From positions 1 to 64,000 of the forward strand of contig JACWAH010000019.1 in assembly GCA_014874365.1 (NCBI GenBank): a DNA stretch of 64,000 nt, written 5' to 3'. A model generated the notes under the pieces. The model searched no databases, was not told the DNA's origin, and worked only from the letters and a program-made list of their open reading frames with translations. Shown in pieces: positions 1 through 64,000 of this stretch (position 1 is the stretch's first letter; each line of letters begins with the position of its first letter). This DNA comes from Thermoplasmatales archaeon (lineage in GTDB: Archaea > Thermoplasmatota > Thermoplasmata > Thermoplasmatales > Thermoplasmataceae). A program made the translations under genes and the position numbers.

Positions 1-61
1 GATCATGGATGCCGTTGAGCTTGTATATTTCCCTGAGTGTTTCGCCATAAAGTGTGCTCAT
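1..61 (-). CDS. Partial CDS, 5' end only, unknown product
   Basis: The reverse strand opens with ATG at 61-59 and reads MSTLYGETLREIYKLNGIHD before leaving the window. A TATA-like stretch (ATTTATTC, reverse strand) lies about 25 bases before the ATG, which fits a leaderless archaeal transcript. Only 20 residues are visible and no family can be assigned. Confidence 0.4.
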   Translation of the reverse strand, partial: MSTLYGETLREIYKLNGIHD

Positions 62-175
62 ACATTAACATGGCAGGTTCATGAATAAATCTTACTGTTA
101 CCGGTAAGGTGATCAGAGGGAGGTTTTTCGGAATTCTCAAAAATTATAACTCATGTGCGCGTTCAAGTAGAAGCT

Positions 176-249
176 GCCCGAGTGGGGTAACATGGATATC
201 CTTGAGGCCTGCGGAGCCTCTGATCCGGGTTCAAATCCCGGCTCGGGCG
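176..249 (+). tRNA. tRNA-Arg (anticodon GCG)
   Basis: The acceptor stem GCCCGAG pairs perfectly with CTCGGGC. The T arm is CCGGG-TTCAAAT-CCCGG and the anticodon stem is GAGGC/GCCTC around the loop CTGCGGA, giving anticodon GCG (codon CGC). The D stem is weak: its inner pair is T-T and its outer pair G-T. No CCA is encoded; the discriminator base is G. Confidence 0.85.
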
Positions 250-385
250 TAAAGAACTGCTGTTATATATCTTAAACAATGTTTTACACTGTTTAAACAT
301 AACATAGATCAGTAAATGTGCTAAACCTTGCATTTTCCAGGGCAGATGAAACACATTTAATATACCATCAAAATGATACTTTACA

Positions 386-1171
386 ATGTCAAAATTTGAC
401 GGGAAAGTCGCTCTGGTAAGTGCAGCCAGTTCTGGTATCGGAAAGGCAATTGCCAAAGTAATGGCAGGAGATGGATGCAAAGTCCACATATTCTCAAAAT
501 CCCAGGAAAGAATAAGCGCTGCCGCGGAGGAATTGCACAAAGTCACCGGTTCAGAAATAAATTACAGTGCAGGAGACATGACCAATCTCTCAAACATGAA
601 CAGGGTAATAGCAGAAGTAAAGAAAAGATCCGGGAAGGTTGATTTCCTAATCATTAATTACGGGGACCCGAAAATCGCGCCTTTTTTAGAGTTAACCGAG
701 GAAGACTGGGACTCTGCAATCAACATGTTCATTAAATCTTCAGTTAAGATGATTAAAGCTTTTCTGCCTTCAATGCTTAACAATAAAGGAAGGATAATCT
801 TTGTAACGTCTATGACAACAAAACAACCAATGGATAATTTTGCCCTGTCAGCTTCGTTAAGATCTGCGATAGTTAGTCTTTCTAAAGTGATTTCGCTTGA
901 GTATTCCAGTAATGGAATAACTTCAAATTCAATTTCACAGGGATTCTTTGCAACGCCAAGACTGGAGAATGTAGCTAAAGGAAATGCCATGAGAGATGGC
1001 AATACGGTTGAAGAATCGTATGAAAGGATGAAGAATAGTATTCCGGCTCGCAGGTTTGGTAAACCGGAAGAAATTGGATACCTGGTTTCTTTTCTGTGTT
1101 CAGAAGAGGGATCATATATCAATGGAGCTAACATACAGATCGATGGTGGAATTGTTAAATTCCCGTTTTAA
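386..1171 (+). CDS. SDR family protein with altered active site
   Basis: A 261-residue Rossmann-fold protein of the short-chain dehydrogenase/reductase family. The cofactor loop SAASSGIGKAIAK is near residue 12, and the C-terminus has the SDR-like YINGANIQIDGG. The place where classical SDRs carry YxxxK reads ALSASLRSA, so both the catalytic Tyr and Lys appear to be missing. Other archaeal and bacterial SDRs annotated as 3-oxoacyl-ACP reductase-like share this change, so reductase activity should not be assumed. The start ATG has TTTAATATACC about 25 bases upstream. The gene is single, between a tRNA-Arg and a Cys-rich protein gene. Confidence 0.8.
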   Translation: MSKFDGKVALVSAASSGIGKAIAKVMAGDGCKVHIFSKSQERISAAAEELHKVTGSEINYSAGDMTNLSNMNRVIAEVKKRSGKVDFLIINYGDPKIAPFLELTEEDWDSAINMFIKSSVKMIKAFLPSMLNNKGRIIFVTSMTTKQPMDNFALSASLRSAIVSLSKVISLEYSSNGITSNSISQGFFATPRLENVAKGNAMRDGNTVEESYERMKNSIPARRFGKPEEIGYLVSFLCSEEGSYINGANIQIDGGIVKFPF

Positions 1172-1253
1172 CTCGTTCTAAGAAATTTTAAAGCCCCTCA
1201 AACGTGCCGGAAAATACGAAAAAAATATTAAGAGTGATTTTGTCTATTTAATT

Positions 1254-2120
1254 ATGTCAACAGGGAGATGCAGGAACTGTAACCAGATCAGTAACTGTCC
1301 AGTCTGCAATGTCGAATTAAACGGTTTTCATCACGTTGGAGTGAGGAGTTCGGGTCTTACAAATTCCTCAATATGGCATTATGCGGATCCTTGCGGCCAT
1401 AAACTGGAAAAGAGCAGCCTTGGTGCCTCAACTGTGACTGCGAATCCACAGGCCGTCTATAATGGTGGGCCCGTATGGAAAACCGGATACCAGTGGTTTA
1501 ATGTCTTTTGGGGATCATTTTGGGTAGCAAACGCACTGGTTCCCATGGTCAACAAGGCAGTAGAGGACATCGAAAAAAACACAAGCTATTCTGGAGAATT
1601 GAAGCAGTACGGAGTTGGAATCGGCACTTTAAACGGTTACAGGGTCATTAGCCAGAATCCTCCGCAATCTGTGAGTTCTAAAGACATTTCGACCGTACTT
1701 ATTGACTGGATAAAAACTCAGAATATACCGGATTTTGGTGGAAAAGGAGCATATAACATATTTCTTCCCAAAGGAGTTATGGCAACATTATCCGGAGATC
1801 AATCTTGCGTGAAATTTTGTGATTACCACGATACCGCAGACGGAAATCAGGGTCCATTCTTCACATGCGAACCCTATCCATGCACTTCCGGTTGCAATCA
1901 GTGTAGCACCAGTTCGTTCGACACACTTACACAGGGATTGTCTGAGGAAATGGTAGAACTCAAGACAGACATGAATCCCGGAACCGGGTGGGTTATTGGA
2001 AACGAAGAGATATGTGACTATTGTGATACAAATTTCGTATGCAACCGCATTTCCAGCGGAGAGTACGTCAATGCGTGGTACAGCAATTCGTTAAATGGAT
2101 GCTGGACACCGTCCCGCTAA
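1254..2120 (+). CDS. Cys-rich protein resembling EXO/phosphate-induced-like family
   Basis: A 288-residue protein with many Cys. The N-terminus has CRNCNQISNCPVC, a possible metal-binding knuckle. The middle has YNGGPVWKTGYQWFNVFWGSFW, followed by a region with FCDYHDTADG and CEPYPC and then SEEMVELKTDMNPGTGW with EICDYC. This order recalls bacterial and plant EXO/phosphate-induced-like proteins, where a related segment is SHEL..TDP..GW followed by EI.D.C. That assignment is from memory of the family pattern and is not proven. No signal peptide or membrane segment is visible, which is odd for a family that is usually exported. The start has an AT-rich box AAATATTAAG upstream. Confidence 0.6.
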   Translation: MSTGRCRNCNQISNCPVCNVELNGFHHVGVRSSGLTNSSIWHYADPCGHKLEKSSLGASTVTANPQAVYNGGPVWKTGYQWFNVFWGSFWVANALVPMVNKAVEDIEKNTSYSGELKQYGVGIGTLNGYRVISQNPPQSVSSKDISTVLIDWIKTQNIPDFGGKGAYNIFLPKGVMATLSGDQSCVKFCDYHDTADGNQGPFFTCEPYPCTSGCNQCSTSSFDTLTQGLSEEMVELKTDMNPGTGWVIGNEEICDYCDTNFVCNRISSGEYVNAWYSNSLNGCWTPSR

Positions 2121-2255
2121 TTTAAAGAGGGCTTGTGAATTTTCCAATGTTTTATCCACTTAATATCTTTGTGAAGCAAGATACGTTGGGGCGAAAACAG
2201 CCCATCAGGTAAAATTCTGGCGAAAGTTAAGATATGAGTTTACCGATAACGAACG

Positions 2256-2714
2256 ATGTCTAAGGTATTGCTACAGACAAACCATGGGACCATAACCATT
2301 GAAATGTTTGACCAGGAAATGCCAATCACCACCGGAAATTTCCGGAAACTAGCTGCAAAGGGATTCTATGATGGAGTAATCTTTCACCGGGTAATCAAGG
2401 ACTTTATGATCCAGGGTGGAGATCCTAAAGGCACAGGAACCGGTGGACCTGGATACAATATCAAGGACGAATTTACAAAGAACAACAGGAATGACAGAGG
2501 AACGATCTCAATGGCAAACGCAGGTCCAAATACTGGTGGATCACAGTTCTTCATAAATCTGGTGAATAACAACTACCTGGACAAGAAGCATCCCGTGTTC
2601 GGTAAAGTTATAGGAGGAATGGAGGTAGTGGATACCATAGGCAAGGTGAAGACTGGTAGGGACGACAGGCCGGTTGATAAGGTGTATATAGTTAAAGCCA
2701 CAGTGGTCGATTAA
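2256..2714 (+). CDS. Peptidyl-prolyl cis-trans isomerase, cyclophilin type
   Basis: A 152-residue single-domain cyclophilin, which catalyses cis-trans isomerisation of Xaa-Pro bonds during protein folding, probably in the cytosol because no signal peptide is seen. The active-site signature FHRVIKDFMIQGGDP is at residues 43-57 with the catalytic Arg at 45. It is followed by SMANAGPNTGGSQFFI and by HPVFGKVIGGMEVVD. The length matches small prokaryotic cyclophilins. The gene stands alone with its own upstream region. Confidence 0.93.
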   Translation: MSKVLLQTNHGTITIEMFDQEMPITTGNFRKLAAKGFYDGVIFHRVIKDFMIQGGDPKGTGTGGPGYNIKDEFTKNNRNDRGTISMANAGPNTGGSQFFINLVNNNYLDKKHPVFGKVIGGMEVVDTIGKVKTGRDDRPVDKVYIVKATVVD

Positions 2715-2806
2715 TCAAAAGTTACGCCCACAAAACAACTATGAAAATTCGACGCCATGGCAGGAATGAAAGATCATGAACCAGAAATCTAAGTAGTTGC
2801 CCGGGG

Positions 2807-3952
2807 ATGGATCGAAACATCTTTCTGCTTTCCCTCAGCAGGTTCCTGAGATCATTTGTGCTTCTTGTCCTTTCTGTATCAGCACCTTACTACCTGCTTC
2901 ATTTCAACCTGAGCTACCTTGACATTGGTCTCGTTCTTTTCGCAGCCTCTGCAGCTTCCACAATGGCAATTTATTTTTATCCAAGACTGGGCCTGGGAGG
3001 AAGAGAGATAGTATTCATTTATAGTGGAATATTTGCGATTGCCATATTTGTAATGCTTGTTTTCCAAAATCTAGCGGCATTCATCCTGGCCTTGATTTTT
3101 GGCGGAATTTCGCTTTCAGGTAAGGATTCTACGCCAAATCAACCACTGGAACAGTTTTCCATAGGTCATTCAATCGAGGATCAGCAAAAGAAGAACAAGG
3201 CTTACGTATTTTACAATTTTATGTCGTACGCTGGCAACATGGGAGGCGCCCTTTTCCTATTGCTCGAGTCCAGCGTGAACTTTAGCTTAATCTTCGAGGT
3301 ATGTTTTACAGTAGCCATACTGGCAATGGTACCGTACTTTTTTGCGTTCTTCCCGGAGATGAGAAAGAAAACGCAACCAATGACACTGGAACCGGAAACC
3401 AGGAAAATTACAAGGGAATTATCAGTTCTTTTCGGTATGGATGCCTTTGCTGGTGGATTAGTTGCGACATCAATTCTCTCCCTATGGTTCAATATTGAGT
3501 ATTCTACTACTCTGGCATACAATGGGTTGATATTCTTCCTGGTATCGATTATCAGCGCAGTTTCAATATTCTATTCCGGTTCAATATCAGCAAAAATTGG
3601 GTTGGTTAAGACGATGGTATTTACCCATCTTATAAGTAATGGATTCTTGATTTTGATCCCGGTTATCCATTCATTGCTTTACAGTGAGGCATTTCTGTTT
3701 ATGAGACAGGCAACCAGTCAGATGGACGTTTCCCCAAGGGACAGTTTCATCAACACAGTGATTAACAGAGATGCAAGGGTCAAGACCAATTCTATATTCC
3801 TGGCATCCAGGAATTCAGCAATGATCCCTTCACCTGCCGCTGGAGGAGCATTGATTGACATTGCTCCGGCTTCTCTCCTTTACACCGCCGGGATTATCAA
3901 GGCTGCTTACGATATTGCTTTCTATCTGCGTTTTAAGAAATACAGGTTTTAG
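2807..3952 (+). CDS. MFS-type membrane transporter
   Basis: A 381-residue hydrophobic protein with many predicted membrane spans across its whole length. The loop SISAKIGLVKTMVFTH in the second half fits a major facilitator-like two-bundle layout. MDRNIFLLSLSRFLRSFVL at the N-terminus is a typical start of such carriers. The conserved RQATSQMDVSPRDSF region resembles archaeal MFS proteins of unknown substrate. No partner gene suggests a substrate. It ends about 65 bases before a tRNA-Gly on the same strand. Confidence 0.7.
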   Translation: MDRNIFLLSLSRFLRSFVLLVLSVSAPYYLLHFNLSYLDIGLVLFAASAASTMAIYFYPRLGLGGREIVFIYSGIFAIAIFVMLVFQNLAAFILALIFGGISLSGKDSTPNQPLEQFSIGHSIEDQQKKNKAYVFYNFMSYAGNMGGALFLLLESSVNFSLIFEVCFTVAILAMVPYFFAFFPEMRKKTQPMTLEPETRKITRELSVLFGMDAFAGGLVATSILSLWFNIEYSTTLAYNGLIFFLVSIISAVSIFYSGSISAKIGLVKTMVFTHLISNGFLILIPVIHSLLYSEAFLFMRQATSQMDVSPRDSFINTVINRDARVKTNSIFLASRNSAMIPSPAAGGALIDIAPASLLYTAGIIKAAYDIAFYLRFKKYRF

Positions 3953-4017
3953 GATGGGACACATAACAAACAGAAGGACTGCGATAGATTAATCTTAACC
4001 AGATAATCAGGGACGGA

Positions 4018-4088
4018 GCGGGAATAGTGTAGCGGTATCACAGGAGCTTCCCAAGCTCTTAACCCGGGTTCGAATCCCGGTTCCCGCA
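4018..4088 (+). tRNA. tRNA-Gly (anticodon CCC)
   Basis: The acceptor GCGGGAA pairs with TTCCCGC, the T arm is CCGGG-TTCGAAT-CCCGG, and the anticodon stem GGAGC/GCTCT (one G-T pair) surrounds TTCCCAA, giving anticodon CCC. The discriminator is A and no CCA is encoded. Confidence 0.93.
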
Positions 4089-4109
4089 TTCATGTCCAAG
4101 AAGTATGGT

Positions 4110-4535
4110 TCATGGGAATTTTACTAATCCATCTTTGTCAATTTTCCATCCAGGATTATAGACTACTTCCCACAGGTAACCATCCGGGTCGGAGAAATAA
4201 GCGCCATAACCTCCCCAGCTTGTTCTGTGAGGTTCTACCACTATCTTGGCTCCTATCCGTCTCAGGTCAACTATCAGGCTATCGACCTCGCTTTCGCTCG
4301 ATACATTGTGTGATAGCGTTATTCCCGAAAAACCGCTTCCACCTGCAGGAATGTTTGCATCCTTTGCCAGGTCATCTTTTGGATATAACGCAAGTCTTGT
4401 GCCATTTAACTCAAAGAATGCTATGGAATCGGTTTCTGTGGCCTTAGTTGGCCAGCCAAGTCCATTTTTATAGAAGTTCAAAGACCTCTTAAAATCTTTT
4501 ACGCCCAAAGTTATCACAGTTATTCCCGGTTTCAT
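4110..4535 (-). CDS. VOC/glyoxalase-like domain protein
   Basis: About 141 residues starting MKPGITVITLGVKDFKRSL. A TTG three codons upstream is in frame, but the ATG fits better. It has the paired beta-alpha-beta-beta-beta layout of the vicinal oxygen chelate superfamily: SLNFYKNGLGWPTK in the first module, then WGGYGAYFSDPDGYLWEVVYNP at the end, with the final Glu in the usual metal-ligand place. The family includes dioxygenases, glyoxalases and resistance proteins; the substrate here cannot be read from the sequence. It converges on the tRNA-Gly gene. Confidence 0.82.
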   Translation of the reverse strand: MKPGITVITLGVKDFKRSLNFYKNGLGWPTKATETDSIAFFELNGTRLALYPKDDLAKDANIPAGGSGFSGITLSHNVSSESEVDSLIVDLRRIGAKIVVEPHRTSWGGYGAYFSDPDGYLWEVVYNPGWKIDKDGLVKFP

Positions 4536-5157
4536 AATAATCAAACTTAACGGTTTTACGTTACCTCCATTTCATCTTTAACATGGAATTTCCTGTTTCA
4601 ACGCGCGCAGTTGTGTCCTCCTTGGAACTGCATTCCTTCCGATCCGAAGTTACATTGTCCTGCATGCTTGGCCACCTGACTTAACGGGCACGGGTATGCA
4701 TGGAGCCACACGCAGCTTGACCTTCTTCTATTCTGCCTGTGAGCGAACAGTTTATGTATCTTGGCTCTGTACAAAATGTTTCTTTTTCAGCTATATCTTA
4801 CCATTTGGGGTTTTCCCTCACAGTGGTTAAAAATTGCTTCAAAACCTTTGCTTCCCATATTTTAGGGATTAGAACTTTCGATCAACCTATTTTATCCCCT
4901 GCTATCTCTATGCTGCAGCAAAGAGTTTTGCTAGCTTATAATCCCTATAGGGATTGGTGGAAGACTGGGTCAGGAAAATAGTGGATGAGAAGAGGGGGAA
5001 AGGAACGTTCCGATGGAGGCAAAGCGAACGATAAATCATACCTTGGTGACGATGGTCCCCCCAGGGAGGGTATTCCTTCGTATCTTTCCTTTCATTGTAT
5101 CTGTATTGGAGCATATTTGTGCTGGTCAGTGCTGCTGATCTCACCAGTAAATTGTAA
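4536..5157. other. Intergenic region, no supported gene
   Basis: This stretch carries only short open frames (for example around 4739-4981 on the forward strand) without recognisable motifs, plus a small palindromic run ATCCCTATAGGGAT near 4941. It probably holds decayed sequence. No RNA gene or intact protein gene could be supported. Confidence 0.4.
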
Positions 5158-5301
5158 GTAAAGGATGCCTTGCCGAAGTTCTCGAAGGTAAACACGATGG
5201 TCAGAGAAAATAAGGAAACACTGAGCAAAATACCCTCAAGTATTGAAAAGATAGATAAGAACCTCGAAGCTAATATGTACACTAAAAATTTGCGGAGTTA
5301 A
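5158..5301 (+). pseudogene. Short coding-like remnant
   Basis: A forward frame of 47 codons follows an in-frame stop and encodes a charged, helix-rich tail (VKDALPKFSKV, then ENKETLSKIPSSIEKIDKN) ending in TAA. The composition is protein-like and could be the C-terminus of a coiled-coil protein, but there is no start context and no recognisable domain, so it is treated as a remnant. Confidence 0.3.
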
Positions 5302-5381
5302 GGTTCAAAAAGGATTGGTTTTACAGAAAATAGTGGATACAATTCCAGAAAACAGATGGATATTACTCTTGGAATAGCAAG

Positions 5382-6116
5382 CTATACCTCACGCCATCTG
5401 GTTAGATATCTGGCAAGTACGAAAAACAGGACTGTTTCACTCAACAGAATTACGATCATTATCGGGTACATAGGTGAAAGCGAGAATATCCCCTGGGCAA
5501 GTATTGCCGTGGGAGTGGTGGGAGATAAAGAAAGTGCCCAAATACCCCAATTTGGAAGGAAAGTGTAAGGATAGGAAGTTGGAGGAAGAACAGTCATTAC
5601 AATTGAAAGTATTCCAGCTATACCCCAAACGTTTCTAACATGTTTAATGAGCCCGGAAATTATAAAGGAAAATGATGCAGTTGCAATTACGAGGATTACA
5701 AGCAACCCTGTTAGTTCCAGTGAATTAATAATGGTGAATAGGTGCAGATAAGCTCCAAACACCGCATAAATAGCTATTCCTGGCAAAGAGAAAACCAGAT
5801 AAGCCAAGGTCAATCCAAGCATATAATCGGTGGGCCCTACTTCAGTCGCGACAAGAAGGTCCTGGAATCTCAACTGCAGTCGTAAAAAGGCAGCATCCCC
5901 TGCACTAGAGAGCGAAATTGTCGAGATCAATGCGGTGAAGCCCCCTACTACTGCGTAAGAAACGAACGCTCCATGCGAAAGGATATACACCAGAAACAGG
6001 AGCGTCAGCGGAGTGCTCAGAGAAGCTACTAGATACGATGGACCCCTGAGAATTGTGTTGAACCCGTAGTACCATGCAAGCAGGAAAATGAATTTAAGAT
6101 TCAAGGCTGACACCAT
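5382..6116 (-). CDS. ABC-2 type transporter permease
   Basis: A 244-residue polytopic protein with about six hydrophobic segments and the general pattern of ABC-2 exporters, including the DLLVATEVGPTDYMLGLTLAY region between membrane spans 2 and 3 that is conserved in daunorubicin-type export permeases. It overlaps the upstream ATPase gene by 23 bases, so the two are translated together and should form one exporter. The substrate is unknown. Confidence 0.8.
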   Translation of the reverse strand: MVSALNLKFIFLLAWYYGFNTILRGPSYLVASLSTPLTLLFLVYILSHGAFVSYAVVGGFTALISTISLSSAGDAAFLRLQLRFQDLLVATEVGPTDYMLGLTLAYLVFSLPGIAIYAVFGAYLHLFTIINSLELTGLLVILVIATASFSFIISGLIKHVRNVWGIAGILSIVMTVLPPTSYPYTFLPNWGIWALSLSPTTPTAILAQGIFSLSPMYPIMIVILLSETVLFFVLARYLTRWREV

Positions 6117-6933
6117 GTTTTATGAACACGTCGTCAAGCGTGATCCCTTTAATGTTAAACCCACTATGCAGAAATTCCTCGGCTTCTGAACTTTTGATGT
6201 ACCTAATGTAAATTCCTCCGATCCTGGTGGTACCCGGTTTTGGTGTATAGGATTCGGCCCTTACCAGTCCTGCAAACCTCGATAACAAGACATCGACCGT
6301 CCCTCTTTCTATCACCCTCCCGGAATCCACAAGTATTACGTCTTGAGAAAGTTCCTTCGCTTCTTCCATATAATGCGTTGTCAGGATAATGTTGCCTGTC
6401 AGCATTCTAAGAGCAGACCAGACTTCCAATCTTGAAATGGGATCCAGTCCGGTAGTGGGTTCGTCCATAAAAATCGTTGAAGCATTGGCAGCCAGGGCCA
6501 TGCAAACAAAGATTTTCCTCTTGGTGCCACCAGAAAGTGTGTCTGTGGGCTTGTCCTTAAATTCTCTTAACTGCAATGCATCCAAAGCCTTCAGGGCAGT
6601 TTCATGAGAGTCCTTGAATGACATCCCCCTTGCAATCAGATACATCTTTACGAGTTCCAAAGGAGTGAGCACTCCAATAGGCATGGCTTCCTGTGGAATG
6701 CTTGCTATTTCCCTTCTGGCTTTTCTGGGTTCCCTGATAAGGTCTATGTCGTCCAAAAAGGCTTTTCCGGAAGTTGGCAATAGCTGCGTAGACAATATTC
6801 TAACAAAAGTGGTCTTTCCTGCCCCGTTTCTGCCAATTATTGCAGTAAAGCGCTTGTCTATATTTACTGTCACCCCCTTTAATGCTACAGTACCGTCAGA
6901 ATATTCTTTCCTGATATCTTCGGTTCTGATCAT
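6094..6933 (-). CDS. ABC exporter ATP-binding subunit
   Basis: A 279-residue ATPase of the daunorubicin/ABC-2 export class. It has Walker A GRNGAGKTT near residue 34, signature LSGGTKRK, Walker B IFMDEPTTGLDP and the switch His in LTTHYMEEA. The short C-terminal region after residue 220 is typical of this class. The start overlaps the stop of the upstream FAH gene by four bases (ATGA), and its own end overlaps the permease gene, giving a three-gene operon running leftwards. Why an FAH-family enzyme is linked to an exporter is not clear. Confidence 0.88.
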   Translation of the reverse strand: MIRTEDIRKEYSDGTVALKGVTVNIDKRFTAIIGRNGAGKTTFVRILSTQLLPTSGKAFLDDIDLIREPRKARREIASIPQEAMPIGVLTPLELVKMYLIARGMSFKDSHETALKALDALQLREFKDKPTDTLSGGTKRKIFVCMALAANASTIFMDEPTTGLDPISRLEVWSALRMLTGNIILTTHYMEEAKELSQDVILVDSGRVIERGTVDVLLSRFAGLVRAESYTPKPGTTRIGGIYIRYIKSSEAEEFLHSGFNIKGITLDDVFIKHGVSLES

Positions 6934-7805
6934 GAAGGTTCTCTTTCAAGTACAGCCAGGTTTTCCAGATATCCAAGACCCTGGATTTCAGTTCTTATTT
7001 TATCTCCATCCTTCAGGAACGGCTTTCCCGAGTAATAGGCTACCCCTGACGGGGTGCCTGTGGAAATCAGGTCGCCTGGCAGCAAAGTAATCCCTTTGCT
7101 TGCGTTTTCTATGAGCGACGGAATATCAAATATCATATCGCTTGAATTACCCTCCTGCATCTTGTCACCATTCACGTATAATTTTATTGCCAGATTTCCC
7201 GGGTCAGGTATTTCGTCTTGAGTGACTATGAAAGGACCAAGGGGAAATGACCGATCAAACGATTTGCCTATGTACCAGTGTGATCCCATTCCCTGCCCTT
7301 TCATTGCCTCCATCTGCTGTTCCCTCCAGGAGAAATCATTCGATATTGAATATCCTGCCACGTAATCCAGTGCATTCTTTCTGGAGATGTACTTCCCCTT
7401 TTTTCCTATGATTACGGATAGCTCGGCTTCCCAATCGACTTTAACTGAGTTAAATGGCAGCAAGAGTTCATCATATGGCCCAATAAGGGAATTACGGAAC
7501 CTGCTGAAAAAATAAGGGGATGTTAATTCTTGCCTTTTGTTCTCCCTGCTGTGTGATCTATAATTTACCGCTGCGCAGACTATTTTTTCAGGAGCAATCA
7601 CAGAAGGGCGATAATGCACTAATCCGGTGTTCTCAATGTCAGTTGCATCAATATCGGTAAAATCTAGATTGGAAAGCCCGAATTCCAATAATTCATCAGT
7701 CTTGGTGAATTCATTGTCGCCTATGCTCTTAAGGGAAAGTAATTTACCTCCCTTATTAACAACAACAGATGGTTTGCCTTCTATAATAACGTTGGCGAGC
7801 CTCAT
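6930..7805 (-). CDS. Fumarylacetoacetate hydrolase family protein
   Basis: A 291-residue protein of the FAH superfamily, which cleaves or isomerises beta-diketo acids with a divalent metal. The metal-binding pattern is visible as DWEAELSVIIG (two acidic ligands) and SNDFSWREQQ (Asp), and the C-terminal PGDLISTGTPSGVAYY loop is typical. The N-terminal 70 residues form the small lead-in domain often seen in archaeal and bacterial 2-hydroxyhepta-diene-dioate isomerase-like members. The exact substrate is not predictable. It is the first gene of an operon with an ABC exporter and is divergent from the HTH-10 regulator gene. Confidence 0.88.
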   Translation of the reverse strand: MRLANVIIEGKPSVVVNKGGKLLSLKSIGDNEFTKTDELLEFGLSNLDFTDIDATDIENTGLVHYRPSVIAPEKIVCAAVNYRSHSRENKRQELTSPYFFSRFRNSLIGPYDELLLPFNSVKVDWEAELSVIIGKKGKYISRKNALDYVAGYSISNDFSWREQQMEAMKGQGMGSHWYIGKSFDRSFPLGPFIVTQDEIPDPGNLAIKLYVNGDKMQEGNSSDMIFDIPSLIENASKGITLLPGDLISTGTPSGVAYYSGKPFLKDGDKIRTEIQGLGYLENLAVLEREPS

Positions 7806-7857
7806 AACTGTTGATTGAGTCTAAGAATAAACGTTTAACTGTATGCACAATCATTGC

Positions 7858-7884
7858 TTTGCCAAGGAAAAGGCAAATCATTAT
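7858..7884 (+). promoter_or_regulatory. Inverted repeat and TAAGGCAAAT-like motif before HTH-10 gene
   Basis: TTTGCC and GGCAAA form perfect 6-base arms around an 8-base spacer (7858-7877), and the right arm sits in AAGGCAAATCATTAT. The motif lies 31-40 bases before the ATG at 7910, where a BRE/TATA region is expected. The same motif occurs before the genes at 8590 and 10625. Confidence 0.5.
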
Positions 7885-7909
7885 TTGTTTTGATAAGCTA
7901 TCGGATAGT

Positions 7910-8518
7910 ATGGCGGATCACGGTTCAAGGGAAGTTATCCTCAAGATAGACCGGACCGACTGTTCCGTCGCAAACATACTTTCTGACTCAGGTATTTCTT
8001 TCCATATTAAGGGACAGAATGTGGGATCAGAGTTTACAAAGCATCTGGTTCAGCTTGATGAATACAACGACAACGCTGCATGGGAACTGAGAGTGAAGAC
8101 AAATGGAACTGCGAGAGCTGGAAAAGACCTTCTTTATATCGACTCTCCAAGCTGCAGCGCGTGTAAAGTTCTTGCTGCAGGCCAATGCATAGTTCTGAAT
8201 GTCGAAGAATCTAGTTCAAAATGGGTAAGGCTCAGGCTACTTGTCCCGGGCAATTATGGCCTGAAAAAACTGGTTAACCTCTTTAATGAAAGTGGAGTCA
8301 ACGCCGTGGTAATAAAGGACCAGACATTTGAGTTTGAAGATCTTACTGAAAGACAGAACGAAATTCTGACAATTGCGTATAATGAGGGTTACTTTGACCT
8401 GGAGAGAAAAGCTTCTCTCACAGAAATCGCAAAAAGGATAGGCATCAGTACTCCCACCATGGAAGAAATCATTCGAAGGGCACTAAAAAAATTGGTCGAA
8501 AGGTACGTACGGGAATAA
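7910..8518 (+). CDS. HTH-10 (bacterio-opsin activator-like) transcriptional regulator
   Basis: About 202 residues when started at the ATG at 7910 (MADHGSREVILKIDR); the longer open frame from 7811 would run through the promoter motif. The C-terminal 55 residues, LTERQNEILTIAYNEGYFDLERKASLTEIAKRIG and the following helix, are the classic HTH_10 domain. The N-terminal part is a probable sensor region with CSACKVLAAGQC, a Cys cluster that could bind a metal or sense redox (inference). An inverted repeat directly upstream, shared in part with two neighbouring promoters, suggests autoregulation and a small local regulon. Confidence 0.82.
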   Translation: MADHGSREVILKIDRTDCSVANILSDSGISFHIKGQNVGSEFTKHLVQLDEYNDNAAWELRVKTNGTARAGKDLLYIDSPSCSACKVLAAGQCIVLNVEESSSKWVRLRLLVPGNYGLKKLVNLFNESGVNAVVIKDQTFEFEDLTERQNEILTIAYNEGYFDLERKASLTEIAKRIGISTPTMEEIIRRALKKLVERYVRE

Positions 8519-8536
8519 GCACAATTCCAACCGAAA

Positions 8537-8557
8537 TGCCTTAGATGTAAGGCAAAT
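8537..8557 (+). promoter_or_regulatory. Inverted repeat TGCCTTA/TAAGGCA before small gene
   Basis: Perfect 7-base arms with a 4-base spacer (8537-8554), continuing into GGCAAAT. The TAAGGCAAAT half is 33-42 bases before the ATG at 8590, matching the spacing at the HTH-10 and thiolase-like genes. Confidence 0.5.
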
Positions 8558-8589
8558 CAGTTATGTCTCTGTGTATATTCATAAATTCC

Positions 8590-8817
8590 ATGCAGAGTTC
8601 AAAGAAGTACGCCATCGAGATACATGATGATCAAATTCCAAAACTGATTGAACTACTGCCAAAACTCTCAACTGGTGACATAATAAACATTCATTCCAAC
8701 ATCAGCCCGAAGGACATTTATGAAATTATAGAAGCTGAGTCCAACGGAAATAAATATGATTTCCTCTCAATAAAAAATGAAGAGAGAAAATGGACAATAA
8801 TATTGAGGAAAAGATAA
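8590..8817 (+). CDS. Small conserved-looking protein of unknown function
   Basis: About 75 residues starting MQSSKKYAIEIHDDQIPKL. An upstream in-frame ATG at 8563 would overlap the promoter motif, so the internal ATG is preferred. The protein is charged, without membrane segments or Cys, and has the pattern of a small alpha/beta fold. It is not recognised. It follows the HTH-10 gene on the same strand and carries the same upstream motif, so it may belong to that regulator's targets. Confidence 0.55.
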   Translation: MQSSKKYAIEIHDDQIPKLIELLPKLSTGDIINIHSNISPKDIYEIIEAESNGNKYDFLSIKNEERKWTIILRKR

Positions 8818-8856
8818 CTCGAAATATCTATCCCCAGATATAATAAAGCATTAAAA

Positions 8857-9366
8857 TTATTTCTTCAGAGCCTCTGCTGAAGGGACGAAATAGACATCAG
8901 TCGGGGAGAAGCTCTGCAGGCGTTTGAATTTTGCAACTATCGGCATTCCGATGTAAAGATCTTCAGTATCTGCACCTATCAACCTTGCGAGAAATACTGA
9001 ATCGATTCCCTCAAATTCCACAAGTACGAGGTGGAATGGGGTCTCCTTCAGGAAAGCTTCGCTTCCAAAATAACATGTGGTGTATGAGTGAATCTTTCCT
9101 TTTCCGGGGAGTTCAATCCATTCTGTTTCGGATCCACAGATCATGCAGTGCATTCTGGGCGTAGCGTATGAATAACCGCAATTCGGGTTCTTGCACCTGG
9201 TTCCCATAAGCTTCTTCTTGCCAAGACTGGTGAAGAAACGGGAGTCCTGCGCGTAACTGTGGATATAGTCTATTTCATAGTGTGACTTCACAATTAACGG
9301 GTCAATATTGTAGACTTCCGTCCCATCCTGGGACTCTTCCATTTTTGCGTTTGGGTTTATCGTCAT
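8857..9366 (-). CDS. DUF35 OB-fold/zinc-ribbon acyl-CoA-associated protein
   Basis: A 169-residue protein with a rubredoxin-like zinc ribbon (CKNPNCGY...MHCMICG) followed by an OB-fold. It is the DUF35 partner that bridges or supports thiolase-type enzymes in archaea; in the known acetoacetyl-CoA thiolase/HMG-CoA synthase complex the DUF35 protein holds the shared CoA site. Its start overlaps the stop of the thiolase-like gene by four bases, so the two are co-translated and probably form a complex. Confidence 0.87.
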   Translation of the reverse strand: MTINPNAKMEESQDGTEVYNIDPLIVKSHYEIDYIHSYAQDSRFFTSLGKKKLMGTRCKNPNCGYSYATPRMHCMICGSETEWIELPGKGKIHSYTTCYFGSEAFLKETPFHLVLVEFEGIDSVFLARLIGADTEDLYIGMPIVAKFKRLQSFSPTDVYFVPSAEALKK

Positions 9367-10625
9367 TTCACCGCCTCCATAATTGAAACTGTAACGTATG
9401 TACCTGTTCCTGCGTGGCTATGTATTAGCCCCCTTTTTGCTCCATTGACCTGAAGTTTATCATTTCCGAAGTGTTTTTTCAGCGAATGCTGGAGTTGCCA
9501 GAACATGAAGACTGCCTGCATTATTCCAGTCGCTCCAACCGGATGACCGCAGGCGAGTAACCCACCAGACGGGTTTACTGCCACTTTACCATTTAATGCA
9601 GACTTCCCTTCTTCAATAAAACTTCCTCCTTCTCCATATTTGCATAATCCAAGGTCCTCGTAAGTCTGAACCTCAGAAGAAGTATAGGCATCGTGGAGTT
9701 CAACTACATCTATCTCATCGAGTGGATCAGTTATTCCTGCAGCCTCATATGCCTCCTTTGCTGCAGTTCTCCCGGCCCTGAATGAGTGGATTCCGGGATA
9801 TTTAAGATTCCTGTAATCGGATTCCTTTTCATTCGGCAGCAGCGGCACTTTCAGGAATGGTCTGTCAGAGAGCCTCATTGTGTCTGTGCCCGTTCCGATG
9901 GACTTTACCAATACGGGGTTGTCACTCATTTCGAAAGCCTTCTCCTCGTCCGCAAGTATGGCTACAGCAGCTCCATCTGACATTGTGCAGACGTCCAGCC
10001 TGGTCAGTGGATATGACACCATTGGCGAATTCCTTACGTCTTCCACTGTCAATTTCATCGGGCTCTGTGAATATGGGTTATGAATTGCATTTCCATGATT
10101 TTTTATCGAGACTTTTGCAAGCTGTTCCACTGTAGTTCCAAACTCGTGCATGTGCCTGACAGCCATCAGGGCATAATACCCGGTGTAAAAGCCTCCTACC
10201 GGGTAATCAAAGTTTGTGTCGCTCGCCAGTGCAATGAACTCGTTTCCCTTCCAGGTATTGACGTGTGACATGCTTTCGAAACCATATACTGCGCAGGTGT
10301 CCATCCTTCCCGAGGATACCTCTTCGAAGCCTGTTTGAAAAGCAAGTCCGCCGGTTGCGCCGCCTCCCTCAATCCTTTTGCTTGGTTTCGGAGTCAGGCC
10401 GAGATAATCCTGTGCCATTATACCGGACATCAACTGCCTCTGGAAATGATCGGCAAAATAGGAAGCAACCGATCCATCTATATCCTTAAGGCTGATTCCT
10501 GCATCATTGAGAGCATAGTCGAATGCCTTCTTTGTCCGCAACCTGAAATCCATGTCCGGGGTCGCTTTTGCGAATTTAGTTACTCCCCCTGAAACCATGT
10601 AGACTTTTCTTCCCTGTGACCTCAT
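9363..10625 (-). CDS. Thiolase-family (SCP-x/lipid-transfer-like) protein lacking the nucleophilic Cys
   Basis: A 420-residue thiolase-fold protein. The conserved CGHPVGATG with the active-site His is near residue 357, and NPSGG and HAGTGTYVT are present. The segment that normally holds the acylated Cys (EAACASGG in archaeal acetoacetyl-CoA thiolases) reads EGGGATGG at residues 86-93, so residue 89 is Gly instead of Cys. A standard thiolase mechanism is therefore unlikely. It forms an operon with a DUF35 protein. The promoter carries TAAGGCAAAT next to a TATA box (TTTTAAAATC), about 25 bases before the ATG. Confidence 0.87.
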   Translation of the reverse strand: MRSQGRKVYMVSGGVTKFAKATPDMDFRLRTKKAFDYALNDAGISLKDIDGSVASYFADHFQRQLMSGIMAQDYLGLTPKPSKRIEGGGATGGLAFQTGFEEVSSGRMDTCAVYGFESMSHVNTWKGNEFIALASDTNFDYPVGGFYTGYYALMAVRHMHEFGTTVEQLAKVSIKNHGNAIHNPYSQSPMKLTVEDVRNSPMVSYPLTRLDVCTMSDGAAVAILADEEKAFEMSDNPVLVKSIGTGTDTMRLSDRPFLKVPLLPNEKESDYRNLKYPGIHSFRAGRTAAKEAYEAAGITDPLDEIDVVELHDAYTSSEVQTYEDLGLCKYGEGGSFIEEGKSALNGKVAVNPSGGLLACGHPVGATGIMQAVFMFWQLQHSLKKHFGNDKLQVNGAKRGLIHSHAGTGTYVTVSIMEAVK

Positions 10626-10650
10626 AAACTTCAGACCTGCATTAGCTAAA

Positions 10651-10670
10651 GATTTTAAAAATTTGCCTTA
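10651..10670 (-). promoter_or_regulatory. TAAGGCAAAT motif plus TATA box before thiolase-like operon
   Basis: On the reverse strand TAAGGCAAAT (10670-10661) is followed at once by TTTTAAAATC and then about 25 bases to the ATG at 10625. This is the third copy of the motif, in the same promoter position as at 7870 and 8548. Confidence 0.5.
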
Positions 10671-10743
10671 CTTTTGGGTTTGTGAATTACGGTATTACAA
10701 TAATTGCGGGATAAATATTTTATTGCCATCGACATCCCGCTGC

Positions 10744-11586
10744 ATGAAGACTCTAGTAATAGGTGGTTCCGGTTTCGTAGGTTCTTCAATTGTCAGGAAT
10801 CTTAAATCTGATGAAATATCGTACCTATCAAGAAACGAGTCCGCGGAACTCGCCTCTCTGGGTTATAAATGGATCAAGGGGAACATCCTTAACGCCGCGG
10901 AAATGTCCGAAACGATCGGGAAATTTGACACCATAATCAATTCAGCAGGGATATATGACGAAAGGGAACAGAAATTCAAGGATGTTCACCTTCAGGGAAT
11001 AAAAAATATTGTCGCCCCCATAAAGGCTGCAGACACCAACCAGAGATTGATTTCCATTTCCTGCATTAATGTGGATTTCGCACCTATGGAATTTTTCCAC
11101 TCCAGAAGGTTAACAGAAGGAAACGTCAGCACAGTAAAGAACAGCCTGATCGTAAGGACTTCCATTCTTTTTGGCAGGGGTGACAAAGTTACTCCACTCG
11201 TTACTAAACTTGCATCTTCCAGTATAGGCAAATTGCCTGAGGCTGGAAACCTGGCCCCGGTGCACATTGAAGATCTGGTGGAGGTTATTTCTAAAACACC
11301 GGACTCAAAAGGGTCCATATTTGTATGCTCCAGGGAAAAGTTGAGCTTGAAAGATTCAATTAACGTCATTAGAAAAAAGATTGGAAAAAGCCCGCTGGGT
11401 TACGTAAAACCAAAGGATACAAAGATCACGAAATTCTATGACAAAATGGAAGATGGTGGAATATTGGACAAGGACACTCTTTCAATTTATTCGCTTAATT
11501 ACTACAGGGAAAACACATCGTTGTACAGATACGTGGAAAAACCGAGGTCATACCAGAATTACCTGGAAAGTATTGAATTAAAGTAG
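10744..11586 (+). CDS. NAD(P)-binding epimerase/NDUFA9-like protein
   Basis: About 280 residues starting MKTLVIGGSGFVGSSIVRN; a TATA-like ATAAATATTTTAT lies about 25 bases upstream, so the longer frame from 10663 is rejected. The N-terminal Rossmann motif GGSGFVGS and the later SILFGRGDKVTP and HIEDLVEVI segments match atypical SDRs of the NDUFA9/NmrA-like type. The usual YxxxK is replaced by FFHSRR, so it may bind NAD(P) without classical catalysis. It is divergent from the thiolase-like operon and its 3' end overlaps the convergent gene at 11578 by nine bases. Confidence 0.75.
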   Translation: MKTLVIGGSGFVGSSIVRNLKSDEISYLSRNESAELASLGYKWIKGNILNAAEMSETIGKFDTIINSAGIYDEREQKFKDVHLQGIKNIVAPIKAADTNQRLISISCINVDFAPMEFFHSRRLTEGNVSTVKNSLIVRTSILFGRGDKVTPLVTKLASSSIGKLPEAGNLAPVHIEDLVEVISKTPDSKGSIFVCSREKLSLKDSINVIRKKIGKSPLGYVKPKDTKITKFYDKMEDGGILDKDTLSIYSLNYYRENTSLYRYVEKPRSYQNYLESIELK

Positions 11587-12060
11587 AACGTGGCCTATCG
11601 CCTCTCTATAGAGCGCAACTGAGAACTTATACATATAATTGAGGAGATAGTCTGTTACATAGGTGTTGAATTTCTCGTCCTTCCGTAATTCTGCAAGCAT
11701 CGCAACAGCCAGTTTTACGAAGGAGTGTGCTGACAATAGATACGCAGGCCTTACCTCTCCTCCGGAAAAATTGCTCTTCAGATCCAGCCAGACTTCCTCT
11801 TCATGATTCAGCCTCTTCCTAATTGGATCGGGGAGCTTTTCTTCAGGGTTTGAGAAGTTGTTTAACAGGGTGTCCATCGTTTCAAGCAGCTCCCTGGTTT
11901 CTGAAAGCCTCACGCCGCACGATATTGCGAGACCAATGTTTGCCATTGCGAGCCTGCCGTAGGACTCAAACTGAAAATAGGGATGGTTGGCCGGGATATA
12001 CTCATCTATCAGATCGCAGAAAACAGTTCCTGGGTCTTTTTCATCTTCCAGCAAATTCAC
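11578..12060 (-). CDS. Hypothetical all-helical protein co-transcribed with tRNA-Gln
   Basis: A 160-residue protein starting with GTG, mostly helical in pattern with no Cys cluster or membrane segment, not recognised. Only nine bases lie between the tRNA-Gln 3' end (12070) and this start codon, on the same strand, so there is no room for a separate promoter. It should come from the tRNA transcript, with tRNA 3' processing leaving a very short leader. Confidence 0.62.
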   Translation of the reverse strand: MNLLEDEKDPGTVFCDLIDEYIPANHPYFQFESYGRLAMANIGLAISCGVRLSETRELLETMDTLLNNFSNPEEKLPDPIRKRLNHEEEVWLDLKSNFSGGEVRPAYLLSAHSFVKLAVAMLAELRKDEKFNTYVTDYLLNYMYKFSVALYREAIGHVLL

Positions 12061-12069
12061 CCTTTCAAA

Positions 12070-12142
12070 TAGCCCCGGGCAGATTCGAACTGCCGTCGAC
12101 GGGTCCAGAGCCCGTAATGCTTGGCCACTACACCACAGGGCT
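12070..12142 (-). tRNA. tRNA-Gln (anticodon CTG)
   Basis: Read on the reverse strand, AGCCCTG pairs with CGGGGCT (one T-G pair), the T arm is GGCAG-TTCGAAT-CTGCC, and the anticodon stem ACGGG/CCCGT surrounds CTCTGGA, giving anticodon CTG (codon CAG). The discriminator is A and no CCA is encoded. Confidence 0.92.
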
Positions 12143-12239
12143 GCAAGGGGATATTAAGGGCTCAGAATTAATAGTTTCTGTATGGTGTGATTTTCTGGAA
12201 AAAACTGCATGGTAATTAAATATGTAGTAATTTTGCTCT

Positions 12240-12629
12240 ATGGTGAAAAACTGGAGCGTCCACTTCAAATTCGATTCGAAATTTCAGTGGAAGAAACTTG
12301 AAAAGGCATTCCCTGTATTGTGGGAATTCATGTCCGCCGAATCGAAACTCAACCAGGAAGAGCAATCGTATGATACTGCATCGCTGGAGCTTAACATGAG
12401 GGAGATCAAGGCAAACAGGAAACCCATGGGTTATATCAGGGATGGGGCAAAATTCAGGCTCATATTTCCTCTAGACGAGAATGAAATGATCCTTTACAGA
12501 GGGTTTCCGGTTGAGAATTTAAGGGAAACAGGTGACGCAGTTGCTAAAATACTTAAGGATAAAGGAATAAAATTCACTACAGAATATGACAAAATGCTGC
12601 TTCAGGAGATAAAGAGCCGGAAAAAGTGA
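12240..12629 (+). CDS. Hypothetical protein
   Basis: A 129-residue soluble protein beginning MVKNWSVHFKFDSKFQWKK. It has an N-terminal strand-rich part and a C-terminal part ENLRETGDAVAKILKDKGIKF that looks like a helix-strand unit. No known family is recognised. It lies upstream of a wHTH gene on the same strand with a gap of 57 bases. Confidence 0.6.
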   Translation: MVKNWSVHFKFDSKFQWKKLEKAFPVLWEFMSAESKLNQEEQSYDTASLELNMREIKANRKPMGYIRDGAKFRLIFPLDENEMILYRGFPVENLRETGDAVAKILKDKGIKFTTEYDKMLLQEIKSRKK

Positions 12630-12686
12630 ATGCAAAATATTCAGATTAAGTGATAATTTAAATCTAATTCAGCTATACGGGGTGGC

Positions 12687-13187
12687 ATGGTTGTAAGAAT
12701 TAAAGTCGTCAATGACGTTGGCGAACTCGTCTCTATTTTTCACGCTGCAGATTCAGAGATAAAGAGAAAACTCCTGACTGACCTTTCCAGTGACTGGGTC
12801 ACGATGGATAAGATTGAAAAAGAATACGGCCAGAAGGGAAAAAGGGCACTGACATACCTTGACAAGATCAAAATGATAGAGAGCCAGTGGATAACCGGCC
12901 CAAATGGCCCAGAAAAGGCGTTCCACACCTACTATACTAACGTGCAGATTAACATAATGGGAACCATGTCTGAACTTTCTGACATAATTTATGCGACAAC
13001 TATCTCCGAAGAAACACTTGAGGAATACGAAAACACAATCACCGGAATGATGACCGAAGAAGGTGTATTCCTAGGAGACGCAGCTGACAAACTCGGCATT
13101 TCACAAATCCTTTTGAAGGGGATTGTCAGGCGATCCAACATCCTGCACATAAAGGGATATAAGATTGAAAAGGCACTGGACGCTTAA
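12687..13187 (+). CDS. ArsR-like winged-helix DNA-binding protein
   Basis: A 166-residue protein. The pattern FHAADSEIKRKLLTDLSSDWVTMDKIEKEYGQKGKRALTYLDK with a following MIESQW is a winged-helix region of the ArsR-like archaeal type, where the HTH is followed by a wing strand. The C-terminal half (EETLEEYENTITGMMTEEG, then DAADKLGISQILLKGIVRR) looks like a second HTH-like unit. Effector and target are unknown. It ends 17 bases before the trm56 start on the same strand. Confidence 0.62.
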   Translation: MVVRIKVVNDVGELVSIFHAADSEIKRKLLTDLSSDWVTMDKIEKEYGQKGKRALTYLDKIKMIESQWITGPNGPEKAFHTYYTNVQINIMGTMSELSDIIYATTISEETLEEYENTITGMMTEEGVFLGDAADKLGISQILLKGIVRRSNILHIKGYKIEKALDA

Positions 13188-13204
13188 TTTCCAGGTTTTC
13201 ACTA

Positions 13205-14242
13205 TTGTCCACTATTGAAGTTCTTCGCGTGGGGCATAGGCCATTCCGCGATAAGAGAATTACCACTCACGTCGCACTTGTTGCTAGAGCGTTCGGGGCA
13301 TCCGGCATTTATATCGATTCCAAGGACGTCGCACTCGAGGAGACCCTGTCTAAAATCGTAAGCAAATTTGGCGGTAATTTCAGGATTGAGTCAGGAGTTG
13401 ACTGGAAAAAGAAGTTCAGGGAATTCAAAGGGGTAAAGATTCATCTTACGATGTATGGTGAATCTATTGAATCATTGAAGGACAAGCTCAAGTCAGAACT
13501 GATCAGCAAAGACTCGATTATTCTCGTCGGTGCGTCCAAGGTTCCTCCTGATGCATATGAGATATCGGATTACAACGTAAGTGTAACCAATCAGCCGCAT
13601 AGCGAAGTCTCGGCTCTGGCAATAACTCTGGATAGGTTGCTGGAAGGGAAAGAATTTGATTCGGAGGTGCGGACTGGAATTAATGTTATTCCGAATCCAA
13701 GAGGAAAAACAGTGGAATACATACCTTCTGAAGAAGATATCAGCCGAATTTATGCAGAAGCTAAGCTGCCCCAGAATATTGCAGACCACTCCAGAGCAGT
13801 AGCAGGTCTTGCGACAAGAATTGCTGAGCTGTGCGGTGCAAATATAGACGTTGTCCGGGCAGCCTCACTTCTTCATGATATCGGAAGAAGTGAATCCAAT
13901 GGAATAGATCATGGAATTGTTGGTTCCAGGATACTTAAGCTATACGGAGTATCGGAAAGAATATTACAGATCGTTAAAAGACATGTAGGAGCTGGTATTT
14001 CCCAGGATGAAGCTGTTAAACTTGGGCTGCCGGATCATGACTTAATGCCCAGGACAATCGAGGAAAAGATAGTTGCTCAAGCTGACAACCTGTTTCGAGG
14101 AACTTTCAGGCTTAAGATGCAGCAGGTAACAGAGATTTACGAGAAGAGAAATTTACACGAAGCTTCGGAACGGATAAAGAACCTTCACAAGGAACTCTCA
14201 TTATTAGCGGGTCAGGACCTTGATCTAATTACAACTGAATGA
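13205..14242 (+). CDS. trm56: tRNA (cytidine(56)-2'-O)-methyltransferase fused to HD domain
   Basis: 345 residues with a TTG start. The N-terminal ~175 residues match archaeal Trm56, a SPOUT-class enzyme that methylates the ribose of C56 in the tRNA T loop: EVLRVGHRPFRDKRITTHV at the start and ILVGASKVPPDAYEISDYNVSV in the knot region. From about residue 195 an HD-superfamily domain follows (ADHSRAVAGLATRI, LLHDIGRSESNGIDHGIVG, IVKRHVG), with the His and His-Asp expected of a metal-dependent phosphohydrolase. The fusion is intact in one frame. The role of the HD part is not known to me. Confidence 0.9.
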   Translation: MSTIEVLRVGHRPFRDKRITTHVALVARAFGASGIYIDSKDVALEETLSKIVSKFGGNFRIESGVDWKKKFREFKGVKIHLTMYGESIESLKDKLKSELISKDSIILVGASKVPPDAYEISDYNVSVTNQPHSEVSALAITLDRLLEGKEFDSEVRTGINVIPNPRGKTVEYIPSEEDISRIYAEAKLPQNIADHSRAVAGLATRIAELCGANIDVVRAASLLHDIGRSESNGIDHGIVGSRILKLYGVSERILQIVKRHVGAGISQDEAVKLGLPDHDLMPRTIEEKIVAQADNLFRGTFRLKMQQVTEIYEKRNLHEASERIKNLHKELSLLAGQDLDLITTE

Positions 14243-14354
14243 CCGTTGCCAACCTGGAAATACCGGGCAAGATAAGGTAAGAATGTCAATGACATATGAA
14301 CTGACCCTCCCGAAACAATTAAGAGGCTTATTATGTTCAGCGTCCCTAGCAGTT

Positions 14355-14427
14355 GCCGCCGTAGCTTAGTTGGTAGAGCACCCGGCTGTTAACCGGGCGG
14401 TCGTCGGTTCAAACCCGACCAGCGGCG
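14355..14427 (+). tRNA. tRNA-Asn (anticodon GTT)
   Basis: The anticodon stem CCCGG/CCGGG encloses CTGTTAA, giving anticodon GTT. The T arm is GTCGG-TTCAAAC-CCGAC. The acceptor GCCGCCG pairs with CAGCGGC except for a C6-A67 mismatch. The discriminator is G; no CCA is encoded. Confidence 0.9.
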
Positions 14428-14529
14428 CTCCATCCAATACCTTTTATTTTTTAACGAAATGTGGTAACCTGGCCTTTCCCCCCCGCAGAAGTTGCAAAAC
14501 TAAATAACCCCAGAGCTTTTATTTGATCT

Positions 14530-16239
14530 GTGCTGAAAGACGAACTCTCCAGAATCCTGGATGAAATGGGTGACATTGAAGAAATTGAGGGGAAAAGGTG
14601 GGAGGCCCTGGCTTACAGAAAAGCGTCAGCATCTATTGCGGCAACTGGAAAGGACATACGGGAACTTTACAGAAACGGTACATTGAGGGAGATAGAGGGA
14701 GTTGGAGAAGCAATAGAGAAGAAAATCAGGCAGTACATTGAAATCGGTAAGATAGACAAGTATGAGGAGATGAAGAAAAAATACCCTATAGATTTTATCA
14801 CACTGAGGAAACTGCAGGGTCTTGGGCCAAAGAAAATTCTCAGTCTCTATGAAAAACTTGGGATCACCGATATTGAGAGCCTGAAGAAGGCAGTCTATGA
14901 GCGTAAGATTTCGTCTCTTGCAGGTTTCGGCCCGAAGAGTGAAGAATCACTGAAGAAGTCGATCGAAACCTATGAGAAATACGGTGCAAACCGAAAGTTC
15001 CTGGCGAGAGTTTATCCAGAGATAATCCAGCTCAGGGATAAGCTGACCGGCTCGAACTTGTTTACAAAAGTGGAGATTGCAGGGTCTTTCAGAAGGATGA
15101 GGGAAACTTTGGGTGATGTTGACATTCTGGCAGTTTCACCAGATCCCGTGAAGGCTGTTGAATTTTTCACCGACATGGCTGAGGTAGAGGATTTGATTTC
15201 CTCCGGTTCAGCTAAGACCACAGTCAGATTGACTTCCGGCCTTACCTGCGACTTCAGAATTTTCGACAATTCATCCATCGGTGCCGCGCTTCAATATTTC
15301 ACAGGCAGCAAGGATCATAATGTCGTACTGAGGGAAATAGCGATTTCCAAAGGCCTGAAATTGAACGAATACGGGCTTTACAGGGGAGATACGGTTGTTG
15401 CAGGTTCGGATGAAGGTGAAATTTATGCATCCTTGGGATTGCAGTGGATCGAACCGGAGTTGAGGGAGAATCTTGGCGAGATAGAAGCAGCGAAGAAAGG
15501 GGCTCTTCCAAATCTAATCAGGTACGATGAAGTCAGGGGGGATCTTCATTCGCACACTGCCGAAACGGATGGTAAAAACACTCTGGAAGAGATGGTGCAA
15601 GCAGCAGACAAGAATGGAATGGACTATATTGCCATAACAAATCATAGCAAGAGCCTGAGAGTCGCCAATGGGATGGATGAAAGAGCCTTCGAGGAATTTG
15701 GAAAGAGAGTTGAACACCTGAATGAGTCCGGCAGGATCAAAGTGTTAAAAGGCGTGGAGCTTGAGATCCTGAAAGACGGCAGTCTTGATCTTAAAAGAGA
15801 GTACCTTGAGGATCTGGACTTTGTCATCGCTTCACTTCATCAGAATGTGAGCACCGATATTCATGATAATACGAACAGGGTTCTGGCCGCAATCAACAGT
15901 GGGACTGTGAATGCAATTGCTCATCCAACGGGAAGGCTGATAGGAAGCAGGGATGGATACGCTCTTGACATGGATTCGATTTTTGATGCATGCAGGGACA
16001 ACAGAGTTTTCATCGAAATAAACGGCTATCCGGAGAGATCGGATCTGCCTTTTGACATGGTTCGAAAAGCCAAAGCGCGCGGAGTTAGCTTCTGTTTGGG
16101 AAGCGATGCGCATAACCTGCTTGATCTGGGAAACATCAGGTTCGCAACTGCAATTGCCAGGAGAGGGTGGTTAACCGCTGCAGATGTCGTGAACACGCTT
16201 TCGTTTGAAAAATTTAAACATGCTATTTACCGAACATAG
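14530..16239 (+). CDS. polX: DNA polymerase X family with PHP domain
   Basis: 569 residues, GTG start. The N-terminal ~150 residues hold the 8-kDa-like domain and helix-hairpin-helix units (EIEGVGEAIEKKI, LQGLGPKKI, LAGFGPKSEES). The polymerase palm has GSFRRMRETLGDVDIL with the catalytic DxD and a third acidic residue in LTCDFRIF. From about residue 337 a PHP domain follows (DLHSHTAETDGKNTLEEM, ITNHSKS, FCLGSDAHN), with the His/Asp set of a metal-dependent 3'-5' exonuclease or phosphatase. This is the standard PolX architecture of bacteria and many archaea, used in gap-filling repair. Confidence 0.95.
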   Translation: MLKDELSRILDEMGDIEEIEGKRWEALAYRKASASIAATGKDIRELYRNGTLREIEGVGEAIEKKIRQYIEIGKIDKYEEMKKKYPIDFITLRKLQGLGPKKILSLYEKLGITDIESLKKAVYERKISSLAGFGPKSEESLKKSIETYEKYGANRKFLARVYPEIIQLRDKLTGSNLFTKVEIAGSFRRMRETLGDVDILAVSPDPVKAVEFFTDMAEVEDLISSGSAKTTVRLTSGLTCDFRIFDNSSIGAALQYFTGSKDHNVVLREIAISKGLKLNEYGLYRGDTVVAGSDEGEIYASLGLQWIEPELRENLGEIEAAKKGALPNLIRYDEVRGDLHSHTAETDGKNTLEEMVQAADKNGMDYIAITNHSKSLRVANGMDERAFEEFGKRVEHLNESGRIKVLKGVELEILKDGSLDLKREYLEDLDFVIASLHQNVSTDIHDNTNRVLAAINSGTVNAIAHPTGRLIGSRDGYALDMDSIFDACRDNRVFIEINGYPERSDLPFDMVRKAKARGVSFCLGSDAHNLLDLGNIRFATAIARRGWLTAADVVNTLSFEKFKHAIYRT

Positions 16240-16325
16240 CAGGAGAATTTGTTCATAGTTGAAAGCTAAGAATTGCAAGAAAACCTTAAAGATAAGAAGG
16301 GTAATACGGAAAACCAGAAGCTTCT

Positions 16326-16399
16326 GGGGCTGTAGCTTAGCCCGGTAGAGTGCCTGGCTCATAACCAGGTGGTCGTCGGTTCAAACCCGACCAGCCCCA
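16326..16399 (+). tRNA. tRNA with CAT anticodon (elongator Met or Ile2)
   Basis: The acceptor GGGGCTG pairs with CAGCCCC, the anticodon stem CCTGG/CCAGG encloses CTCATAA, and the T arm is GTCGG-TTCAAAC-CCGAC. The three G-C pairs at the bottom of an initiator anticodon stem are absent, so this is an elongator Met tRNA or an Ile tRNA whose C34 is modified. The sequence alone does not separate these. The discriminator is A. Confidence 0.9.
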
Positions 16400-16563
16400 T
16401 TTTGACTTTTCAACACGATCCTTACAAATTTGCTTTGAGAAGGTATGAATAAATATACGCTTTTAAAATGCTAAAGGAAGAATTTCCTTCTTAATTGTAG
16501 TTGATGAATGGGCAGAGCCTATTAAGTAGAAATAAGCAAATCATGACGTCTCACATTAATTAA

Positions 16564-16758
16564 TTAAAATACATGGGTTTTTTCCACCGACCTTCCCGTT
16601 TTAGGTGACTTATAGCTCCCTTTAAGCTTCCTGGCTTGCCTTTCTATTCCAAGAGACCCTAATAACATTAAATCGCTTCTAACCAACTCTGAATGGCATC
16701 CCTGCCTGTTAATTTGTGCCCTTTCATTCAGGACAAAGGCCAGCTTCCTATTACCATA
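16564..16758 (-). pseudogene. Coding remnant between tRNA and MFS gene
   Basis: On the reverse strand an open run of about 64 codons ends in TAA at 16566-16564 and reads protein-like: KLAFVLNERAQINRQGCHSE, then SDLMLLGSLGIERQARKLKG, then KSPKTGRSVEKTHVF. It has no start codon context and is preceded by an in-frame stop, so it is probably the 3' end of a decayed gene. The family is not recognised. The rest of the 16400-16826 gap holds nothing else I can support. Confidence 0.35.
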
Positions 16759-16826
16759 TTACAAAATAAGCAGGCCCGGTTGTTTTCAGTCATTGTGCAC
16801 GGAAAATGAAGGAAATTATCGGAAGG

Positions 16827-18134
16827 CTAGAGTTTTACCTCCGAAAGATTGGTACCTTTAGTCTCCTTTGATAACAGTGCAGAAACAAGTATGAACAACT
16901 CTCCAATGATGACGAAAATTCCCCACCATGCATAGAACGATGCTGCTGCAAAACCAACTATGAGCAACAGGAAAACTGTGCTCCAATTCCCTAGAATGAA
17001 ACCTCCATTGAAACCAAGCCCAGTTCCTGTGCTCCTGACCTCGGTCGGATACTTTTCACTGAGAAAGGCTGGAATCACCCCGTATATTCCAGTGGTCAGA
17101 AACGCTATAACGCTGGCAAATATCAGTGACCCTGTAAAACCCAGGTCGTGCGTCATAATTAGGAATGTCATTGGTATTGCAGTGATTATGGCAAGTAAAG
17201 AGAATATTATCATAATCTTACGCCGACCAATAAAGTCGCTTAGATACCCAGATAATATGTAACCAATAAGGGAAACCAGGATGGCCGTGATCACCACATA
17301 TATGAAATACGGAAACTTCAGGAAATTGCCAACTGAGAGTACTGTAGGAAAGAATCCAAGCGTAAGGCCATAAACCCAAGCTATTCCGGTCATGGCAAGA
17401 ATGCCCATGAAGATCTCATACATGAGTCTCCGGTTCTCGAGCAGAGTCCTTAACCTGACCTGTTTGGCTTTGTTCCTGGTTTCAAGCCACATAGCCGATT
17501 CAGGCATTTTTAAACGGATTAGGAGCCCTATGACCGCAGGCACAATGCCAATCCAGAACATCCAGCGCCATCCCGTAATGGTAAAGCCCGTTCCAGGAAA
17601 AACATAATGGAGGTACAGGAAAATGACTGCGGCAAGGGTATATCCCAGAGGATATCCACTCTGAATTGCAGCGCCCCAAAGGCCGCGTTTACTTCCCTTT
17701 ACTGATTCCATCAGGATTGACGAACCGTTTCCGTATTCTCCCCCTGCAAATATCCCAGTAATTATCCTGAATAAGAACAGCAGCAGCGGTGCGGCTATTC
17801 CAATAATGGCATAAACGGGCAAAAAACCAGTGGCAAATGTTATAAGACCAAGACCAAGAAGCGTGATTGTCATTGTATTTTTCCGGCCTATCCGATCACC
17901 AAGCCTGCCAAATATCAGGCCCCCAACTGGCCTGAAAATAAAAGTTGTCGTATATATGCTCCATGTACCTATTATTGCAAGTCCATAATTCGCAGGGAAG
18001 AACTGTTCTGCAATTACCGGTACCAGAAGGAACATCATGCTGAGATTAAATGCATCCATGACCCACCCAGCTATGGCGCCGGGGTATACTGACCATGGAT
18101 TGATCCTAGCCAGCGACCGATCTGAAACTTCCAT
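16827..18134 (-). CDS. MFS transporter, metabolite:H+ symporter-like
   Basis: A 435-residue protein with about 12 hydrophobic spans. The loop 2-3 signature RLGDRIGRKNTMTIT near residue 80 and the loop 8-9 copy YLSDFIGRRKIMIIF are typical of the major facilitator superfamily, and the overall pattern (WVMDAFNLSMMFLLVPVI, GGEYGNGSSILMESV, SEKYPTEVRSTGTG) is like the sialate/lactate or metabolite:H+ symporter groups that move organic acids. The precise substrate is unknown. No partner gene is present. Confidence 0.85.
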   Translation of the reverse strand: MEVSDRSLARINPWSVYPGAIAGWVMDAFNLSMMFLLVPVIAEQFFPANYGLAIIGTWSIYTTTFIFRPVGGLIFGRLGDRIGRKNTMTITLLGLGLITFATGFLPVYAIIGIAAPLLLFLFRIITGIFAGGEYGNGSSILMESVKGSKRGLWGAAIQSGYPLGYTLAAVIFLYLHYVFPGTGFTITGWRWMFWIGIVPAVIGLLIRLKMPESAMWLETRNKAKQVRLRTLLENRRLMYEIFMGILAMTGIAWVYGLTLGFFPTVLSVGNFLKFPYFIYVVITAILVSLIGYILSGYLSDFIGRRKIMIIFSLLAIITAIPMTFLIMTHDLGFTGSLIFASVIAFLTTGIYGVIPAFLSEKYPTEVRSTGTGLGFNGGFILGNWSTVFLLLIVGFAAASFYAWWGIFVIIGELFILVSALLSKETKGTNLSEVKL

Positions 18135-18398
18135 GGAAATGAAACTTTACCACATATTAAAGCACTTCTATTTCCTGTAAAAGCTCAACAATCTGAAGTT
18201 ATCCCAGGTCATATTCAAAGTATCAAGAAATCAAGTGATACCTAGCGCAGATTGAATTTGAGTTGATAAGCTTCATTTTCTGCCTTTTTTCTTCTCAAAA
18301 AGGCCATCCCAACATGCACAACTGAAGCGTATTGAGGGATTGTGAGAAATAAGTTTCAAAGGTATCAAATTCCTGTTGACTTTTTTCGTTCGTTTTAA

Positions 18399-18593
18399 TT
18401 ATCTTCTTATATCCACGCACTGTGCATTTATAAATTCACAAAGCAGCATCGTTCCCACTGCCCTGCCGCCGCTAATCTCATTCAAAAGCCATACGATTTG
18501 ATCAATTTTTAAGTTAACATTGCCATTGAGAATTGTAGAGACAGCGTTCTTCATAGAAAAAGCAGACAGGAAGTTATTAAGGCACCATGCCAA
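18399..18593 (-). pseudogene. Possible remnant of a zinc-type alcohol dehydrogenase C-terminus
   Basis: A 64-codon open frame ends with NLKIDQIVWLLNEISGGRAVGTMLL. This resembles the last segment of medium-chain dehydrogenases (a helix, then the S-G-K/R-A-V-G strand). No catalytic or cofactor domain remains nearby, so it would be a decayed tail. The match is from memory and weak. The rest of 18135-18626 has only AT-rich sequence without a gene I can support. Confidence 0.25.
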
Positions 18594-18626
18594 ACAATTA
18601 TGATGTTATTTCACTGGTGTGAACAT

Positions 18627-19820
18627 TCATTCTGCAGTCTTATTAACATTAGATTTCTTACAGATCAAATAATTGTTTTCATGTTTTAAAATGTAAACCG
18701 TGTCTCCAGATTCTGCACCAGAATTTAATTTCCTCACCAGAGGGTAATATTCTTCAGGTGGAACATTGAACCTGGGAATAACTTTTCTTGCACCGAGATT
18801 TGATATCGCGGTTAGCAGACCATCATAATTAGACTCAAAGATAATTTCGAAATGCTCTCCTGGAACCTCAGGCATGCCAGTTTCCGAGGATAAGACCAAT
18901 CTTCTATCATCCCTGCTCACGATCCTTGCATCCTCATCCTGAAGGAATAGGTGCAGCAAACCCGATTTGACCAGAGCAGGATCGGGTATACAAAGTGCAA
19001 CCGATAGACCGGGTTCAAGTTCAATGGGCTTTGGTTCTCCTGTCACAGATACGCCCTGCGGAAGAATCAACGCAGATCTAGTCCCTTTGGCTAGGGTCTG
19101 TGAATAGAATGTGAGCCTTGATACCGCCCCTGCAACACTAATGAATTCAAGTTCTCCAGGAAACTCTATAGATTCCGGCCGCATCATTATCGGAAGATCA
19201 AAAGCTATCCCCTTCACCTTTTGGATCAAGTGGTGATAGATTACTCTTGGATCAGGTGTCAGGGTGGATAAATCTGACTTCTTTCCTTCTCCTCTGAGCG
19301 GATCAGAAAATATTACGGTATTTTTGTCCAGAACCAGGTTATCCTCGTTACCAGGGTAGGTGAAATTCATGAAACTTACTTTGGAATCTTCGTAGGAAAT
19401 TCTGTTGATCATAGAGAGAAGATATCTTTGTTTAACGGCTTCAACGCCCACAGTATCCGAGTGCATTCCAAAGAAAATTGACTGCATTCCTGCACCGGAT
19501 CCAATATCAACAATTTTGCTTTCTTTCAATCTTTCACTTCTGTATTTTGAGATAATCTCCGGAGTGGAATACCTGGAAGAATACTGATCCAGCCACAATC
19601 TTTCCGGGTTTGTGAATCTCCTGGAGGCTGAAATCCTCCCCTTGGCAAGTTCAATTTTGAATTGACCTATTGAAGAATTATCCTTCATAAATGCCAGTAT
19701 TTTTCGGGGTTCCCACCCGGCTCTCAGTTCTGACGAAATGACATCTATCTCTTTGGAGACCTCTTCCCTATAGCTGTCGTTTTTTAGAATCCTCTCCAGG
19801 AAATCGGTCTCAATACTCAT
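18627..19820 (-). CDS. Class I SAM-dependent methyltransferase with THUMP-like domain
   Basis: 397 residues. Motif I VDIGSGAGMQSIFFGMHS near residue 98 binds S-adenosylmethionine, followed by VGVEAVKQRYLLSMINR and a motif-IV-like FSDPLRGEG. The C-terminus (SNLGARKVIPRFNVPPEEYY, then YILKHENNYLICKK) matches the THUMP-like tail domain found in a group of archaeal and bacterial methyltransferases of unknown substrate. An RNA substrate is a reasonable guess. It is divergent from purC; the 49-base gap must hold both promoters. Confidence 0.8.
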   Translation of the reverse strand: MSIETDFLERILKNDSYREEVSKEIDVISSELRAGWEPRKILAFMKDNSSIGQFKIELAKGRISASRRFTNPERLWLDQYSSRYSTPEIISKYRSERLKESKIVDIGSGAGMQSIFFGMHSDTVGVEAVKQRYLLSMINRISYEDSKVSFMNFTYPGNEDNLVLDKNTVIFSDPLRGEGKKSDLSTLTPDPRVIYHHLIQKVKGIAFDLPIMMRPESIEFPGELEFISVAGAVSRLTFYSQTLAKGTRSALILPQGVSVTGEPKPIELEPGLSVALCIPDPALVKSGLLHLFLQDEDARIVSRDDRRLVLSSETGMPEVPGEHFEIIFESNYDGLLTAISNLGARKVIPRFNVPPEEYYPLVRKLNSGAESGDTVYILKHENNYLICKKSNVNKTAE

Positions 19821-19869
19821 CGATCTATATCAATGGTAAATATAATCTGTTATCGCGCTCTTTCGGATC

Positions 19870-20775
19870 ATGGAGGAAGGCACGCTTATAATAAAGGGAA
19901 AAGTGAAAGATGTCTACGATCTTGGAGATAGACTCCTTTTCAAGTTCAGTGACAGAATATCTGTCTTTGACAAAATTATTCCCAGCCGGGTCCCCGATAA
20001 AGGAAAGGCACTTTGCCGTACCTCAGCTTTCTGGTTCGAGAAGCTCAGGGCCAGATCGATCAAGAATCACCTTATAAAAGCTACGGAACAGGAAATGGAA
20101 GTGATCAAGTTCAATGTTGTCGAACATGTTGACCAAAAAATACACGCAGGCTATTTGCTTCCATTGGAATTCGTGGTAAGGTATTATGTGGCGGGGTCAC
20201 TCCATGATAAGCTGAAAGCTGGAAAACTGGATTTCAAGTCCCTTGGATTCAGTAAATTCCCGGATTATGGCGAAAAACTTCCCGATCCATTCCTTGAAGT
20301 CACTACGAAGTTCGAGAAATTTGACAGGTATCTGCAATTCGAGGAAGCTCGCGAAATTGCGGGATTACACAGATACGAGTTGGACGAAATAATGGAGTTG
20401 TGCATGAAGATAGATCGGATTATAGACAACCAGGTCAGCAAAAGCGGGTTGATTCACGCGGATGGGAAAAAGGAGTTCGCGCTAGGATACGAGAGAGAAC
20501 CAATAGTTGTTGATACATTCGGCACCCTGGACGAGGACAGGTTCTGGGAGAAAGAAAAGCTGGACAAAGGGGAAATCAAGGAGCTTTCAAAGGAGTTTGT
20601 AAGGCAGTATTACCGTTCTTCAGGCTATCATGAGGAACTATATTCAAAACGGTCAAAGGGAGAAAAGGAACCAGATATAGCGCCTCTTCCTGAAAGCATT
20701 GTGAATGATGTTTCCTCATTATACAGGAGTATGTACGAGAGGCTGACAGGTCAAAAATGGTCTGGCGGCAATTGA
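19870..20775 (+). CDS. purC: Phosphoribosylaminoimidazole-succinocarboxamide synthase
   Basis: 301 residues. It joins aspartate to CAIR in purine biosynthesis using ATP. Family motifs are visible in order: KGKVKDVYDLGDRLLFKFSD at the start, PLEFVVRYYVAGSLHDKL in the middle, and SGLIHADGKKEFALGYE followed by VDTFGTLDEDRFW near residue 215. The length is that of the longer PurC form, with a C-terminal extension. purB lies elsewhere in the window (39.3 kb). Confidence 0.95.
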   Translation: MEEGTLIIKGKVKDVYDLGDRLLFKFSDRISVFDKIIPSRVPDKGKALCRTSAFWFEKLRARSIKNHLIKATEQEMEVIKFNVVEHVDQKIHAGYLLPLEFVVRYYVAGSLHDKLKAGKLDFKSLGFSKFPDYGEKLPDPFLEVTTKFEKFDRYLQFEEAREIAGLHRYELDEIMELCMKIDRIIDNQVSKSGLIHADGKKEFALGYEREPIVVDTFGTLDEDRFWEKEKLDKGEIKELSKEFVRQYYRSSGYHEELYSKRSKGEKEPDIAPLPESIVNDVSSLYRSMYERLTGQKWSGGN

Positions 20776-20846
20776 CTGGTAGCAGTTCATATTAATTTTC
20801 GGTTGTGAAACCGGTAATATACCTGGTAACAGGATGGTTTTAGCAG

Positions 20847-21191
20847 TTGGTTCCATATGAAACCATAGGGACGATTAGAATGACAAAGGTGTTGAAAGGA
20901 GAAAAGAGGAACGGAAAAACATACTATAGGCTATACGACCAGAAGCGTGTTAACGGAAAGGTGAGATCCAAGTACATAGGATATATTGGCAAGGATCCGA
21001 AGGCAAAATCTGAGGTAACATATTCCGTTGTTATCAAGTACGTGGACAGGCTGATGAGTGCAGAGATCCCCGACTCAGAAGTACATGAAATGCTGAAGGA
21101 GATAGGCATAGATGCCCATATCACGCCAATAACGAAGATCGTGCTTGAGAATTACCGCAACAGGCAGAAGATATTCCTGAGGGTAGCTTGA
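20847..21191 (+). pseudogene. Transposase upstream ORF (part of decayed IS)
   Basis: 114 codons, most likely from the ATG at 20880 (MTKVLKGEKRNGKTYYRLYD). The protein is basic, with VNGKVRSKYIGYIGKDPKA resembling N-terminal regions of IS transposases that read cognate ends. Its stop overlaps the TTG of the next frame by four bases, so the two may have been translated together or may be one gene split by a frameshift. Confidence 0.5.
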
Positions 21192-21838
21192 AGCGGCACT
21201 TCAAGACATCGCTGAAGAAATCCCTTTCAAGCTCATTGGACCTTCAACCATACAGGACCTATGAGAGAGCGGTAAGATCCGTGGAGCATAGTAAGTTCAC
21301 GGCAGTACACCATGAGATGCACTGCCCTGAACATGGAAAGTTCAGGGTGGAAGGTCTTGTGAACATAGTTGCGAGAGGATGCACCTATGTCAATGACGTC
21401 ATGGTGGAAGCAGCGAAGCTCAGATTCCTGAATGGAAGGAGCAGCCCCGAAATATCCGGAGATCTTGAAGTAGGTATATCCGATCGACACGTAACTAACG
21501 TGAGCAACCTGGCACTCTCCATATTCAGGGAGATACATGCCGATCATGAAGGAGCTATCGGGAAGCGGATGTCCTCTTACATCCTGCAGATTGATAGCAC
21601 AGTTGATTCTGAATCCGCCATGAAAGCAGCCATAGAGGATGTTTTCCCGAAAGTACCAGGGGCAGTGTGCAGGTTCCACCTCCTCCGGGATCTGGGGAAG
21701 GACATGATGGAATCCATGCACATATCGCTTGGGAAGATCATCTCCGATTCCAGGATAAGGTCTAAGCTCAGGGAGAGCATGGAATCCTTCTCCGATTGGA
21801 GCGATTCCATGGCATCCGAGATTGGAAGCGGATTCTGA
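21188..21838 (+). pseudogene. Transposase catalytic ORF, truncated
   Basis: 216 codons with a Cys/His N-terminal part (MHCPEHGKFRVEG) and a DDE-like core (LQIDSTVDSE, CRFHLLRDLG). It stops early. The downstream frame continues recognisably after the stop (EFIEISASSIVSDLLGQ, stop, FSSGYGFPLSLRHLEFVEG), showing that the enzyme is no longer intact. Confidence 0.55.
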
Positions 21839-22123
21839 AGCGACAGGTCAGAATTTATTGAGATATCCGCTTCCTCGATCGTATCGGATCTGCTGGGACA
21901 GTGATTCAGTTCCGGCTACGGTTTCCCCCTCTCACTGAGGCACCTGGAGTTCGTTGAGGGGGAATATAATTGATCCTCAAGGACAAGATGCCAGAGACCC
22001 CCTACACAGATGAACTGTGGGACCCCATTAAGAGATCAAACGCAAGTCAACTCACACAGCTTTTAGGGCATAATTCTGACAGCCGATTTCCGCCATAGAC
22101 CTTCCATGAGAGTAGCTGCATGA

Positions 22124-22186
22124 ATGAAGAAATCCTTGTTTTGGAGGAGGAGAAAAAAAGGTTCGCTGGCGGTGGGAGCACTGGGA
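22124..22186 (+). repeat. Direct repeat R1 (diverged copy)
   Basis: It shares TGAAGAAATC at its left end and GTGGGAGCACTGGGA at its right end with the repeats at 23891 and 24857, with 47 bases between the two boxes (45 and 46 in the others). The middle has diverged. It lies between the decayed transposase and the AbiE operon. Confidence 0.5.
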
Positions 22187-22286
22187 ACCGATCGCCTTTT
22201 GAACACGATCCACCTCCCCGAAGCTCGTTTCTTAAGAAGCAATTCAATGTTGGTAGCCGTCGCTTTGTACTATTGTATGCCGTAAT

Positions 22287-22302
22287 ACATACAAAAGTAT
22301 GT
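22287..22302 (+). promoter_or_regulatory. Inverted repeat operator before abiEi
   Basis: ACATAC and GTATGT are perfect 6-base arms around AAAA, 14 bases before the ATG at 22317. Another GTATG half-site lies at 22275. AbiEi antitoxins studied in bacteria bind inverted repeats before their own gene, so this is a likely autoregulatory operator (inference). Confidence 0.5.
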
Positions 22303-22316
22303 TTTATTATATACGG

Positions 22317-23006
22317 ATGTATTCTATCTATGTGAAGAGAGAAGAGTTCATCGATTACCTTAGGGCCAATAAGATCCGGGTTTTCAACATTCACACCGCA
22401 GCAAGAATCTCAGGTAAACCTGAAAAATACATGTCTATGCGATTATCAACCATGCCACACGTGAGACGTGCGACAAGGGGTATCTACTATCTGGATGATG
22501 CGACTATACAGGAAATAGTGTCAAATATAGTCTCTCCGTGTTACATAAGTCTCTTGTCATCCTTTTTCATCCATGGAGTCACGACCCAATTACCCATAGA
22601 GATTCAGGTCATGACATCAGTGCAGCACAAGTCTGTAGAAGTAGAGGGATACAGCATCAGATTTATCAAGCTGAATCAGAGTAGGTTATTCGGTTATTCG
22701 AAAATTGACGGATCGATGGTGGCGGATTTGGAAAAAGGAATTGTCGATTCTCTATATCTGAATACATACTCAGATGAAACGCTTGACGTGATTCGTAATA
22801 ATCTCGATCTTATAGACAAGGGGAGACTTGTAAAATACGGCATTCGAATGCAATCTAGATCGACTGCCAGCAGACTTGGCTTTGCAATGGAGAGATGCGG
22901 CATAAGTGCATCGAAACTGGAATCAATGAAATCGGTAAGGTACGTCAAGCTCGGGGCAGGCGGAGAAATGAAAGACAAGAAATGGAGAGTGTCATATGCA
23001 GAATAA
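22317..23006 (+). CDS. AbiEi-type antitoxin (type IV toxin-antitoxin)
   Basis: 229 residues from the ATG at 22317 (MYSIYVKREEFIDYLRANKI); an in-frame start at 22299 would lie inside the operator. The N-terminal winged-helix segment (FNIHTAARISGKPEKYMSMRL) and the following YYLDDATIQEIVSN fit AbiEi antitoxins, which repress their operon. The C-terminal half has the LEKGIVDSLYL region typical of this family. The gene overlaps the toxin gene by 11 bases. It sits in the accessory island between repeats R1 and R2. Confidence 0.78.
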   Translation: MYSIYVKREEFIDYLRANKIRVFNIHTAARISGKPEKYMSMRLSTMPHVRRATRGIYYLDDATIQEIVSNIVSPCYISLLSSFFIHGVTTQLPIEIQVMTSVQHKSVEVEGYSIRFIKLNQSRLFGYSKIDGSMVADLEKGIVDSLYLNTYSDETLDVIRNNLDLIDKGRLVKYGIRMQSRSTASRLGFAMERCGISASKLESMKSVRYVKLGAGGEMKDKKWRVSYAE

Positions 23007-23733
23007 GAGTGATCTTCTATCTGCCCCGGTTGATTTTAATCTCTATCAGAAGGAGAAGGACTACCTACAACACCTGATCTTGTCCAGAATATATTCCAGA
23101 GTTGGGAATGAGTTGACTTTTAAGGGTGGTACTGCTCTTCAGAAATGCTATGGCCTGAACAGATTTTCAGAAGACCTAGACTTCACCCAGTCTGGTCACA
23201 TGAGATTTGAAAAAGTGGAGGGCTCGCTGAAAGATGTTGCGAGATTCTATCCCAGTTCTTTTGCAAAGGAAGCTGGAAAAAACGCTGTCGGCTACAAAGT
23301 GAAAGTTGAGGGCCCACTTTTCCGTGGTCCAATAACCTTGCAGACCGTAAGAATTGAGATCAGTACGCGAGAACAACCAGCTCTACCTGCAATAAATCGC
23401 ATTGTAAACCCTGTCTATACAGATTTACAACCTTATTCGGTCTTGGTCATGGACCTCAGGGAAATCCTGTCTGAGAAAATCAGAGCCTTGATGACGAGAA
23501 CCAAGGCAAGGGATCTCTACGATTTCCATTTCCTTCTCAAGAAGCAGATCGTTCTGGATCCTTCACTGGCTGATAAAAAACTCCAATTCTATAACAAGAA
23601 ATATGATCCTGGAGCTCTTCTTTCTAAGGTGGAGCATCTCAAACCTCAATGGGAAGAAGTTCTGCCCAGCCTTTTGAAGACTGTTCCAGATTTCGATACC
23701 GTTATTTCTGACCTGAAGAAATATCTGGAATGA
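22996..23733 (+). CDS. AbiEii/AbiGii-type nucleotidyltransferase toxin
   Basis: 245 residues. LTFKGGTALQKCYGLNRFSE followed by DLDF (residues ~36-58) is the nucleotidyltransferase core with the GG[ST] loop and DxD metal ligands. Later SEKIRALMTRTKARDLYD is the second conserved AbiEii block, and the helical C-terminus completes the toxin fold. Known relatives transfer nucleotides to tRNA or other RNA and halt growth; the target here is unknown. All key residues appear present, so it is likely functional. Confidence 0.88.
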   Translation: MQNKSDLLSAPVDFNLYQKEKDYLQHLILSRIYSRVGNELTFKGGTALQKCYGLNRFSEDLDFTQSGHMRFEKVEGSLKDVARFYPSSFAKEAGKNAVGYKVKVEGPLFRGPITLQTVRIEISTREQPALPAINRIVNPVYTDLQPYSVLVMDLREILSEKIRALMTRTKARDLYDFHFLLKKQIVLDPSLADKKLQFYNKKYDPGALLSKVEHLKPQWEEVLPSLLKTVPDFDTVISDLKKYLE

Positions 23734-23890
23734 CTCGATCGTGCCTTTCAGGCCAGGGATCGCCTTGAGGGAGATACGTGGCTGTTCGAAACATCCTATG
23801 AGATTGGATTTGCAGGTCGAGCTGCATGAACTGTATAAACTGATTCGACAAACCTATTTTCTACAAGGTGAGGATGCAATCGCCACATAA

Positions 23891-23946
23891 CTGAAGAAAT
23901 CTTAGTTTCAGAAATCGGAGAAAAGCTTCACCTAACGTGGGAGCAC
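23891..23946 (+). repeat. Direct repeat R2
   Basis: 23891-23933 matches 24857-24899 at 42 of 43 positions, and GTGGGAGCAC follows three bases later in this copy and four bases later in the other. It separates the AbiE operon from the PIN/VapBC part of the island. Forward frames over R2 read EEILVSEIGEKLHL, so the repeat may derive from coding sequence. Confidence 0.75.
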
Positions 23947-24018
23947 CGCGAGCAGAATCTGGTTCTGTATTCGTTACGTAAACGGAATCTAAATAGTTGG
24001 TCAAATTGTTAGTCTATT

Positions 24019-24165
24019 AATGACACCAGTAGTGTAAGATGATGAGGGAGAGCCTGGATTCCTAAAAGATCTGTACAATAGCGATGCGTTCTTAACACCC
24101 GCTTCACATTTTGAGGTCATCAGAGGTCAAATCGCAGGGCGTGATTATTTATTGGGTCACTTTAG
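24019..24165 (+). pseudogene. Broken PIN-domain (VapC-like) gene remnant
   Basis: NDTSSV at 24019-24036, the usual N-terminal PIN motif with its metal-binding Asp, is followed by two stop codons and then, in the same forward direction, GFLKDLYNSDAFLTPASHFE and VIRGQIAGRDYLLGHF. This resembles the first third of a VapC toxin. The frame is broken and the rest is lost where the intact vapC begins on the other strand. Confidence 0.4.
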
Positions 24166-24555
24166 CTCCACTACTTGCAGGCCAGCACCCACTGCAGCTT
24201 TCGCCTGTACGCGATCGGCTGTTACCAGAGTCTCTTTTCTCATCATAGCCAGTTGAATAAACATTGAGTCGTACACAGTTAGTTTCAACTTTATTCCAAG
24301 GAAGATTGCGTCATAAAGCAATGGCATTTCGTCCTCAATTAAGACCATAGTCCTCAGGGAGTCAACAATTGGTCGGAGGTCTTCTAACGCAACATCGTCC
24401 TTCAAGACTTTCTTCCAGAGTGCATTTCCAGTTTCAATGAGGGCAAAACCCAAAGTTCTGCCAGAAAGTACGTATTCACCTGCCTCTTCCCATCCAGGTT
24501 CGTGGCTCACGTACTTCACAATGACAGAGGAATCAATGACCTGCGTCCCTATCAT
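24157..24555 (-). CDS. vapC: PIN-domain ribonuclease toxin VapC
   Basis: About 132 residues from the ATG at 24555 (MIGTQVIDSSVIVKYVSHEP). PIN acidic residues are visible as VIDSS (first Asp), the Glu in ALIETGNALWKKV, YDSMFIQLA (Asp) and LVTADRVQAKAA (Asp). The family cleaves tRNA or rRNA and is held in check by VapB. The start lies inside the vapB gene (23-base overlap), the usual antitoxin-first order. Confidence 0.88.
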   Translation of the reverse strand: MIGTQVIDSSVIVKYVSHEPGWEEAGEYVLSGRTLGFALIETGNALWKKVLKDDVALEDLRPIVDSLRTMVLIEDEMPLLYDAIFLGIKLKLTVYDSMFIQLAMMRKETLVTADRVQAKAAVGAGLQVVELK

Positions 24556-24763
24556 CCCTAACGCTTTTTGCTGCGAAGCCTGGTTCCGAAGGCCTGACTC
24601 GTACCCTGATAATTCCATCCAGTTTCTCTTTGCTTTGAATGGCTGTAAGTTGCTGTGCCATTATATGGATGTATTCCCTTAATCTATCAGGTGGGTTTAT
24701 ACCGCCTTCTACCAGCCTTTTGTAGACTTCATCATCAATGCGTATGCTGATTACCTTGCTCAT
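24533..24763 (-). CDS. vapB: Ribbon-helix-helix antitoxin VapB
   Basis: About 76 residues from the ATG at 24763 (MSKVISIRIDDEVYKRLVEG). The strand ISIRID followed by two helices is the ribbon-helix-helix DNA-binding fold; the C-terminal tail should wrap the VapC toxin. A short palindrome GTATAC lies at the start codon region. The gene precedes and overlaps vapC. Confidence 0.82.
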   Translation of the reverse strand: MSKVISIRIDDEVYKRLVEGGINPPDRLREYIHIMAQQLTAIQSKEKLDGIIRVRVRPSEPGFAAKSVRDDRDAGH

Positions 24764-24856
24764 GTATACACATTGTTTTCTTAAGTTTAAACCTTCCGCA
24801 AACAAGTGTTTACAGAAGACCTAGGTTTTCATTGCAACTTTTCATTAGCCCTGTGC

Positions 24857-24913
24857 CTGAAGAAATCTTAGTTTCAGAAATCTGAGAAAAGCTTCACCTG
24901 TCAGTGGGAGCAC
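24857..24913 (+). repeat. Direct repeat R3
   Basis: Near-identical to R2 (42 of 43 positions, then GTGGGAGCAC). It lies between the vapBC promoter side and the integrase remnant, so R2 and R3 bracket the broken PIN gene and vapBC. Confidence 0.75.
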
Positions 24914-24936
24914 TGGGATACATACCCTATTTTCTT

Positions 24937-25137
24937 CTAACTCAAACCGCATATCATCACCTCTTCTTCACGAAAAAATTTCGAGAACGCGTCCTTGATT
25001 GTGCTTGAATGGTACTGCTCTGCCAGGTGCACGTAGATCATTGAGATCTGGAGTTCGCTGTGGCCAAGTTGCTTTGCGATTGTGATAACCGGAACACTGA
25101 GAACCGATCCATACTCGGATGAAACCGTTGAATCCAC
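24937..25137 (-). pseudogene. Tyrosine recombinase (integrase) C-terminal remnant
   Basis: The reverse strand keeps the last part of a phage-type integrase: ITIAKQLGHSELQISMIYVH, including the LGH box and the presumed nucleophile Tyr. The catalytic Arg boxes upstream are not recognisable and no full-length frame exists. It probably once moved the island, and it is adjacent to repeat R3. Confidence 0.6.
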
Positions 25138-25306
25138 CTATATTGCAAGGAAAACAGAGCTTATACGGAGAGAAGGAAATGATGTGAGGCATGACAGTTT
25201 TTTGCCGCCATAGTCAAAAATGGTAAAACTTAAATTATGGAATGAGTGGAACCGAGGCGCTCCACTTGACTTTCGGTAACGTTACGCGTAAAAAATGAAT
25301 TTGGGA

Positions 25307-25699
25307 CTACGCCCCAAGTTCTATCTGGTTTTCCACGAAATGCCACAGCTTATGTTCTATTTCGTAAGACCATAATGCTTCCGGAATCTCAATAAAAGCC
25401 ACAACTGGAGTAATGAAGAATGCCTCAACCGCCGCTACGCCCAGGTCCTGGAGCCACTTCCCAACTCCAACTCTTATCCGAAAATCAGAAGGATCGCCCT
25501 CAATAACTATTGTGAACGCCCTGTCCATTGCTAACAATGTACGGAGAAATCCCCCCTTGGTAGCCTGGACCAGAAATCCCCTTGGATGTTCAGTATCCTG
25601 GACCTTGAATCCCTCTTCTGTGAAAAACGTCTTTACAAGTTCGGCCACTTTCTTCAGTTCAACATTCTTTCCCTGGTAATCCCTGGTGATCTCTTTCAT
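25307..25699 (-). CDS. Hypothetical protein with hydrophobic segment
   Basis: About 130 residues from the ATG at 25699 (MKEITRDYQGKNVELKKVAE); the longer frame has an unusual N-terminus and is not favoured. A helix KKVAELVKTFFTEEGFKVQ and strands around FLVQATKGGFLRTLL and FTIVIEGDPSDFRIRVGVGKW are followed by a hydrophobic AAVEAFFITPVVAFIEIP. The layout recalls small bacterial proteins with a beta sheet and one membrane-associated helix, without a known function. Confidence 0.55.
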   Translation of the reverse strand: MKEITRDYQGKNVELKKVAELVKTFFTEEGFKVQDTEHPRGFLVQATKGGFLRTLLAMDRAFTIVIEGDPSDFRIRVGVGKWLQDLGVAAVEAFFITPVVAFIEIPEALWSYEIEHKLWHFVENQIELGA

Positions 25700-25808
25700 T
25701 CTACTACAATACAGACATTTTAGATAACTCTTTCTGGGGGGGGGTAGCGAGATATCCAGAAACCCAGAAAACCAGAAAGCTTGAATAGCTGGACTCAATT
25801 AAGTCCCT

Positions 25809-26297
25809 ATGACAGAAGAGGAAATTGAAAATGAGAAAGAAACCGGACAGACGGAAAAGACTAACCTGGATGGGAAGAAGGACAACAAGAATATTTCGGT
25901 TAAAGGAATCAACAAGGACCTTTACAAGAAGGTAATGCAGAAGGCAGTGGAAACCGGGAAGACCATAGGAGAAGTCACGAATGATGCATACAAAGCATTG
26001 CTTTCAACCATGGAATTTGCCGTCCAGAAGTCAGGTGCCATCATGCATAAGGACTTCGAGATTATATCGAACTTTAATGAGCTGTCAGTTTCAGATACAG
26101 ATCTCAAGGAAATCGGCAAGCCTGTTGCCTTCAGCAATATTGATTACCTGGATTTATCGAACGTATCGAATGAGGTGTTTGAGAAATACATAAGGTCAAT
26201 ACTGCATGTTAAAAAACTGACCATACCATCTAAAATGAAGAAAAGCATCATCCTGACCAGGGCGAAGTACATTGAAAAGATTGAACAGAAAGGATGA
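25809..26297 (+). CDS. Putative RHH-like DNA-binding protein
   Basis: 162 residues: an acidic/lysine-rich first 28 residues, then NISVKGINKDLYKKVMQKAV with ETGKTIGEVTNDAYKALLS, which has the strand-helix-helix pattern of ribbon-helix-helix proteins. The C-terminal part (LSNVSNEVFEKYIRSI) shows no known domain. It is 30 bases upstream of the exonuclease gene on the same strand, so the two may be co-transcribed. Confidence 0.55.
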   Translation: MTEEEIENEKETGQTEKTNLDGKKDNKNISVKGINKDLYKKVMQKAVETGKTIGEVTNDAYKALLSTMEFAVQKSGAIMHKDFEIISNFNELSVSDTDLKEIGKPVAFSNIDYLDLSNVSNEVFEKYIRSILHVKKLTIPSKMKKSIILTRAKYIEKIEQKG

Positions 26298-26327
26298 AAC
26301 AATATATAATCCGGAAATACAAGCCAG

Positions 26328-26975
26328 ATGGTCAGAGATTATTATGAAATAATAAAGAACAGGCAGAAGATCGATTATAGGCGAACTTTAGCCATCGATC
26401 TTGAAACCTTGGTCACCAAAAACAATTCGTTTCTCTCCGGAGAACGCATTATTGCAGCCTCCCTGAGTTATTTTCGTGATGGGGAGAAAAATGGCATTAG
26501 AACCGATGTAAAGGTTGCCGAAACGGACACGGATAAAGATGAGTTTTCCCTGATCAACTGGATCGACTCCAGGTTCAAGGAAATAGATCCAGAGATTATA
26601 ATCGGGTACAATCACACCGGATACGACATCCCTCTTCTTCAGGGGAAAGTGCGCTTATTTGGGTATGGTAATAGGCCTAGAAACCTGCTCTTTTACCTTG
26701 GCACTGCCTGGTGTTTGGATATGATGTACGTGATTGCCGACGATCTCTGGAAATTGTCCGGAGACTATTTCATAAGGAAACTGGACGACGTTGTGGTTCA
26801 TGAGAGATATTCCGCCCTTCCATTGAAAAGAGTCAAGAATCTGGTGAAGCTGGAGGGAATCTCCAAGGGAGACGCAATTAAACATCTTTGGGAAAAGGAG
26901 AGAGAAAAATTTCTCGCATACTGTGAGGGAGATACTCACGATATACTCCTGATATTCAAAGAAATATTCGGTTAA
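26328..26975 (+). CDS. Stand-alone PolB-type 3'-5' exonuclease
   Basis: 215 residues with the DEDDy exonuclease motifs of family B DNA polymerases but no polymerase domain: ExoI AIDLET near residue 23, ExoII IIGYNHTGYDIPLLQGK near residue 91, and ExoIII YCEGDTHD near residue 202 (Tyr and Asp four apart). It probably trims single-stranded DNA 3' ends in repair or replication. All key acidic residues appear present. Confidence 0.83.
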   Translation: MVRDYYEIIKNRQKIDYRRTLAIDLETLVTKNNSFLSGERIIAASLSYFRDGEKNGIRTDVKVAETDTDKDEFSLINWIDSRFKEIDPEIIIGYNHTGYDIPLLQGKVRLFGYGNRPRNLLFYLGTAWCLDMMYVIADDLWKLSGDYFIRKLDDVVVHERYSALPLKRVKNLVKLEGISKGDAIKHLWEKEREKFLAYCEGDTHDILLIFKEIFG

Positions 26976-26979
26976 TGCT

Positions 26980-27402
26980 TCAGTCCATCCCGTATCTGGA
27001 CGAAACTTCCGCTATATTGTCCATATAATCCTCGAAGATCCTGATAATATCTCTTGAGGTGATCACTCCCTGAACGTGCCCATTCTCAACGACTGGGATT
27101 CTCCTGATCTTGTTTTCCTTCATTATTGAAACAACACGGTTTGTAGGCGTGTCCGGGCCAACGTAAATGAAACTCTTCGTCATTATATCTCTCAGGTAGG
27201 TCTTGGAGGGGTCAAGCTGCTTCGAAGTTACTTTTACAAGTATGTCCCACTCAGTTACTATTCCCACTGACTTTCCGTCCCGCTCAACAATGAGAAAACC
27301 GGCAGAATTATTCATCATGATTCTTGACGCATCGAGGACAGTAACCTCACCTGATACTGTGTCCACTTCTTTCCTCATAATGTCTCCGGCGTTGAGTACC
27401 AT
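26980..27402 (-). CDS. CBS-domain pair protein
   Basis: About 140 residues from the ATG at 27402 (MVLNAGDIMRKEVDTVSGEV); a TTTAAATA box lies about 25 bases upstream, so the longer frame from 27480 is rejected. Two CBS motifs are present (AGFLIVERDGKSVGIVTEWD and IRRIPVVENGHVQGVITSRD). Such stand-alone Bateman modules bind adenine nucleotides and act as energy sensors for unknown partners. Confidence 0.85.
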   Translation of the reverse strand: MVLNAGDIMRKEVDTVSGEVTVLDASRIMMNNSAGFLIVERDGKSVGIVTEWDILVKVTSKQLDPSKTYLRDIMTKSFIYVGPDTPTNRVVSIMKENKIRRIPVVENGHVQGVITSRDIIRIFEDYMDNIAEVSSRYGMD

Positions 27403-27480
27403 AGATTTCGTTATGTTCGGAGCGTATTTAAACAAATAGCCATAAAATTTGACACTGAAAATAATAAGTTTGGGTGCCAA

Positions 27481-28437
27481 CTACAATATCGAAATTCTTC
27501 TTTTTATCCCGAGTGACAACCTGTCTCCAACCGATACAGATTCCATTTCAGATTCAGGGGGAAGATACATTTGAAGTATTACCCCATCTTCAGTGGTAAG
27601 GTAAATCCTGTATCGGTCCCCCTCAAACCCGGATGCCTTTACGATTCCAGTGATATCAGGATCTGATTGAACAATTCCCAGATCAGTGGGATATACACCG
27701 ATCCTTTCCCCAGCATAATCCAGCAAATTATACCCAAAGAATCTCGCAAGCTTTTCGTTTTTCGGGTTGAGGAACATCTCCTTCCTGGAATCGATTCGCA
27801 TTAATCTCCCGTCAAAGAGTGCGCCAACTCGATCTCCCAGATATAACCCTTCCTGTACGTCGTGCGTCACATAAATGATGGTAAGGTCAAACCTTCCAGA
27901 AATGGATTTAATTTCATTCCTCACGTCGAGCCTGAGTTCAGGGTCGAGTGAATTCAAGGGCTCATCCATTAAGAGCAGATCCGGGGAAGTTACAATCGAT
28001 CGTGCAAGGGCAACCCGTTGTCGCTGTCCGCCAGAAATTTTCCCAGGCTTTCTTTCCAGCACTTCAGTTATATCCAGCTGGTCAGAGATCTCCCGTACCG
28101 ACTTTTTAATCTGTTCAGTTGAAAACCTCTTGGATCTTAGCCCGAATGCAATGTTGTCGAAGGCAGTGAGATGGGGAAACAGCGCGAGGTCCTGGAAGAT
28201 CATTCCCACATTCCTCCTTTCAGCGGGCAAAGCGGTCACATCCCTCTGGTTGATAATGATGCGTCCACTGTCAGGAAAGTCCAACCCGCAAACGTTCCGC
28301 AACAGAGAGGTCTTGCCGGATCCGCTTGGGCCCAGCAATGTGACAATCTCCCCTCTTGAAATTGACATGGAAATATCTTCCAGAGCGAAAGCTGGACCGT
28401 ACTTTCGTGAAAGAGATTCAATCTCAACGAAATGCAA
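27481..28437 (-). CDS. ABC importer ATPase, probably thiamine
   Basis: 318 residues. Walker A GPSGSGKTS at residues 37-45, Q-loop in MIFQDLALFPHL, signature SGGQRQRVAL, Walker B LLMDEPLNSLDP and switch His in YVTHDVQEG are all present. The C-terminal ~90 residues form a TOBE-type regulatory domain as in PotA/FbpC-like ATPases. It overlaps the permease gene by 14 bases. A thiamine role is inferred only from the TPP riboswitch before the operon. Confidence 0.87.
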   Translation of the reverse strand: MHFVEIESLSRKYGPAFALEDISMSISRGEIVTLLGPSGSGKTSLLRNVCGLDFPDSGRIIINQRDVTALPAERRNVGMIFQDLALFPHLTAFDNIAFGLRSKRFSTEQIKKSVREISDQLDITEVLERKPGKISGGQRQRVALARSIVTSPDLLLMDEPLNSLDPELRLDVRNEIKSISGRFDLTIIYVTHDVQEGLYLGDRVGALFDGRLMRIDSRKEMFLNPKNEKLARFFGYNLLDYAGERIGVYPTDLGIVQSDPDITGIVKASGFEGDRYRIYLTTEDGVILQMYLPPESEMESVSVGDRLSLGIKRRISIL

Positions 28438-30088
28438 TGAATCTATCCCCCACAGTTTGTATCAAGGTGAAAAACATAATGCTTAGCATCAATAGAATCG
28501 TAGCAGCGGCATAGGAAGCTGCGATCAGCCTTAAGTTTTGCAATTTGTATATTTCTATCCCCAGTGGCATGAAGACCGAACTGGAATAGGAAGTCAGGAA
28601 ATTGGTTGCCGTAAATTCGCCCATTCCAATGGCAAAACCGAACATTAGAGATGTGCCTAAAGTTGTTCCTGCCAGGGGAAGCTCAACTTCAAAGAAGGCA
28701 TTTCCATTGAGGGTCGAGGCAGATTCCCACATTGACTCGGGAATCCTGGAAAAACCGGCTGATATTATCCTGAGGGTTACAGGAATAGCCACCGAAGCCT
28801 GCACAATAACTATCAGAAGCCACATGTATTGTACAGGAAACCGTGTTCCAAAAACTATGAAAATCGAAAGGGCCATCACAACTGACGGGACTAACAGCGG
28901 AATATATTGAAAAATGTCGAAGGGCGAATCCGGTTTCCTCCTAAGCCTTCTCTTCCCCAGGATCCAGGCCATGCCGAGCAGTGTAGAAATCCCTGCTGCC
29001 AGAGAAGCATAGAAGAGCATATTGACCAGGGGCATGAAAGGCTGTATATTCAACCTGTACCCTGTACTCTTTCCAAAAAGCTGGTAATAGGCTGCGAAAC
29101 TGAACTGGCTGGTCCATTTGATGTCGACGGAAGAGATGAAGAGGGATGCTAGGATTGCCATCTCCGCTGCAATAAACAGGCAAAGGAAAAGAAGGCCTGC
29201 GTAGAACCACTTTCCTGATCCCGGTTTTCCATTCTCTTCTGACGGTAAGCCCGTCACCCTGCCTTGTTTCATCCAGCTTAAGGAAAGTACTATGACAGGG
29301 ATCAACAATATCAGTGTTTGAAGCACGCTGAAGGCAGCAGCCAGTGAAACATTTGACAAACCATAGAGGGTGTATATCAGCACTTCAAAAGTGTAATTCC
29401 CCTGGCCGCCAATGATCAAGGGTGCAGTGAAGCCCGCGAAGGAGTAGAGAAAAGCCAACAGAGATGCGGATGTACCTGCCAGTATCCCGTCCCTGCCCCA
29501 AACCGTGTAAAACTGCTTCAATTTGCCTGATCCAAGTGTTTTGGCGGAATCTTCCAGAGCCGGATCATGTTTTTCAATCGCAAGAGAAGTTATCAGGGCA
29601 ACCAGCGGGGCATTGAAGAAAACGTTGATAGCAATTATGCCGGGGAACCCTGTCGTGAAGGAAGCCAAAAACGCAATTTGCGTACTGGAACCCGATAGAT
29701 GCTGGAAGAATGCCTCAAATGCAATGACTACCACGATTGATGGAAGGAAAAATGGGAGCAGCATCAGCGATTTTGCTATTTTCCGTAATCTAAAGCGATA
29801 CCTGCCTACGAATACTCCAAGAGGAAACCCAACAGCAAAGGAAAAAAGAGCACTTGCCCCGCCCTGCAAAAGTGAATTATATATTGCCTTTCTCAAAAGC
29901 TGGGAAATAATGGAGGAACCGGTAATGCTTGCGCTTGAGAGATCAAAAGGAAAGTCATGAACCAGAACAAGGAACGGATATAGTATTACCGCCAGGAGAA
30001 ATAAAGTGGGAGCAAGCAGGAGGGACCAGTGGAATACTGATCTGGCCCTCCTGCTTATCCATAATATGTTTCCCATTGCAGTAACCAA
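28424..30088 (-). CDS. ABC importer permease, fused two-domain form, probably thiamine
   Basis: 554 residues with about 12 membrane spans. It contains two binding-protein-dependent permease domains, each with an EAA-type loop for ATPase contact: DSAKTLGSGKLKQFYTVWG in the first half and ESASTLNGNAFFEVELP in the second. This fused form is typical of ThiP/FbpB-like permeases. It overlaps the end of the binding-protein gene; ATG at 30088 or 30076 are both possible starts. Confidence 0.87.
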   Translation of the reverse strand: MVTAMGNILWISRRARSVFHWSLLLAPTLFLLAVILYPFLVLVHDFPFDLSSASITGSSIISQLLRKAIYNSLLQGGASALFSFAVGFPLGVFVGRYRFRLRKIAKSLMLLPFFLPSIVVVIAFEAFFQHLSGSSTQIAFLASFTTGFPGIIAINVFFNAPLVALITSLAIEKHDPALEDSAKTLGSGKLKQFYTVWGRDGILAGTSASLLAFLYSFAGFTAPLIIGGQGNYTFEVLIYTLYGLSNVSLAAAFSVLQTLILLIPVIVLSLSWMKQGRVTGLPSEENGKPGSGKWFYAGLLFLCLFIAAEMAILASLFISSVDIKWTSQFSFAAYYQLFGKSTGYRLNIQPFMPLVNMLFYASLAAGISTLLGMAWILGKRRLRRKPDSPFDIFQYIPLLVPSVVMALSIFIVFGTRFPVQYMWLLIVIVQASVAIPVTLRIISAGFSRIPESMWESASTLNGNAFFEVELPLAGTTLGTSLMFGFAIGMGEFTATNFLTSYSSSVFMPLGIEIYKLQNLRLIAASYAAATILLMLSIMFFTLIQTVGDRFIAFR

Positions 30089-31215
30089 TTCTGCAGGTTT
30101 GTGTAAATTGTCGATGCATTCAGGTAGTCATTGAGAGGTACAATTACGCTCTGATTCATTGCCACCGAATAGCTGGGCGGAAGAGATATTGTGGAATTGG
30201 CAGGATACATCCACTCATTGGTTGGGATTTCATCCTGAACAGTTTTTCCAAGGAAATAATTTACAAACTTCTCATCAATGTTTAGATTCCCGGATCCGTT
30301 CACAATACCTAAATTGTAGATGGTTCTCCATCCATATTCTATTCCATTATACGCGGTTACTGTAGAATTAGTGTAATTCCCGTATCCGAAGTAATTATTG
30401 TAGGCAGGATCGGAAAGGTAACTGACAAGAAGAGACTGGTTTGATTTACTACTTTCGAACTGGTTGAATGCAGTACCCCATGATGGAAGAATGTCGCTAT
30501 GAGTGTTAATAATGGGCATTGATGTGTTCCACCAAACGGTCCAGTTTTCATGAAGAAGATACTGGTAATAAGCTATTTCCCAAAGAAGGAATTCCTGGCC
30601 TGTAGCATCTGTCGTAGGGTTTTCTATGATCAAATTAGAGGCATTCTGGGAAGATGACAGATCCTGAAAAGTGGGGTTGAATTCCGGCCCAGATGGATTG
30701 GTCACGTTATAATCGATTCCCAGATATGAGTATTCGTACGGAGTAAGGTAACTACTCGCAGAGCCCATCTCAGCAAGTAGGGACGAATTTATGCTGTTAT
30801 CGCCGGGTGGACTGTACTTTACCAGAAGGCCATCTTTGTAAGCTTGTATTCCATTTGCTTCTGTCAGCCCGATTACTATGTCGCTTTGATGGTTGCTCTT
30901 CTGACTTTCCAGTGTTGTAATGAGCTGCGCCGAAGAAACGTTCTTGACTGTAATGGTTACGCCGTACTCTCTTTCGAATGTTCCAAATATGGTGTTGTAA
31001 GCCTTGGTGTAGTTCGGCCCATATGCCATAAAGGAATCATAGGTATAGATAACGATGGAATTTTGCGAGTGGTCCCCAACTTTTCCTTCATAATATATTC
31101 CAAAGCCCGCAACGATGATTGCTATTGCAATTATTGCTGCAATTAACTTCTTCTCAAACGGTTTGAGTTTTCTTCCTGTTTTTTCATTTTCCACAGCAGG
31201 ATTCACGCGGATCAT
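30055..31215 (-). CDS. ABC importer substrate-binding protein, probably thiamine
   Basis: About 386 residues from the ATG at 31215 (MIRVNPAVENEKTGRKL); an in-frame ATG at 31233 is an alternative. A single N-terminal hydrophobic helix (KKLIAAIIAIAIIVAGFGIYY) tethers it to the membrane, and IVIYTYDSFMAYG begins a periplasmic-binding fold as in ThiB/FbpA-like proteins. It is the first gene of the importer operon and lies directly behind the TPP riboswitch, which is the main reason for the thiamine call. Confidence 0.85.
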   Translation of the reverse strand: MIRVNPAVENEKTGRKLKPFEKKLIAAIIAIAIIVAGFGIYYEGKVGDHSQNSIVIYTYDSFMAYGPNYTKAYNTIFGTFEREYGVTITVKNVSSAQLITTLESQKSNHQSDIVIGLTEANGIQAYKDGLLVKYSPPGDNSINSSLLAEMGSASSYLTPYEYSYLGIDYNVTNPSGPEFNPTFQDLSSSQNASNLIIENPTTDATGQEFLLWEIAYYQYLLHENWTVWWNTSMPIINTHSDILPSWGTAFNQFESSKSNQSLLVSYLSDPAYNNYFGYGNYTNSTVTAYNGIEYGWRTIYNLGIVNGSGNLNIDEKFVNYFLGKTVQDEIPTNEWMYPANSTISLPPSYSVAMNQSVIVPLNDYLNASTIYTNLQNWLLQWETYYG

Positions 31216-31244
31216 CCCACCAGAAAAGCACACTGAAAAGCAAC

Positions 31245-31328
31245 GCTTTCCTTCGCCGGTATTACCCGGATCAGGTTCAAGGGTCGGCAGTCTCCGCTGC
31301 CCTCTCAGCTTATTCAGCGCTCCCCTAG
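31245..31328 (-). promoter_or_regulatory. TPP riboswitch (THI element)
   Basis: On the reverse strand the hallmark blocks are in order: AGGGGAGC, GCTGAGAGGGC, then ACCCTTGAACCTGATC, GGGTAATACCGG and CGAAGGAAAGC. These match the TPP-binding aptamer very closely. It lies about 30 bases before the start of the binding-protein gene, so translation control is likely; an SD-like GGTGGG next to the ATG could be the element hidden on TPP binding (inference). Confidence 0.95.
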
Positions 31329-31376
31329 CTTTGCCATAATTTCAATTCAACTAATAAGCTTTCCCGGAGACAATAC

Positions 31377-31545
31377 TGGCACAATCCTAAGCGAATGAAG
31401 GGCAGGTACATGAAGCTGTGAGGCAGTCCAGAGATGCGGAGCATATAACCGCAAGCCAACTTCGCTGCCCCTCACCACATCTAGGATTGAGCAGAACCCG
31501 ATCACGGAAGAATATCGGTTGATCGGCTTACTGCATCCAGGGTCG
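31377..31545. ncRNA. Structured RNA candidate of unknown class
   Basis: The gap between pyrI and the riboswitch holds a nested fold. Outer helix: 31379-31389 with 31482-31492 (10 of 11 pairs). Inner helix: GTGAGG/CCTCAC (31418-31423 with 31470-31475), continuing as CAG/CTG after a 2-base bulge. Tip: GCGG/CCGC (31436-31439 with 31449-31452). A second hairpin CCGATCA/TGATCGG (31498-31504 with 31520-31526) follows. No family is recognised; GAGGCAGTCC and GGCTTAC vaguely recall RNase P boxes but the length is wrong. The strand cannot be decided, since all helices are Watson-Crick. Confidence 0.45.
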
Positions 31546-31565
31546 TGCAATCGGAACGAGGGATT

Positions 31566-32033
31566 CTATTGCTTACCCAAAAGTTCGTTGCCCTTGAATT
31601 CCCTTTCGCAGTAATCGCATTTCGCGATCAGGGGGTTGGAGTTTATAACACGAAACACACTCTGGACAGGCTCCTTTGAATTTGAAATGCAATTTTGATT
31701 GGGGCATTTCAGGATGCCGCTAATCACTTCCGGGATTTTTAACATCCTTTTTTCCTTGATATTGAATCCTTCAATATAGCTGACTGTAGCTTCAGGTGCA
31801 ATAAGTGATATTAATGAAAGCTCCTCCTCCGCCACATTACGGTTCTCTATCTTTACGACATCCTTGAAACCGCGTTTTTCGCTCCTGACTCTCATGGCAA
31901 GGCTAATCGTATGCCTGCTGTTTTCTCCAACATTCAACATGGAAAGCACTTTTATCGCCTTTCCAGCTGGAATGTGGTCAATTACGATCCCATCCTTTAT
32001 CTTGGTTATCTTAAGCGTCTGTTCCTGTTCCAT
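31566..32033 (-). CDS. pyrI: Aspartate carbamoyltransferase regulatory subunit
   Basis: 155 residues. The N-terminal allosteric domain (TLKITKIKDGIVIDHIPAGK) is followed by a zinc domain with CPNQNC and CDYCER, which together give the four Cys ligands that hold it to PyrB. The subunit transmits nucleotide feedback to the enzyme in pyrimidine synthesis. Its start directly follows the pyrB stop, so they form a pyrBI operon. Confidence 0.94.
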   Translation of the reverse strand: MEQEQTLKITKIKDGIVIDHIPAGKAIKVLSMLNVGENSRHTISLAMRVRSEKRGFKDVVKIENRNVAEEELSLISLIAPEATVSYIEGFNIKEKRMLKIPEVISGILKCPNQNCISNSKEPVQSVFRVINSNPLIAKCDYCEREFKGNELLGKQ

Positions 32034-32966
32034 CTAAATCCCTCCAAGCACTTTGGCAACAATTGCCATCCTGACCGGAACTCCATTTGCCGCCTGCCGG
32101 AAATATGCAGCCCTCGGATCCTGATCCACCTCTGGAGCAATTTCGTCTACCCTTGGTAGCGGGTGCATTATTATTGAGGTCTTCTTCATTGTTTCCATCA
32201 CACTATTGTTGATTGAATAGGAACCTATCAAGCTCTGATATTCATTAGGATCAGTGAATCTCTCTTTCTGTATTCTTGTCACGTAAAGGACATCAGCATC
32301 GGAAATGTTACCATCCATTGTATCAAGTATTTCCAGCGATTTCTTGTTCTTCACCCTGTTAATGAGGTATTCCGGGATTCTCAAGGAAGGGGGAGAAATA
32401 AGCTTGATATTCGCATTAAATTTTGAAAGGGCAAGAATTAGAGAATGAACGGTTCTGCCATATTTCAAATCACCAAGCAGCACTACATTCAACCCATCCA
32501 ATCTGCCAATTTCCTTCTTGATGGTGTATAGATCCATAATGGTCTGTGTAGGGTGCTGCCCTGAGCCGTCTCCCGCATTGATTACCGGTTTGCTGGTAAA
32601 TCGGGAAGCGAGTCTGGCAGCTCCTTCAAGCGGGTGTCTTATCACAATTATGTCAGAATAAGCATCGGCCATCCTGATGGTGTCAGCCAGGGTCTCACCT
32701 TTTGCAACCGAGGAGGTTTTAACGTCGGCCATGGTGATTACGGCGCCGCCAAGCCTGTGCATTGCACTTTCAAACGATAACCTGGTCCGTGTACTCGGTT
32801 CATAGAAGAGCGTACACATTACCCTTGAGTCAAGTATGTTTATTTTTTTCTTGGATTTCAGTGATCTATCCATTTCGTCAGCGGCAGTAAGAATTTCATT
32901 TAGATCGTCATCAGAAATATCATCTATGGTGATAATGCTCCTGTTTTTTATCATCAAATGAGACAT
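32034..32966 (-). CDS. pyrB: Aspartate carbamoyltransferase catalytic subunit
   Basis: 310 residues. It joins carbamoyl phosphate and aspartate, the committed step of pyrimidine synthesis. The phosphate-binding FYEPSTRTRLSFESA near residue 54, the DGSGQHPTQTIMDLYTI block near residue 136, LGDLKYGRTVHSL near residue 158 and MHPLPRVDEI near residue 270 are all present. It is the first gene of the operon with pyrI. Confidence 0.96.
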   Translation of the reverse strand: MSHLMIKNRSIITIDDISDDDLNEILTAADEMDRSLKSKKKINILDSRVMCTLFYEPSTRTRLSFESAMHRLGGAVITMADVKTSSVAKGETLADTIRMADAYSDIIVIRHPLEGAARLASRFTSKPVINAGDGSGQHPTQTIMDLYTIKKEIGRLDGLNVVLLGDLKYGRTVHSLILALSKFNANIKLISPPSLRIPEYLINRVKNKKSLEILDTMDGNISDADVLYVTRIQKERFTDPNEYQSLIGSYSINNSVMETMKKTSIIMHPLPRVDEIAPEVDQDPRAAYFRQAANGVPVRMAIVAKVLGGI

Positions 32967-33145
32967 AGAGACATTGTGTATTTATTGGTTTGTGGACACT
33001 GTGTAACCTTTCAATATTACAAAGGTTCATCTTGAAGGTCACTCAGCCAGCAACCTCAGGGTAAATTCTTTTGAATTTTTGAACGTGAACAGGCCAGGGT
33101 TGTGAAATCGTTATCAACTCCCTTATATTGTGTGACCGAAGATTT

Positions 33146-34399
33146 ATGGTCAGTTCCAGCACTTTCAGCGGATTCAAGGATAAAACAATCGAGGAGAGAA
33201 TATCATTGATTACAGGTTTCGCCAACCTTTCAGCAGAAGAAGCTGATCTGCTTACCGGCCCGGCATTAACAGACGAATCTGCCACCAGAATGATTGAAAA
33301 TGTTTTTTCAAGGATTGAGTTCCCTGTCGGGCTTGCAACAAACTTCGTCATAAACGGAAAGAAATACATAATTCCAATGGCCATAGAAGAACCATCCGTG
33401 GTTGCTGCCTGTTCCTATGCTGCGAAGATAGCTGCAGAATCGGGTGGGTTTACAGCTTCCAGCACATCGCCAATAATGATTGGCCAGATTTTTGTTTCAG
33501 GAATAAGGGACTTTCAGTCTGCCGGGAAGGCAATTTTAGCTCACAAAGATGAAATTCTTGGCCTCGCGAATACATTCTCGGATACCCTCAGATCGATGGG
33601 CGCGGGAGCAAAGGACATAGAAATAAGGAAAATAGACGGCGTCATGTGCCTGCATCTTCTTGTTGATGTGAGAGATGCCATGGGGGCAAATATCGTAAAC
33701 ACCATGGCAGAGGGAATTTCCCCACTCATAGAAAAGTACACCGGAGGCGAAGCCTTCATGAAAATTCTATCCAACCTCTCTTCGCTCAGGGTCTCCAAAG
33801 CATCCGCAGTTTTTAAAAAAGATTATCTTGGCGGTGAAAAAGGAGTGGAAAGATTCCTCGAAGCCTGTCGCATGGCTGAAGTAGATCCATACAGGGCTGC
33901 CACACACAACAAGGGAATAATGAATGGCATAGATTCAGTTTTACTGGCCACCATGAACGACTGGAGAGCAGTTGAGGCAGGTGCTCATGCATATCCTTAC
34001 CTGACCGGAAGCTATAGATCACTTTCCAGTTATTCAAAGACCGATTCGGGCGACGTTCTTGCGGAGATTGAAATTCCTGTGGCAGTCGGTACCATAGGCG
34101 GGGCAGTAAACACCATCCCAAGGGTGAAAGTTCTAAGAAAAATACTGGGCGTAAAAAACTCTACCGAATTTTCGTCATTGCTTGCGTCAGTTGGACTGGC
34201 ACAGAATTTTGCGGCTGTCAGGGCATTATCTATGGAAGGAATACAGAAGGGACACATGAAGCTGCATTCAAGGAATATCGCGATTTCTGCAGGAGCCCAG
34301 GGTCCGGAAATCGACAGAGTTGCTGACGCAATGGTAGAGGAAGGAAAGGTCTCAGTTTCAAGAGCGAAGCAATATCTGGAAAAGTTTCGATCAAGCTAG
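33146..34399 (+). CDS. Hydroxymethylglutaryl-CoA reductase, class II
   Basis: About 417 residues from the ATG at 33146; CTTATATT lies about 20 bases upstream, so the TTG at 33128 is not favoured. It makes mevalonate for archaeal isoprenoid lipids. Catalytic features are AIEEPSVVAA (Glu), THNKGIMNG (Lys), and DVRDAMGANIVNT in the cofactor region, with a C-terminal His in KGHMKLHSRNI. The compact sequence without a membrane anchor and the overall pattern match the bacterial-like class II enzyme known in Thermoplasma and Archaeoglobus, thought to be acquired by transfer. Confidence 0.93.
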   Translation: MVSSSTFSGFKDKTIEERISLITGFANLSAEEADLLTGPALTDESATRMIENVFSRIEFPVGLATNFVINGKKYIIPMAIEEPSVVAACSYAAKIAAESGGFTASSTSPIMIGQIFVSGIRDFQSAGKAILAHKDEILGLANTFSDTLRSMGAGAKDIEIRKIDGVMCLHLLVDVRDAMGANIVNTMAEGISPLIEKYTGGEAFMKILSNLSSLRVSKASAVFKKDYLGGEKGVERFLEACRMAEVDPYRAATHNKGIMNGIDSVLLATMNDWRAVEAGAHAYPYLTGSYRSLSSYSKTDSGDVLAEIEIPVAVGTIGGAVNTIPRVKVLRKILGVKNSTEFSSLLASVGLAQNFAAVRALSMEGIQKGHMKLHSRNIAISAGAQGPEIDRVADAMVEEGKVSVSRAKQYLEKFRSS

Positions 34400-34482
34400 C
34401 GCAGTTAATCAGCCACTGCACGTTCTGGTACCTCTCCGGGATTGTAAATCAATAAATATATGCAAAGTCATTCAGGCAAGAA

Positions 34483-35223
34483 ATGGACGAATACGAGGTT
34501 CATGCCAAAAAGGGTCTTCAGCTTCTTGAACGCGAAAAATTTATGGATGCGATAAGAGAATTTACCGAAGCACAGAAACTTGCTGAAGGGAAGAGCCCTG
34601 AAGAACTTGGTGAACTATATTCGAGACTTTCACAGGCTTATTACGCACTTAACCAGAAAGACCCATCGAATTCTGAAAAGTATTGCGTGATGAGCATTGA
34701 GATACACAGGAAAATGAACGACATTGCAATGATTGTAATGGATCTTATCAACCTAGCGTATATCTATGCGGATTCCGGCTCCGCGGAGCAGGCAGATTTT
34801 GCCATAAATGAAGCATTGAAGGCTGCGGAGGAGTCCGGTGATCCTTCACTTTTGACCATGGCCAAGCTCACTTATGCGGAATTCATCTCCAAGAAGGCTA
34901 AAACCAGGGACAAAGCGATTCAGCTCTATGGTGAAATTTCCATCACCGCACGGGAAAACGAGGACTGGGAAGCGTACTTCGAAGCGCAGCATGGCATTGC
35001 CACAATTATGAGGGACAGGGGAAATGCAGACGAATCCTACAGAATTGCAAATGAAGCAATAGACAAAATATTGGACATAAGCTCTGGTATTAAGAACCAG
35101 AAAGAGAGGAAGAGTTTCAAGGATTCCTTCTCATATTTATTTGATCTCGCGTCGGATATTGCCATGGAAAATGAAGAAGTTGGCGAAGCAATAAAAATAG
35201 CGCAGAAGCTTGCTTCCGAGTAA
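34483..35223 (+). CDS. TPR-like helical repeat protein
   Basis: 246 residues built almost entirely of helical pairs. Segments such as GLQLLEREKFMDAIREFTEA, LINLAYIYADSGSAEQADFA and FEAQHGIATIMRDRGNADES match the tetratricopeptide pattern, with about five or six repeats. It is probably a protein-protein scaffold; partners are unknown. It ends one base before the convergent DUF2240 gene. Confidence 0.75.
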   Translation: MDEYEVHAKKGLQLLEREKFMDAIREFTEAQKLAEGKSPEELGELYSRLSQAYYALNQKDPSNSEKYCVMSIEIHRKMNDIAMIVMDLINLAYIYADSGSAEQADFAINEALKAAEESGDPSLLTMAKLTYAEFISKKAKTRDKAIQLYGEISITARENEDWEAYFEAQHGIATIMRDRGNADESYRIANEAIDKILDISSGIKNQKERKSFKDSFSYLFDLASDIAMENEEVGEAIKIAQKLASE

Positions 35224-35224
35224 T

Positions 35225-35689
35225 TTAATCGGATAATTCTTTCAGGAATTCCGAAGTATCTATGCAATAATCGGTAAGTATTGCCAGCAACGCGATATCA
35301 AAATTGATGTATTTCATGTTGTCCTGGAGCGCTTTTGCCTTTGCAAGCGCTTCCTGCTTGCTCAATTTTCCTGAGGCTACGAGGCTCTCAAGCATTCTTT
35401 CAGAAAGTGGGGCATCCCTGCTCGCCGCAAAAAGCTCAGTGGCAGTCACATTAAAGTCAAGGGGAATCAGAATACCCACGGTGCTGAAAGTGGGGGTAAT
35501 GGAATCTCCTTCCACGCTAATCAATGCTGCCTTCCTTGATTCTTCAATAAATCTAGCAGAGTCTTCCTCGCTCAGGAATTTACCTTTGAATGCGATTTCT
35601 CTTATAAAATCCTGGCTGCTTAATTCAGCCTTCCCCTTCTTCGCCCTGAAGGCGTAGGCGATAAGTTTCCTTGCCGTGACCAAATCCAT
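35225..35689 (-). CDS. DUF2240-like archaeal protein
   Basis: 154 residues. The pattern (FIREIAFKGKFLSEEDSARF, a segment on effector-like SITPTFSTVGILIPLDF, then LESLVASGKLSKQEALAKA) fits the archaeal DUF2240 family as I remember it. The first part looks like a winged-helix unit. Function unknown. It converges on the TPR gene. Confidence 0.6.
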   Translation of the reverse strand: MDLVTARKLIAYAFRAKKGKAELSSQDFIREIAFKGKFLSEEDSARFIEESRKAALISVEGDSITPTFSTVGILIPLDFNVTATELFAASRDAPLSERMLESLVASGKLSKQEALAKAKALQDNMKYINFDIALLAILTDYCIDTSEFLKELSD

Positions 35690-35733
35690 GAAAGGGATAA
35701 AGAGTGACAGGGATTAAATCTTGCCTCACGGAT

Positions 35734-36204
35734 TCAGGCTGCTTTGCCCAGTTCCTTGATTAACTCATCATAATTTGGTTCTATCTTGGGATCTTCACTG
35801 ACCCATCTGTATCTGACTATCCCACTTCCATCTATTATGAACGCCGCTCTCTTTGAAGCGAAAAGTCCCTCGACCACGAAGTTTTCATGCAATGCACCAT
35901 ATTTCCTGGATACCTCCCTGGTGGCATCGCTGAGAAGATCAAATGCAAGATTATTCTCTTTCCCAAACTGAGCCAGGGAAAATGGAGCATCTACGCTTAT
36001 GCCAACGACTTTGGCACCAACGTTGTTGAACTTCGATAACGAGTCCCGGACTGTACACAATTCCTTGGTGCATACACTGGTGAATGCTCCCGGGAAAAAC
36101 AGCAGGAGCGTTTTCGATCCTCTGTAATCTTTCAGGGACTTGCGTTTAAGGTCCGAACTTACAAGGGTAAAATCTGGTGCCGGTTTGCCTATTTCTGCTG
36201 ACAT
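35734..36204 (-). CDS. Peroxiredoxin (AhpC/TSA, Bcp-like)
   Basis: 156 residues with a thioredoxin fold. It reduces hydroperoxides. The peroxidatic Cys is in PGAFTSVCTKELCTVRD at residue 45, and Cys50 in the same loop is the likely resolving Cys, as in the atypical 2-Cys Bcp/PrxQ type. VGISVDAPFSLAQFGKENNL and FIIDGSGIVRYRWV are typical. The gene is single and divergent from the Dph6-like gene. Confidence 0.92.
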   Translation of the reverse strand: MSAEIGKPAPDFTLVSSDLKRKSLKDYRGSKTLLLFFPGAFTSVCTKELCTVRDSLSKFNNVGAKVVGISVDAPFSLAQFGKENNLAFDLLSDATREVSRKYGALHENFVVEGLFASKRAAFIIDGSGIVRYRWVSEDPKIEPNYDELIKELGKAA

Positions 36205-36252
36205 GCAAGATTTTATGCCACATAATTATAAAACCGTTATGTATCTGAATAG

Positions 36253-36909
36253 GTGAAAGCGGTATCCCTGCTGTCAGGAGGAAAAGACTCTTTTCTCTCA
36301 ACGGTTATTGCCATGGAACAGGGAATCAGCGTTGAGAGTTCAATCACAGTTATTCCCGAGGAATTCTCTATGATGTATCACTACCCGAATGCCGGAAAGG
36401 CACAACTGGTGGCTTCTCTGCTTGACCTCAACTGGAAGAGCATTTTCGAAACAGACCTGGAGCTGACACTTGAGGAGATGAAGAACTCAGGGATTTCGGT
36501 AATAATCGCTGGAGCAACTGCATCTGATTATCAGAAGACGAGGATCGAGGCAATGTGCAACCAGCTTGAAATGATGCTTTTTGCACCTTTATGGAGGGTA
36601 GAGCCCTCACGAATACTCAATGAACTAATCCTGAGGGGAATCAGGTCAATCGTGGTTTCCGTCTCTGCAGAGGGGCTTACAGAGGAAGATTTGGGAAAGG
36701 AAATAGACATCCCTTATATCAAACACCTTGAAGCAGTTTCAGGAAAAACAGGGATAAACATCGTGGGGGAAGGAGGGGAATTCGAGACCTTTGTAACGGA
36801 GTTTTCCGATGCTGATTCAACAATACAGATTGGGAAGTCTGAAAAGGAGTGGGCTGGTTCTTACGGTTATCTTAAGATTATTGACGCTTCTCTGGTAAAG
36901 AAGGAATGA
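36253..36909 (+). CDS. Diphthine-ammonia ligase-like PP-loop ATPase
   Basis: 218 residues, GTG start. The PP-loop SLLSGGKDSFLSTVIA binds ATP; the later GATASDYQKTRIEAMCNQ, FAPLWRVEPSRILNEL and GEGGEFETFV blocks are characteristic of the MJ0570/Dph6 family, which amidates diphthine on elongation factor 2. The match to the core family is good, though an assignment as Dph6 rather than a close paralogue is an inference. Confidence 0.87.
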   Translation: MKAVSLLSGGKDSFLSTVIAMEQGISVESSITVIPEEFSMMYHYPNAGKAQLVASLLDLNWKSIFETDLELTLEEMKNSGISVIIAGATASDYQKTRIEAMCNQLEMMLFAPLWRVEPSRILNELILRGIRSIVVSVSAEGLTEEDLGKEIDIPYIKHLEAVSGKTGINIVGEGGEFETFVTEFSDADSTIQIGKSEKEWAGSYGYLKIIDASLVKKE

Positions 36910-37108
36910 TTACATTATACTGAAGAGGATTTCCCATGAACTTTCATTCTTTATAGAATAAAATTGGGGACTTCATCTTTCAATTGGAATGCCATTCAAA
37001 ACAGTGGAAATGCCTTCATTCCATTTTCTTTCTGTTTTTCTAATAATGCCGATAGCTTATGCTTTCCGGTCAAGAAATCTAGCCCTGAGATGGTTATAGC
37101 ACTTCCAT

Positions 37109-37513
37109 GTGAAAAATGTCCTGACCGTAATTTGTGTTGCAATTGTTGTGATTGCATCCACTCTCCTGCTTTTTCTTCCTTATGATTCGAATAGTGGGTC
37201 CTCTGGTAGTAAGGCCGAATTGCCTTCTCAAGTTGACGCCTTTAACCTTGTTTCAACCAATTTCACCACTGTGGGAACGAAAATCTGGGTCCTTTAAGTT
37301 GGCTCGGAAGTCTGTCCATTTTGTGTGGCGGAAAGTTGACCCTGTATTTATCCCTTCAAGGTTTTGGAAAGTGGTCAAATATATAATGCACTTATTCCAA
37401 AAGCTCCGATCTGTCTCCAAACACACAGGAGTTGAGTTTCGATAACTTACCTTACACTTCAAGCTGGATATCATTCTCAGGATATCACCTACAAGATATC
37501 CTGTTCAGATGAA
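37109..37513 (+). pseudogene. Broken DUF929 thioredoxin-like gene
   Basis: A GTG-started frame reads a membrane-anchored N-terminus (VLTVICVAIVVIASTLLLFL) and stops at TAA after GTKIWVL. The same and other forward frames then continue as VGSEVCPFCVAES, LYLSLQGFGKWSNI and SSDLSPNTQELSFDNLPYTS, which in order fit the archaeal DUF929 family with its CPxC redox site. Several stops and frameshifts break it. The 36910-37108 part has no gene I can support. Confidence 0.55.
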
Positions 37514-37580
37514 TTTTTTCTTGACCTCTAAAAGTTCACAACAACAATCCATCAATGCGACAGCAGAAAACAGGAAGTAA

Positions 37581-38645
37581 TTAGATCTTGAGCCTTTCGA
37601 CTTCTATTGCATCCCAGGAAGGATATTCCTCTATTTGGTACAACTCGTATTTTTGCTTTAATTCAGGTTTAAGGTTTTCCAGCATCCAGGGGGGAACCTC
37701 TACCCTGTTCCGCGCTGAGTTGATTTTTACCCTGTCGACGGGGAAACCAATGGAAACCAGATCACGGAGTATTTGTCCGGGGTCACCCCCTTCAATTATG
37801 CCCCGGATTATTGTTCCGTCCTTCGTGATGACGTCCGAAGGACCCGCAATATTCCTGGCTCTTCTTTTTAGCCTGTTCTTCAGCTGAATAGCATCCTTAA
37901 AACTCGCTGAGCAGTAATGAACGGTGAAATCCTGGAATTTCCTGACCATGTCCAGCGCAAGAGCTGCACTGCCCCTGGCACCAGACTGGTAATCATTTTT
38001 CACTGCATACCCTCTTCCAATCAACGCTGAAGCATTGGTTTCAGAGAACTCCAGTTCGTTCAGGTTGATGTAATCAAGGTCCTCGGATCTTGCGAAATCA
38101 ACCAGAGCCTCTGTTTCTTTCTCCCGCCCAGGCAGGCTTGGAACTTCGATGCCGACAGACAGTCCGGAATCTCTCGCCCATCTGATCCTGTCCTTGAAGA
38201 TTGATCTGTCCATCATTCTCCATATTTCTTCTGGCGGATGAAACCTTATCTCATCCAGCCCGGCCTTTGCCACTTCCTTTATTCCTTCCTCGGAACCGCT
38301 TATTGTATACAGATGGATGTGATGACTATCGCCAAATTCGCTTTTCAGCATTCTAATGTAATCGGAAGTCCGCTGGTAGAACTTCATTGGATCACCGCCA
38401 GTAATCCCCGTACCGGCGGCATCAATCATTTTAGCTTCAAGAATAGCGTCGTGCATTTGCTTTATGGGCATTTCGTCAGCATAAAGCACGTCGTTCATTT
38501 TCCTGTTCTCGGATAACGGACAGTAAAAGCACTTTGCGTCGCATATCCCGGAGATGAAGAGAACCATCTTCTGCCCCTTCGCACACTGGAGGCACCCGGT
38601 GGGAAGTTTTCCATTATAGGCAGAGCCACCACCCATTCTCTTCAT
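37581..38645 (-). CDS. Radical SAM protein
   Basis: 354 residues. The [4Fe-4S] motif CDAKCFYC is at residues 35-42, giving the CxxxCxxC of radical SAM enzymes. An additional CLQC lies before it (residues 18-21), a possible second cluster or zinc site. GTGITGGDPMKFYQRT is the GGD-type glycine region that contacts SAM. The partial TIM barrel extends to about residue 230 with ITIR-type tail elements afterwards. The archaeal-type relatives are not assigned to a pathway. Confidence 0.85.
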   Translation of the reverse strand: MKRMGGGSAYNGKLPTGCLQCAKGQKMVLFISGICDAKCFYCPLSENRKMNDVLYADEMPIKQMHDAILEAKMIDAAGTGITGGDPMKFYQRTSDYIRMLKSEFGDSHHIHLYTISGSEEGIKEVAKAGLDEIRFHPPEEIWRMMDRSIFKDRIRWARDSGLSVGIEVPSLPGREKETEALVDFARSEDLDYINLNELEFSETNASALIGRGYAVKNDYQSGARGSAALALDMVRKFQDFTVHYCSASFKDAIQLKNRLKRRARNIAGPSDVITKDGTIIRGIIEGGDPGQILRDLVSIGFPVDRVKINSARNRVEVPPWMLENLKPELKQKYELYQIEEYPSWDAIEVERLKI

Positions 38646-38679
38646 TAAAGGCCCATATTTTTCCGGAATAAAAACGTAC

Positions 38680-39276
38680 TTACTCCTGATCTAGTGTCTT
38701 CTGCTTACCTGCGTTTTCTTCGTCTACAAGTTTCTTCAAATCGTACTGTTCTATGACGAACTGCCTTATGAACTGGTAGACCTGTAACGAATTTGGGTTC
38801 TTGGGCTCAATCATTGGATTGTTTATAGGGACGCGAATACCTTTTTTCTGAAGCATCTCCAGATACTTCGTTCTGTTGTTGCTGTTAGCTTGTTTATATT
38901 CCCTCGGCAGGTCAACATTGCATCTCTCTATCTCCCTCATGAATACCGGTCTGCCCAGTATGAAAAATAGAATGGAGAGGCAAGCGTCGCCGCTTGACTC
39001 CTCATCAATTGTCCTGGCGAGATTACCTATTGCCCTGTAAACGTCCTGGCTGGCAGGCGGATCGTAAGAGAAAATCCTGGAGGGCTTCAGGTTCTTTTCC
39101 CGCAGATACCCAAAATCAACCATTGCCCCAAGATAACCGGTAAGTACCAGCCTGTGCACCTTATTCCCCTTCTCTTGCAGGAACTTGATAATCCCTGCGA
39201 TGGATTTCTCCTCGACCGAAAGGGAATCGATGATATCGTCCTTGAGATTCTTCCCCTGACCTAGATTGTTCTCCAT
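38680..39276 (-). CDS. Hypothetical protein downstream of purB
   Basis: 198 residues. The N-terminal ~60 residues (EEKSIAGIIKFLQEKGNKVH with a following RLVLTGYLGAMVDFGYL) resemble a winged-helix unit; the rest is helical and ends in a charged tail. No family recognised. It overlaps purB by 16 bases, so it is translated with it. Confidence 0.6.
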   Translation of the reverse strand: MENNLGQGKNLKDDIIDSLSVEEKSIAGIIKFLQEKGNKVHRLVLTGYLGAMVDFGYLREKNLKPSRIFSYDPPASQDVYRAIGNLARTIDEESSGDACLSILFFILGRPVFMREIERCNVDLPREYKQANSNNRTKYLEMLQKKGIRVPINNPMIEPKNPNSLQVYQFIRQFVIEQYDLKKLVDEENAGKQKTLDQE

Positions 39277-40604
39277 CCCTTTTCCTCCAGGAATTTCTCC
39301 GCTGCTCTCCTTATCTTGAGCGTGCGCTCGACCGTGTCACTGCAAATGCCAGAAGATACTCCAAGGAACAGTTCCGGGTTGAACGCGTCCGAGAGACCCT
39401 CCGAAGACAGCTTCATCTTCGACAGGGAATCCCTGAGGGAATCCACAAATGAAGCATTGGTGTTGATGGCTAACATCGCAGCTTTTCTAGTCACTTCATG
39501 TGCATCCTGCCTTGAAGCCCCTTTATTCCAGATGAACCTGACTATTGCTTCTGACATAGCAAGCGGGTCCGAATCAAGATTCGACTTCATTCTTTCTGGA
39601 TAAACCTTGAGATTTTTGATAATGTTTGCACTCTTACGGCATATGTGGTCGATCAAAATACATGAATAGGGAAGAACGAACCTTTCTGAAGCACTGTTTG
39701 TCAAATCCCGTTCGTGCCACTGGATTGACGATTCATACTCAGGGACTATCAATGATCTTATGAATCTGGCCAGGCTGCAAACGTTTTCGGAGTCCACCGG
39801 ATTGGTCTTGCTTGGCATGGCTGATGACCCCACCTGATTCTTTTCGTCGAATGCCTCCGCAACCTCCATGATTTCAGGTCGCTGCAGATTCCTTATCTCG
39901 GTTGCAAATTTTTCCAGGGTTACAGTTATAAGGGCAATTATTGAAAGAAATTCAAGGTACCTGTCCCGGTTTACGAGTTGAGTAGGATTCTCCTCTGCAT
40001 TGATCTGCAGCTTTTTCATGAGCGCCGCCTGAACTTCCATTGATTTGCTTCCCAGGAACCCCCCTGTTCCAACAGGACCCATGAATTTTCCAACCACAAA
40101 TCTCCTGGAAGATTCCATCAATCTCTCAAGGTGCCTGTCAATCTCGGAAAGGAAGACTGACATTTTCAGTCCAAAGGTAATAGGGCTCGCATGCTGTCCG
40201 TGGGTCCTTCCAAGCATGACCGTTCCAGCATGTTTCTTTACAACTTCCATAAGGGCGGTCTGGACTTCAATCAAGTCCTGGAAAAGGTAGGGAAGGAAAT
40301 CCCGCAGCTGTACTGCTGTAACTGTGTCGTTTATGTCCTGCGAAGTGGCTCCGACGTGGATATACGCCCCTGCTTCCGGTACTGCTTCACCTATCGCTCG
40401 CACCATGGCCATAACGTCGTGCTTTGTTTCCCGCTCAATCTCCTTCGCCCTTTCCAATTTGATTTTATGTTGTTCTTCTGCCTGTTTTAGGAGTTTTGCG
40501 GCTCCTGGCGGTATGATGTGAAGCTTTTCCTGGGCCTCACATATCTCCATCTCTACTTTGACCATAAGCTTAAAACGATTCTCTTCGGAGAATATGTGCT
40601 TCAC
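39261..40604 (-). CDS. purB: Adenylosuccinate lyase
   Basis: 447 residues from the GTG at 40604. It removes fumarate from SAICAR and adenylosuccinate in purine synthesis. It has the fumarase/aspartase-family signature GSSAMPSKTNPVDSE near residue 264, the TSQDINDT block and the HGQHASPITFG block. The upstream codons (40655-40605) read ILTSTVSPIDYRYGREE, the conserved PurB N-terminus, in frame but without an ATG, GTG or TTG. The true start is therefore probably upstream (ATT at 40655 or CTG at 40652) or the region holds a sequence error. Confidence 0.92.
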   Translation of the reverse strand: MKHIFSEENRFKLMVKVEMEICEAQEKLHIIPPGAAKLLKQAEEQHKIKLERAKEIERETKHDVMAMVRAIGEAVPEAGAYIHVGATSQDINDTVTAVQLRDFLPYLFQDLIEVQTALMEVVKKHAGTVMLGRTHGQHASPITFGLKMSVFLSEIDRHLERLMESSRRFVVGKFMGPVGTGGFLGSKSMEVQAALMKKLQINAEENPTQLVNRDRYLEFLSIIALITVTLEKFATEIRNLQRPEIMEVAEAFDEKNQVGSSAMPSKTNPVDSENVCSLARFIRSLIVPEYESSIQWHERDLTNSASERFVLPYSCILIDHICRKSANIIKNLKVYPERMKSNLDSDPLAMSEAIVRFIWNKGASRQDAHEVTRKAAMLAINTNASFVDSLRDSLSKMKLSSEGLSDAFNPELFLGVSSGICSDTVERTLKIRRAAEKFLEEKGWRTI

Positions 40605-40864
40605 TTCTTCTCTTCCATACCGATAGTCGATTGGTGATACAGTACTGGTCAGAATTCATCCCCCGCAGTAAAACACACAATATTGGATTGTGATTTATCA
40701 GTTTGATGGCACATTCATATGGCAATAGACTAATCAGGATTTAATTTTAGCTTTTCATCTGAAGCAAATTCAATTCCTAATGACTTTCATTGGGAATTAC
40801 AATAGTTTTTACCGTAAAATTGAATTCAAAAAGAGATATATTCTACAAATATATAGAGAGAAGA

Positions 40865-41860
40865 TTGAGAAAGTCCATATTACGCAGAAAAGACAGTTCG
40901 GTGGCTGTAATTATTGGCGCGCTCCTCACGTTTGTGATTATTTCATCACTGCTCGGAGCATATGTAATATGGTATGTACCCGCGAATGGACAACAGCTTG
41001 ACATCCAATATATAAGCGATACTGAGAATTCCTTCCTTCGTTTACAAAATGAGATCAGTAATTCGTCCCCATATCTCAACGAATTCGTCCCCCAAAGTTT
41101 TACGCTTGGAATTGACGGGTCCCCTCCATTTTCATCATCGTCCGATTCAACTATAGGCTACAGCAGTTCTATGGGTTTTCAGACCACCCTGAATTATTCT
41201 ATGGAAGTCACCGTTTTCTATGATGGCCATATCAGAACCATCCCAATAAATGTGAACTCCCATGGAAACGGAGAGATTTATCTGTACCCGCAAACCCCAT
41301 TTGCCACGCCTACCAATTTCTATTTCCAGGATGATACCATTTTAATGCAACAGCCAGGATCTAACTATTCATCTATTGTTGGGTCACTACCGTTTTCAAT
41401 GGGCAAGAACACTACAGGAGGTACATACCTTAACGCGTCCCAGTTTATAGTGACCGGGCAGGACACTTCTGAAGGAGGATACGGAGTTACCCTGCTTACC
41501 CTGCAGTACTCAGACATTAATCAGAGCATTTTCTATAGGGGGGAGAATGTAACGGTTTCCAATCTTACGGGTGGGTATACATCTGCAGTAGTCACCAACA
41601 TAACGCTTAATTCCTTCTATTACAACATTACCAGCCCGCAAATTCTGGCCTGGAATTCAGCTCTTGCAGCAAATTACAACACGTCTGCGGTCACAGATAT
41701 GGGCATAAAAACTCAATTTACATGGCAATTCACAAGCTTTGGGTTCGTCAGTGTTACCATTTCCTCTACACAGAATTCGATGTCACTATATACAACCCAG
41801 ACTATATACCCATATTCAGCCAATTTAGGCTATTTCGCAATGAAGTTACTGCAATTATAA
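40865..41860 (+). CDS. Archaeal pilin-like surface protein, scaffold only
   Basis: About 331 residues from the TTG at 40865 (LRKSILRRKDSSVAVIIGAL), with a GATATATTC box about 25 bases before it. A short basic leader, DSSVAVIIG and one hydrophobic helix (LLTFVIISSLLGAYVIWYV) form the archaeal type IV pilin-like N-terminus; the rest is a Ser/Thr/Asn-rich exported beta domain with many N-x-S/T sites. The two following genes share the N-terminus and the FTLGIDG and FYFQDDTILMQ regions, but this one lacks the propeller. Confidence 0.72.
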   Translation: MRKSILRRKDSSVAVIIGALLTFVIISSLLGAYVIWYVPANGQQLDIQYISDTENSFLRLQNEISNSSPYLNEFVPQSFTLGIDGSPPFSSSSDSTIGYSSSMGFQTTLNYSMEVTVFYDGHIRTIPINVNSHGNGEIYLYPQTPFATPTNFYFQDDTILMQQPGSNYSSIVGSLPFSMGKNTTGGTYLNASQFIVTGQDTSEGGYGVTLLTLQYSDINQSIFYRGENVTVSNLTGGYTSAVVTNITLNSFYYNITSPQILAWNSALAANYNTSAVTDMGIKTQFTWQFTSFGFVSVTISSTQNSMSLYTTQTIYPYSANLGYFAMKLLQL

Positions 41861-41909
41861 TGTATATAAGACTTGAAAAGTTTATTTCTTCCTTCTTATT
41901 ATACCGATA

Positions 41910-44900
41910 ATGCAGAAAAAGGACCCGGCGGTTTCAGAGATTATCGGAACCTTGCTGGTCTTTGCAATGGTGATTACCACCTTCACTGCCCTTGAAGCGT
42001 GGTATGTACCAAGTACGGAAGGTACATATGAACAGCAATTTCAAACTGAGTCCCAAACTGCGTTAGCATCTCTAATTTCACAGATTGAATCTCCCTCGCT
42101 GTCATATGGCGACGTTATTTCCCAGAATATCCCTCTTGGAATTCAGGGAACGTTGTTTTCCCCTTCCCAATCAACCTCACTTTCGTATCAACCGAGTGGG
42201 TTTTCTTCCAGTTTATCGTATGGTTTAGGAGTTAACTATAAGCTATTGGAAAACACAGTGCCTTCGGCCATAACAAACGAAGTTGTTGGAACTATACCAG
42301 GTATGAATGGAATTGGCCCGACTCAGTCGATCACATTTAATGGAATAACGTACATAACTGACTTTGCTTCTAACAGCATGGAGGAGATCAACGCCACTTC
42401 TCACGTACTGATCGGCAATTACGGGGTGGGGCTTCATCCAGCTGGGATAGCCTATGATAAAGATAATCACCTTTTGTATATTTCTAATTTCTATGAATAT
42501 CTGAACTATCAAGGAAAATACTATTCCACAATCACGGTCTTCAATCCCGCTACTAACTCTATTGTTAAAACGATTAACTCGGATGGATTGAATACGGACA
42601 TCCTGTATCCAAGCGGACTCGTTTATGTTCCCCTGCCATTTGAAAACGGAATAGGATACCTGTATGTTTCTGTACTTATCCCAGTTTCAAATTCTGGCAC
42701 ATATTTACCAGGAGTCGCTGTGATAAACACAACCAATTATCAAGTTGCCAACTTGATTAAACAGACTCAACTCGTGCCGAAGGGTTTAGAAGTAAGTAAT
42801 GTCGCGCTAGGACCACCTGATTCAAGTACAGGTACAGTGGTGCCGGAGATATGGTTCACAGATTATTGGCAGAACAATTTAACAGTTCTACTGGTGGGCT
42901 CTCCAAGTTCAAGTGGATTCGAGAACCCCAGTAACATCACAGTACCCGACGTTATGAGCCCATACGGCATTGCGTATGATAGCGTAACCTCAGACATTTT
43001 AGTGACTAACTCTACTAATTTGTTAACTATGAGTGGCGTGCCCCACCAGTATACTCCTATCACACGAGGGGAATCTCAAAATGGAAACATAACGGTGATC
43101 TCGACACTACTATCATTGTCAGGACTCACACCGGGAGCCGGTATTTCCAACTTGCCTACACCGAACATTCCAGAGCCAGTCGCAATAGCAGTTACGGTTT
43201 CTGGTGGCACTTCAACTGCTTACGTTTCTGGGTATACTACCCTTTATAATGCAACTGGTGATTTTTCTTATTCTTCTATCGAAGCATTTGACTCGCATTA
43301 TTATTTGACTGGCTACAACTATTCTCTCAACAACGCCGAGAGCTACAACTATCCCAATGGAACTATTAGGTTCCTGCAGGGACCAGACTCTCTGAATATA
43401 TACGGTGATCAGCTAATAGTTTCTGACAACCTCACCGATAATACCCTGTTCCTTTCTCAATCTGGCGGGAAGACATCAGCTAGCAACGTATGGAATAATC
43501 CTTTCAACAAGCCCATTGCTATTTCTTACATTAACGGAACGAATTATCTGGCCGTTGTCAATGCGGGATCTGAAAGTGTCAACATTTTAGACACAGTAAC
43601 CAGTGATTCCGTTGTGGCGAGTTTTTATGTTGGTCAGCAACCAACTAGTGTAGCATATGACCCAGCCAACAAATATCTATACGTCACAAATAGTCTATCA
43701 GATAATGTAACTGTTATTGACCCTTCTCTCAGTGATTTTTCGCATAGTAAAACAGTCGCGAATATCACGCTTCCATTCGGAGATGATCCTTCCTATGTGG
43801 TCTATGATCCGCACAACCAATCCATGTATGTTGTCGATAATGGCACCGGAAATTTAACTCAAATTGTCAACACTAGTGTGGTAAACGAATTTTCAATAAA
43901 TTCTCCGAATGCGGCTTTAAATCACGTTTTGCAATATTTAAAGGGAAACAATGGTAAACATGGATTCGTTTATGCGAACCAAAATGGATCTGAGGAATTT
44001 TACGTCACCAATGAACAAAGTATTAATTACCTCGAAGTCAGAGTCAACGGTACAGGGTCAGTACACATCGGAATTGGTACTACGAACATTGGAGGAAGCA
44101 ATCCTTGGGTATCATCCGGAGAGCAAACTCAATCGATCATCAATAACCATAAGAAAGGAGAATGGGTCACCATAAAATTTAGTAATACATTTCTTGCACC
44201 AGGCACGAAATACTATGTAAACGTTGAGTGGGCATCAGGTCACGTTACCTGGGGTTATACGGAGACTCCTAACTTTATGTCGAAGTCTGGATATTACTTG
44301 GAGGACTACTTCTACTACAACGGCGTGCTTACAGGCGACAATAATACACCGTATGGCTACGAAATAGGTTTCTCCAACCAACCAACCACTGGTCCAACTG
44401 CTCCATTTCCATCTCCAACCGCTGCCGTGATCAGCCCTATCAATAACATATTGTACGTTGCCAATTATGGGGGCAGTAATGTTACTGTTGTTAATCTGTC
44501 AAACACCCAATACCCGGTTGTCCTTTGGGTACCAACTGGATTAATGCCAAGAAGTTTAGCCTATGATCCGCTTGATAACACTATTTTTGTTGGAAACTCG
44601 GGATCTGGGAGCGTCACTGTCATAAATGCCTTGAATCTTGCAGAGCGAACTTTTGGGGTTGGATCCGGCGCATTCCCACTTGGATTAGTGATGGACGTGG
44701 GGAATGGTTATGTTTACGTTGGCAACAATGGATCCAACAACATAACCCTGGAAAATACGTTCACCTCGCAAACAATTAACTCGATCGCGACCGGAATTAC
44801 TCCTTCTGCACTAGCCTATGATGCTCTTAATGGCTTGATCTATGTTCTGGACACTGACTCTAACCAGATGACAATCATCAATGGAGGTAGCCTCTATTTC

Positions 44901-45515
44901 AATGGCCAAAACGGAATTGTTGAAACACCAGTATTTACGGGCAAGGGGCAGCTTGTATCTTATGGCGATACATCGTTTGTAACACCCGTAGCATTCTACC
45001 TGCAGGACGGGATGATACTTTCAAACTATTCCTCATCCCAGTATGTTAAGAGTTCTGCAAACGTTCCAGTTTCCGTTGTTCAGAGTTCAGGAAAGATCTA
45101 CTTTTCTTCATTTATTCTAAATCTTGGGGGTTCACCATCATCAATATCAGGCTTAGATACTACTAGTCTTGAGCTAAGCGTTTCACAATACTCTGCCAAT
45201 CATGTCTATCAGGGACAGCAATTCACACATTATGATCTCTACGGCAACCCGTATCCTGCGATGGTTACCAATTTAACTCTTACATACTTTGACTATACAA
45301 TTACTACAAATTATGCGTCGGAAATTAACCAAATATTATATAACGAATTTAATGGTAGTTTAAGCGGAAGCTTAAATTCCTGGGACTTCAGCGGATTTCC
45401 CATCCATGTTTCACTTAACTCGCAGGGAAATTATTTGACTGTGGATAGCACCCAGCCTATTTCATTATACTCTGTTAACCTGATCTATGAGGATCTCACC
45501 GTGGTAAATGTCTGA
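41910..45515 (+). CDS. Large pilin-like surface protein with YVTN beta-propeller
   Basis: 1201 residues starting MQKKDPAVSEIIGTLLVFAM: a pilin-like leader and membrane helix, then an exported part. After the shared QNIPLGIQGTLFSPSQSTSL region, roughly residues 120-960 contain YVTN-type beta-propeller blades, such as ISYINGTNYLAVVNAGSESV, YDPANKYLYVTNSLSDNVTV and YDPLDNTIFVGNSGSGSVTV. The scaffold then resumes (GKGQLVSYGDTSFVTPVAFY). A segment near 44000-44350 looks like an inserted carbohydrate-binding-type beta sandwich. Role in cell surface attachment or recognition is inference. Confidence 0.8.
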   Translation: MQKKDPAVSEIIGTLLVFAMVITTFTALEAWYVPSTEGTYEQQFQTESQTALASLISQIESPSLSYGDVISQNIPLGIQGTLFSPSQSTSLSYQPSGFSSSLSYGLGVNYKLLENTVPSAITNEVVGTIPGMNGIGPTQSITFNGITYITDFASNSMEEINATSHVLIGNYGVGLHPAGIAYDKDNHLLYISNFYEYLNYQGKYYSTITVFNPATNSIVKTINSDGLNTDILYPSGLVYVPLPFENGIGYLYVSVLIPVSNSGTYLPGVAVINTTNYQVANLIKQTQLVPKGLEVSNVALGPPDSSTGTVVPEIWFTDYWQNNLTVLLVGSPSSSGFENPSNITVPDVMSPYGIAYDSVTSDILVTNSTNLLTMSGVPHQYTPITRGESQNGNITVISTLLSLSGLTPGAGISNLPTPNIPEPVAIAVTVSGGTSTAYVSGYTTLYNATGDFSYSSIEAFDSHYYLTGYNYSLNNAESYNYPNGTIRFLQGPDSLNIYGDQLIVSDNLTDNTLFLSQSGGKTSASNVWNNPFNKPIAISYINGTNYLAVVNAGSESVNILDTVTSDSVVASFYVGQQPTSVAYDPANKYLYVTNSLSDNVTVIDPSLSDFSHSKTVANITLPFGDDPSYVVYDPHNQSMYVVDNGTGNLTQIVNTSVVNEFSINSPNAALNHVLQYLKGNNGKHGFVYANQNGSEEFYVTNEQSINYLEVRVNGTGSVHIGIGTTNIGGSNPWVSSGEQTQSIINNHKKGEWVTIKFSNTFLAPGTKYYVNVEWASGHVTWGYTETPNFMSKSGYYLEDYFYYNGVLTGDNNTPYGYEIGFSNQPTTGPTAPFPSPTAAVISPINNILYVANYGGSNVTVVNLSNTQYPVVLWVPTGLMPRSLAYDPLDNTIFVGNSGSGSVTVINALNLAERTFGVGSGAFPLGLVMDVGNGYVYVGNNGSNNITLENTFTSQTINSIATGITPSALAYDALNGLIYVLDTDSNQMTIINGGSLYFNGQNGIVETPVFTGKGQLVSYGDTSFVTPVAFYLQDGMILSNYSSSQYVKSSANVPVSVVQSSGKIYFSSFILNLGGSPSSISGLDTTSLELSVSQYSANHVYQGQQFTHYDLYGNPYPAMVTNLTLTYFDYTITTNYASEINQILYNEFNGSLSGSLNSWDFSGFPIHVSLNSQGNYLTVDSTQPISLYSVNLIYEDLTVVNV

Positions 45516-45523
45516 GGATGCTG

Positions 45524-47587
45524 ATGAAAAGAGTATTCAATAAAGAGGATTCCGCCGTGTCGGAAATCATTGGAACGCTTTTTGTATTTGTTATCATCGT
45601 AGGGATATCCAGCGCCTTTGTTTTCTGGTACGTACCGTTCTCTGGTACAACATACGATAACCAGTATGAATTGACAACTAAGCAGGCCCTGTCAGGATTT
45701 TCCAATCAGTTACTTTCAAAAGACATTCAGAATAATTCCATCATCTATCAAAATGTGCCGCTAGGGATACAGGGTGATTTCTTCAGCAGCCCAACACCCA
45801 CTTCGATTATGTATTCAAATAATTTCAATGTTTCAATGCAATATAATGTTACCATTGAAGCTACCTTCAGTGGCAATACTCCTCCCGGAGAGATTTCCAA
45901 TAAACTTGTAGGTTCCATACCAGTTGATGGCCAAAATCCTAACGGCGTGGTTGTCGATACTGTAGACAACCTGATTTTTGTGTTGAACTCAAATTATTCT
46001 TACGATCATTCGCATCCCTTATCACCTGAGCAAGGAGGAATAACTGTCCTTAGCGGCGCTACGGATTATTATAATAGACCGGTGGGTAACTTGAGCCTGT
46101 TTGGCTACCCTACGGGAATATCTTTTGACCCGAAAAGCGATTTTCTTTTCGTAGCGCAGGGAAGCATTTCTTCCGGATTTAATTTTAATAACTATCTCAA
46201 CACACCGGCCTTTCAGACTGGATTCATGCAGGTGATAGACGTACATACAATGAAAGTTGTTCATACCGTTTATTTTTCATCTGTACCTTATGATGTAACT
46301 TATGTCCCGTATTTGAACACCTTGATGATGACCATTCAGTATTACAACGGGGGAGGTGCTGTTGATTCCCTTAACGCAACCACGTTTGCACAAACGGGTT
46401 ATATTACAGTCGCCCCTTCCGGAAGCCCTATTATCCCATCCAGCATTTCCTACGACCCGGCGAATGGGTATGTATACGTAGCCTTGGGCACGCCTGACGG
46501 AATAGCAGTAATAAATCCCATTACAGATGATATCGTTGATAACATCATAACAAATGCTGCGACCACACCTTGGAGCCTTGCCTATGATACGTCTGACGGG
46601 TACATCTTCGCCACAAATTCATATGCGGGGCCCGAGCAAGCGTCCACACAGTTGCTCATCGTGAACGGGGCCAATAATCAACTTGTTACATCTTACAGCA
46701 ATCTTAATACTCCAACCTCGCTGGTTTACGACAGGGCAAATCATTACGTGTACGTGGCGGACTACGGGAACAGCAATATAGAGATATACGATGGAACAAC
46801 TGGTCGGCACGTAGGAATTGTGAATGGCTACCCCATTGGTGCTGGTCCGGGAAACGGGCCTAACGCAATGGATTGGAACCCGATCACAGGGCAGATATTT
46901 GTACCAAACTGGAACGCTGGAACGGTTTCCATCATTTCTGGCAGTACAAGTATAACCAATCAGTTTGCTTCTGCTGACAACAACTTCAAGCCAGTCGATA
47001 ATCTGAAGGGAAGTGGACAGATACAGGCATTCGGGAATACTCAATTTACCTCCCAGAACTATTATGATCTGCAGGACGGTACCTTGATACAGCAGGGATC
47101 TGGTAATGCATTCAGTCAGATACTCGGAAACCTTCCGCTGGACATAACCCAAAATGGAGGATTGGTTAGTTTAGACTCAACAATTGTGAATTTGTTTGGA
47201 GCCGAATCTTCAGTTTCACAATCCGGGAATTACCTGCTGTCCGGGACACTAACGAATCTCAATCTGCAAAGCTGGACCCATGGATTGACCCTGAATTTTG
47301 TATACAATGGCCAGCAGTATTCTGCAACAGTAACGAGTATACTATTGAACAGTCTCAAATTTACCATTAACACGACATCCGTTGCTGCCTGGAACTATTC
47401 CATTTACGAAAAGTATAACCCAAGTTCGAATTCCTATAATCCGAATCCAGCTGGAACTATCTGGCAATTCAGCGCTCTTCCAATAACTGTAAGGGTGGGT
47501 ACGGACTCAATAATTATATCAACTAATAGTCCGTTCCTTCTTCAAGCCTTTCAATTTGATTATGTTAGTGCCTTGACGGATATCTAG
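45524..47587 (+). CDS. Pilin-like surface protein with YVTN beta-propeller
   Basis: About 687 residues from the ATG at 45524 (MKRVFNKEDSAVSEIIGTLF), with GAGG six bases upstream as a Shine-Dalgarno site; the upstream ATG at 45518 is also possible. Pilin-like N-terminus, then QNVPLGIQGDFFSSPTPTSI, then a shorter propeller region (VPYLNTLMMTIQYYNGGGAV, YDPANGYVYVALGTPDGIAV, YDRANHYVYVADYGNSNIEI) before the scaffold resumes at GSGQIQAFGNTQFTSQ. It starts within 10 bases of the previous stop, so it is co-translated with it. Confidence 0.8.
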   Translation: MKRVFNKEDSAVSEIIGTLFVFVIIVGISSAFVFWYVPFSGTTYDNQYELTTKQALSGFSNQLLSKDIQNNSIIYQNVPLGIQGDFFSSPTPTSIMYSNNFNVSMQYNVTIEATFSGNTPPGEISNKLVGSIPVDGQNPNGVVVDTVDNLIFVLNSNYSYDHSHPLSPEQGGITVLSGATDYYNRPVGNLSLFGYPTGISFDPKSDFLFVAQGSISSGFNFNNYLNTPAFQTGFMQVIDVHTMKVVHTVYFSSVPYDVTYVPYLNTLMMTIQYYNGGGAVDSLNATTFAQTGYITVAPSGSPIIPSSISYDPANGYVYVALGTPDGIAVINPITDDIVDNIITNAATTPWSLAYDTSDGYIFATNSYAGPEQASTQLLIVNGANNQLVTSYSNLNTPTSLVYDRANHYVYVADYGNSNIEIYDGTTGRHVGIVNGYPIGAGPGNGPNAMDWNPITGQIFVPNWNAGTVSIISGSTSITNQFASADNNFKPVDNLKGSGQIQAFGNTQFTSQNYYDLQDGTLIQQGSGNAFSQILGNLPLDITQNGGLVSLDSTIVNLFGAESSVSQSGNYLLSGTLTNLNLQSWTHGLTLNFVYNGQQYSATVTSILLNSLKFTINTTSVAAWNYSIYEKYNPSSNSYNPNPAGTIWQFSALPITVRVGTDSIIISTNSPFLLQAFQFDYVSALTDI

Positions 47588-47731
47588 AACTGGAAAAACA
47601 TAGTTCATTTGCAAAAAGCCGTGGGGCACTACTATTCGTTCCGTAGCTTTAATTTCTTGGGTTTGGCTTAATTAGTTTTCATGAATCAAGCTTTCGGCTA
47701 AGCTTTATTATTGGCCAGCGTTACTGTATTT

Positions 47732-48283
47732 GTGGTCGAGAACTTTACCCGGCTGGCTGCAAGGCATGACTCTCAATTCGTGAATCTGCCCGAGGTATTC
47801 GTGACAAAATTGGCACCCTATATGCTCAGCGGGGAAAATATTGAGATTTCCCTTCGATCCTGGGGGCTCACGCATATTGAAGGATCAAACGCCAACGTCA
47901 AAGGTAGGAAACAAGGGAGGCAATATGGCCACGCCTGGTTAATTATAACAAATGCAAGGCTTATGATTGCTTCCAGGGGTCCCTTATCTTTCGAAGTAAG
48001 GTCATTCCAATTCAATCAGATCTCTTCTATTGAGATACAGGAGGGCGTCATCGATGATGTCCTGATGATTTCTGGTTTAGGGGTTAGAGAAATATGGGTC
48101 TTTAGGAGGAAAGTGAGGCCTCTTGTAAAAGCAATTTCTGTCGTGATTCAAAACAGGATTTCCAAAAATGGCACCACTGGGATCCCGAATATTCATGAAG
48201 ACCCTCTTGGCACACTGAAATTAAGACTCGCCAGAGGCGAGATCTCTGAAAAGGAGTTTGAGAACCTGAGAAACCTGCTTTAG
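47732..48283 (+). CDS. PH-domain protein with C-terminal SHOCT motif
   Basis: About 184 residues from the GTG at 47732; a TTG at 47711 is also in frame, but a TTTATTA box at 47704 fits the GTG. The middle (YMLSGENIEISLRS, HAWLIITNARLMIASRGPL, QFNQISSIEIQEG) is a bacterial-type PH domain. The end (DPLGTLKLRLARGEISEKEF) is a SHOCT motif, a short helical segment that often sits at termini of membrane-associated proteins. Function unknown. It converges on the giant repeat protein gene. Confidence 0.7.
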   Translation: MVENFTRLAARHDSQFVNLPEVFVTKLAPYMLSGENIEISLRSWGLTHIEGSNANVKGRKQGRQYGHAWLIITNARLMIASRGPLSFEVRSFQFNQISSIEIQEGVIDDVLMISGLGVREIWVFRRKVRPLVKAISVVIQNRISKNGTTGIPNIHEDPLGTLKLRLARGEISEKEFENLRNLL

Positions 48284-48297
48284 AAGTCCCGCCCGGG

Positions 48298-51200
48298 TCA
48301 TTTCTTCTTCTTTTTCTGGGACATTGCAACTGCACCGGCAATGGCAGCCCCCACAACACCCACCGCAACGATCACCACTATAGCGTAGCTTGGAAGGTGG
48401 AATCCTGAACTACCGGACGAGGGAGGCGGCGTATATGAACTGGAATTTGAGACGAAGTAAATATGAATCGCAACACTTTTTCCGCTAATATTGAAGGGAC
48501 TGTGGGGCAGGCTGGTAGATTCAGTGTAACCCGGTATCTGAGTAACTGCATAAGTATACGTTCCATTGAAAAGTGGGTAAATTCTTATGCTGGTGGAATT
48601 ATTTGACCACATTGAATACAATTGACCATTCAGGTTTACCGACCATAGCGTTCTTGTCGCAAGACCGCTTTCAGTGAAAGTTACATTGAAAACAACCGCT
48701 TCGAAAGATACGTTGAAGGTTAAGTTTCCGGCATTTACTGTAAAGTTACCCCCATATACTGAAGGTTCATAATCACTATTCAGGGATGAGATGGAATAAC
48801 TGTATGAACCGTTCGGAAGCGAAAATGAGATTGCAGACGAAGCCGATGTGATTTCTTTACTAAATGTAACGTTTGTAACATTTACAGTCCATTTAAGACC
48901 TGCCCCCAAACCGCTTTCATTAAAATTCACTGCAAATTTTTGCTCGTGGAAAGTAATATTGATCACAAATGGTTGGCCAGTTATGTCAAAGGTACCGTTT
49001 CTTACGTTCGGATAATAGTTGATATTGACGTTTGGAACCAGATATGAATAGGTGCCGTTAGGGAGTTCAGTTGAAATATTGGCAGTATTGGAAGAAAGTA
49101 GTTTCTGGTTTACATATGCGGACCAACTCGTTCCTGCAGGAAGACCAGATTCTGTGATAGTTACGGGATATACGAAATCACTGAAATTAACTGTAAGGGC
49201 AACTGAACCGTTCAGGGGAACATACATTAGCGACGGTATAGGGTAGTATGTGAAATGGGTGGAACCGATAATTACCGGCAGGAATGCAAGAGAATAGGTA
49301 CCATTGGGAAGGGTGAGTGTTGTGCTACTGGATGGCACAGTTACGGGTTGGGATCCCGAAATTGAGTATTCCCAGGAAGTTCCTGCAGGCAAATTATTTT
49401 CTGTTAGTGTGAGGGCATCCATCACGCTGTGAAAATGTAAATAAACTACAAGTCCAGGTTGACTGTTGTTGACTGCAACAACTCCTCCAGAAACGTTTGA
49501 AACATAAAAGATCAATTCGTCTGGAACAACATAGGGGTACGTCCCATTTTCAAGGTTGATCGACACTACGCCAGTTTTATCAGAATAAAAAGTCAGCCCC
49601 ATTAGCTGCACATTCCAATCAGTTCCTGCTGGAAGGCCAGACTCAACAAAATTGACAGAATATGCGATGCTGACAAATTGAATCTTTACAATCAGAGGAT
49701 TTCCAGAAACACTGACGATTCCAGCGGAAACATTGCTCAGGTAGCCTGTCGGGCCATTGATCGTATATTGATATGTACCGTTAAGAAGGTTGACGTTTAC
49801 TTCACCGGTTGAATTTGAGCTATAAAATGTTCCACTGAGGTTGACTCCCCAGGATGAACCAGCAGGGAGACCAAGTTCCGTAAATGTAACTGGATACTCA
49901 ACAGCAAAAAAGGTTACATTGATACTAGTGGTAGTGCCATTCACAATGAAAAACCCGGAACGAACCACTGGATTATATACTGTGCTATTTGTCTTAATCG
50001 GTTGAACAAAATAATAGTAAGAGCCATTTGAAAGCGAAGTGGAAATATCACCATATGCGTTCGAACTATATGACGCCGTTCCGTGATAGAAAGTAGTTAT
50101 GCCTACGCTCCAGGTTATACCTGAAGGCAGGCCTCTCTCAGAGAAGCTCACCTGGTAGTAAAAGGGAACGAATGTAAGGTTCATTTCTTTGTATCCAGGA
50201 CTTACGGTAACGGATCCTGATCTTTCTATAGGTATGTAATTGCCGGAGGAGGATACCCAGAAGGTGAAAGTGCCTGTTGACATACCGGTAAAAGTGACCA
50301 GTCCACCTGCATCAGAACTCTCGGTAACATTCCTGTTTGTAGAATTGAGCGTTACGGAATAGCCAGAACCATATGGCAACCCGTTTGAAATGAATTGAAG
50401 TTCATTGTAGCTTCCATTGAAGGACCCGGTTGGACTTCCAGTCCCATTAAACGATAAGTTTACCGTAAAGACTTTGCCATCCGCACTAGTTTTGAGTGGT
50501 TTCGATGCATTTGCTGAAGGCAATACTTCAAAATCCTGAGAATTAATCACGCTGTATGTTTCTGTTTTGTTTGCCGGCAGGGTGAATACTATCGAGTTAT
50601 TGTCAGTGAACTCCTTGAGACCACTGATATTAACCCCCCACACGAAACTAGTCCCGCCACGAGGCAATACTTTAGCAAAAAATTTGATATATGAATAATT
50701 CTGTACAAAGAGCACCGGTTCAGTATATTGATTTGAATTAACCGTTATGTTCTTCGCAGGATACATATAGAGATAGCCTCCAACAGAAGGGATGCTGAAC
50801 TTATACAGTCCATTGGCAACGAAAAATTCCATCGAACTCCTGTTGGAAGACTGAATAATTCCAGAGAGGTTCACCGACCATATAGATGCATTGGATGAAG
50901 AGGTAGAGGGAAGCCCGGTTTCATTAAAATAAAGAATGTCGTATCCTGCTGTGAAGCTGACAGAAATGTTGTGGTAGGATTTATTGGAATAAACCGTGCC
51001 TGACGATGGAGTTGGATTGTAGGCTACCACTCCAGCCAAATTTGAAGATTCGCTCAACTGTATGCTGTAATGATAAGTGGCATTCTTCAAATTAAACACT
51101 ATGCTGGAATTATCGCTGTGGCTCACCATAACGCCATTGATGGATACTCCCCATTGCGTACCTTTAGGTAATCCCTTCTCAAAGAAGACTATTTTTTCCA

Positions 51201-51834
51201 GGTTGCTGGTGAAGATTTCGTGTATGGCGAGGTTATTCCCGGAAACAACAAAGCTTCCGGTACCAAGGGAAGGATAATATCCTGTTGCAGTGGTATTCGC
51301 CGAATAGTTATATGTTCCATTTTGCAGCTTGAAAACTATTTGAGATGTATCGCCTCTTTCAGTAATATTATCAACCTTGACTTGCCATGAAGAACCTGGC
51401 AATAAACCGGTTTCGGAAAAAGTGACGGAGTAATAGGTGCTCGAAAACAGCACATTAATAATTACATCAGTTGCAGTAACCGTTATATTTCCGTGATTTG
51501 GAGTCGCCACAATGCCGGACAGGTTCCCAATACTGTATGAGTAATTACCAGCTGGGGCAAAGAAGTTTATCACGCTGTTATCGCTTCTGATTGTGGTATT
51601 GTCAAAGGTAACAGCCCAGACCACATTGTTTGCCCCAATGGAAGGTAGACCCGATTCATAAAAAGACACCTCGTAAGATGCAGATGCACCGGTTAAAGGA
51701 GTGGATGTGTTCCGGAAGGATGCCGGGTTTTCGGAGAAGAAAATGCCGGTGGGCGCGACAAACATTATGGCAGCAAAAATTGACACCAAAATCGCGACCA
51801 TAGCTTTATTTCTGGAAATAATCCTCTTTAGCAT
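48298..51834 (-). CDS. Giant repeat surface protein with C-terminal membrane anchor
   Basis: 1178 residues. An N-terminal signal segment (MVAILVSIFAAIMFVAPTG) is followed by about 13 tandem beta repeats of 75-90 residues with the consensus VxFxExGLPxGTxWxVxxxG and later LxNGTYxYxI; examples are TFTELGLPAGSSWGVNLSG and ITESGLPAGTSWSAYV. A Pro/Ser linker (TPPPSSGSSG) leads to a hydrophobic helix IVVIVAVGVVGAAIAGAVAM and a Lys-rich tail, so it is anchored in the membrane with the repeats outside. Similar repeats occur in other Thermoplasmatales and Sulfolobales surface proteins. Confidence 0.82.
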   Translation of the reverse strand: MLKRIISRNKAMVAILVSIFAAIMFVAPTGIFFSENPASFRNTSTPLTGASASYEVSFYESGLPSIGANNVVWAVTFDNTTIRSDNSVINFFAPAGNYSYSIGNLSGIVATPNHGNITVTATDVIINVLFSSTYYSVTFSETGLLPGSSWQVKVDNITERGDTSQIVFKLQNGTYNYSANTTATGYYPSLGTGSFVVSGNNLAIHEIFTSNLEKIVFFEKGLPKGTQWGVSINGVMVSHSDNSSIVFNLKNATYHYSIQLSESSNLAGVVAYNPTPSSGTVYSNKSYHNISVSFTAGYDILYFNETGLPSTSSSNASIWSVNLSGIIQSSNRSSMEFFVANGLYKFSIPSVGGYLYMYPAKNITVNSNQYTEPVLFVQNYSYIKFFAKVLPRGGTSFVWGVNISGLKEFTDNNSIVFTLPANKTETYSVINSQDFEVLPSANASKPLKTSADGKVFTVNLSFNGTGSPTGSFNGSYNELQFISNGLPYGSGYSVTLNSTNRNVTESSDAGGLVTFTGMSTGTFTFWVSSSGNYIPIERSGSVTVSPGYKEMNLTFVPFYYQVSFSERGLPSGITWSVGITTFYHGTASYSSNAYGDISTSLSNGSYYYFVQPIKTNSTVYNPVVRSGFFIVNGTTTSINVTFFAVEYPVTFTELGLPAGSSWGVNLSGTFYSSNSTGEVNVNLLNGTYQYTINGPTGYLSNVSAGIVSVSGNPLIVKIQFVSIAYSVNFVESGLPAGTDWNVQLMGLTFYSDKTGVVSINLENGTYPYVVPDELIFYVSNVSGGVVAVNNSQPGLVVYLHFHSVMDALTLTENNLPAGTSWEYSISGSQPVTVPSSSTTLTLPNGTYSLAFLPVIIGSTHFTYYPIPSLMYVPLNGSVALTVNFSDFVYPVTITESGLPAGTSWSAYVNQKLLSSNTANISTELPNGTYSYLVPNVNINYYPNVRNGTFDITGQPFVINITFHEQKFAVNFNESGLGAGLKWTVNVTNVTFSKEITSASSAISFSLPNGSYSYSISSLNSDYEPSVYGGNFTVNAGNLTFNVSFEAVVFNVTFTESGLATRTLWSVNLNGQLYSMWSNNSTSIRIYPLFNGTYTYAVTQIPGYTESTSLPHSPFNISGKSVAIHIYFVSNSSSYTPPPSSGSSGFHLPSYAIVVIVAVGVVGAAIAGAVAMSQKKKKK

Positions 51835-52247
51835 GTTTTGAAACCTTGGCGATATTGGAAGGAGCCTACTTAAATGTTGTTTTTAATCGTCTCGGACTGA
51901 ATAATTAAATTTCTTACGGGTCAGCCAATACTGCGGCTAATACTCAGTCACGTGAGCATCGTTTTAGGAGAAAGTGAATTCCGGAAATAGACTTAATGGA
52001 AACTTGAACAGTACTGTTGCTGTAATATACACGCGTGAAGATAAAAGCGTTGCAACTTAACTGTCCCAGGACGGAAATAACAGGGCTTGCTTCGTCTTTG
52101 GTATGGGTACAGAAGAATATTCGGAGTTGCAGTGCTGGTCCCAAAAGCCGCCAGGACAGCATTCCAATACTGCGGATCAGCTTGCTATGTTTCCAGAACT
52201 CGGAAGCGGTGAAGTGTATCGAGCCAGGTACTCAACCCTAACCTGGT
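51835..52247. other. Intergenic region, no supported gene
   Basis: Only short open frames exist on both strands (for example 51944-52162 reverse and 52035-52241 forward) without recognisable motifs. CAATACTGCGG occurs twice (about 51926 and 52162). No tRNA, CRISPR or other known RNA pattern is visible. It may contain decayed sequence. Confidence 0.4.
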
Positions 52248-53327
52248 TTATTTTATCCTGTAGCTGTGCCCTCTCCACTTAATCTCCTTTGATCTGGCAC
52301 CCGCAATCACGTTGTAAATATAAATGAAGGGAAGGAGAAGGCTGATAGGAACAATCCAGGCAATATTTCTGGGAGCCCTTATGGTTGAATTCACTAGATT
52401 GAGGAGATAAGGAATGTATCCAGTGAGAAACAGGGTACCATAGAATAAAGACAGGTAGCCTATTACCAGCAGATAAAGTATTACGCCTGAATAAATCGCT
52501 ACTGCGGAGAATAACGCTTTACGATCGAACACTACACTCACGGCCATCTGCCTCTCAGCCCAGTCAAGAAAAGCCTGTTTGCTGTCTGACACTTCAATCT
52601 CTGGACTGGCAGCCGAAGAATATGCGATTCCTAGATGTTTTTCCTTGCATATTCTCGTGATGGCCGCATCATCGGAGACTGCCTTGGAAAAATATTCCAA
52701 GGATTTGTCATCCATCAACTCCCTTCTGAATGCAGCCGATCCACCCCACACAAATCTGGTAGGCCTGAATTCCATCATGCTAATGCCCATGTACCCCCAG
52801 ATTTCTTTGACCCTGGCCCAAAAGCCACCATTTGCAAGGAATCTCGGGTATGTGCTGGACACCCCTATATCCGGATTCTTAAGTGGGGACACAATCTCCC
52901 TGAGCCAGTACCCGGGCACCCTGATATCTGAATCCGCTATGACAATTATGTCGTAAGAGGGTTTCTTCCTGATCGCAGTTGTTATGGCCATTACCTTTCC
53001 GCTGGAAGCGTGAGAATATTTTTCGGTTATTATTGTCTCAACACCAAGCTTGCTCAATACTCGCGAAGCAGGATCGTCCGGAGAATCAATTACAGCAACC
53101 AGTTGAAAGTTCCCATGATCCTGATTCCTGAGGCTTTGAAAGTTTTCTTCCATGTTATGGTCAACGCCTCTGCAAGGCACAATCAGGAGCACGGATTCCT
53201 CCATCTTCTCCATTGATCTTGTTCTGTAAAAATTTCGTCTCCAGTATAAGGTAAGGTATATGCGGAGAATCATGAACACAGTTATCAGAATTATTACAAT
53301 GAATATTGAATCCAATATTATCTGCAT
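52248..53327 (-). CDS. Membrane glycosyltransferase, family 2-like
   Basis: 359 residues. An N-terminal membrane helix (IFIVIILITVFMILRIYLTL) precedes a GT-A domain: LLIVPCRGVDHNMEEN, VVIDSPDDPAS-type donor site, IADSDIRVPGYW with the DxD, and the QxxRW-like FLDWAERQMAV near residue 257. Two or three membrane helices follow. The pattern resembles ceramide glucosyltransferase-type (GT21-like) enzymes; in an archaeon it would glycosylate lipids or a lipid carrier. It may feed the glycosylated surface proteins next door (inference). Confidence 0.82.
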   Translation of the reverse strand: MQIILDSIFIVIILITVFMILRIYLTLYWRRNFYRTRSMEKMEESVLLIVPCRGVDHNMEENFQSLRNQDHGNFQLVAVIDSPDDPASRVLSKLGVETIITEKYSHASSGKVMAITTAIRKKPSYDIIVIADSDIRVPGYWLREIVSPLKNPDIGVSSTYPRFLANGGFWARVKEIWGYMGISMMEFRPTRFVWGGSAAFRRELMDDKSLEYFSKAVSDDAAITRICKEKHLGIAYSSAASPEIEVSDSKQAFLDWAERQMAVSVVFDRKALFSAVAIYSGVILYLLVIGYLSLFYGTLFLTGYIPYLLNLVNSTIRAPRNIAWIVPISLLLPFIYIYNVIAGARSKEIKWRGHSYRIK

Positions 53328-53602
53328 TTCAACACTGCCTCCAGTTAAGATATTGCCATTTCACCTGAACAGTACCTCTTTCGGTTCAGCCCGTATCACA
53401 GATCCAATTGATGAGAGGTAACTACGCATGCCCATCATAGTTTTCTCCCTGTCACATTGGAACATAATTAAAGGGTTAAAAAATTTGTCCACTCAGGAAC
53501 CCGCGTCAGGTTTCTCAACAGGCAACAAATTTAGTTATAGCAACAATTAAATCGTACTCGCCCGCTGAGAAAGTTAATATCACTTCCATTCCTAACTTGT
53601 CT

Positions 53603-54667
53603 ATGGCTGTTGACGCTGATACCGGCGCTGGAACTGAGTGGATTGGGACTTCTGACGAGGAACTCCAGAAATTTGTGAGTGCATCCCAATCCATGATCAG
53701 GGTTTTTGGCGTTGGCGGTGGCGGTTCCAATACAATTAATAGATTGTACAAGGAAGGAATAAGAGGGGTTGATCTGATCGCCTGTAACACGGACGCCAGG
53801 CATCTGAGGCGTGTGCATTCGAATTACAAGGTGCTTCTCGGAGAAAACCTGACAAAAGGCTGGGGGACTGGTGGAGACCCTAGGGCGGGAGAGGCAGCTG
53901 CCAGGGAATCAGAGCAGGACATACTCCCTTATGTGCAGGGTGGAGAAATTATATTTGTAACCACCGGTCTGGGAGGAGGCACCGGAACAGGTGCGGCCCC
54001 CGTAATCGCCGGGATTGCGAAGGATCACGGCCCGATAACAATTTCGGTTGTTACGATGCCCTTCGACATTGAAGGAAAAGAAAGGGCTAGAAATGCGATG
54101 GTCGGCCTAAGGAAACTCAAGCAGTCTTCTGACACCGTAATAGTTATCCCGAACGAGAAGCTTAACAAGGTGAATCCAGACCTGCCATTTGAGAAAGGTT
54201 TTCAGGCAATAGATGAAATCGTTATCAGGGCAATCAGCGCCATGACGGAAATCGTAACAAGAACTCAGACCATGAATCTTGATCTTAATGATTTGCGGGA
54301 AGTCATTAAGAACAGCAAGGAGGCCATGATAGGCATTGGCATAGGAGAAGGTGATCCGCAGACCAGAGCGTCCGAGGCGCTTAAGATGGCCCTATCCTCG
54401 CCATTCCTGGATGTAGACCTGTCAACTGCAAAAGGCGTGATTATCAACATCACTGGTTCCGATCTGCCGCTAAACGCCACCACTTATGTGGTGGATGAAA
54501 TCAGGAAGAAGGTTGCGAAAGATGCCAGGATTATATGGGGCGGAGGCAAGGATCCGTCCTACCAGGATAAGATGCGAGTTACCCTTATTGTAGCCGGTGT
54601 AACCTCCGCATCAAGCAGGGAAGACACCGGGTCCGGCAATGATGAAGGCATCGATTATATTTCTTGA
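53603..54667 (+). CDS. ftsZ: Cell division GTPase FtsZ
   Basis: About 354 residues from the ATG at 53603; AGTTAATATC lies about 25 bases upstream. GTP-binding motifs are FGVGGGGSNTI near residue 37 and the tubulin signature GLGGGTGTGAAP near residue 123. The T7 loop MNLDLNDLREV, with the N-x-D-x-x-D that completes the next subunit's active site, is near residue 219. The length and fold match FtsZ. The C-terminal tail after the core is short and acidic. Confidence 0.95.
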   Translation: MAVDADTGAGTEWIGTSDEELQKFVSASQSMIRVFGVGGGGSNTINRLYKEGIRGVDLIACNTDARHLRRVHSNYKVLLGENLTKGWGTGGDPRAGEAAARESEQDILPYVQGGEIIFVTTGLGGGTGTGAAPVIAGIAKDHGPITISVVTMPFDIEGKERARNAMVGLRKLKQSSDTVIVIPNEKLNKVNPDLPFEKGFQAIDEIVIRAISAMTEIVTRTQTMNLDLNDLREVIKNSKEAMIGIGIGEGDPQTRASEALKMALSSPFLDVDLSTAKGVIINITGSDLPLNATTYVVDEIRKKVAKDARIIWGGGKDPSYQDKMRVTLIVAGVTSASSREDTGSGNDEGIDYIS

Positions 54668-54866
54668 TTGCCTGGTGTGATTTTGCTTTGCAAGTGAATA
54701 AACCTATATAACGATGGGACAAATACACCAAAGCGAATGCGTATATTTTTCGTTTGCCAAAGAGCGGTAACTTTTACGGTGGTACATAACGTCAGCTAAC
54801 ATTGAATCCGTTGATCTTGAAGCAATATCTGAATTTGCCAAAAAGATCAGGCAGAACTCCGTTAAA

Positions 54867-55619
54867 ATGGTATGGGAAGCAAAGAGTGGGCATCCGGGAG
54901 GGTCCCTGAGCATTGCCGACATACTTGCGGTACTGTATTCTAAAGTCATGAATGTTGATCCCGGTAATCCATCCGATGCTGACAGGGACAGGCTGGTTAT
55001 GAGCAAAGGCCATGCGTCTCCGGCCCTTTATTCTGCTCTCGCACTCAAGGGATTCTTCCCTGTAAGCCTGCTTCCGGGATTCAGGAAGTTGACCTCCAAG
55101 CTAGAAGGACATGTGCATTATGGCGTACCCGGCGTTGAAGCTTCAACCGGCTCTCTTGGCCAGGGGATAGGGATTGCAGTAGGCATGGCAATCGCTGCGA
55201 GGCTGGATGAAAAGAAGTACAGGGTATTCGCAATCATTGGTGACGGAGAAATTGAGGAGGGAAGCGTTTGGGAATCCTTCATGGCTGGCTATAAATACAA
55301 ACTTTCAAACCTGACTGTAATCCTGGACCGGAACGGAGTTCAACTGGACGGCTTCACTGACGACATAATGCCGACTCCGGATATTGCCACCAAAGTGAGA
55401 GCCTTTGGATGGAACGTCATCGAAATCAACGGGCATGATTACAAAGAAATTATTTCTGCGCTAGATGAAGCAGGAAAAAGCGCTGATTATCCAACTCTGA
55501 TTCTTGCAAATACAATCAAGGGTAAGGGTGTAAGTTACATGGAGAACAACCCAAAATATCATGGGCAGGCCCCGGACAACCAGGAGTTATATGAAAAAGC
55601 AATGGGTGAACTTGCATGA
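54867..55619 (+). CDS. Transketolase, N-terminal subunit
   Basis: 250 residues from the ATG at 54867. It carries the TPP diphosphate-binding half of transketolase: SGHPGGSLSIADILAVLY, SKGHASPALYSAL and GDGEIEEGSVWE, the last being the TPP-binding motif. The codons upstream (54801-54866) read IESVDLEAISEFAKKIRQNS, which looks like the normal N-terminal helix of the family, but no ATG, GTG or TTG occurs in that stretch. The true start may be ATT at 54801 or ATA at 54786. It overlaps the C-terminal subunit gene by four bases. Confidence 0.92.
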   Translation: MVWEAKSGHPGGSLSIADILAVLYSKVMNVDPGNPSDADRDRLVMSKGHASPALYSALALKGFFPVSLLPGFRKLTSKLEGHVHYGVPGVEASTGSLGQGIGIAVGMAIAARLDEKKYRVFAIIGDGEIEEGSVWESFMAGYKYKLSNLTVILDRNGVQLDGFTDDIMPTPDIATKVRAFGWNVIEINGHDYKEIISALDEAGKSADYPTLILANTIKGKGVSYMENNPKYHGQAPDNQELYEKAMGELA

Positions 55620-56560
55620 GCTATGTTTTTGAAAGTCTGCGTGACGCTTACGGCGAGGAACTGGTGAGACTCGGTGAAAAAAACAAGGATCTGGTTGTAC
55701 TTGATGCAGACCTGTCTTCTTCCACCAAAACAGCCGCCTTTGGAAAGCGGTTTCCGAACCGGTTCTTTAACATGGGAATCAGTGAACAATCGATGGTAGC
55801 GACTGCTGCTGGTTTAGCGTTGTCGGGAAAGAAGGTCTTTGCGTCCACATTTGCGGTATTCCTGATGCGAACCTATGAGCAGTTAAGGCAGTCCATCTGT
55901 TACAATTATGTGGATGCCAAATTCGTAGTAACACATGCGGGGCTGACAGTTGGGGAGGATGGGGCAACTCACCAGATTGTAGAAGACATTGGAATAATGT
56001 CCGGCCTGCCCAATATGTCAGTTATTGTGCCTGTGGATTCCATTGAAACTCGCAGCGTAATATCATATCTTCATGATTTTACGAAAACACCATACTACGT
56101 GAGACTGTCAAGGGAAAAGTTTCCGGTCGTAAACGAGAGAGGGTATGAATACTCTCCTGGAAAATCAGTCACCTTGAAAGACGGTTCCGATCTGACCCTG
56201 TTTGCAATAGGGGCCATGGTAAGATTTTCACTGGAAGCGGCAGAAATACTGAAAGAGAAGGGGATAGATGCCAGGGTCATTAACATGAGTTCAATCAAGC
56301 CAATTGACAAAGAAGCAATAGTCAAGGCTGCAACGGAAACTGGAGGAATAATCACGGCAGAAGAGCATTCCATATTCAACGGGCTTGGCAGCAGAGTTGC
56401 CGAAATTATTTCCGAGAACAGGCCAGTTCCCATGAAAAGAATAGGCATGAGGGATTCTTTCGGAAAATCTGGTAATGGCTGGGAACTTTTCGAATACTTT
56501 CATATGGCCGCCGCAGATATCGTAAAAGAGGCCGAATCGGTATTCAGGGAGGCGATTTAA
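55616..56560 (+). CDS. Transketolase, C-terminal subunit
   Basis: 314 residues. It supplies the pyrimidine-binding and C-terminal domains of a split transketolase: [40 protein letters not shown] (with the TPP-activating Glu), [20 protein letters not shown], and [20 protein letters not shown]. The start overlaps the N subunit by four bases (ATGA), so the two are made together. Together they move two-carbon units in the pentose phosphate pathway. Confidence 0.95.
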
Positions 56561-56562
56561 AA

Positions 56563-57228
56563 ATGAAGATTTTTCTTGATACAGCAAACATTGATGAAAT
56601 CAAGCAGGGGATATCATGGGGGCTGGTTGACGGCGTCACGACGAACCCTTCTCTTGCTAGCAAAGAAAAGGGAAGAGAATTCAAGGAAATCGTGAAGGAA
56701 ATCCTTAAGATAACTCCCGGTCCCGTCAGCATCGAGGTCGTAGCTGAAGATTATGAGGGAATGATGAAGCAGGCTCTTAAGATCAGGGAACTTGGAGACA
56801 ATGCGGTAGTCAAGATACCCATGACGCTGGAAGGACTCAGGGCAATTAAGTCGCTTAAGGAAAAAAAGATTCCCGTGAACTGCACCCTTATTTTCAACCC
56901 CATCCAGGCGCTGTTTGCGGCCAAGAGCGGAGCAGAATACGTTTCCCCCTTTGTTGGAAGACTGGACGATATCTCGGAGGACGGAATGAACATAATCAGC
57001 CAGATCAAGCAGATCTTCGTGAACTACGGGATTGAGACAAAAATATTGGTTGCCTCAATCCGGAATCCGGTTCATGTGCTGAGATCGGCAATTATAGGTG
57101 CCGATGTGGTCACGCTCCCGTTTGAAGTCCTGAAGAAACTGCCTTCACATCCTAAAACAGATGAGGGCCTCGCGAGATTCAGCGGCGACTGGAAAAAGAT
57201 ATCTCCGTCAGGGGAGTTTTTCCTCTGA
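56563..57228 (+). CDS. Transaldolase (small MipB/TalC-like form)
   Basis: 221 residues. [20 protein letters not shown] at the start, DGVTTNPSL and [17 protein letters not shown] (catalytic Lys84) are typical of the short transaldolase/fructose-6-phosphate aldolase subfamily. It starts two bases after the transketolase C-subunit stop, so it completes a non-oxidative pentose phosphate operon. Transaldolase activity is favoured over F6P aldolase by this context, not by a specific residue I can point to. Confidence 0.9.
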
Positions 57229-57239
57229 TTATTCACCCG

Positions 57240-59159
57240 TCAATAAAGCCTGATTGTTTCCAGGTTCCTCAGCGCATACGCGTCCACGCCGAACTTTGTT
57301 CTTATCAATTTTGAGAATTCGTAAGCTTTCTCTCCATCTCCGTGGTTAACCATTATTCTATGGGGCTTAGGTTGCATCGTGGCTATATATGAAAGGAGTT
57401 GCCTTTTGTCCGAATGTCCGGAAAATCCTTCCGCCACCTCTATGGCCATGTTCACCTTGTATTTGGCCGACTTTCCATGGTTGCTCAGAGTTATTTCATT
57501 GGCGCCTCTTTGAATGCGCCTGCCAAAAGTGCCATCAGCCTGGTAGCCCACAAATACCAGTGAATGCTGGGGAGAGTCTACCCAGCTCGTGAAATATTCC
57601 ATGACTGGCCCGCCGCTCATCATTCCAGAAGTTGCCAGAACGACTTTGCTCTCGGTGGAATCGCACAGGTCTTTTCTCATCTGTGAAGTCTCAACTTTTT
57701 TGAATAAGGGGTTAAGGAACGGGTTTTCCCTGCTGACCATGATTTTTTCCCTTAAGTCCTTGTTCAGATACTCCGGGTACGCAGCATGAATGGCAGTTGC
57801 TTCCATGATCATCCCGTCCAGATACACGTTGCACTGAGGAATGCGATTTTCCCTCAGGGCCTCTTCGAGAACAAGCATAACTTCCTGGCTCCTGCCTACG
57901 GCGAAAACAGGAATGAGTACAGATCCCTTTCTTTCGAAGGTGCGGTTGATTATCTCAATCAGGGTTTCTGACGCATCCTGCCTCGAGTGAGAATAGTCAT
58001 CCCTTCCCGCGTAGGTGGACTCGGTCATGAAAGTTTCAACTCTTGGGAACCTATTATTTGCCGGGTTGAACAGCCAGGATTTTTCAAATTTGACATCTCC
58101 GCTCAACACGATGTTATAAAGCCCTTCACCTATGTGAAGGTGAACTGATGCGGATCCAAGGATATGGCCTGCATTGTAAAACGTCAGCCTGGTATCCCTC
58201 GTTATGTCCGTAGTCTCATTGTATCTTATCGGAATGGAATGCTTGACCATTTCCCGGATATGCTTAGTTTCATACGGTCCCTTTTTCCCCTCAGCATGCG
58301 CAACTTTTATGTAATCTCCCTGCAGCAATGCAGAAAGGTCTCTTGTCGGTGGCGTTAAATAAATTGGCCCATCATAACCAAATTTGTAAAGCAATGGTAC
58401 GAGGCCGGAATGATCCAGATGTGCATGAGTCAATACGACAGCGTCTATGGCAGAAAGTGGTTGGGCTTCAGGGACGTAAAGATATGGCGCTTCAGCCCAA
58501 GGCGTTTCGTCGGCTGGCTGGTTGATCATTCCGCAGTCTACAAGTATCCTTGAGTTGTTGGTAGATATCAACGTGGCACTTCTTCCCACTTCCCTGTGTC
58601 CTCCAAGTGCAGTGAGCCTTATCCAGGTTTCACCCGGCATCAGGGGAGCAGTAAGTTTGACTCCAAGGTTATGAAGAAATTCCTTTCGCTCCTCTTTCAT
58701 CTCCCTCAGGAGTTCCCGCATCTCCTTTACAGTTCGAGAATAAATGGGCGGCGCCCTGACAAGGCGTGGGGACCATTTCGTTTCACTCTTGATTCTTTTT
58801 ATAAAATCTGAGTCTCTTGAAGTAATCATCGATGGCTCATCAGCTTCTATGACAACTTCACCTGTATCACTTTCAAAATAAATGTCCTTTAGACCAGCCG
58901 ATTCCGGAATGATAGCAGAGATTTGCTCCCTCGCCTTGTCTTCATCTTCCATTATGCTTGTATCAGGTCTGATTATGATCCGGCGCCTGATTTCCATTGC
59001 AATTTGCCTGGCGAGATCATCTCTCTTTGAAAAAAGGGCCTCATCTTTAGTGTAAACGACTATATTCGGGCCCTCATAGTCTATCTCTGTAATCCTGTTG
59101 TCAGGATATAGTCTGTCGAATATACTTCTTGTCTCGGATATATAGTCTTTAAAAGCCAT
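57240..59159 (-). CDS. Beta-CASP ribonuclease aCPSF1
   Basis: 639 residues. Two N-terminal KH-like RNA-binding segments (residues ~1-150) are followed by the metallo-beta-lactamase core (DAVVLTHAHLDHSGLVPLL near residue 242), and the beta-CASP region (FMTESTYAG, VFAVGRSQEVMLVLEE, LATSGMMSGGPVMEYF, GFSGHSDKRQLL). This is the conserved archaeal aCPSF1/FttA, an endonuclease and 5'-3' exonuclease that forms mRNA 3' ends and ends transcription. The length matches the family. Confidence 0.95.
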   Translation of the reverse strand: MAFKDYISETRSIFDRLYPDNRITEIDYEGPNIVVYTKDEALFSKRDDLARQIAMEIRRRIIIRPDTSIMEDEDKAREQISAIIPESAGLKDIYFESDTGEVVIEADEPSMITSRDSDFIKRIKSETKWSPRLVRAPPIYSRTVKEMRELLREMKEERKEFLHNLGVKLTAPLMPGETWIRLTALGGHREVGRSATLISTNNSRILVDCGMINQPADETPWAEAPYLYVPEAQPLSAIDAVVLTHAHLDHSGLVPLLYKFGYDGPIYLTPPTRDLSALLQGDYIKVAHAEGKKGPYETKHIREMVKHSIPIRYNETTDITRDTRLTFYNAGHILGSASVHLHIGEGLYNIVLSGDVKFEKSWLFNPANNRFPRVETFMTESTYAGRDDYSHSRQDASETLIEIINRTFERKGSVLIPVFAVGRSQEVMLVLEEALRENRIPQCNVYLDGMIMEATAIHAAYPEYLNKDLREKIMVSRENPFLNPLFKKVETSQMRKDLCDSTESKVVLATSGMMSGGPVMEYFTSWVDSPQHSLVFVGYQADGTFGRRIQRGANEITLSNHGKSAKYKVNMAIEVAEGFSGHSDKRQLLSYIATMQPKPHRIMVNHGDGEKAYEFSKLIRTKFGVDAYALRNLETIRLY

Positions 59160-59705
59160 TAGAAAAGGCCACCTTGTGATTTCATCCCTTAATTAAAGGA
59201 AAAGGGTATCCTCAATTCCTGCTTCACAGATCGTTGCAAATGCCGATATTTCAAGGACTTTAACAAATCTCTCACTCCTGCTGGAGTTTTTCAGGCTTAA
59301 ATTTCCCACAGTCTGCGGGTATGAACAGAGATTAATGGGTAATTTAAAAGGATTCCTATATTCATAACTCAACTTTGTTAAGCAAAGATAAGAAAAGCGC
59401 ACCAGGAATTGAGTACAGTTTAGCGGTTATGGCAGATAAGTGTACATCTTCCAAAACGCTCTTTTAAATCACCGTTTCTTCTGGATTCCTTGAGTACGAA
59501 TCATGACTGCATTGCTTACGAGGAGAGTATATCATTTAATTCTGAAAGATAATGCGGCAACTAGGTTTTTGATTTGCATTCTGGAAATAGCTAGAAACGT
59601 TGCCAGCCTAATCATTTGGGTTTTACCATATCCCGGACATTGTTCCAGGAACAAAATTACAAAAAAAGTTAATAGCCTGGAAAAATGAATAAAATATAGA
59701 AAGGA
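59160..59705. other. Intergenic region with a possible short ORF
   Basis: A forward frame at 59503-59688 (61 codons, MTALLTRRVYHLILKDNAAT at the start) is open, but no family is recognised and no other support exists. The rest is AT-rich and includes the promoter side of aCPSF1. Nothing else could be supported. Confidence 0.3.
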
Positions 59706-60341
59706 TCAGATTTTAAGCTTTAACTTCTTCAGCCTGTCCTCAATTTCCTTTTCCTGTATCTGGACAAACCCATTCTTTCCATCAATAGTTGCCACGTCAA
59801 TCATTCCGCCAGAAGCAGAATCTCTCTGCTTTGCCGCAGATATTGCCCTTATAACCAGGTCGATTCCCTCATCAAGAGTGAGGTCTTTGGAAAAGGAACT
59901 TTCCAGCACTCCATAAACGAATGGCGAACCCGAGCCAGTGCTTGCATAGATATCTTCTACTGCACCGCCGGCCGCATCGACGCTGAATATATGGGGTCCA
60001 CTGTCGTATCCTCCTATCAGTATCTGCACCATATAAGGGTAGAATTTAGTCTGGTTGAGTATGTTTGACAGGAGTGTAGAAGCAGCTTCTATTGGCATTC
60101 CCACTTTTCTCTGGAGCCTGAAGAGTTGCAGTTCTGCCTTCATATACCTGACCAGGACCTGAAGATCTCCCACAAGACCGGCAATCGTCATCGCGGCATG
60201 ATTGTCTATCTGGTGGAGTTTCTTTCCATCCTTGTGCATGATGAAGTTGTCCATAGTCACTCTTCTTTCCGTTGCCATTACAACAGTATCTTTTACTGTT
60301 ATCGCCACGGTGGTTGTTCCAGTATGTAGTTCATTACCCAT
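59706..60341 (-). CDS. psmB: 20S proteasome beta subunit
   Basis: 211 residues. The eight-residue propeptide MGNELHTG is cut before Thr9, giving the active-site Thr of the mature chain (TTTVAIT). Glu17 and Lys33 of the mature subunit, both needed for catalysis, are at the expected spacing (ATERRV and GKKLHQID). YGVLESSF and [12 protein letters not shown] are family blocks. The sequence is very close in style to Thermoplasma. It forms the inner rings of the protein-degrading chamber. The VAT gene lies 150 bases away on the other strand. Confidence 0.96.
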
Positions 60342-60490
60342 TTTATATCATCCTCTAATGAGATTATGCGCTTATTCTCTTTGAATATTTATTATTGCCG
60401 TAATTCCCGTGATAGCTAGTGTAGGGGATGACAGTAAGTGGAGTTTTCCCTGAAATACGTTAAAATACCCTCTTTACATTGTTGATTCAT

Positions 60491-62728
60491 ATGAATATAG
60501 GAGAAGCCATCACTCTCAGGGTAGGTGAAGCCAATTCTACAGACCCGGGAATGTCAAGGGTCAGACTCGACGAAGGTTCCAGAATTGCCTTAGGGGCAGA
60601 GATTGGTGACGTTGTCGAAATAGAAAAAGTCAAGAAGACTGTCGGCAGGGTATTCAGAGCAAGACCCGAAGATGAAAACAAAGGGATGGTAAGAATTGAC
60701 GCTGTTATGAGAAATAACTGCGGATCATCCATAGGGGACAAAGTGAAAATCAGGCGGGTACATGTTGAAGACGCGAAAAAAATCAGCCTGGCCCCAATAA
60801 TCAAGAAAGATCAGAGACTCAAATTCGGTGAAGGAATTGAGGAATTTGTGCAGAAAGCCCTCATTAGAAGACCAATGCTGGAAGGGGACAATATAAGCGT
60901 TCCCGGGCTCACCCTTGCAGGGCACTCCGGCTTATTATTCAAGGTGATAAAGACTCTTCCTCCAAAGATACCGGTTGAGGTTGGAGAGCAAACCAGAATT
61001 GAGATCCGGGAAGAACCCGTTTCTGATCTTCTTGAGGAAGTTAACAAGATAAGTTACGAGGATATAGGCGGACTTAAGGAGCAATTGAGCAAGGTAAGGG
61101 AAATTATAGAATTACCCCTCAAGCACCCTGAACTGTTTGAACGTCTTGGAATACATCCTCCAAAGGGAGTCCTGCTATACGGACCACCGGGAACTGGAAA
61201 AACATTGATAGCCAGAGCAGTTGCAAACGAAAGCGGGGCCAACTTCATATCCATCAATGGTCCTGAAATAATGAGCAAATACTATGGTCAGAGCGAACAG
61301 AAGCTCAGGGAAATATTCATAAAGGCTGAAGAAACAGAGCCCTCAATCATCTTCATAGATGAGATTGATTCCATTGCGCCCAAAAGGGAGGAAGTGCAGG
61401 GCGAAGTTGAAAGACGCGTCGTTGCACAGCTCCTTACATTAATGGATGGCCTGAAAGAGAGAAGGCACGTTATCGTAATTGGTGCCACGAACAGAATTGA
61501 TGCAGTTGACCCTGCATTGAGAAGACCCGGCAGATTTGACAGGGAGGTAAATATAGGTGTCCCGTCCAAAGAAGGCAGGAGAGAAATCCTCGCAATTCAC
61601 ACGAGAGGAATGCCAATGGGTCTTGAAGAGGAAAGGAAATCAAAATTCCTCGAAGAAATAGCTGACGTCACGTACGGGTTCGTTGGGGCAGACCTTGCGG
61701 CCCTTGCAAGAGAATCGGCAATGAATGCCCTTAGAAGATACCTGCCGGAAATCGATCTTGACAAGCCTATACCTTTAGAAATACTGGAAAAGATGGCTGT
61801 CAGGGAAGAAGACTTCAGGGAAGCGTTGAAAGCCATCGAGCCAAGCAGCCTAAGGGAAGTGACTGCGGAAATACCCAACGTGAAATGGAACGACATCGGC
61901 GGACTCGAAAGCGTAAAGAGCGAGCTCAAGGAAGCGGTAGAACTTCCCCTGCTAAAACCGGATACGTTCAAGAAACTTGGAATAAGAGCTCCAAAAGGAT
62001 TTGTCCTGTATGGACCACCGGGTGTCGGGAAAACAATGCTTGCAAAAGCAGTCGCAAGCGAGAGCAATGCCAATTTCATTTCAGTCAAGGGTCCAGAAGT
62101 AATGAGCAAATGGGTCGGTGAAAGCGAAAAGGCCGTCAGGGAGATATTCAAGAAAGCCAAACAGGTGGCACCCTGCGTCGTATTCCTGGACGAAATAGAC
62201 GCTATTGCTCCAAGACGCGGAGGATACGGCGATTCAGGAGTAACGGAGAGGATAGTTAACCAGCTTCTAACGTCGCTTGATGGCATAGAAGTCCTTCAGG
62301 GGGTAGTCGTAATTGCTGCTACCAACCGTCCTGACCTGATGGATCCTGCGCTTTTGAGAGCAGGAAGATTCGACAAACTCATATACATACCGGTTCCGGA
62401 TATAGAAGGGAGGAAGTTGATACTGGAGGTTCATACCAGGAAGATGCCTCTCGCCAAGAATGTGGACATGGAAGAAATTGCGGAACGCACGGAAGGATAC
62501 GTGGGAGCAGACCTGGAAAATCTGTGCAGGGAAGCTGGAATGAACGCTTACAGGGAAAATCCTGACAGTTCTGAGGTCAACCAGGATAACTTCCTCAAGG
62601 CACTGAAGAGCATTAAGCCCTCTGTGGACGACGAGGTTCTCAAATTCTATAATTCCATAACAGAGAACATTGGCAAGACAACAAAGGAGAGGAAGAGATC
62701 CGAGGAGGAGTTGGGTCTATATCAATGA
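60491..62728 (+). CDS. vat: VCP-like AAA+ ATPase VAT (CDC48/p97)
   Basis: About 745 residues from the ATG at 60491; the TTG at 60479 is upstream but not needed. N-domain, residues ~1-185, begins [20 protein letters not shown]. The D1 AAA module has GPPGTGKT near residue 231 and [13 protein letters not shown]2 has GPPGVGKT near residue 507 and [12 protein letters not shown], both with arginine-finger regions such as [17 protein letters not shown]. The length and domain order match Thermoplasma VAT, which unfolds proteins for the proteasome. Confidence 0.97.
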
Positions 62729-62758
62729 GCTTTTATAGCTCCCTCCTATTTTATCAAC

Positions 62759-63016
62759 ATGGTTGTTAACAATAAGAAATTCCTCACAGATATCATAGGA
62801 ATGGAGGTAGTCTCGACTTCCGGTGATCACATAGGGAAGCTTTCCAACTTTGTTATTGACAGCGACAGGGGACAGGTACTCAGTTTGCTCGTGGAACCAC
62901 TCAAGAGTTTCAACTCAACTTCATTCATAACGGACAAGGATGGTTTCTTGAATATACCCGTAAACCAGGTCTCGTCAATCGAGGATTACGTCGTAGTAAA
63001 TTCAAAAAGCGTTTAG
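62759..63016 (+). CDS. PRC-barrel domain protein
   Basis: 85 residues. The sequence [20 protein letters not shown] followed by [13 protein letters not shown] fits a single PRC-barrel domain, a small beta-barrel used in RNA or photosynthetic assembly proteins and in many small archaeal proteins of unknown role. It starts 30 bases after VAT and may share its transcript. It ends over the stop of the convergent aRF1 gene. Confidence 0.8.
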
Positions 63017-64000
63017 TAAGGCGCGGCATCGTTTGCGTATCTGAGAAGAGCAGCCATTCCTCCGAAAGCTTTCTTCAGCAGCTCGCCTTCCTCGCTTTCT
63101 TCCGATATGAACTCTACTTTGGCATTTCCAGCATCTGCGAGCCTGTAGAATACTTCAACTATGTCCTCCTCTTTCACTTCTGTAAGTTGGGAAGAACAGT
63201 TCGGGCAGACAGGAAGATCCGATTCTCTTTTCAAGTATCCAACTTTTCCACAACCCTGACAGGTGTAGGTTCTCACTTTTCTATTCAGTCCTTCAGAGAT
63301 CAAAAGAAGAGAGACTTTTTTTCCTTCCAGAGCCTTATAAATGGCATCCTCACCATATGCAGCAAGACCACGCTCCGCCTTTCGAACTTCCGTGAGGAAT
63401 TTGTTAATCAGGTCTTTTTCCCTTGCTATTTCCAGATCCTTCATGGTTTCTGCTGCTTTCTCAACAAGTTCCCTGAGCCCGGTTTCGTCTGTATATCCGA
63501 TGTCAAAAGGAGTTGCAAGCTTATCCTTAATTTCATTCCTGAGGTAATCTTTTTCCAGGAAGAATTCTTTCGTTGCACCCGGGCCGCCTATGAAGACCGC
63601 CTTCATCTCCTTTATTCGTGGCATGAAGCTTTCATTGGTGATGTTGCCTATTTTCTTAAAAAATTCATGGGCTGCTATTTCGATCAATCTTTCATACCGT
63701 CTTGAAGACTGACCCCCTTGATGGTGCTTGCTGGGAACCATGGATTGCTCGTTTGCTATAGTTATGATATTGGTACCGTTAAGAAGTCCAATAGTTGCTT
63801 CTTTCCTGTCAATTATGATAAGCCCGAAAAGTTCCTTCGCTTCCATCTGGTTCTTCAGGATCTCCGTGTGGAAAACTGAATCGCATCTGTACAGGAAGGT
63901 TGAGAACGGTTCGGGAGGCTCAATTATTTTGGTGAACATGTCAGTCTGGTCCCCCCGTGTTGCAATATGCCCGACAAAGAAAACCAAGCCTGTTGGGGGC
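63013..64000 (-). CDS. prf1: Peptide chain release factor aRF1, 5' end missing
   Basis: At least 329 codons; the gene runs off the window, so the N-terminal domain with the stop-codon reading motifs is partly missing. The visible N-terminus is [18 protein letters not shown]. The GGQ motif that triggers peptide release is in [20 protein letters not shown]. The C-terminal domain includes [13 protein letters not shown] and CPNCSSQL, a four-Cys zinc site as in archaeal aRF1. Confidence 0.94.

Follow-up and report, generated by a model that had tools for sequence, protein, structure and literature searches.

The three tandem proteins p1, p2 and p3, encoded on a 64,000 nt stretch of a Thermoplasmatales archaeon contig (the window; Table 1), are probably modular subunits of a type IV pilus system that display binding heads, a reading to which we assign a probability of about 0.68. 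In the carrier common to all three, a β-rich domain comes after a pilin helix of 57 residues; in p2 and p3 this domain is split at the turn of one β-hairpin by inserts of 900 and 384 residues, respectively. An earlier, sequence-only reading of the region had proposed a single membrane-anchored scaffold with exchangeable heads. The one insertion point implied by this proposal holds in alignments, structural models and 69 related proteins; exchange is apparent on an evolutionary scale only, and the gene order and co-occurrence presented below make 'subunit of a type IV pilus system' a better description than 'membrane-anchored scaffold'.

Table 1. Coordinates of p1–p3 and their component parts within the window
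Feature	Coordinates	Strand	Basis
p1, headless scaffold pilin-like protein, 331 aa	40865..41860	+	ORF, TTG start; full length matches p2/p3 ends
p1 N-terminal scaffold: end of basic leader, pilin helix (residues 10–66), first strands	40886..41209	+	N profile match, residues 8–115; model
p1 short hairpin, residues 116–133, turn ~119–122	41210..41263	+	N/C profile boundaries; model strands 106–119 / 122–135
p1 C-terminal scaffold β domain	41264..41836	+	C profile match
p2, scaffold plus 900 aa head, 1201 aa	41910..45515	+	ORF, BLASTP, profiles
p2 N-terminal scaffold	41916..42236	+	Profile residues 3–109, E 1e-39
p2 head, YVTN/YncE-type β-propeller blades plus extra domain	42237..44936	+	TIGR02276, PF10282, PF21783; 10 blade matches
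p2 extra β-rich domain in head, residues 661–825	43890..44384	+	Profile comparison of inserts
p2 C-terminal scaffold	44937..45488	+	Profile residues 1010–1193, E 1e-57
p3, scaffold plus single propeller, 689 aa	45518..47587	+	ORF, BLASTP, profiles; AlphaFold
p3 N-terminal scaffold	45542..45856	+	Profile residues 9–113, E 4e-38
p3 head, modelled seven-bladed β-propeller, 28 strands (residues 129–479)	45857..47008	+	AlphaFold model; Foldseek
p3 C-terminal scaffold	47009..47566	+	Profile residues 498–683, E 1e-58

The three ORFs follow one another on the same strand, with gaps of 49 bases (p1–p2) and 2 bases (p2–p3). For p1, the mechanical ORF start is an alternative upstream TTG at 40790, which would extend the protein to 356 aa. 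Directly downstream of p3 lies a 190 aa protein (47711–48283, + strand) with weak matches to bPH_3 (a bacterial PH-domain) and SHOCT.

The shared scaffold is borne out by BLASTP, profiles and AlphaFold models alike. Composition-corrected BLASTP aligns the whole of p1 to both ends of p2 (N part, E = 3e-12; C part, 3e-15) and to both ends of p3 (2e-15 and 6e-12, respectively), and an alignment of p1 with the concatenated terminal parts of p2 and p3 spans 346 columns, with approximately 50 invariant positions. Thus, p1 represents the insert-free scaffold, which p2 and p3 interrupt at an identical point. This agrees with the original proposal that conserved segments lie close together in p1 and are parted by a propeller in the other two proteins. 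The basic leader and pilin-like helix are likewise present in all three; the motifs put forward as common to them are altered in p1, which reads SVAVIIG for AVSEIIG, LGIDG for LGIQG and FYFQDD for the FYLQDG segment near the end.

Structural predictions place the insertion more precisely. The p1 model (pLDDT 86.7, from a 26-row alignment) has a helix at residues 10–66, strands at 74–81, 95–100 and 106–119 / 122–135, and then further strands, with a short helix at 260–271 preceding the last of these. In the p3 model (pLDDT 78.8, 12-row alignment) a helix at 9–65 and strands at 75–80 and 95–117 are followed by the 28 strands of the head (129–479), after which a strand at 493–508 opens the same series as in p1, including the short helix at 622–633. 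The elements flanking the insert therefore occur in the same order and with near-equal lengths, placing the p3 head at the turn of one β-hairpin; the corresponding position in p1 is occupied by its short hairpin (residues ~116–133), as judged from profile boundaries and the model. A fold common to p1 and p3 before and after the propeller, on which the sequence-only reading depended, is accordingly found, and its shared insertion point is confirmed by both alignment and structure prediction. The scaffold itself carries no established name. A Foldseek comparison of the p1 model with the PDB returned only meaningless matches (TM about 0.1) and no fold name, a sequence comparison of the scaffold with the PDB gave no convincing match, and Pfam and NCBIfam yielded no match for p1 and recognized nothing but the propeller in the other two proteins. 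A link to DUF7289 (PF23960) was considered and set aside; the one member shown gave a weak match (E 0.17) that covered the helix alone.

With regard to the heads, the p3 insert models as a seven-bladed propeller, each blade being four-stranded. Its best Foldseek match is Escherichia coli YncE, with target-based TM values reaching 0.84, and an archaeal YVTN/PKD surface protein (1l0q) ranks fifth. The fold is thereby shared with YncE and YVTN propellers (3vgz, 1l0q); those are stand-alone or S-layer proteins, whereas the p3 propeller sits inside a pilin-like scaffold. Three scaffold-free YVTN propeller genes are found elsewhere in the same genome (G000:C3:82–2004, G000:C19:102010–103782 and G000:C13:109266–110153). 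An all-against-all BLAST of inserts shows the p2 and p3 propellers to be homologous. The p2 insert, initially described as a propeller with another domain, does contain the extra domain (165 aa); the remaining 735 aa, with about ten detectable blades, amount to roughly twice one propeller, and the head is probably therefore two propellers, with the extra domain seemingly lying within the second. This domain is confined to p2-type proteins from the closest relatives of the window (L053, L055 and L056), and occurs in none of the other inserts searched, although its profile weakly matches the type-B heads described below. NCBIfam offers no name for either of these elements.

The scaffold extends well beyond the window. 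Within the order, its profile matches 80 of 117 genomes, and a profile of the headless form matches 299 of 400 Thermoplasmata genomes across the class, with most family members being headless and about 300–350 aa in length. Within the window's own family (f1), the three-gene cassette recurs in the same order in G076 (Thermoplasmata archaeon YP2.bin70), G077, G085, G086, G089, G091, G110, G111 and G113; a related-locus search with p3 matched only the sister MAG JAKATN01. Scaffold members with other inserts exist. BLAST comparison of the inserts divides those at the shared hairpin into three unrelated groups, namely the YVTN propellers of cassette slots 2 and 3, the type-B heads of genera g4 and g6 (~650 aa, Ig/β, no Pfam matches), and DUF2341-like heads in slot 1 of G077, G110 and G113, which fall below the Pfam cut-off. 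A lectin domain of the LamG type (PF13385, best E 2e-29) occupies a second site in the C-terminal scaffold of family f3 (L082–L085), corresponding to the turn around p1 residues 182–186 as judged by hand comparison with headless relatives. The presence of such different domains within the scaffold of relatives suggests that the pili of these archaea are fitted with a variety of binding heads. Type-B heads also have an Ig-like 'ESGL' module in common (BLAST E as low as 7e-12) with a surface protein of the window (48298–51834, − strand; 1178 aa), which has repeated 'ESGLP' Ig-like units and a C-terminal membrane anchor, and the cluster to which it belongs adjoins the scaffold cassette in 11 of the loci compared. 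A 13,409 aa open frame in G048 that starts with a scaffold was considered as a giant adhesin and dropped, as the frame runs through an N stretch.

The connection to pilus machinery is most direct outside family f1. In 25 of the 25 loci with enough flank, following gene order as far as the contig or stretch reaches, the scaffold gene is adjacent to, and co-oriented with, an ATPase–TadC–TadC–ATPase cluster (T2SSE ATPases); amongst these loci, L104 repeats L079. The arrangement varies, with the scaffold being the last gene of the pilus operon instead of the first in L086, and the directly adjoining gene being TadC in L088 and L089. The pilus operons of L082–L085 encode the LamG-headed scaffold, and the ATPase gene shares its first 4 bp with the end of the scaffold gene in L083 and L084. 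None of the f1 scaffold loci has pilus machinery adjacent. The window's genome (G000) encodes its ATPase–TadC–TadC–ATPase cluster on another contig (G000:C16, ~14.3–19.9 kb; L099:6319–11876), with a small PilA-like pilin upstream (L099:3641–4174). Despite this separation, scaffold and T2SSF (counts of which include archaellum platforms) agree in 67 of 77 f1 genomes: 48 have both, 19 neither, nine T2SSF only and one the scaffold alone (Fisher p 2e-10, uncorrected for phylogeny). At genus level the agreement extends to 19 of 19, with 15 having both and four (G041–G043, G060–G069, G087, G088, G094 and G095) having neither, which suggests joint loss of the pilus system in these four genera.

The leaders and helices of the proteins themselves point in the same direction. 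Basic leaders are followed by class III-type sequences (KDSS/VAVIIG, KDPA/VSEIIG and EDSA/VSEIIG, with predicted cleavage at the slash), after which both the p1 and p3 models show the 57-residue helix. Of 26 headless members, 13 match Pilin_N (PF07790) weakly, the best with E 3e-4; p1, p2 and p3 give no match, and the Pfam cut-off is reached by no scanned member with scores shown. A search for an A24 prepilin peptidase found none in the assembly of the window's genome (26 contigs, 96 % complete); the enzyme is present in two congeners, G076 and G077, and its absence is probably an assembly gap.

Taken as a mechanism, the carrier, with its class III-type leader, long N-terminal helix and β domain, would be made as a prepilin and then processed, before being handled by the ATPase/TadC machinery encoded elsewhere in the genome. 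An outward-facing β-hairpin of its globular part would tolerate large inserted domains, such that p1 would serve as the plain carrier, and p2 and p3 as carriers of propeller heads that may bind other cells, glycans or surfaces. Incorporation into the filament would most likely be as a minor or tip subunit, because the heads are bulky.

How the heads came to differ can be assessed using a maximum-likelihood tree of the scaffold (69 rows, 285 columns). Type-B heads form one clade (100/100), as do DUF2341 heads (100/99), and propellers need two changes, or one by starred branches. In total, the five head states require six changes, against a minimum of four and a shuffled mean of 33; with each type nearly a clade, free exchange of heads is ruled out. 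As head types are largely clade-specific, heads seem to have been gained rarely and then inherited, and the sequences point to acquisition or replacement a few times at the same hairpin, followed by inheritance. The tree itself does not separate gain from loss; a headless ancestor is favoured because headless members occur throughout the class. It might instead be argued that the propeller was acquired once and that p1 lost it, in which case the cassette would be one old duplicated fusion and no platform for exchange. The homology of the p2 and p3 propellers fits this account, and grouping all propellers in one clade is not rejected (p-AU 0.37). It sits poorly, however, with three unrelated insert classes at the same hairpin, two of which are clades and the third compatible with one, and with headless scaffolds found class-wide. 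Furthermore, the slot-1 group (95/92 support) mixes headless proteins, including p1, with DUF2341-bearing ones, and uniting every headed f1 protein in one clade is rejected, if only marginally (p-AU 0.048). A single old fusion is therefore very unlikely.

A second alternative concerns the filament, rather than the heads. The proteins could be membrane-anchored surface proteins, acting as an S-layer substitute or in a 'bindosome'-like manner, with the pilin-type leader and helix borrowed as an anchor and no filament formed. Class III signal peptides do occur on non-pilin binding proteins in Sulfolobus, and bindosome proteins likewise depend on pilus-type machinery of this kind. The large size of the headed proteins, the location of f1 scaffold genes away from the machinery, and the repeat surface protein as conserved neighbour would all suit this explanation. 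Against it, outside f1 the scaffold is encoded together with pilus machinery, even when bearing a LamG head, and within f1 it is missing from exactly those genera that lack platform genes. Anchoring without a filament is consequently doubtful as a general account, although p1–p3 could remain single-pass membrane proteins; the likeliest role of the scaffold is that of a type IV pilus system subunit.

Modular pilins are already known in bacteria. For archaea, full-text literature searches, with subscription papers mostly outside their reach, returned no description of pilins with inserted heads, nor of a family in which one carrier has internal insertion sites. Should the pilus reading be correct, archaea share the bacterial strategy in another form, with defined hairpins taking up propellers, lectins and Ig-like domains. 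It would also offer specific leads on the binding targets of Thermoplasmata pili, and put a name to a class-wide gene not recognized as its own family by Pfam or NCBIfam.

The closest taxonomic comparison is to the CdiP pili of Cuniculiplasma divulgatum, from the same archaeal order. In the accessible portions of their description, these are built by a two-ATPase, two-platform machinery, as in the scaffold-linked cluster, and end in narrower hooks whose subunit is not named; CdiPB (135 aa) is the filament subunit and CdiPA a possible minor pilin, their genes being adjacent to each other and about 500 kb from the pilus machinery (PMC12448462). Those same portions differ from our findings in making no mention of the scaffold family (PMC12448462). 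In G048 the platform genes are at 678 kb and the scaffold starts at 456 kb; if this genome represents C. divulgatum, its scaffold gene would be distinct from cdiPA and cdiPB. On the pilus reading, headed scaffold pilins, with their two insertion hairpins, would be candidates for the unexplained hook; that they form the distal tip of double-ATPase Thermoplasmata pili, and so the Cuniculiplasma terminal hooks, is a tentative proposal and on balance unlikely. A two-ATPase locus with one pilA-like pilin is also described for Aciduliprofundum (PMC4858521). From the same source, arCOG02911 is a proposed euryarchaeal minor pilin that is all-β, ~250–550 aa and prone to duplication (PMC4858521). Its linkage to ATPase/TadC systems, all-β character, variable length, tendency to duplicate and predicted minor pilin role all resemble the scaffold, which may belong to this group, being likened by description only; inserted heads are not described for it.

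Amongst bacterial systems, GspK of type II secretion has an α-domain inserted in the pilin β-sheet (PMC8179133), and so resembles the present proteins in holding a large domain inside the β part, instead of appended to it. It differs in having a single helical domain, in being bacterial, and in that no interchange of heads is described. Modular pilins offer the broader parallel, with over 1,200 bacterial proteins in 264 architectures listed via motif IPR012902 (PMC8179133, PMC9934059); as this survey relied on a bacterial motif, the archaeal scaffold family was probably missed. In Streptococcus sanguinis PilB (vWA) and PilC (ConA-like lectin), a functional module is grafted after the pilin part (PMC8179133, PMC9934059). 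These share with the scaffold a pilin module joined to a bulky domain that is not specific to pilus biology and is thought to be pilus-displayed, a feature present here in the propeller, LamG and (below cut-off) DUF2341 heads, and LamG/ConA-type lectins appear repeatedly amongst such modules. However, the PilB and PilC module is C-terminal and connected by a short linker, whereas here it lies inside a β-hairpin, with the scaffold continuing afterwards, and one conserved carrier takes several heads at one site. The scaffold is therefore a variant sharing the working principle of modular pilins, as distinct from a member of the PilB/PilC type.
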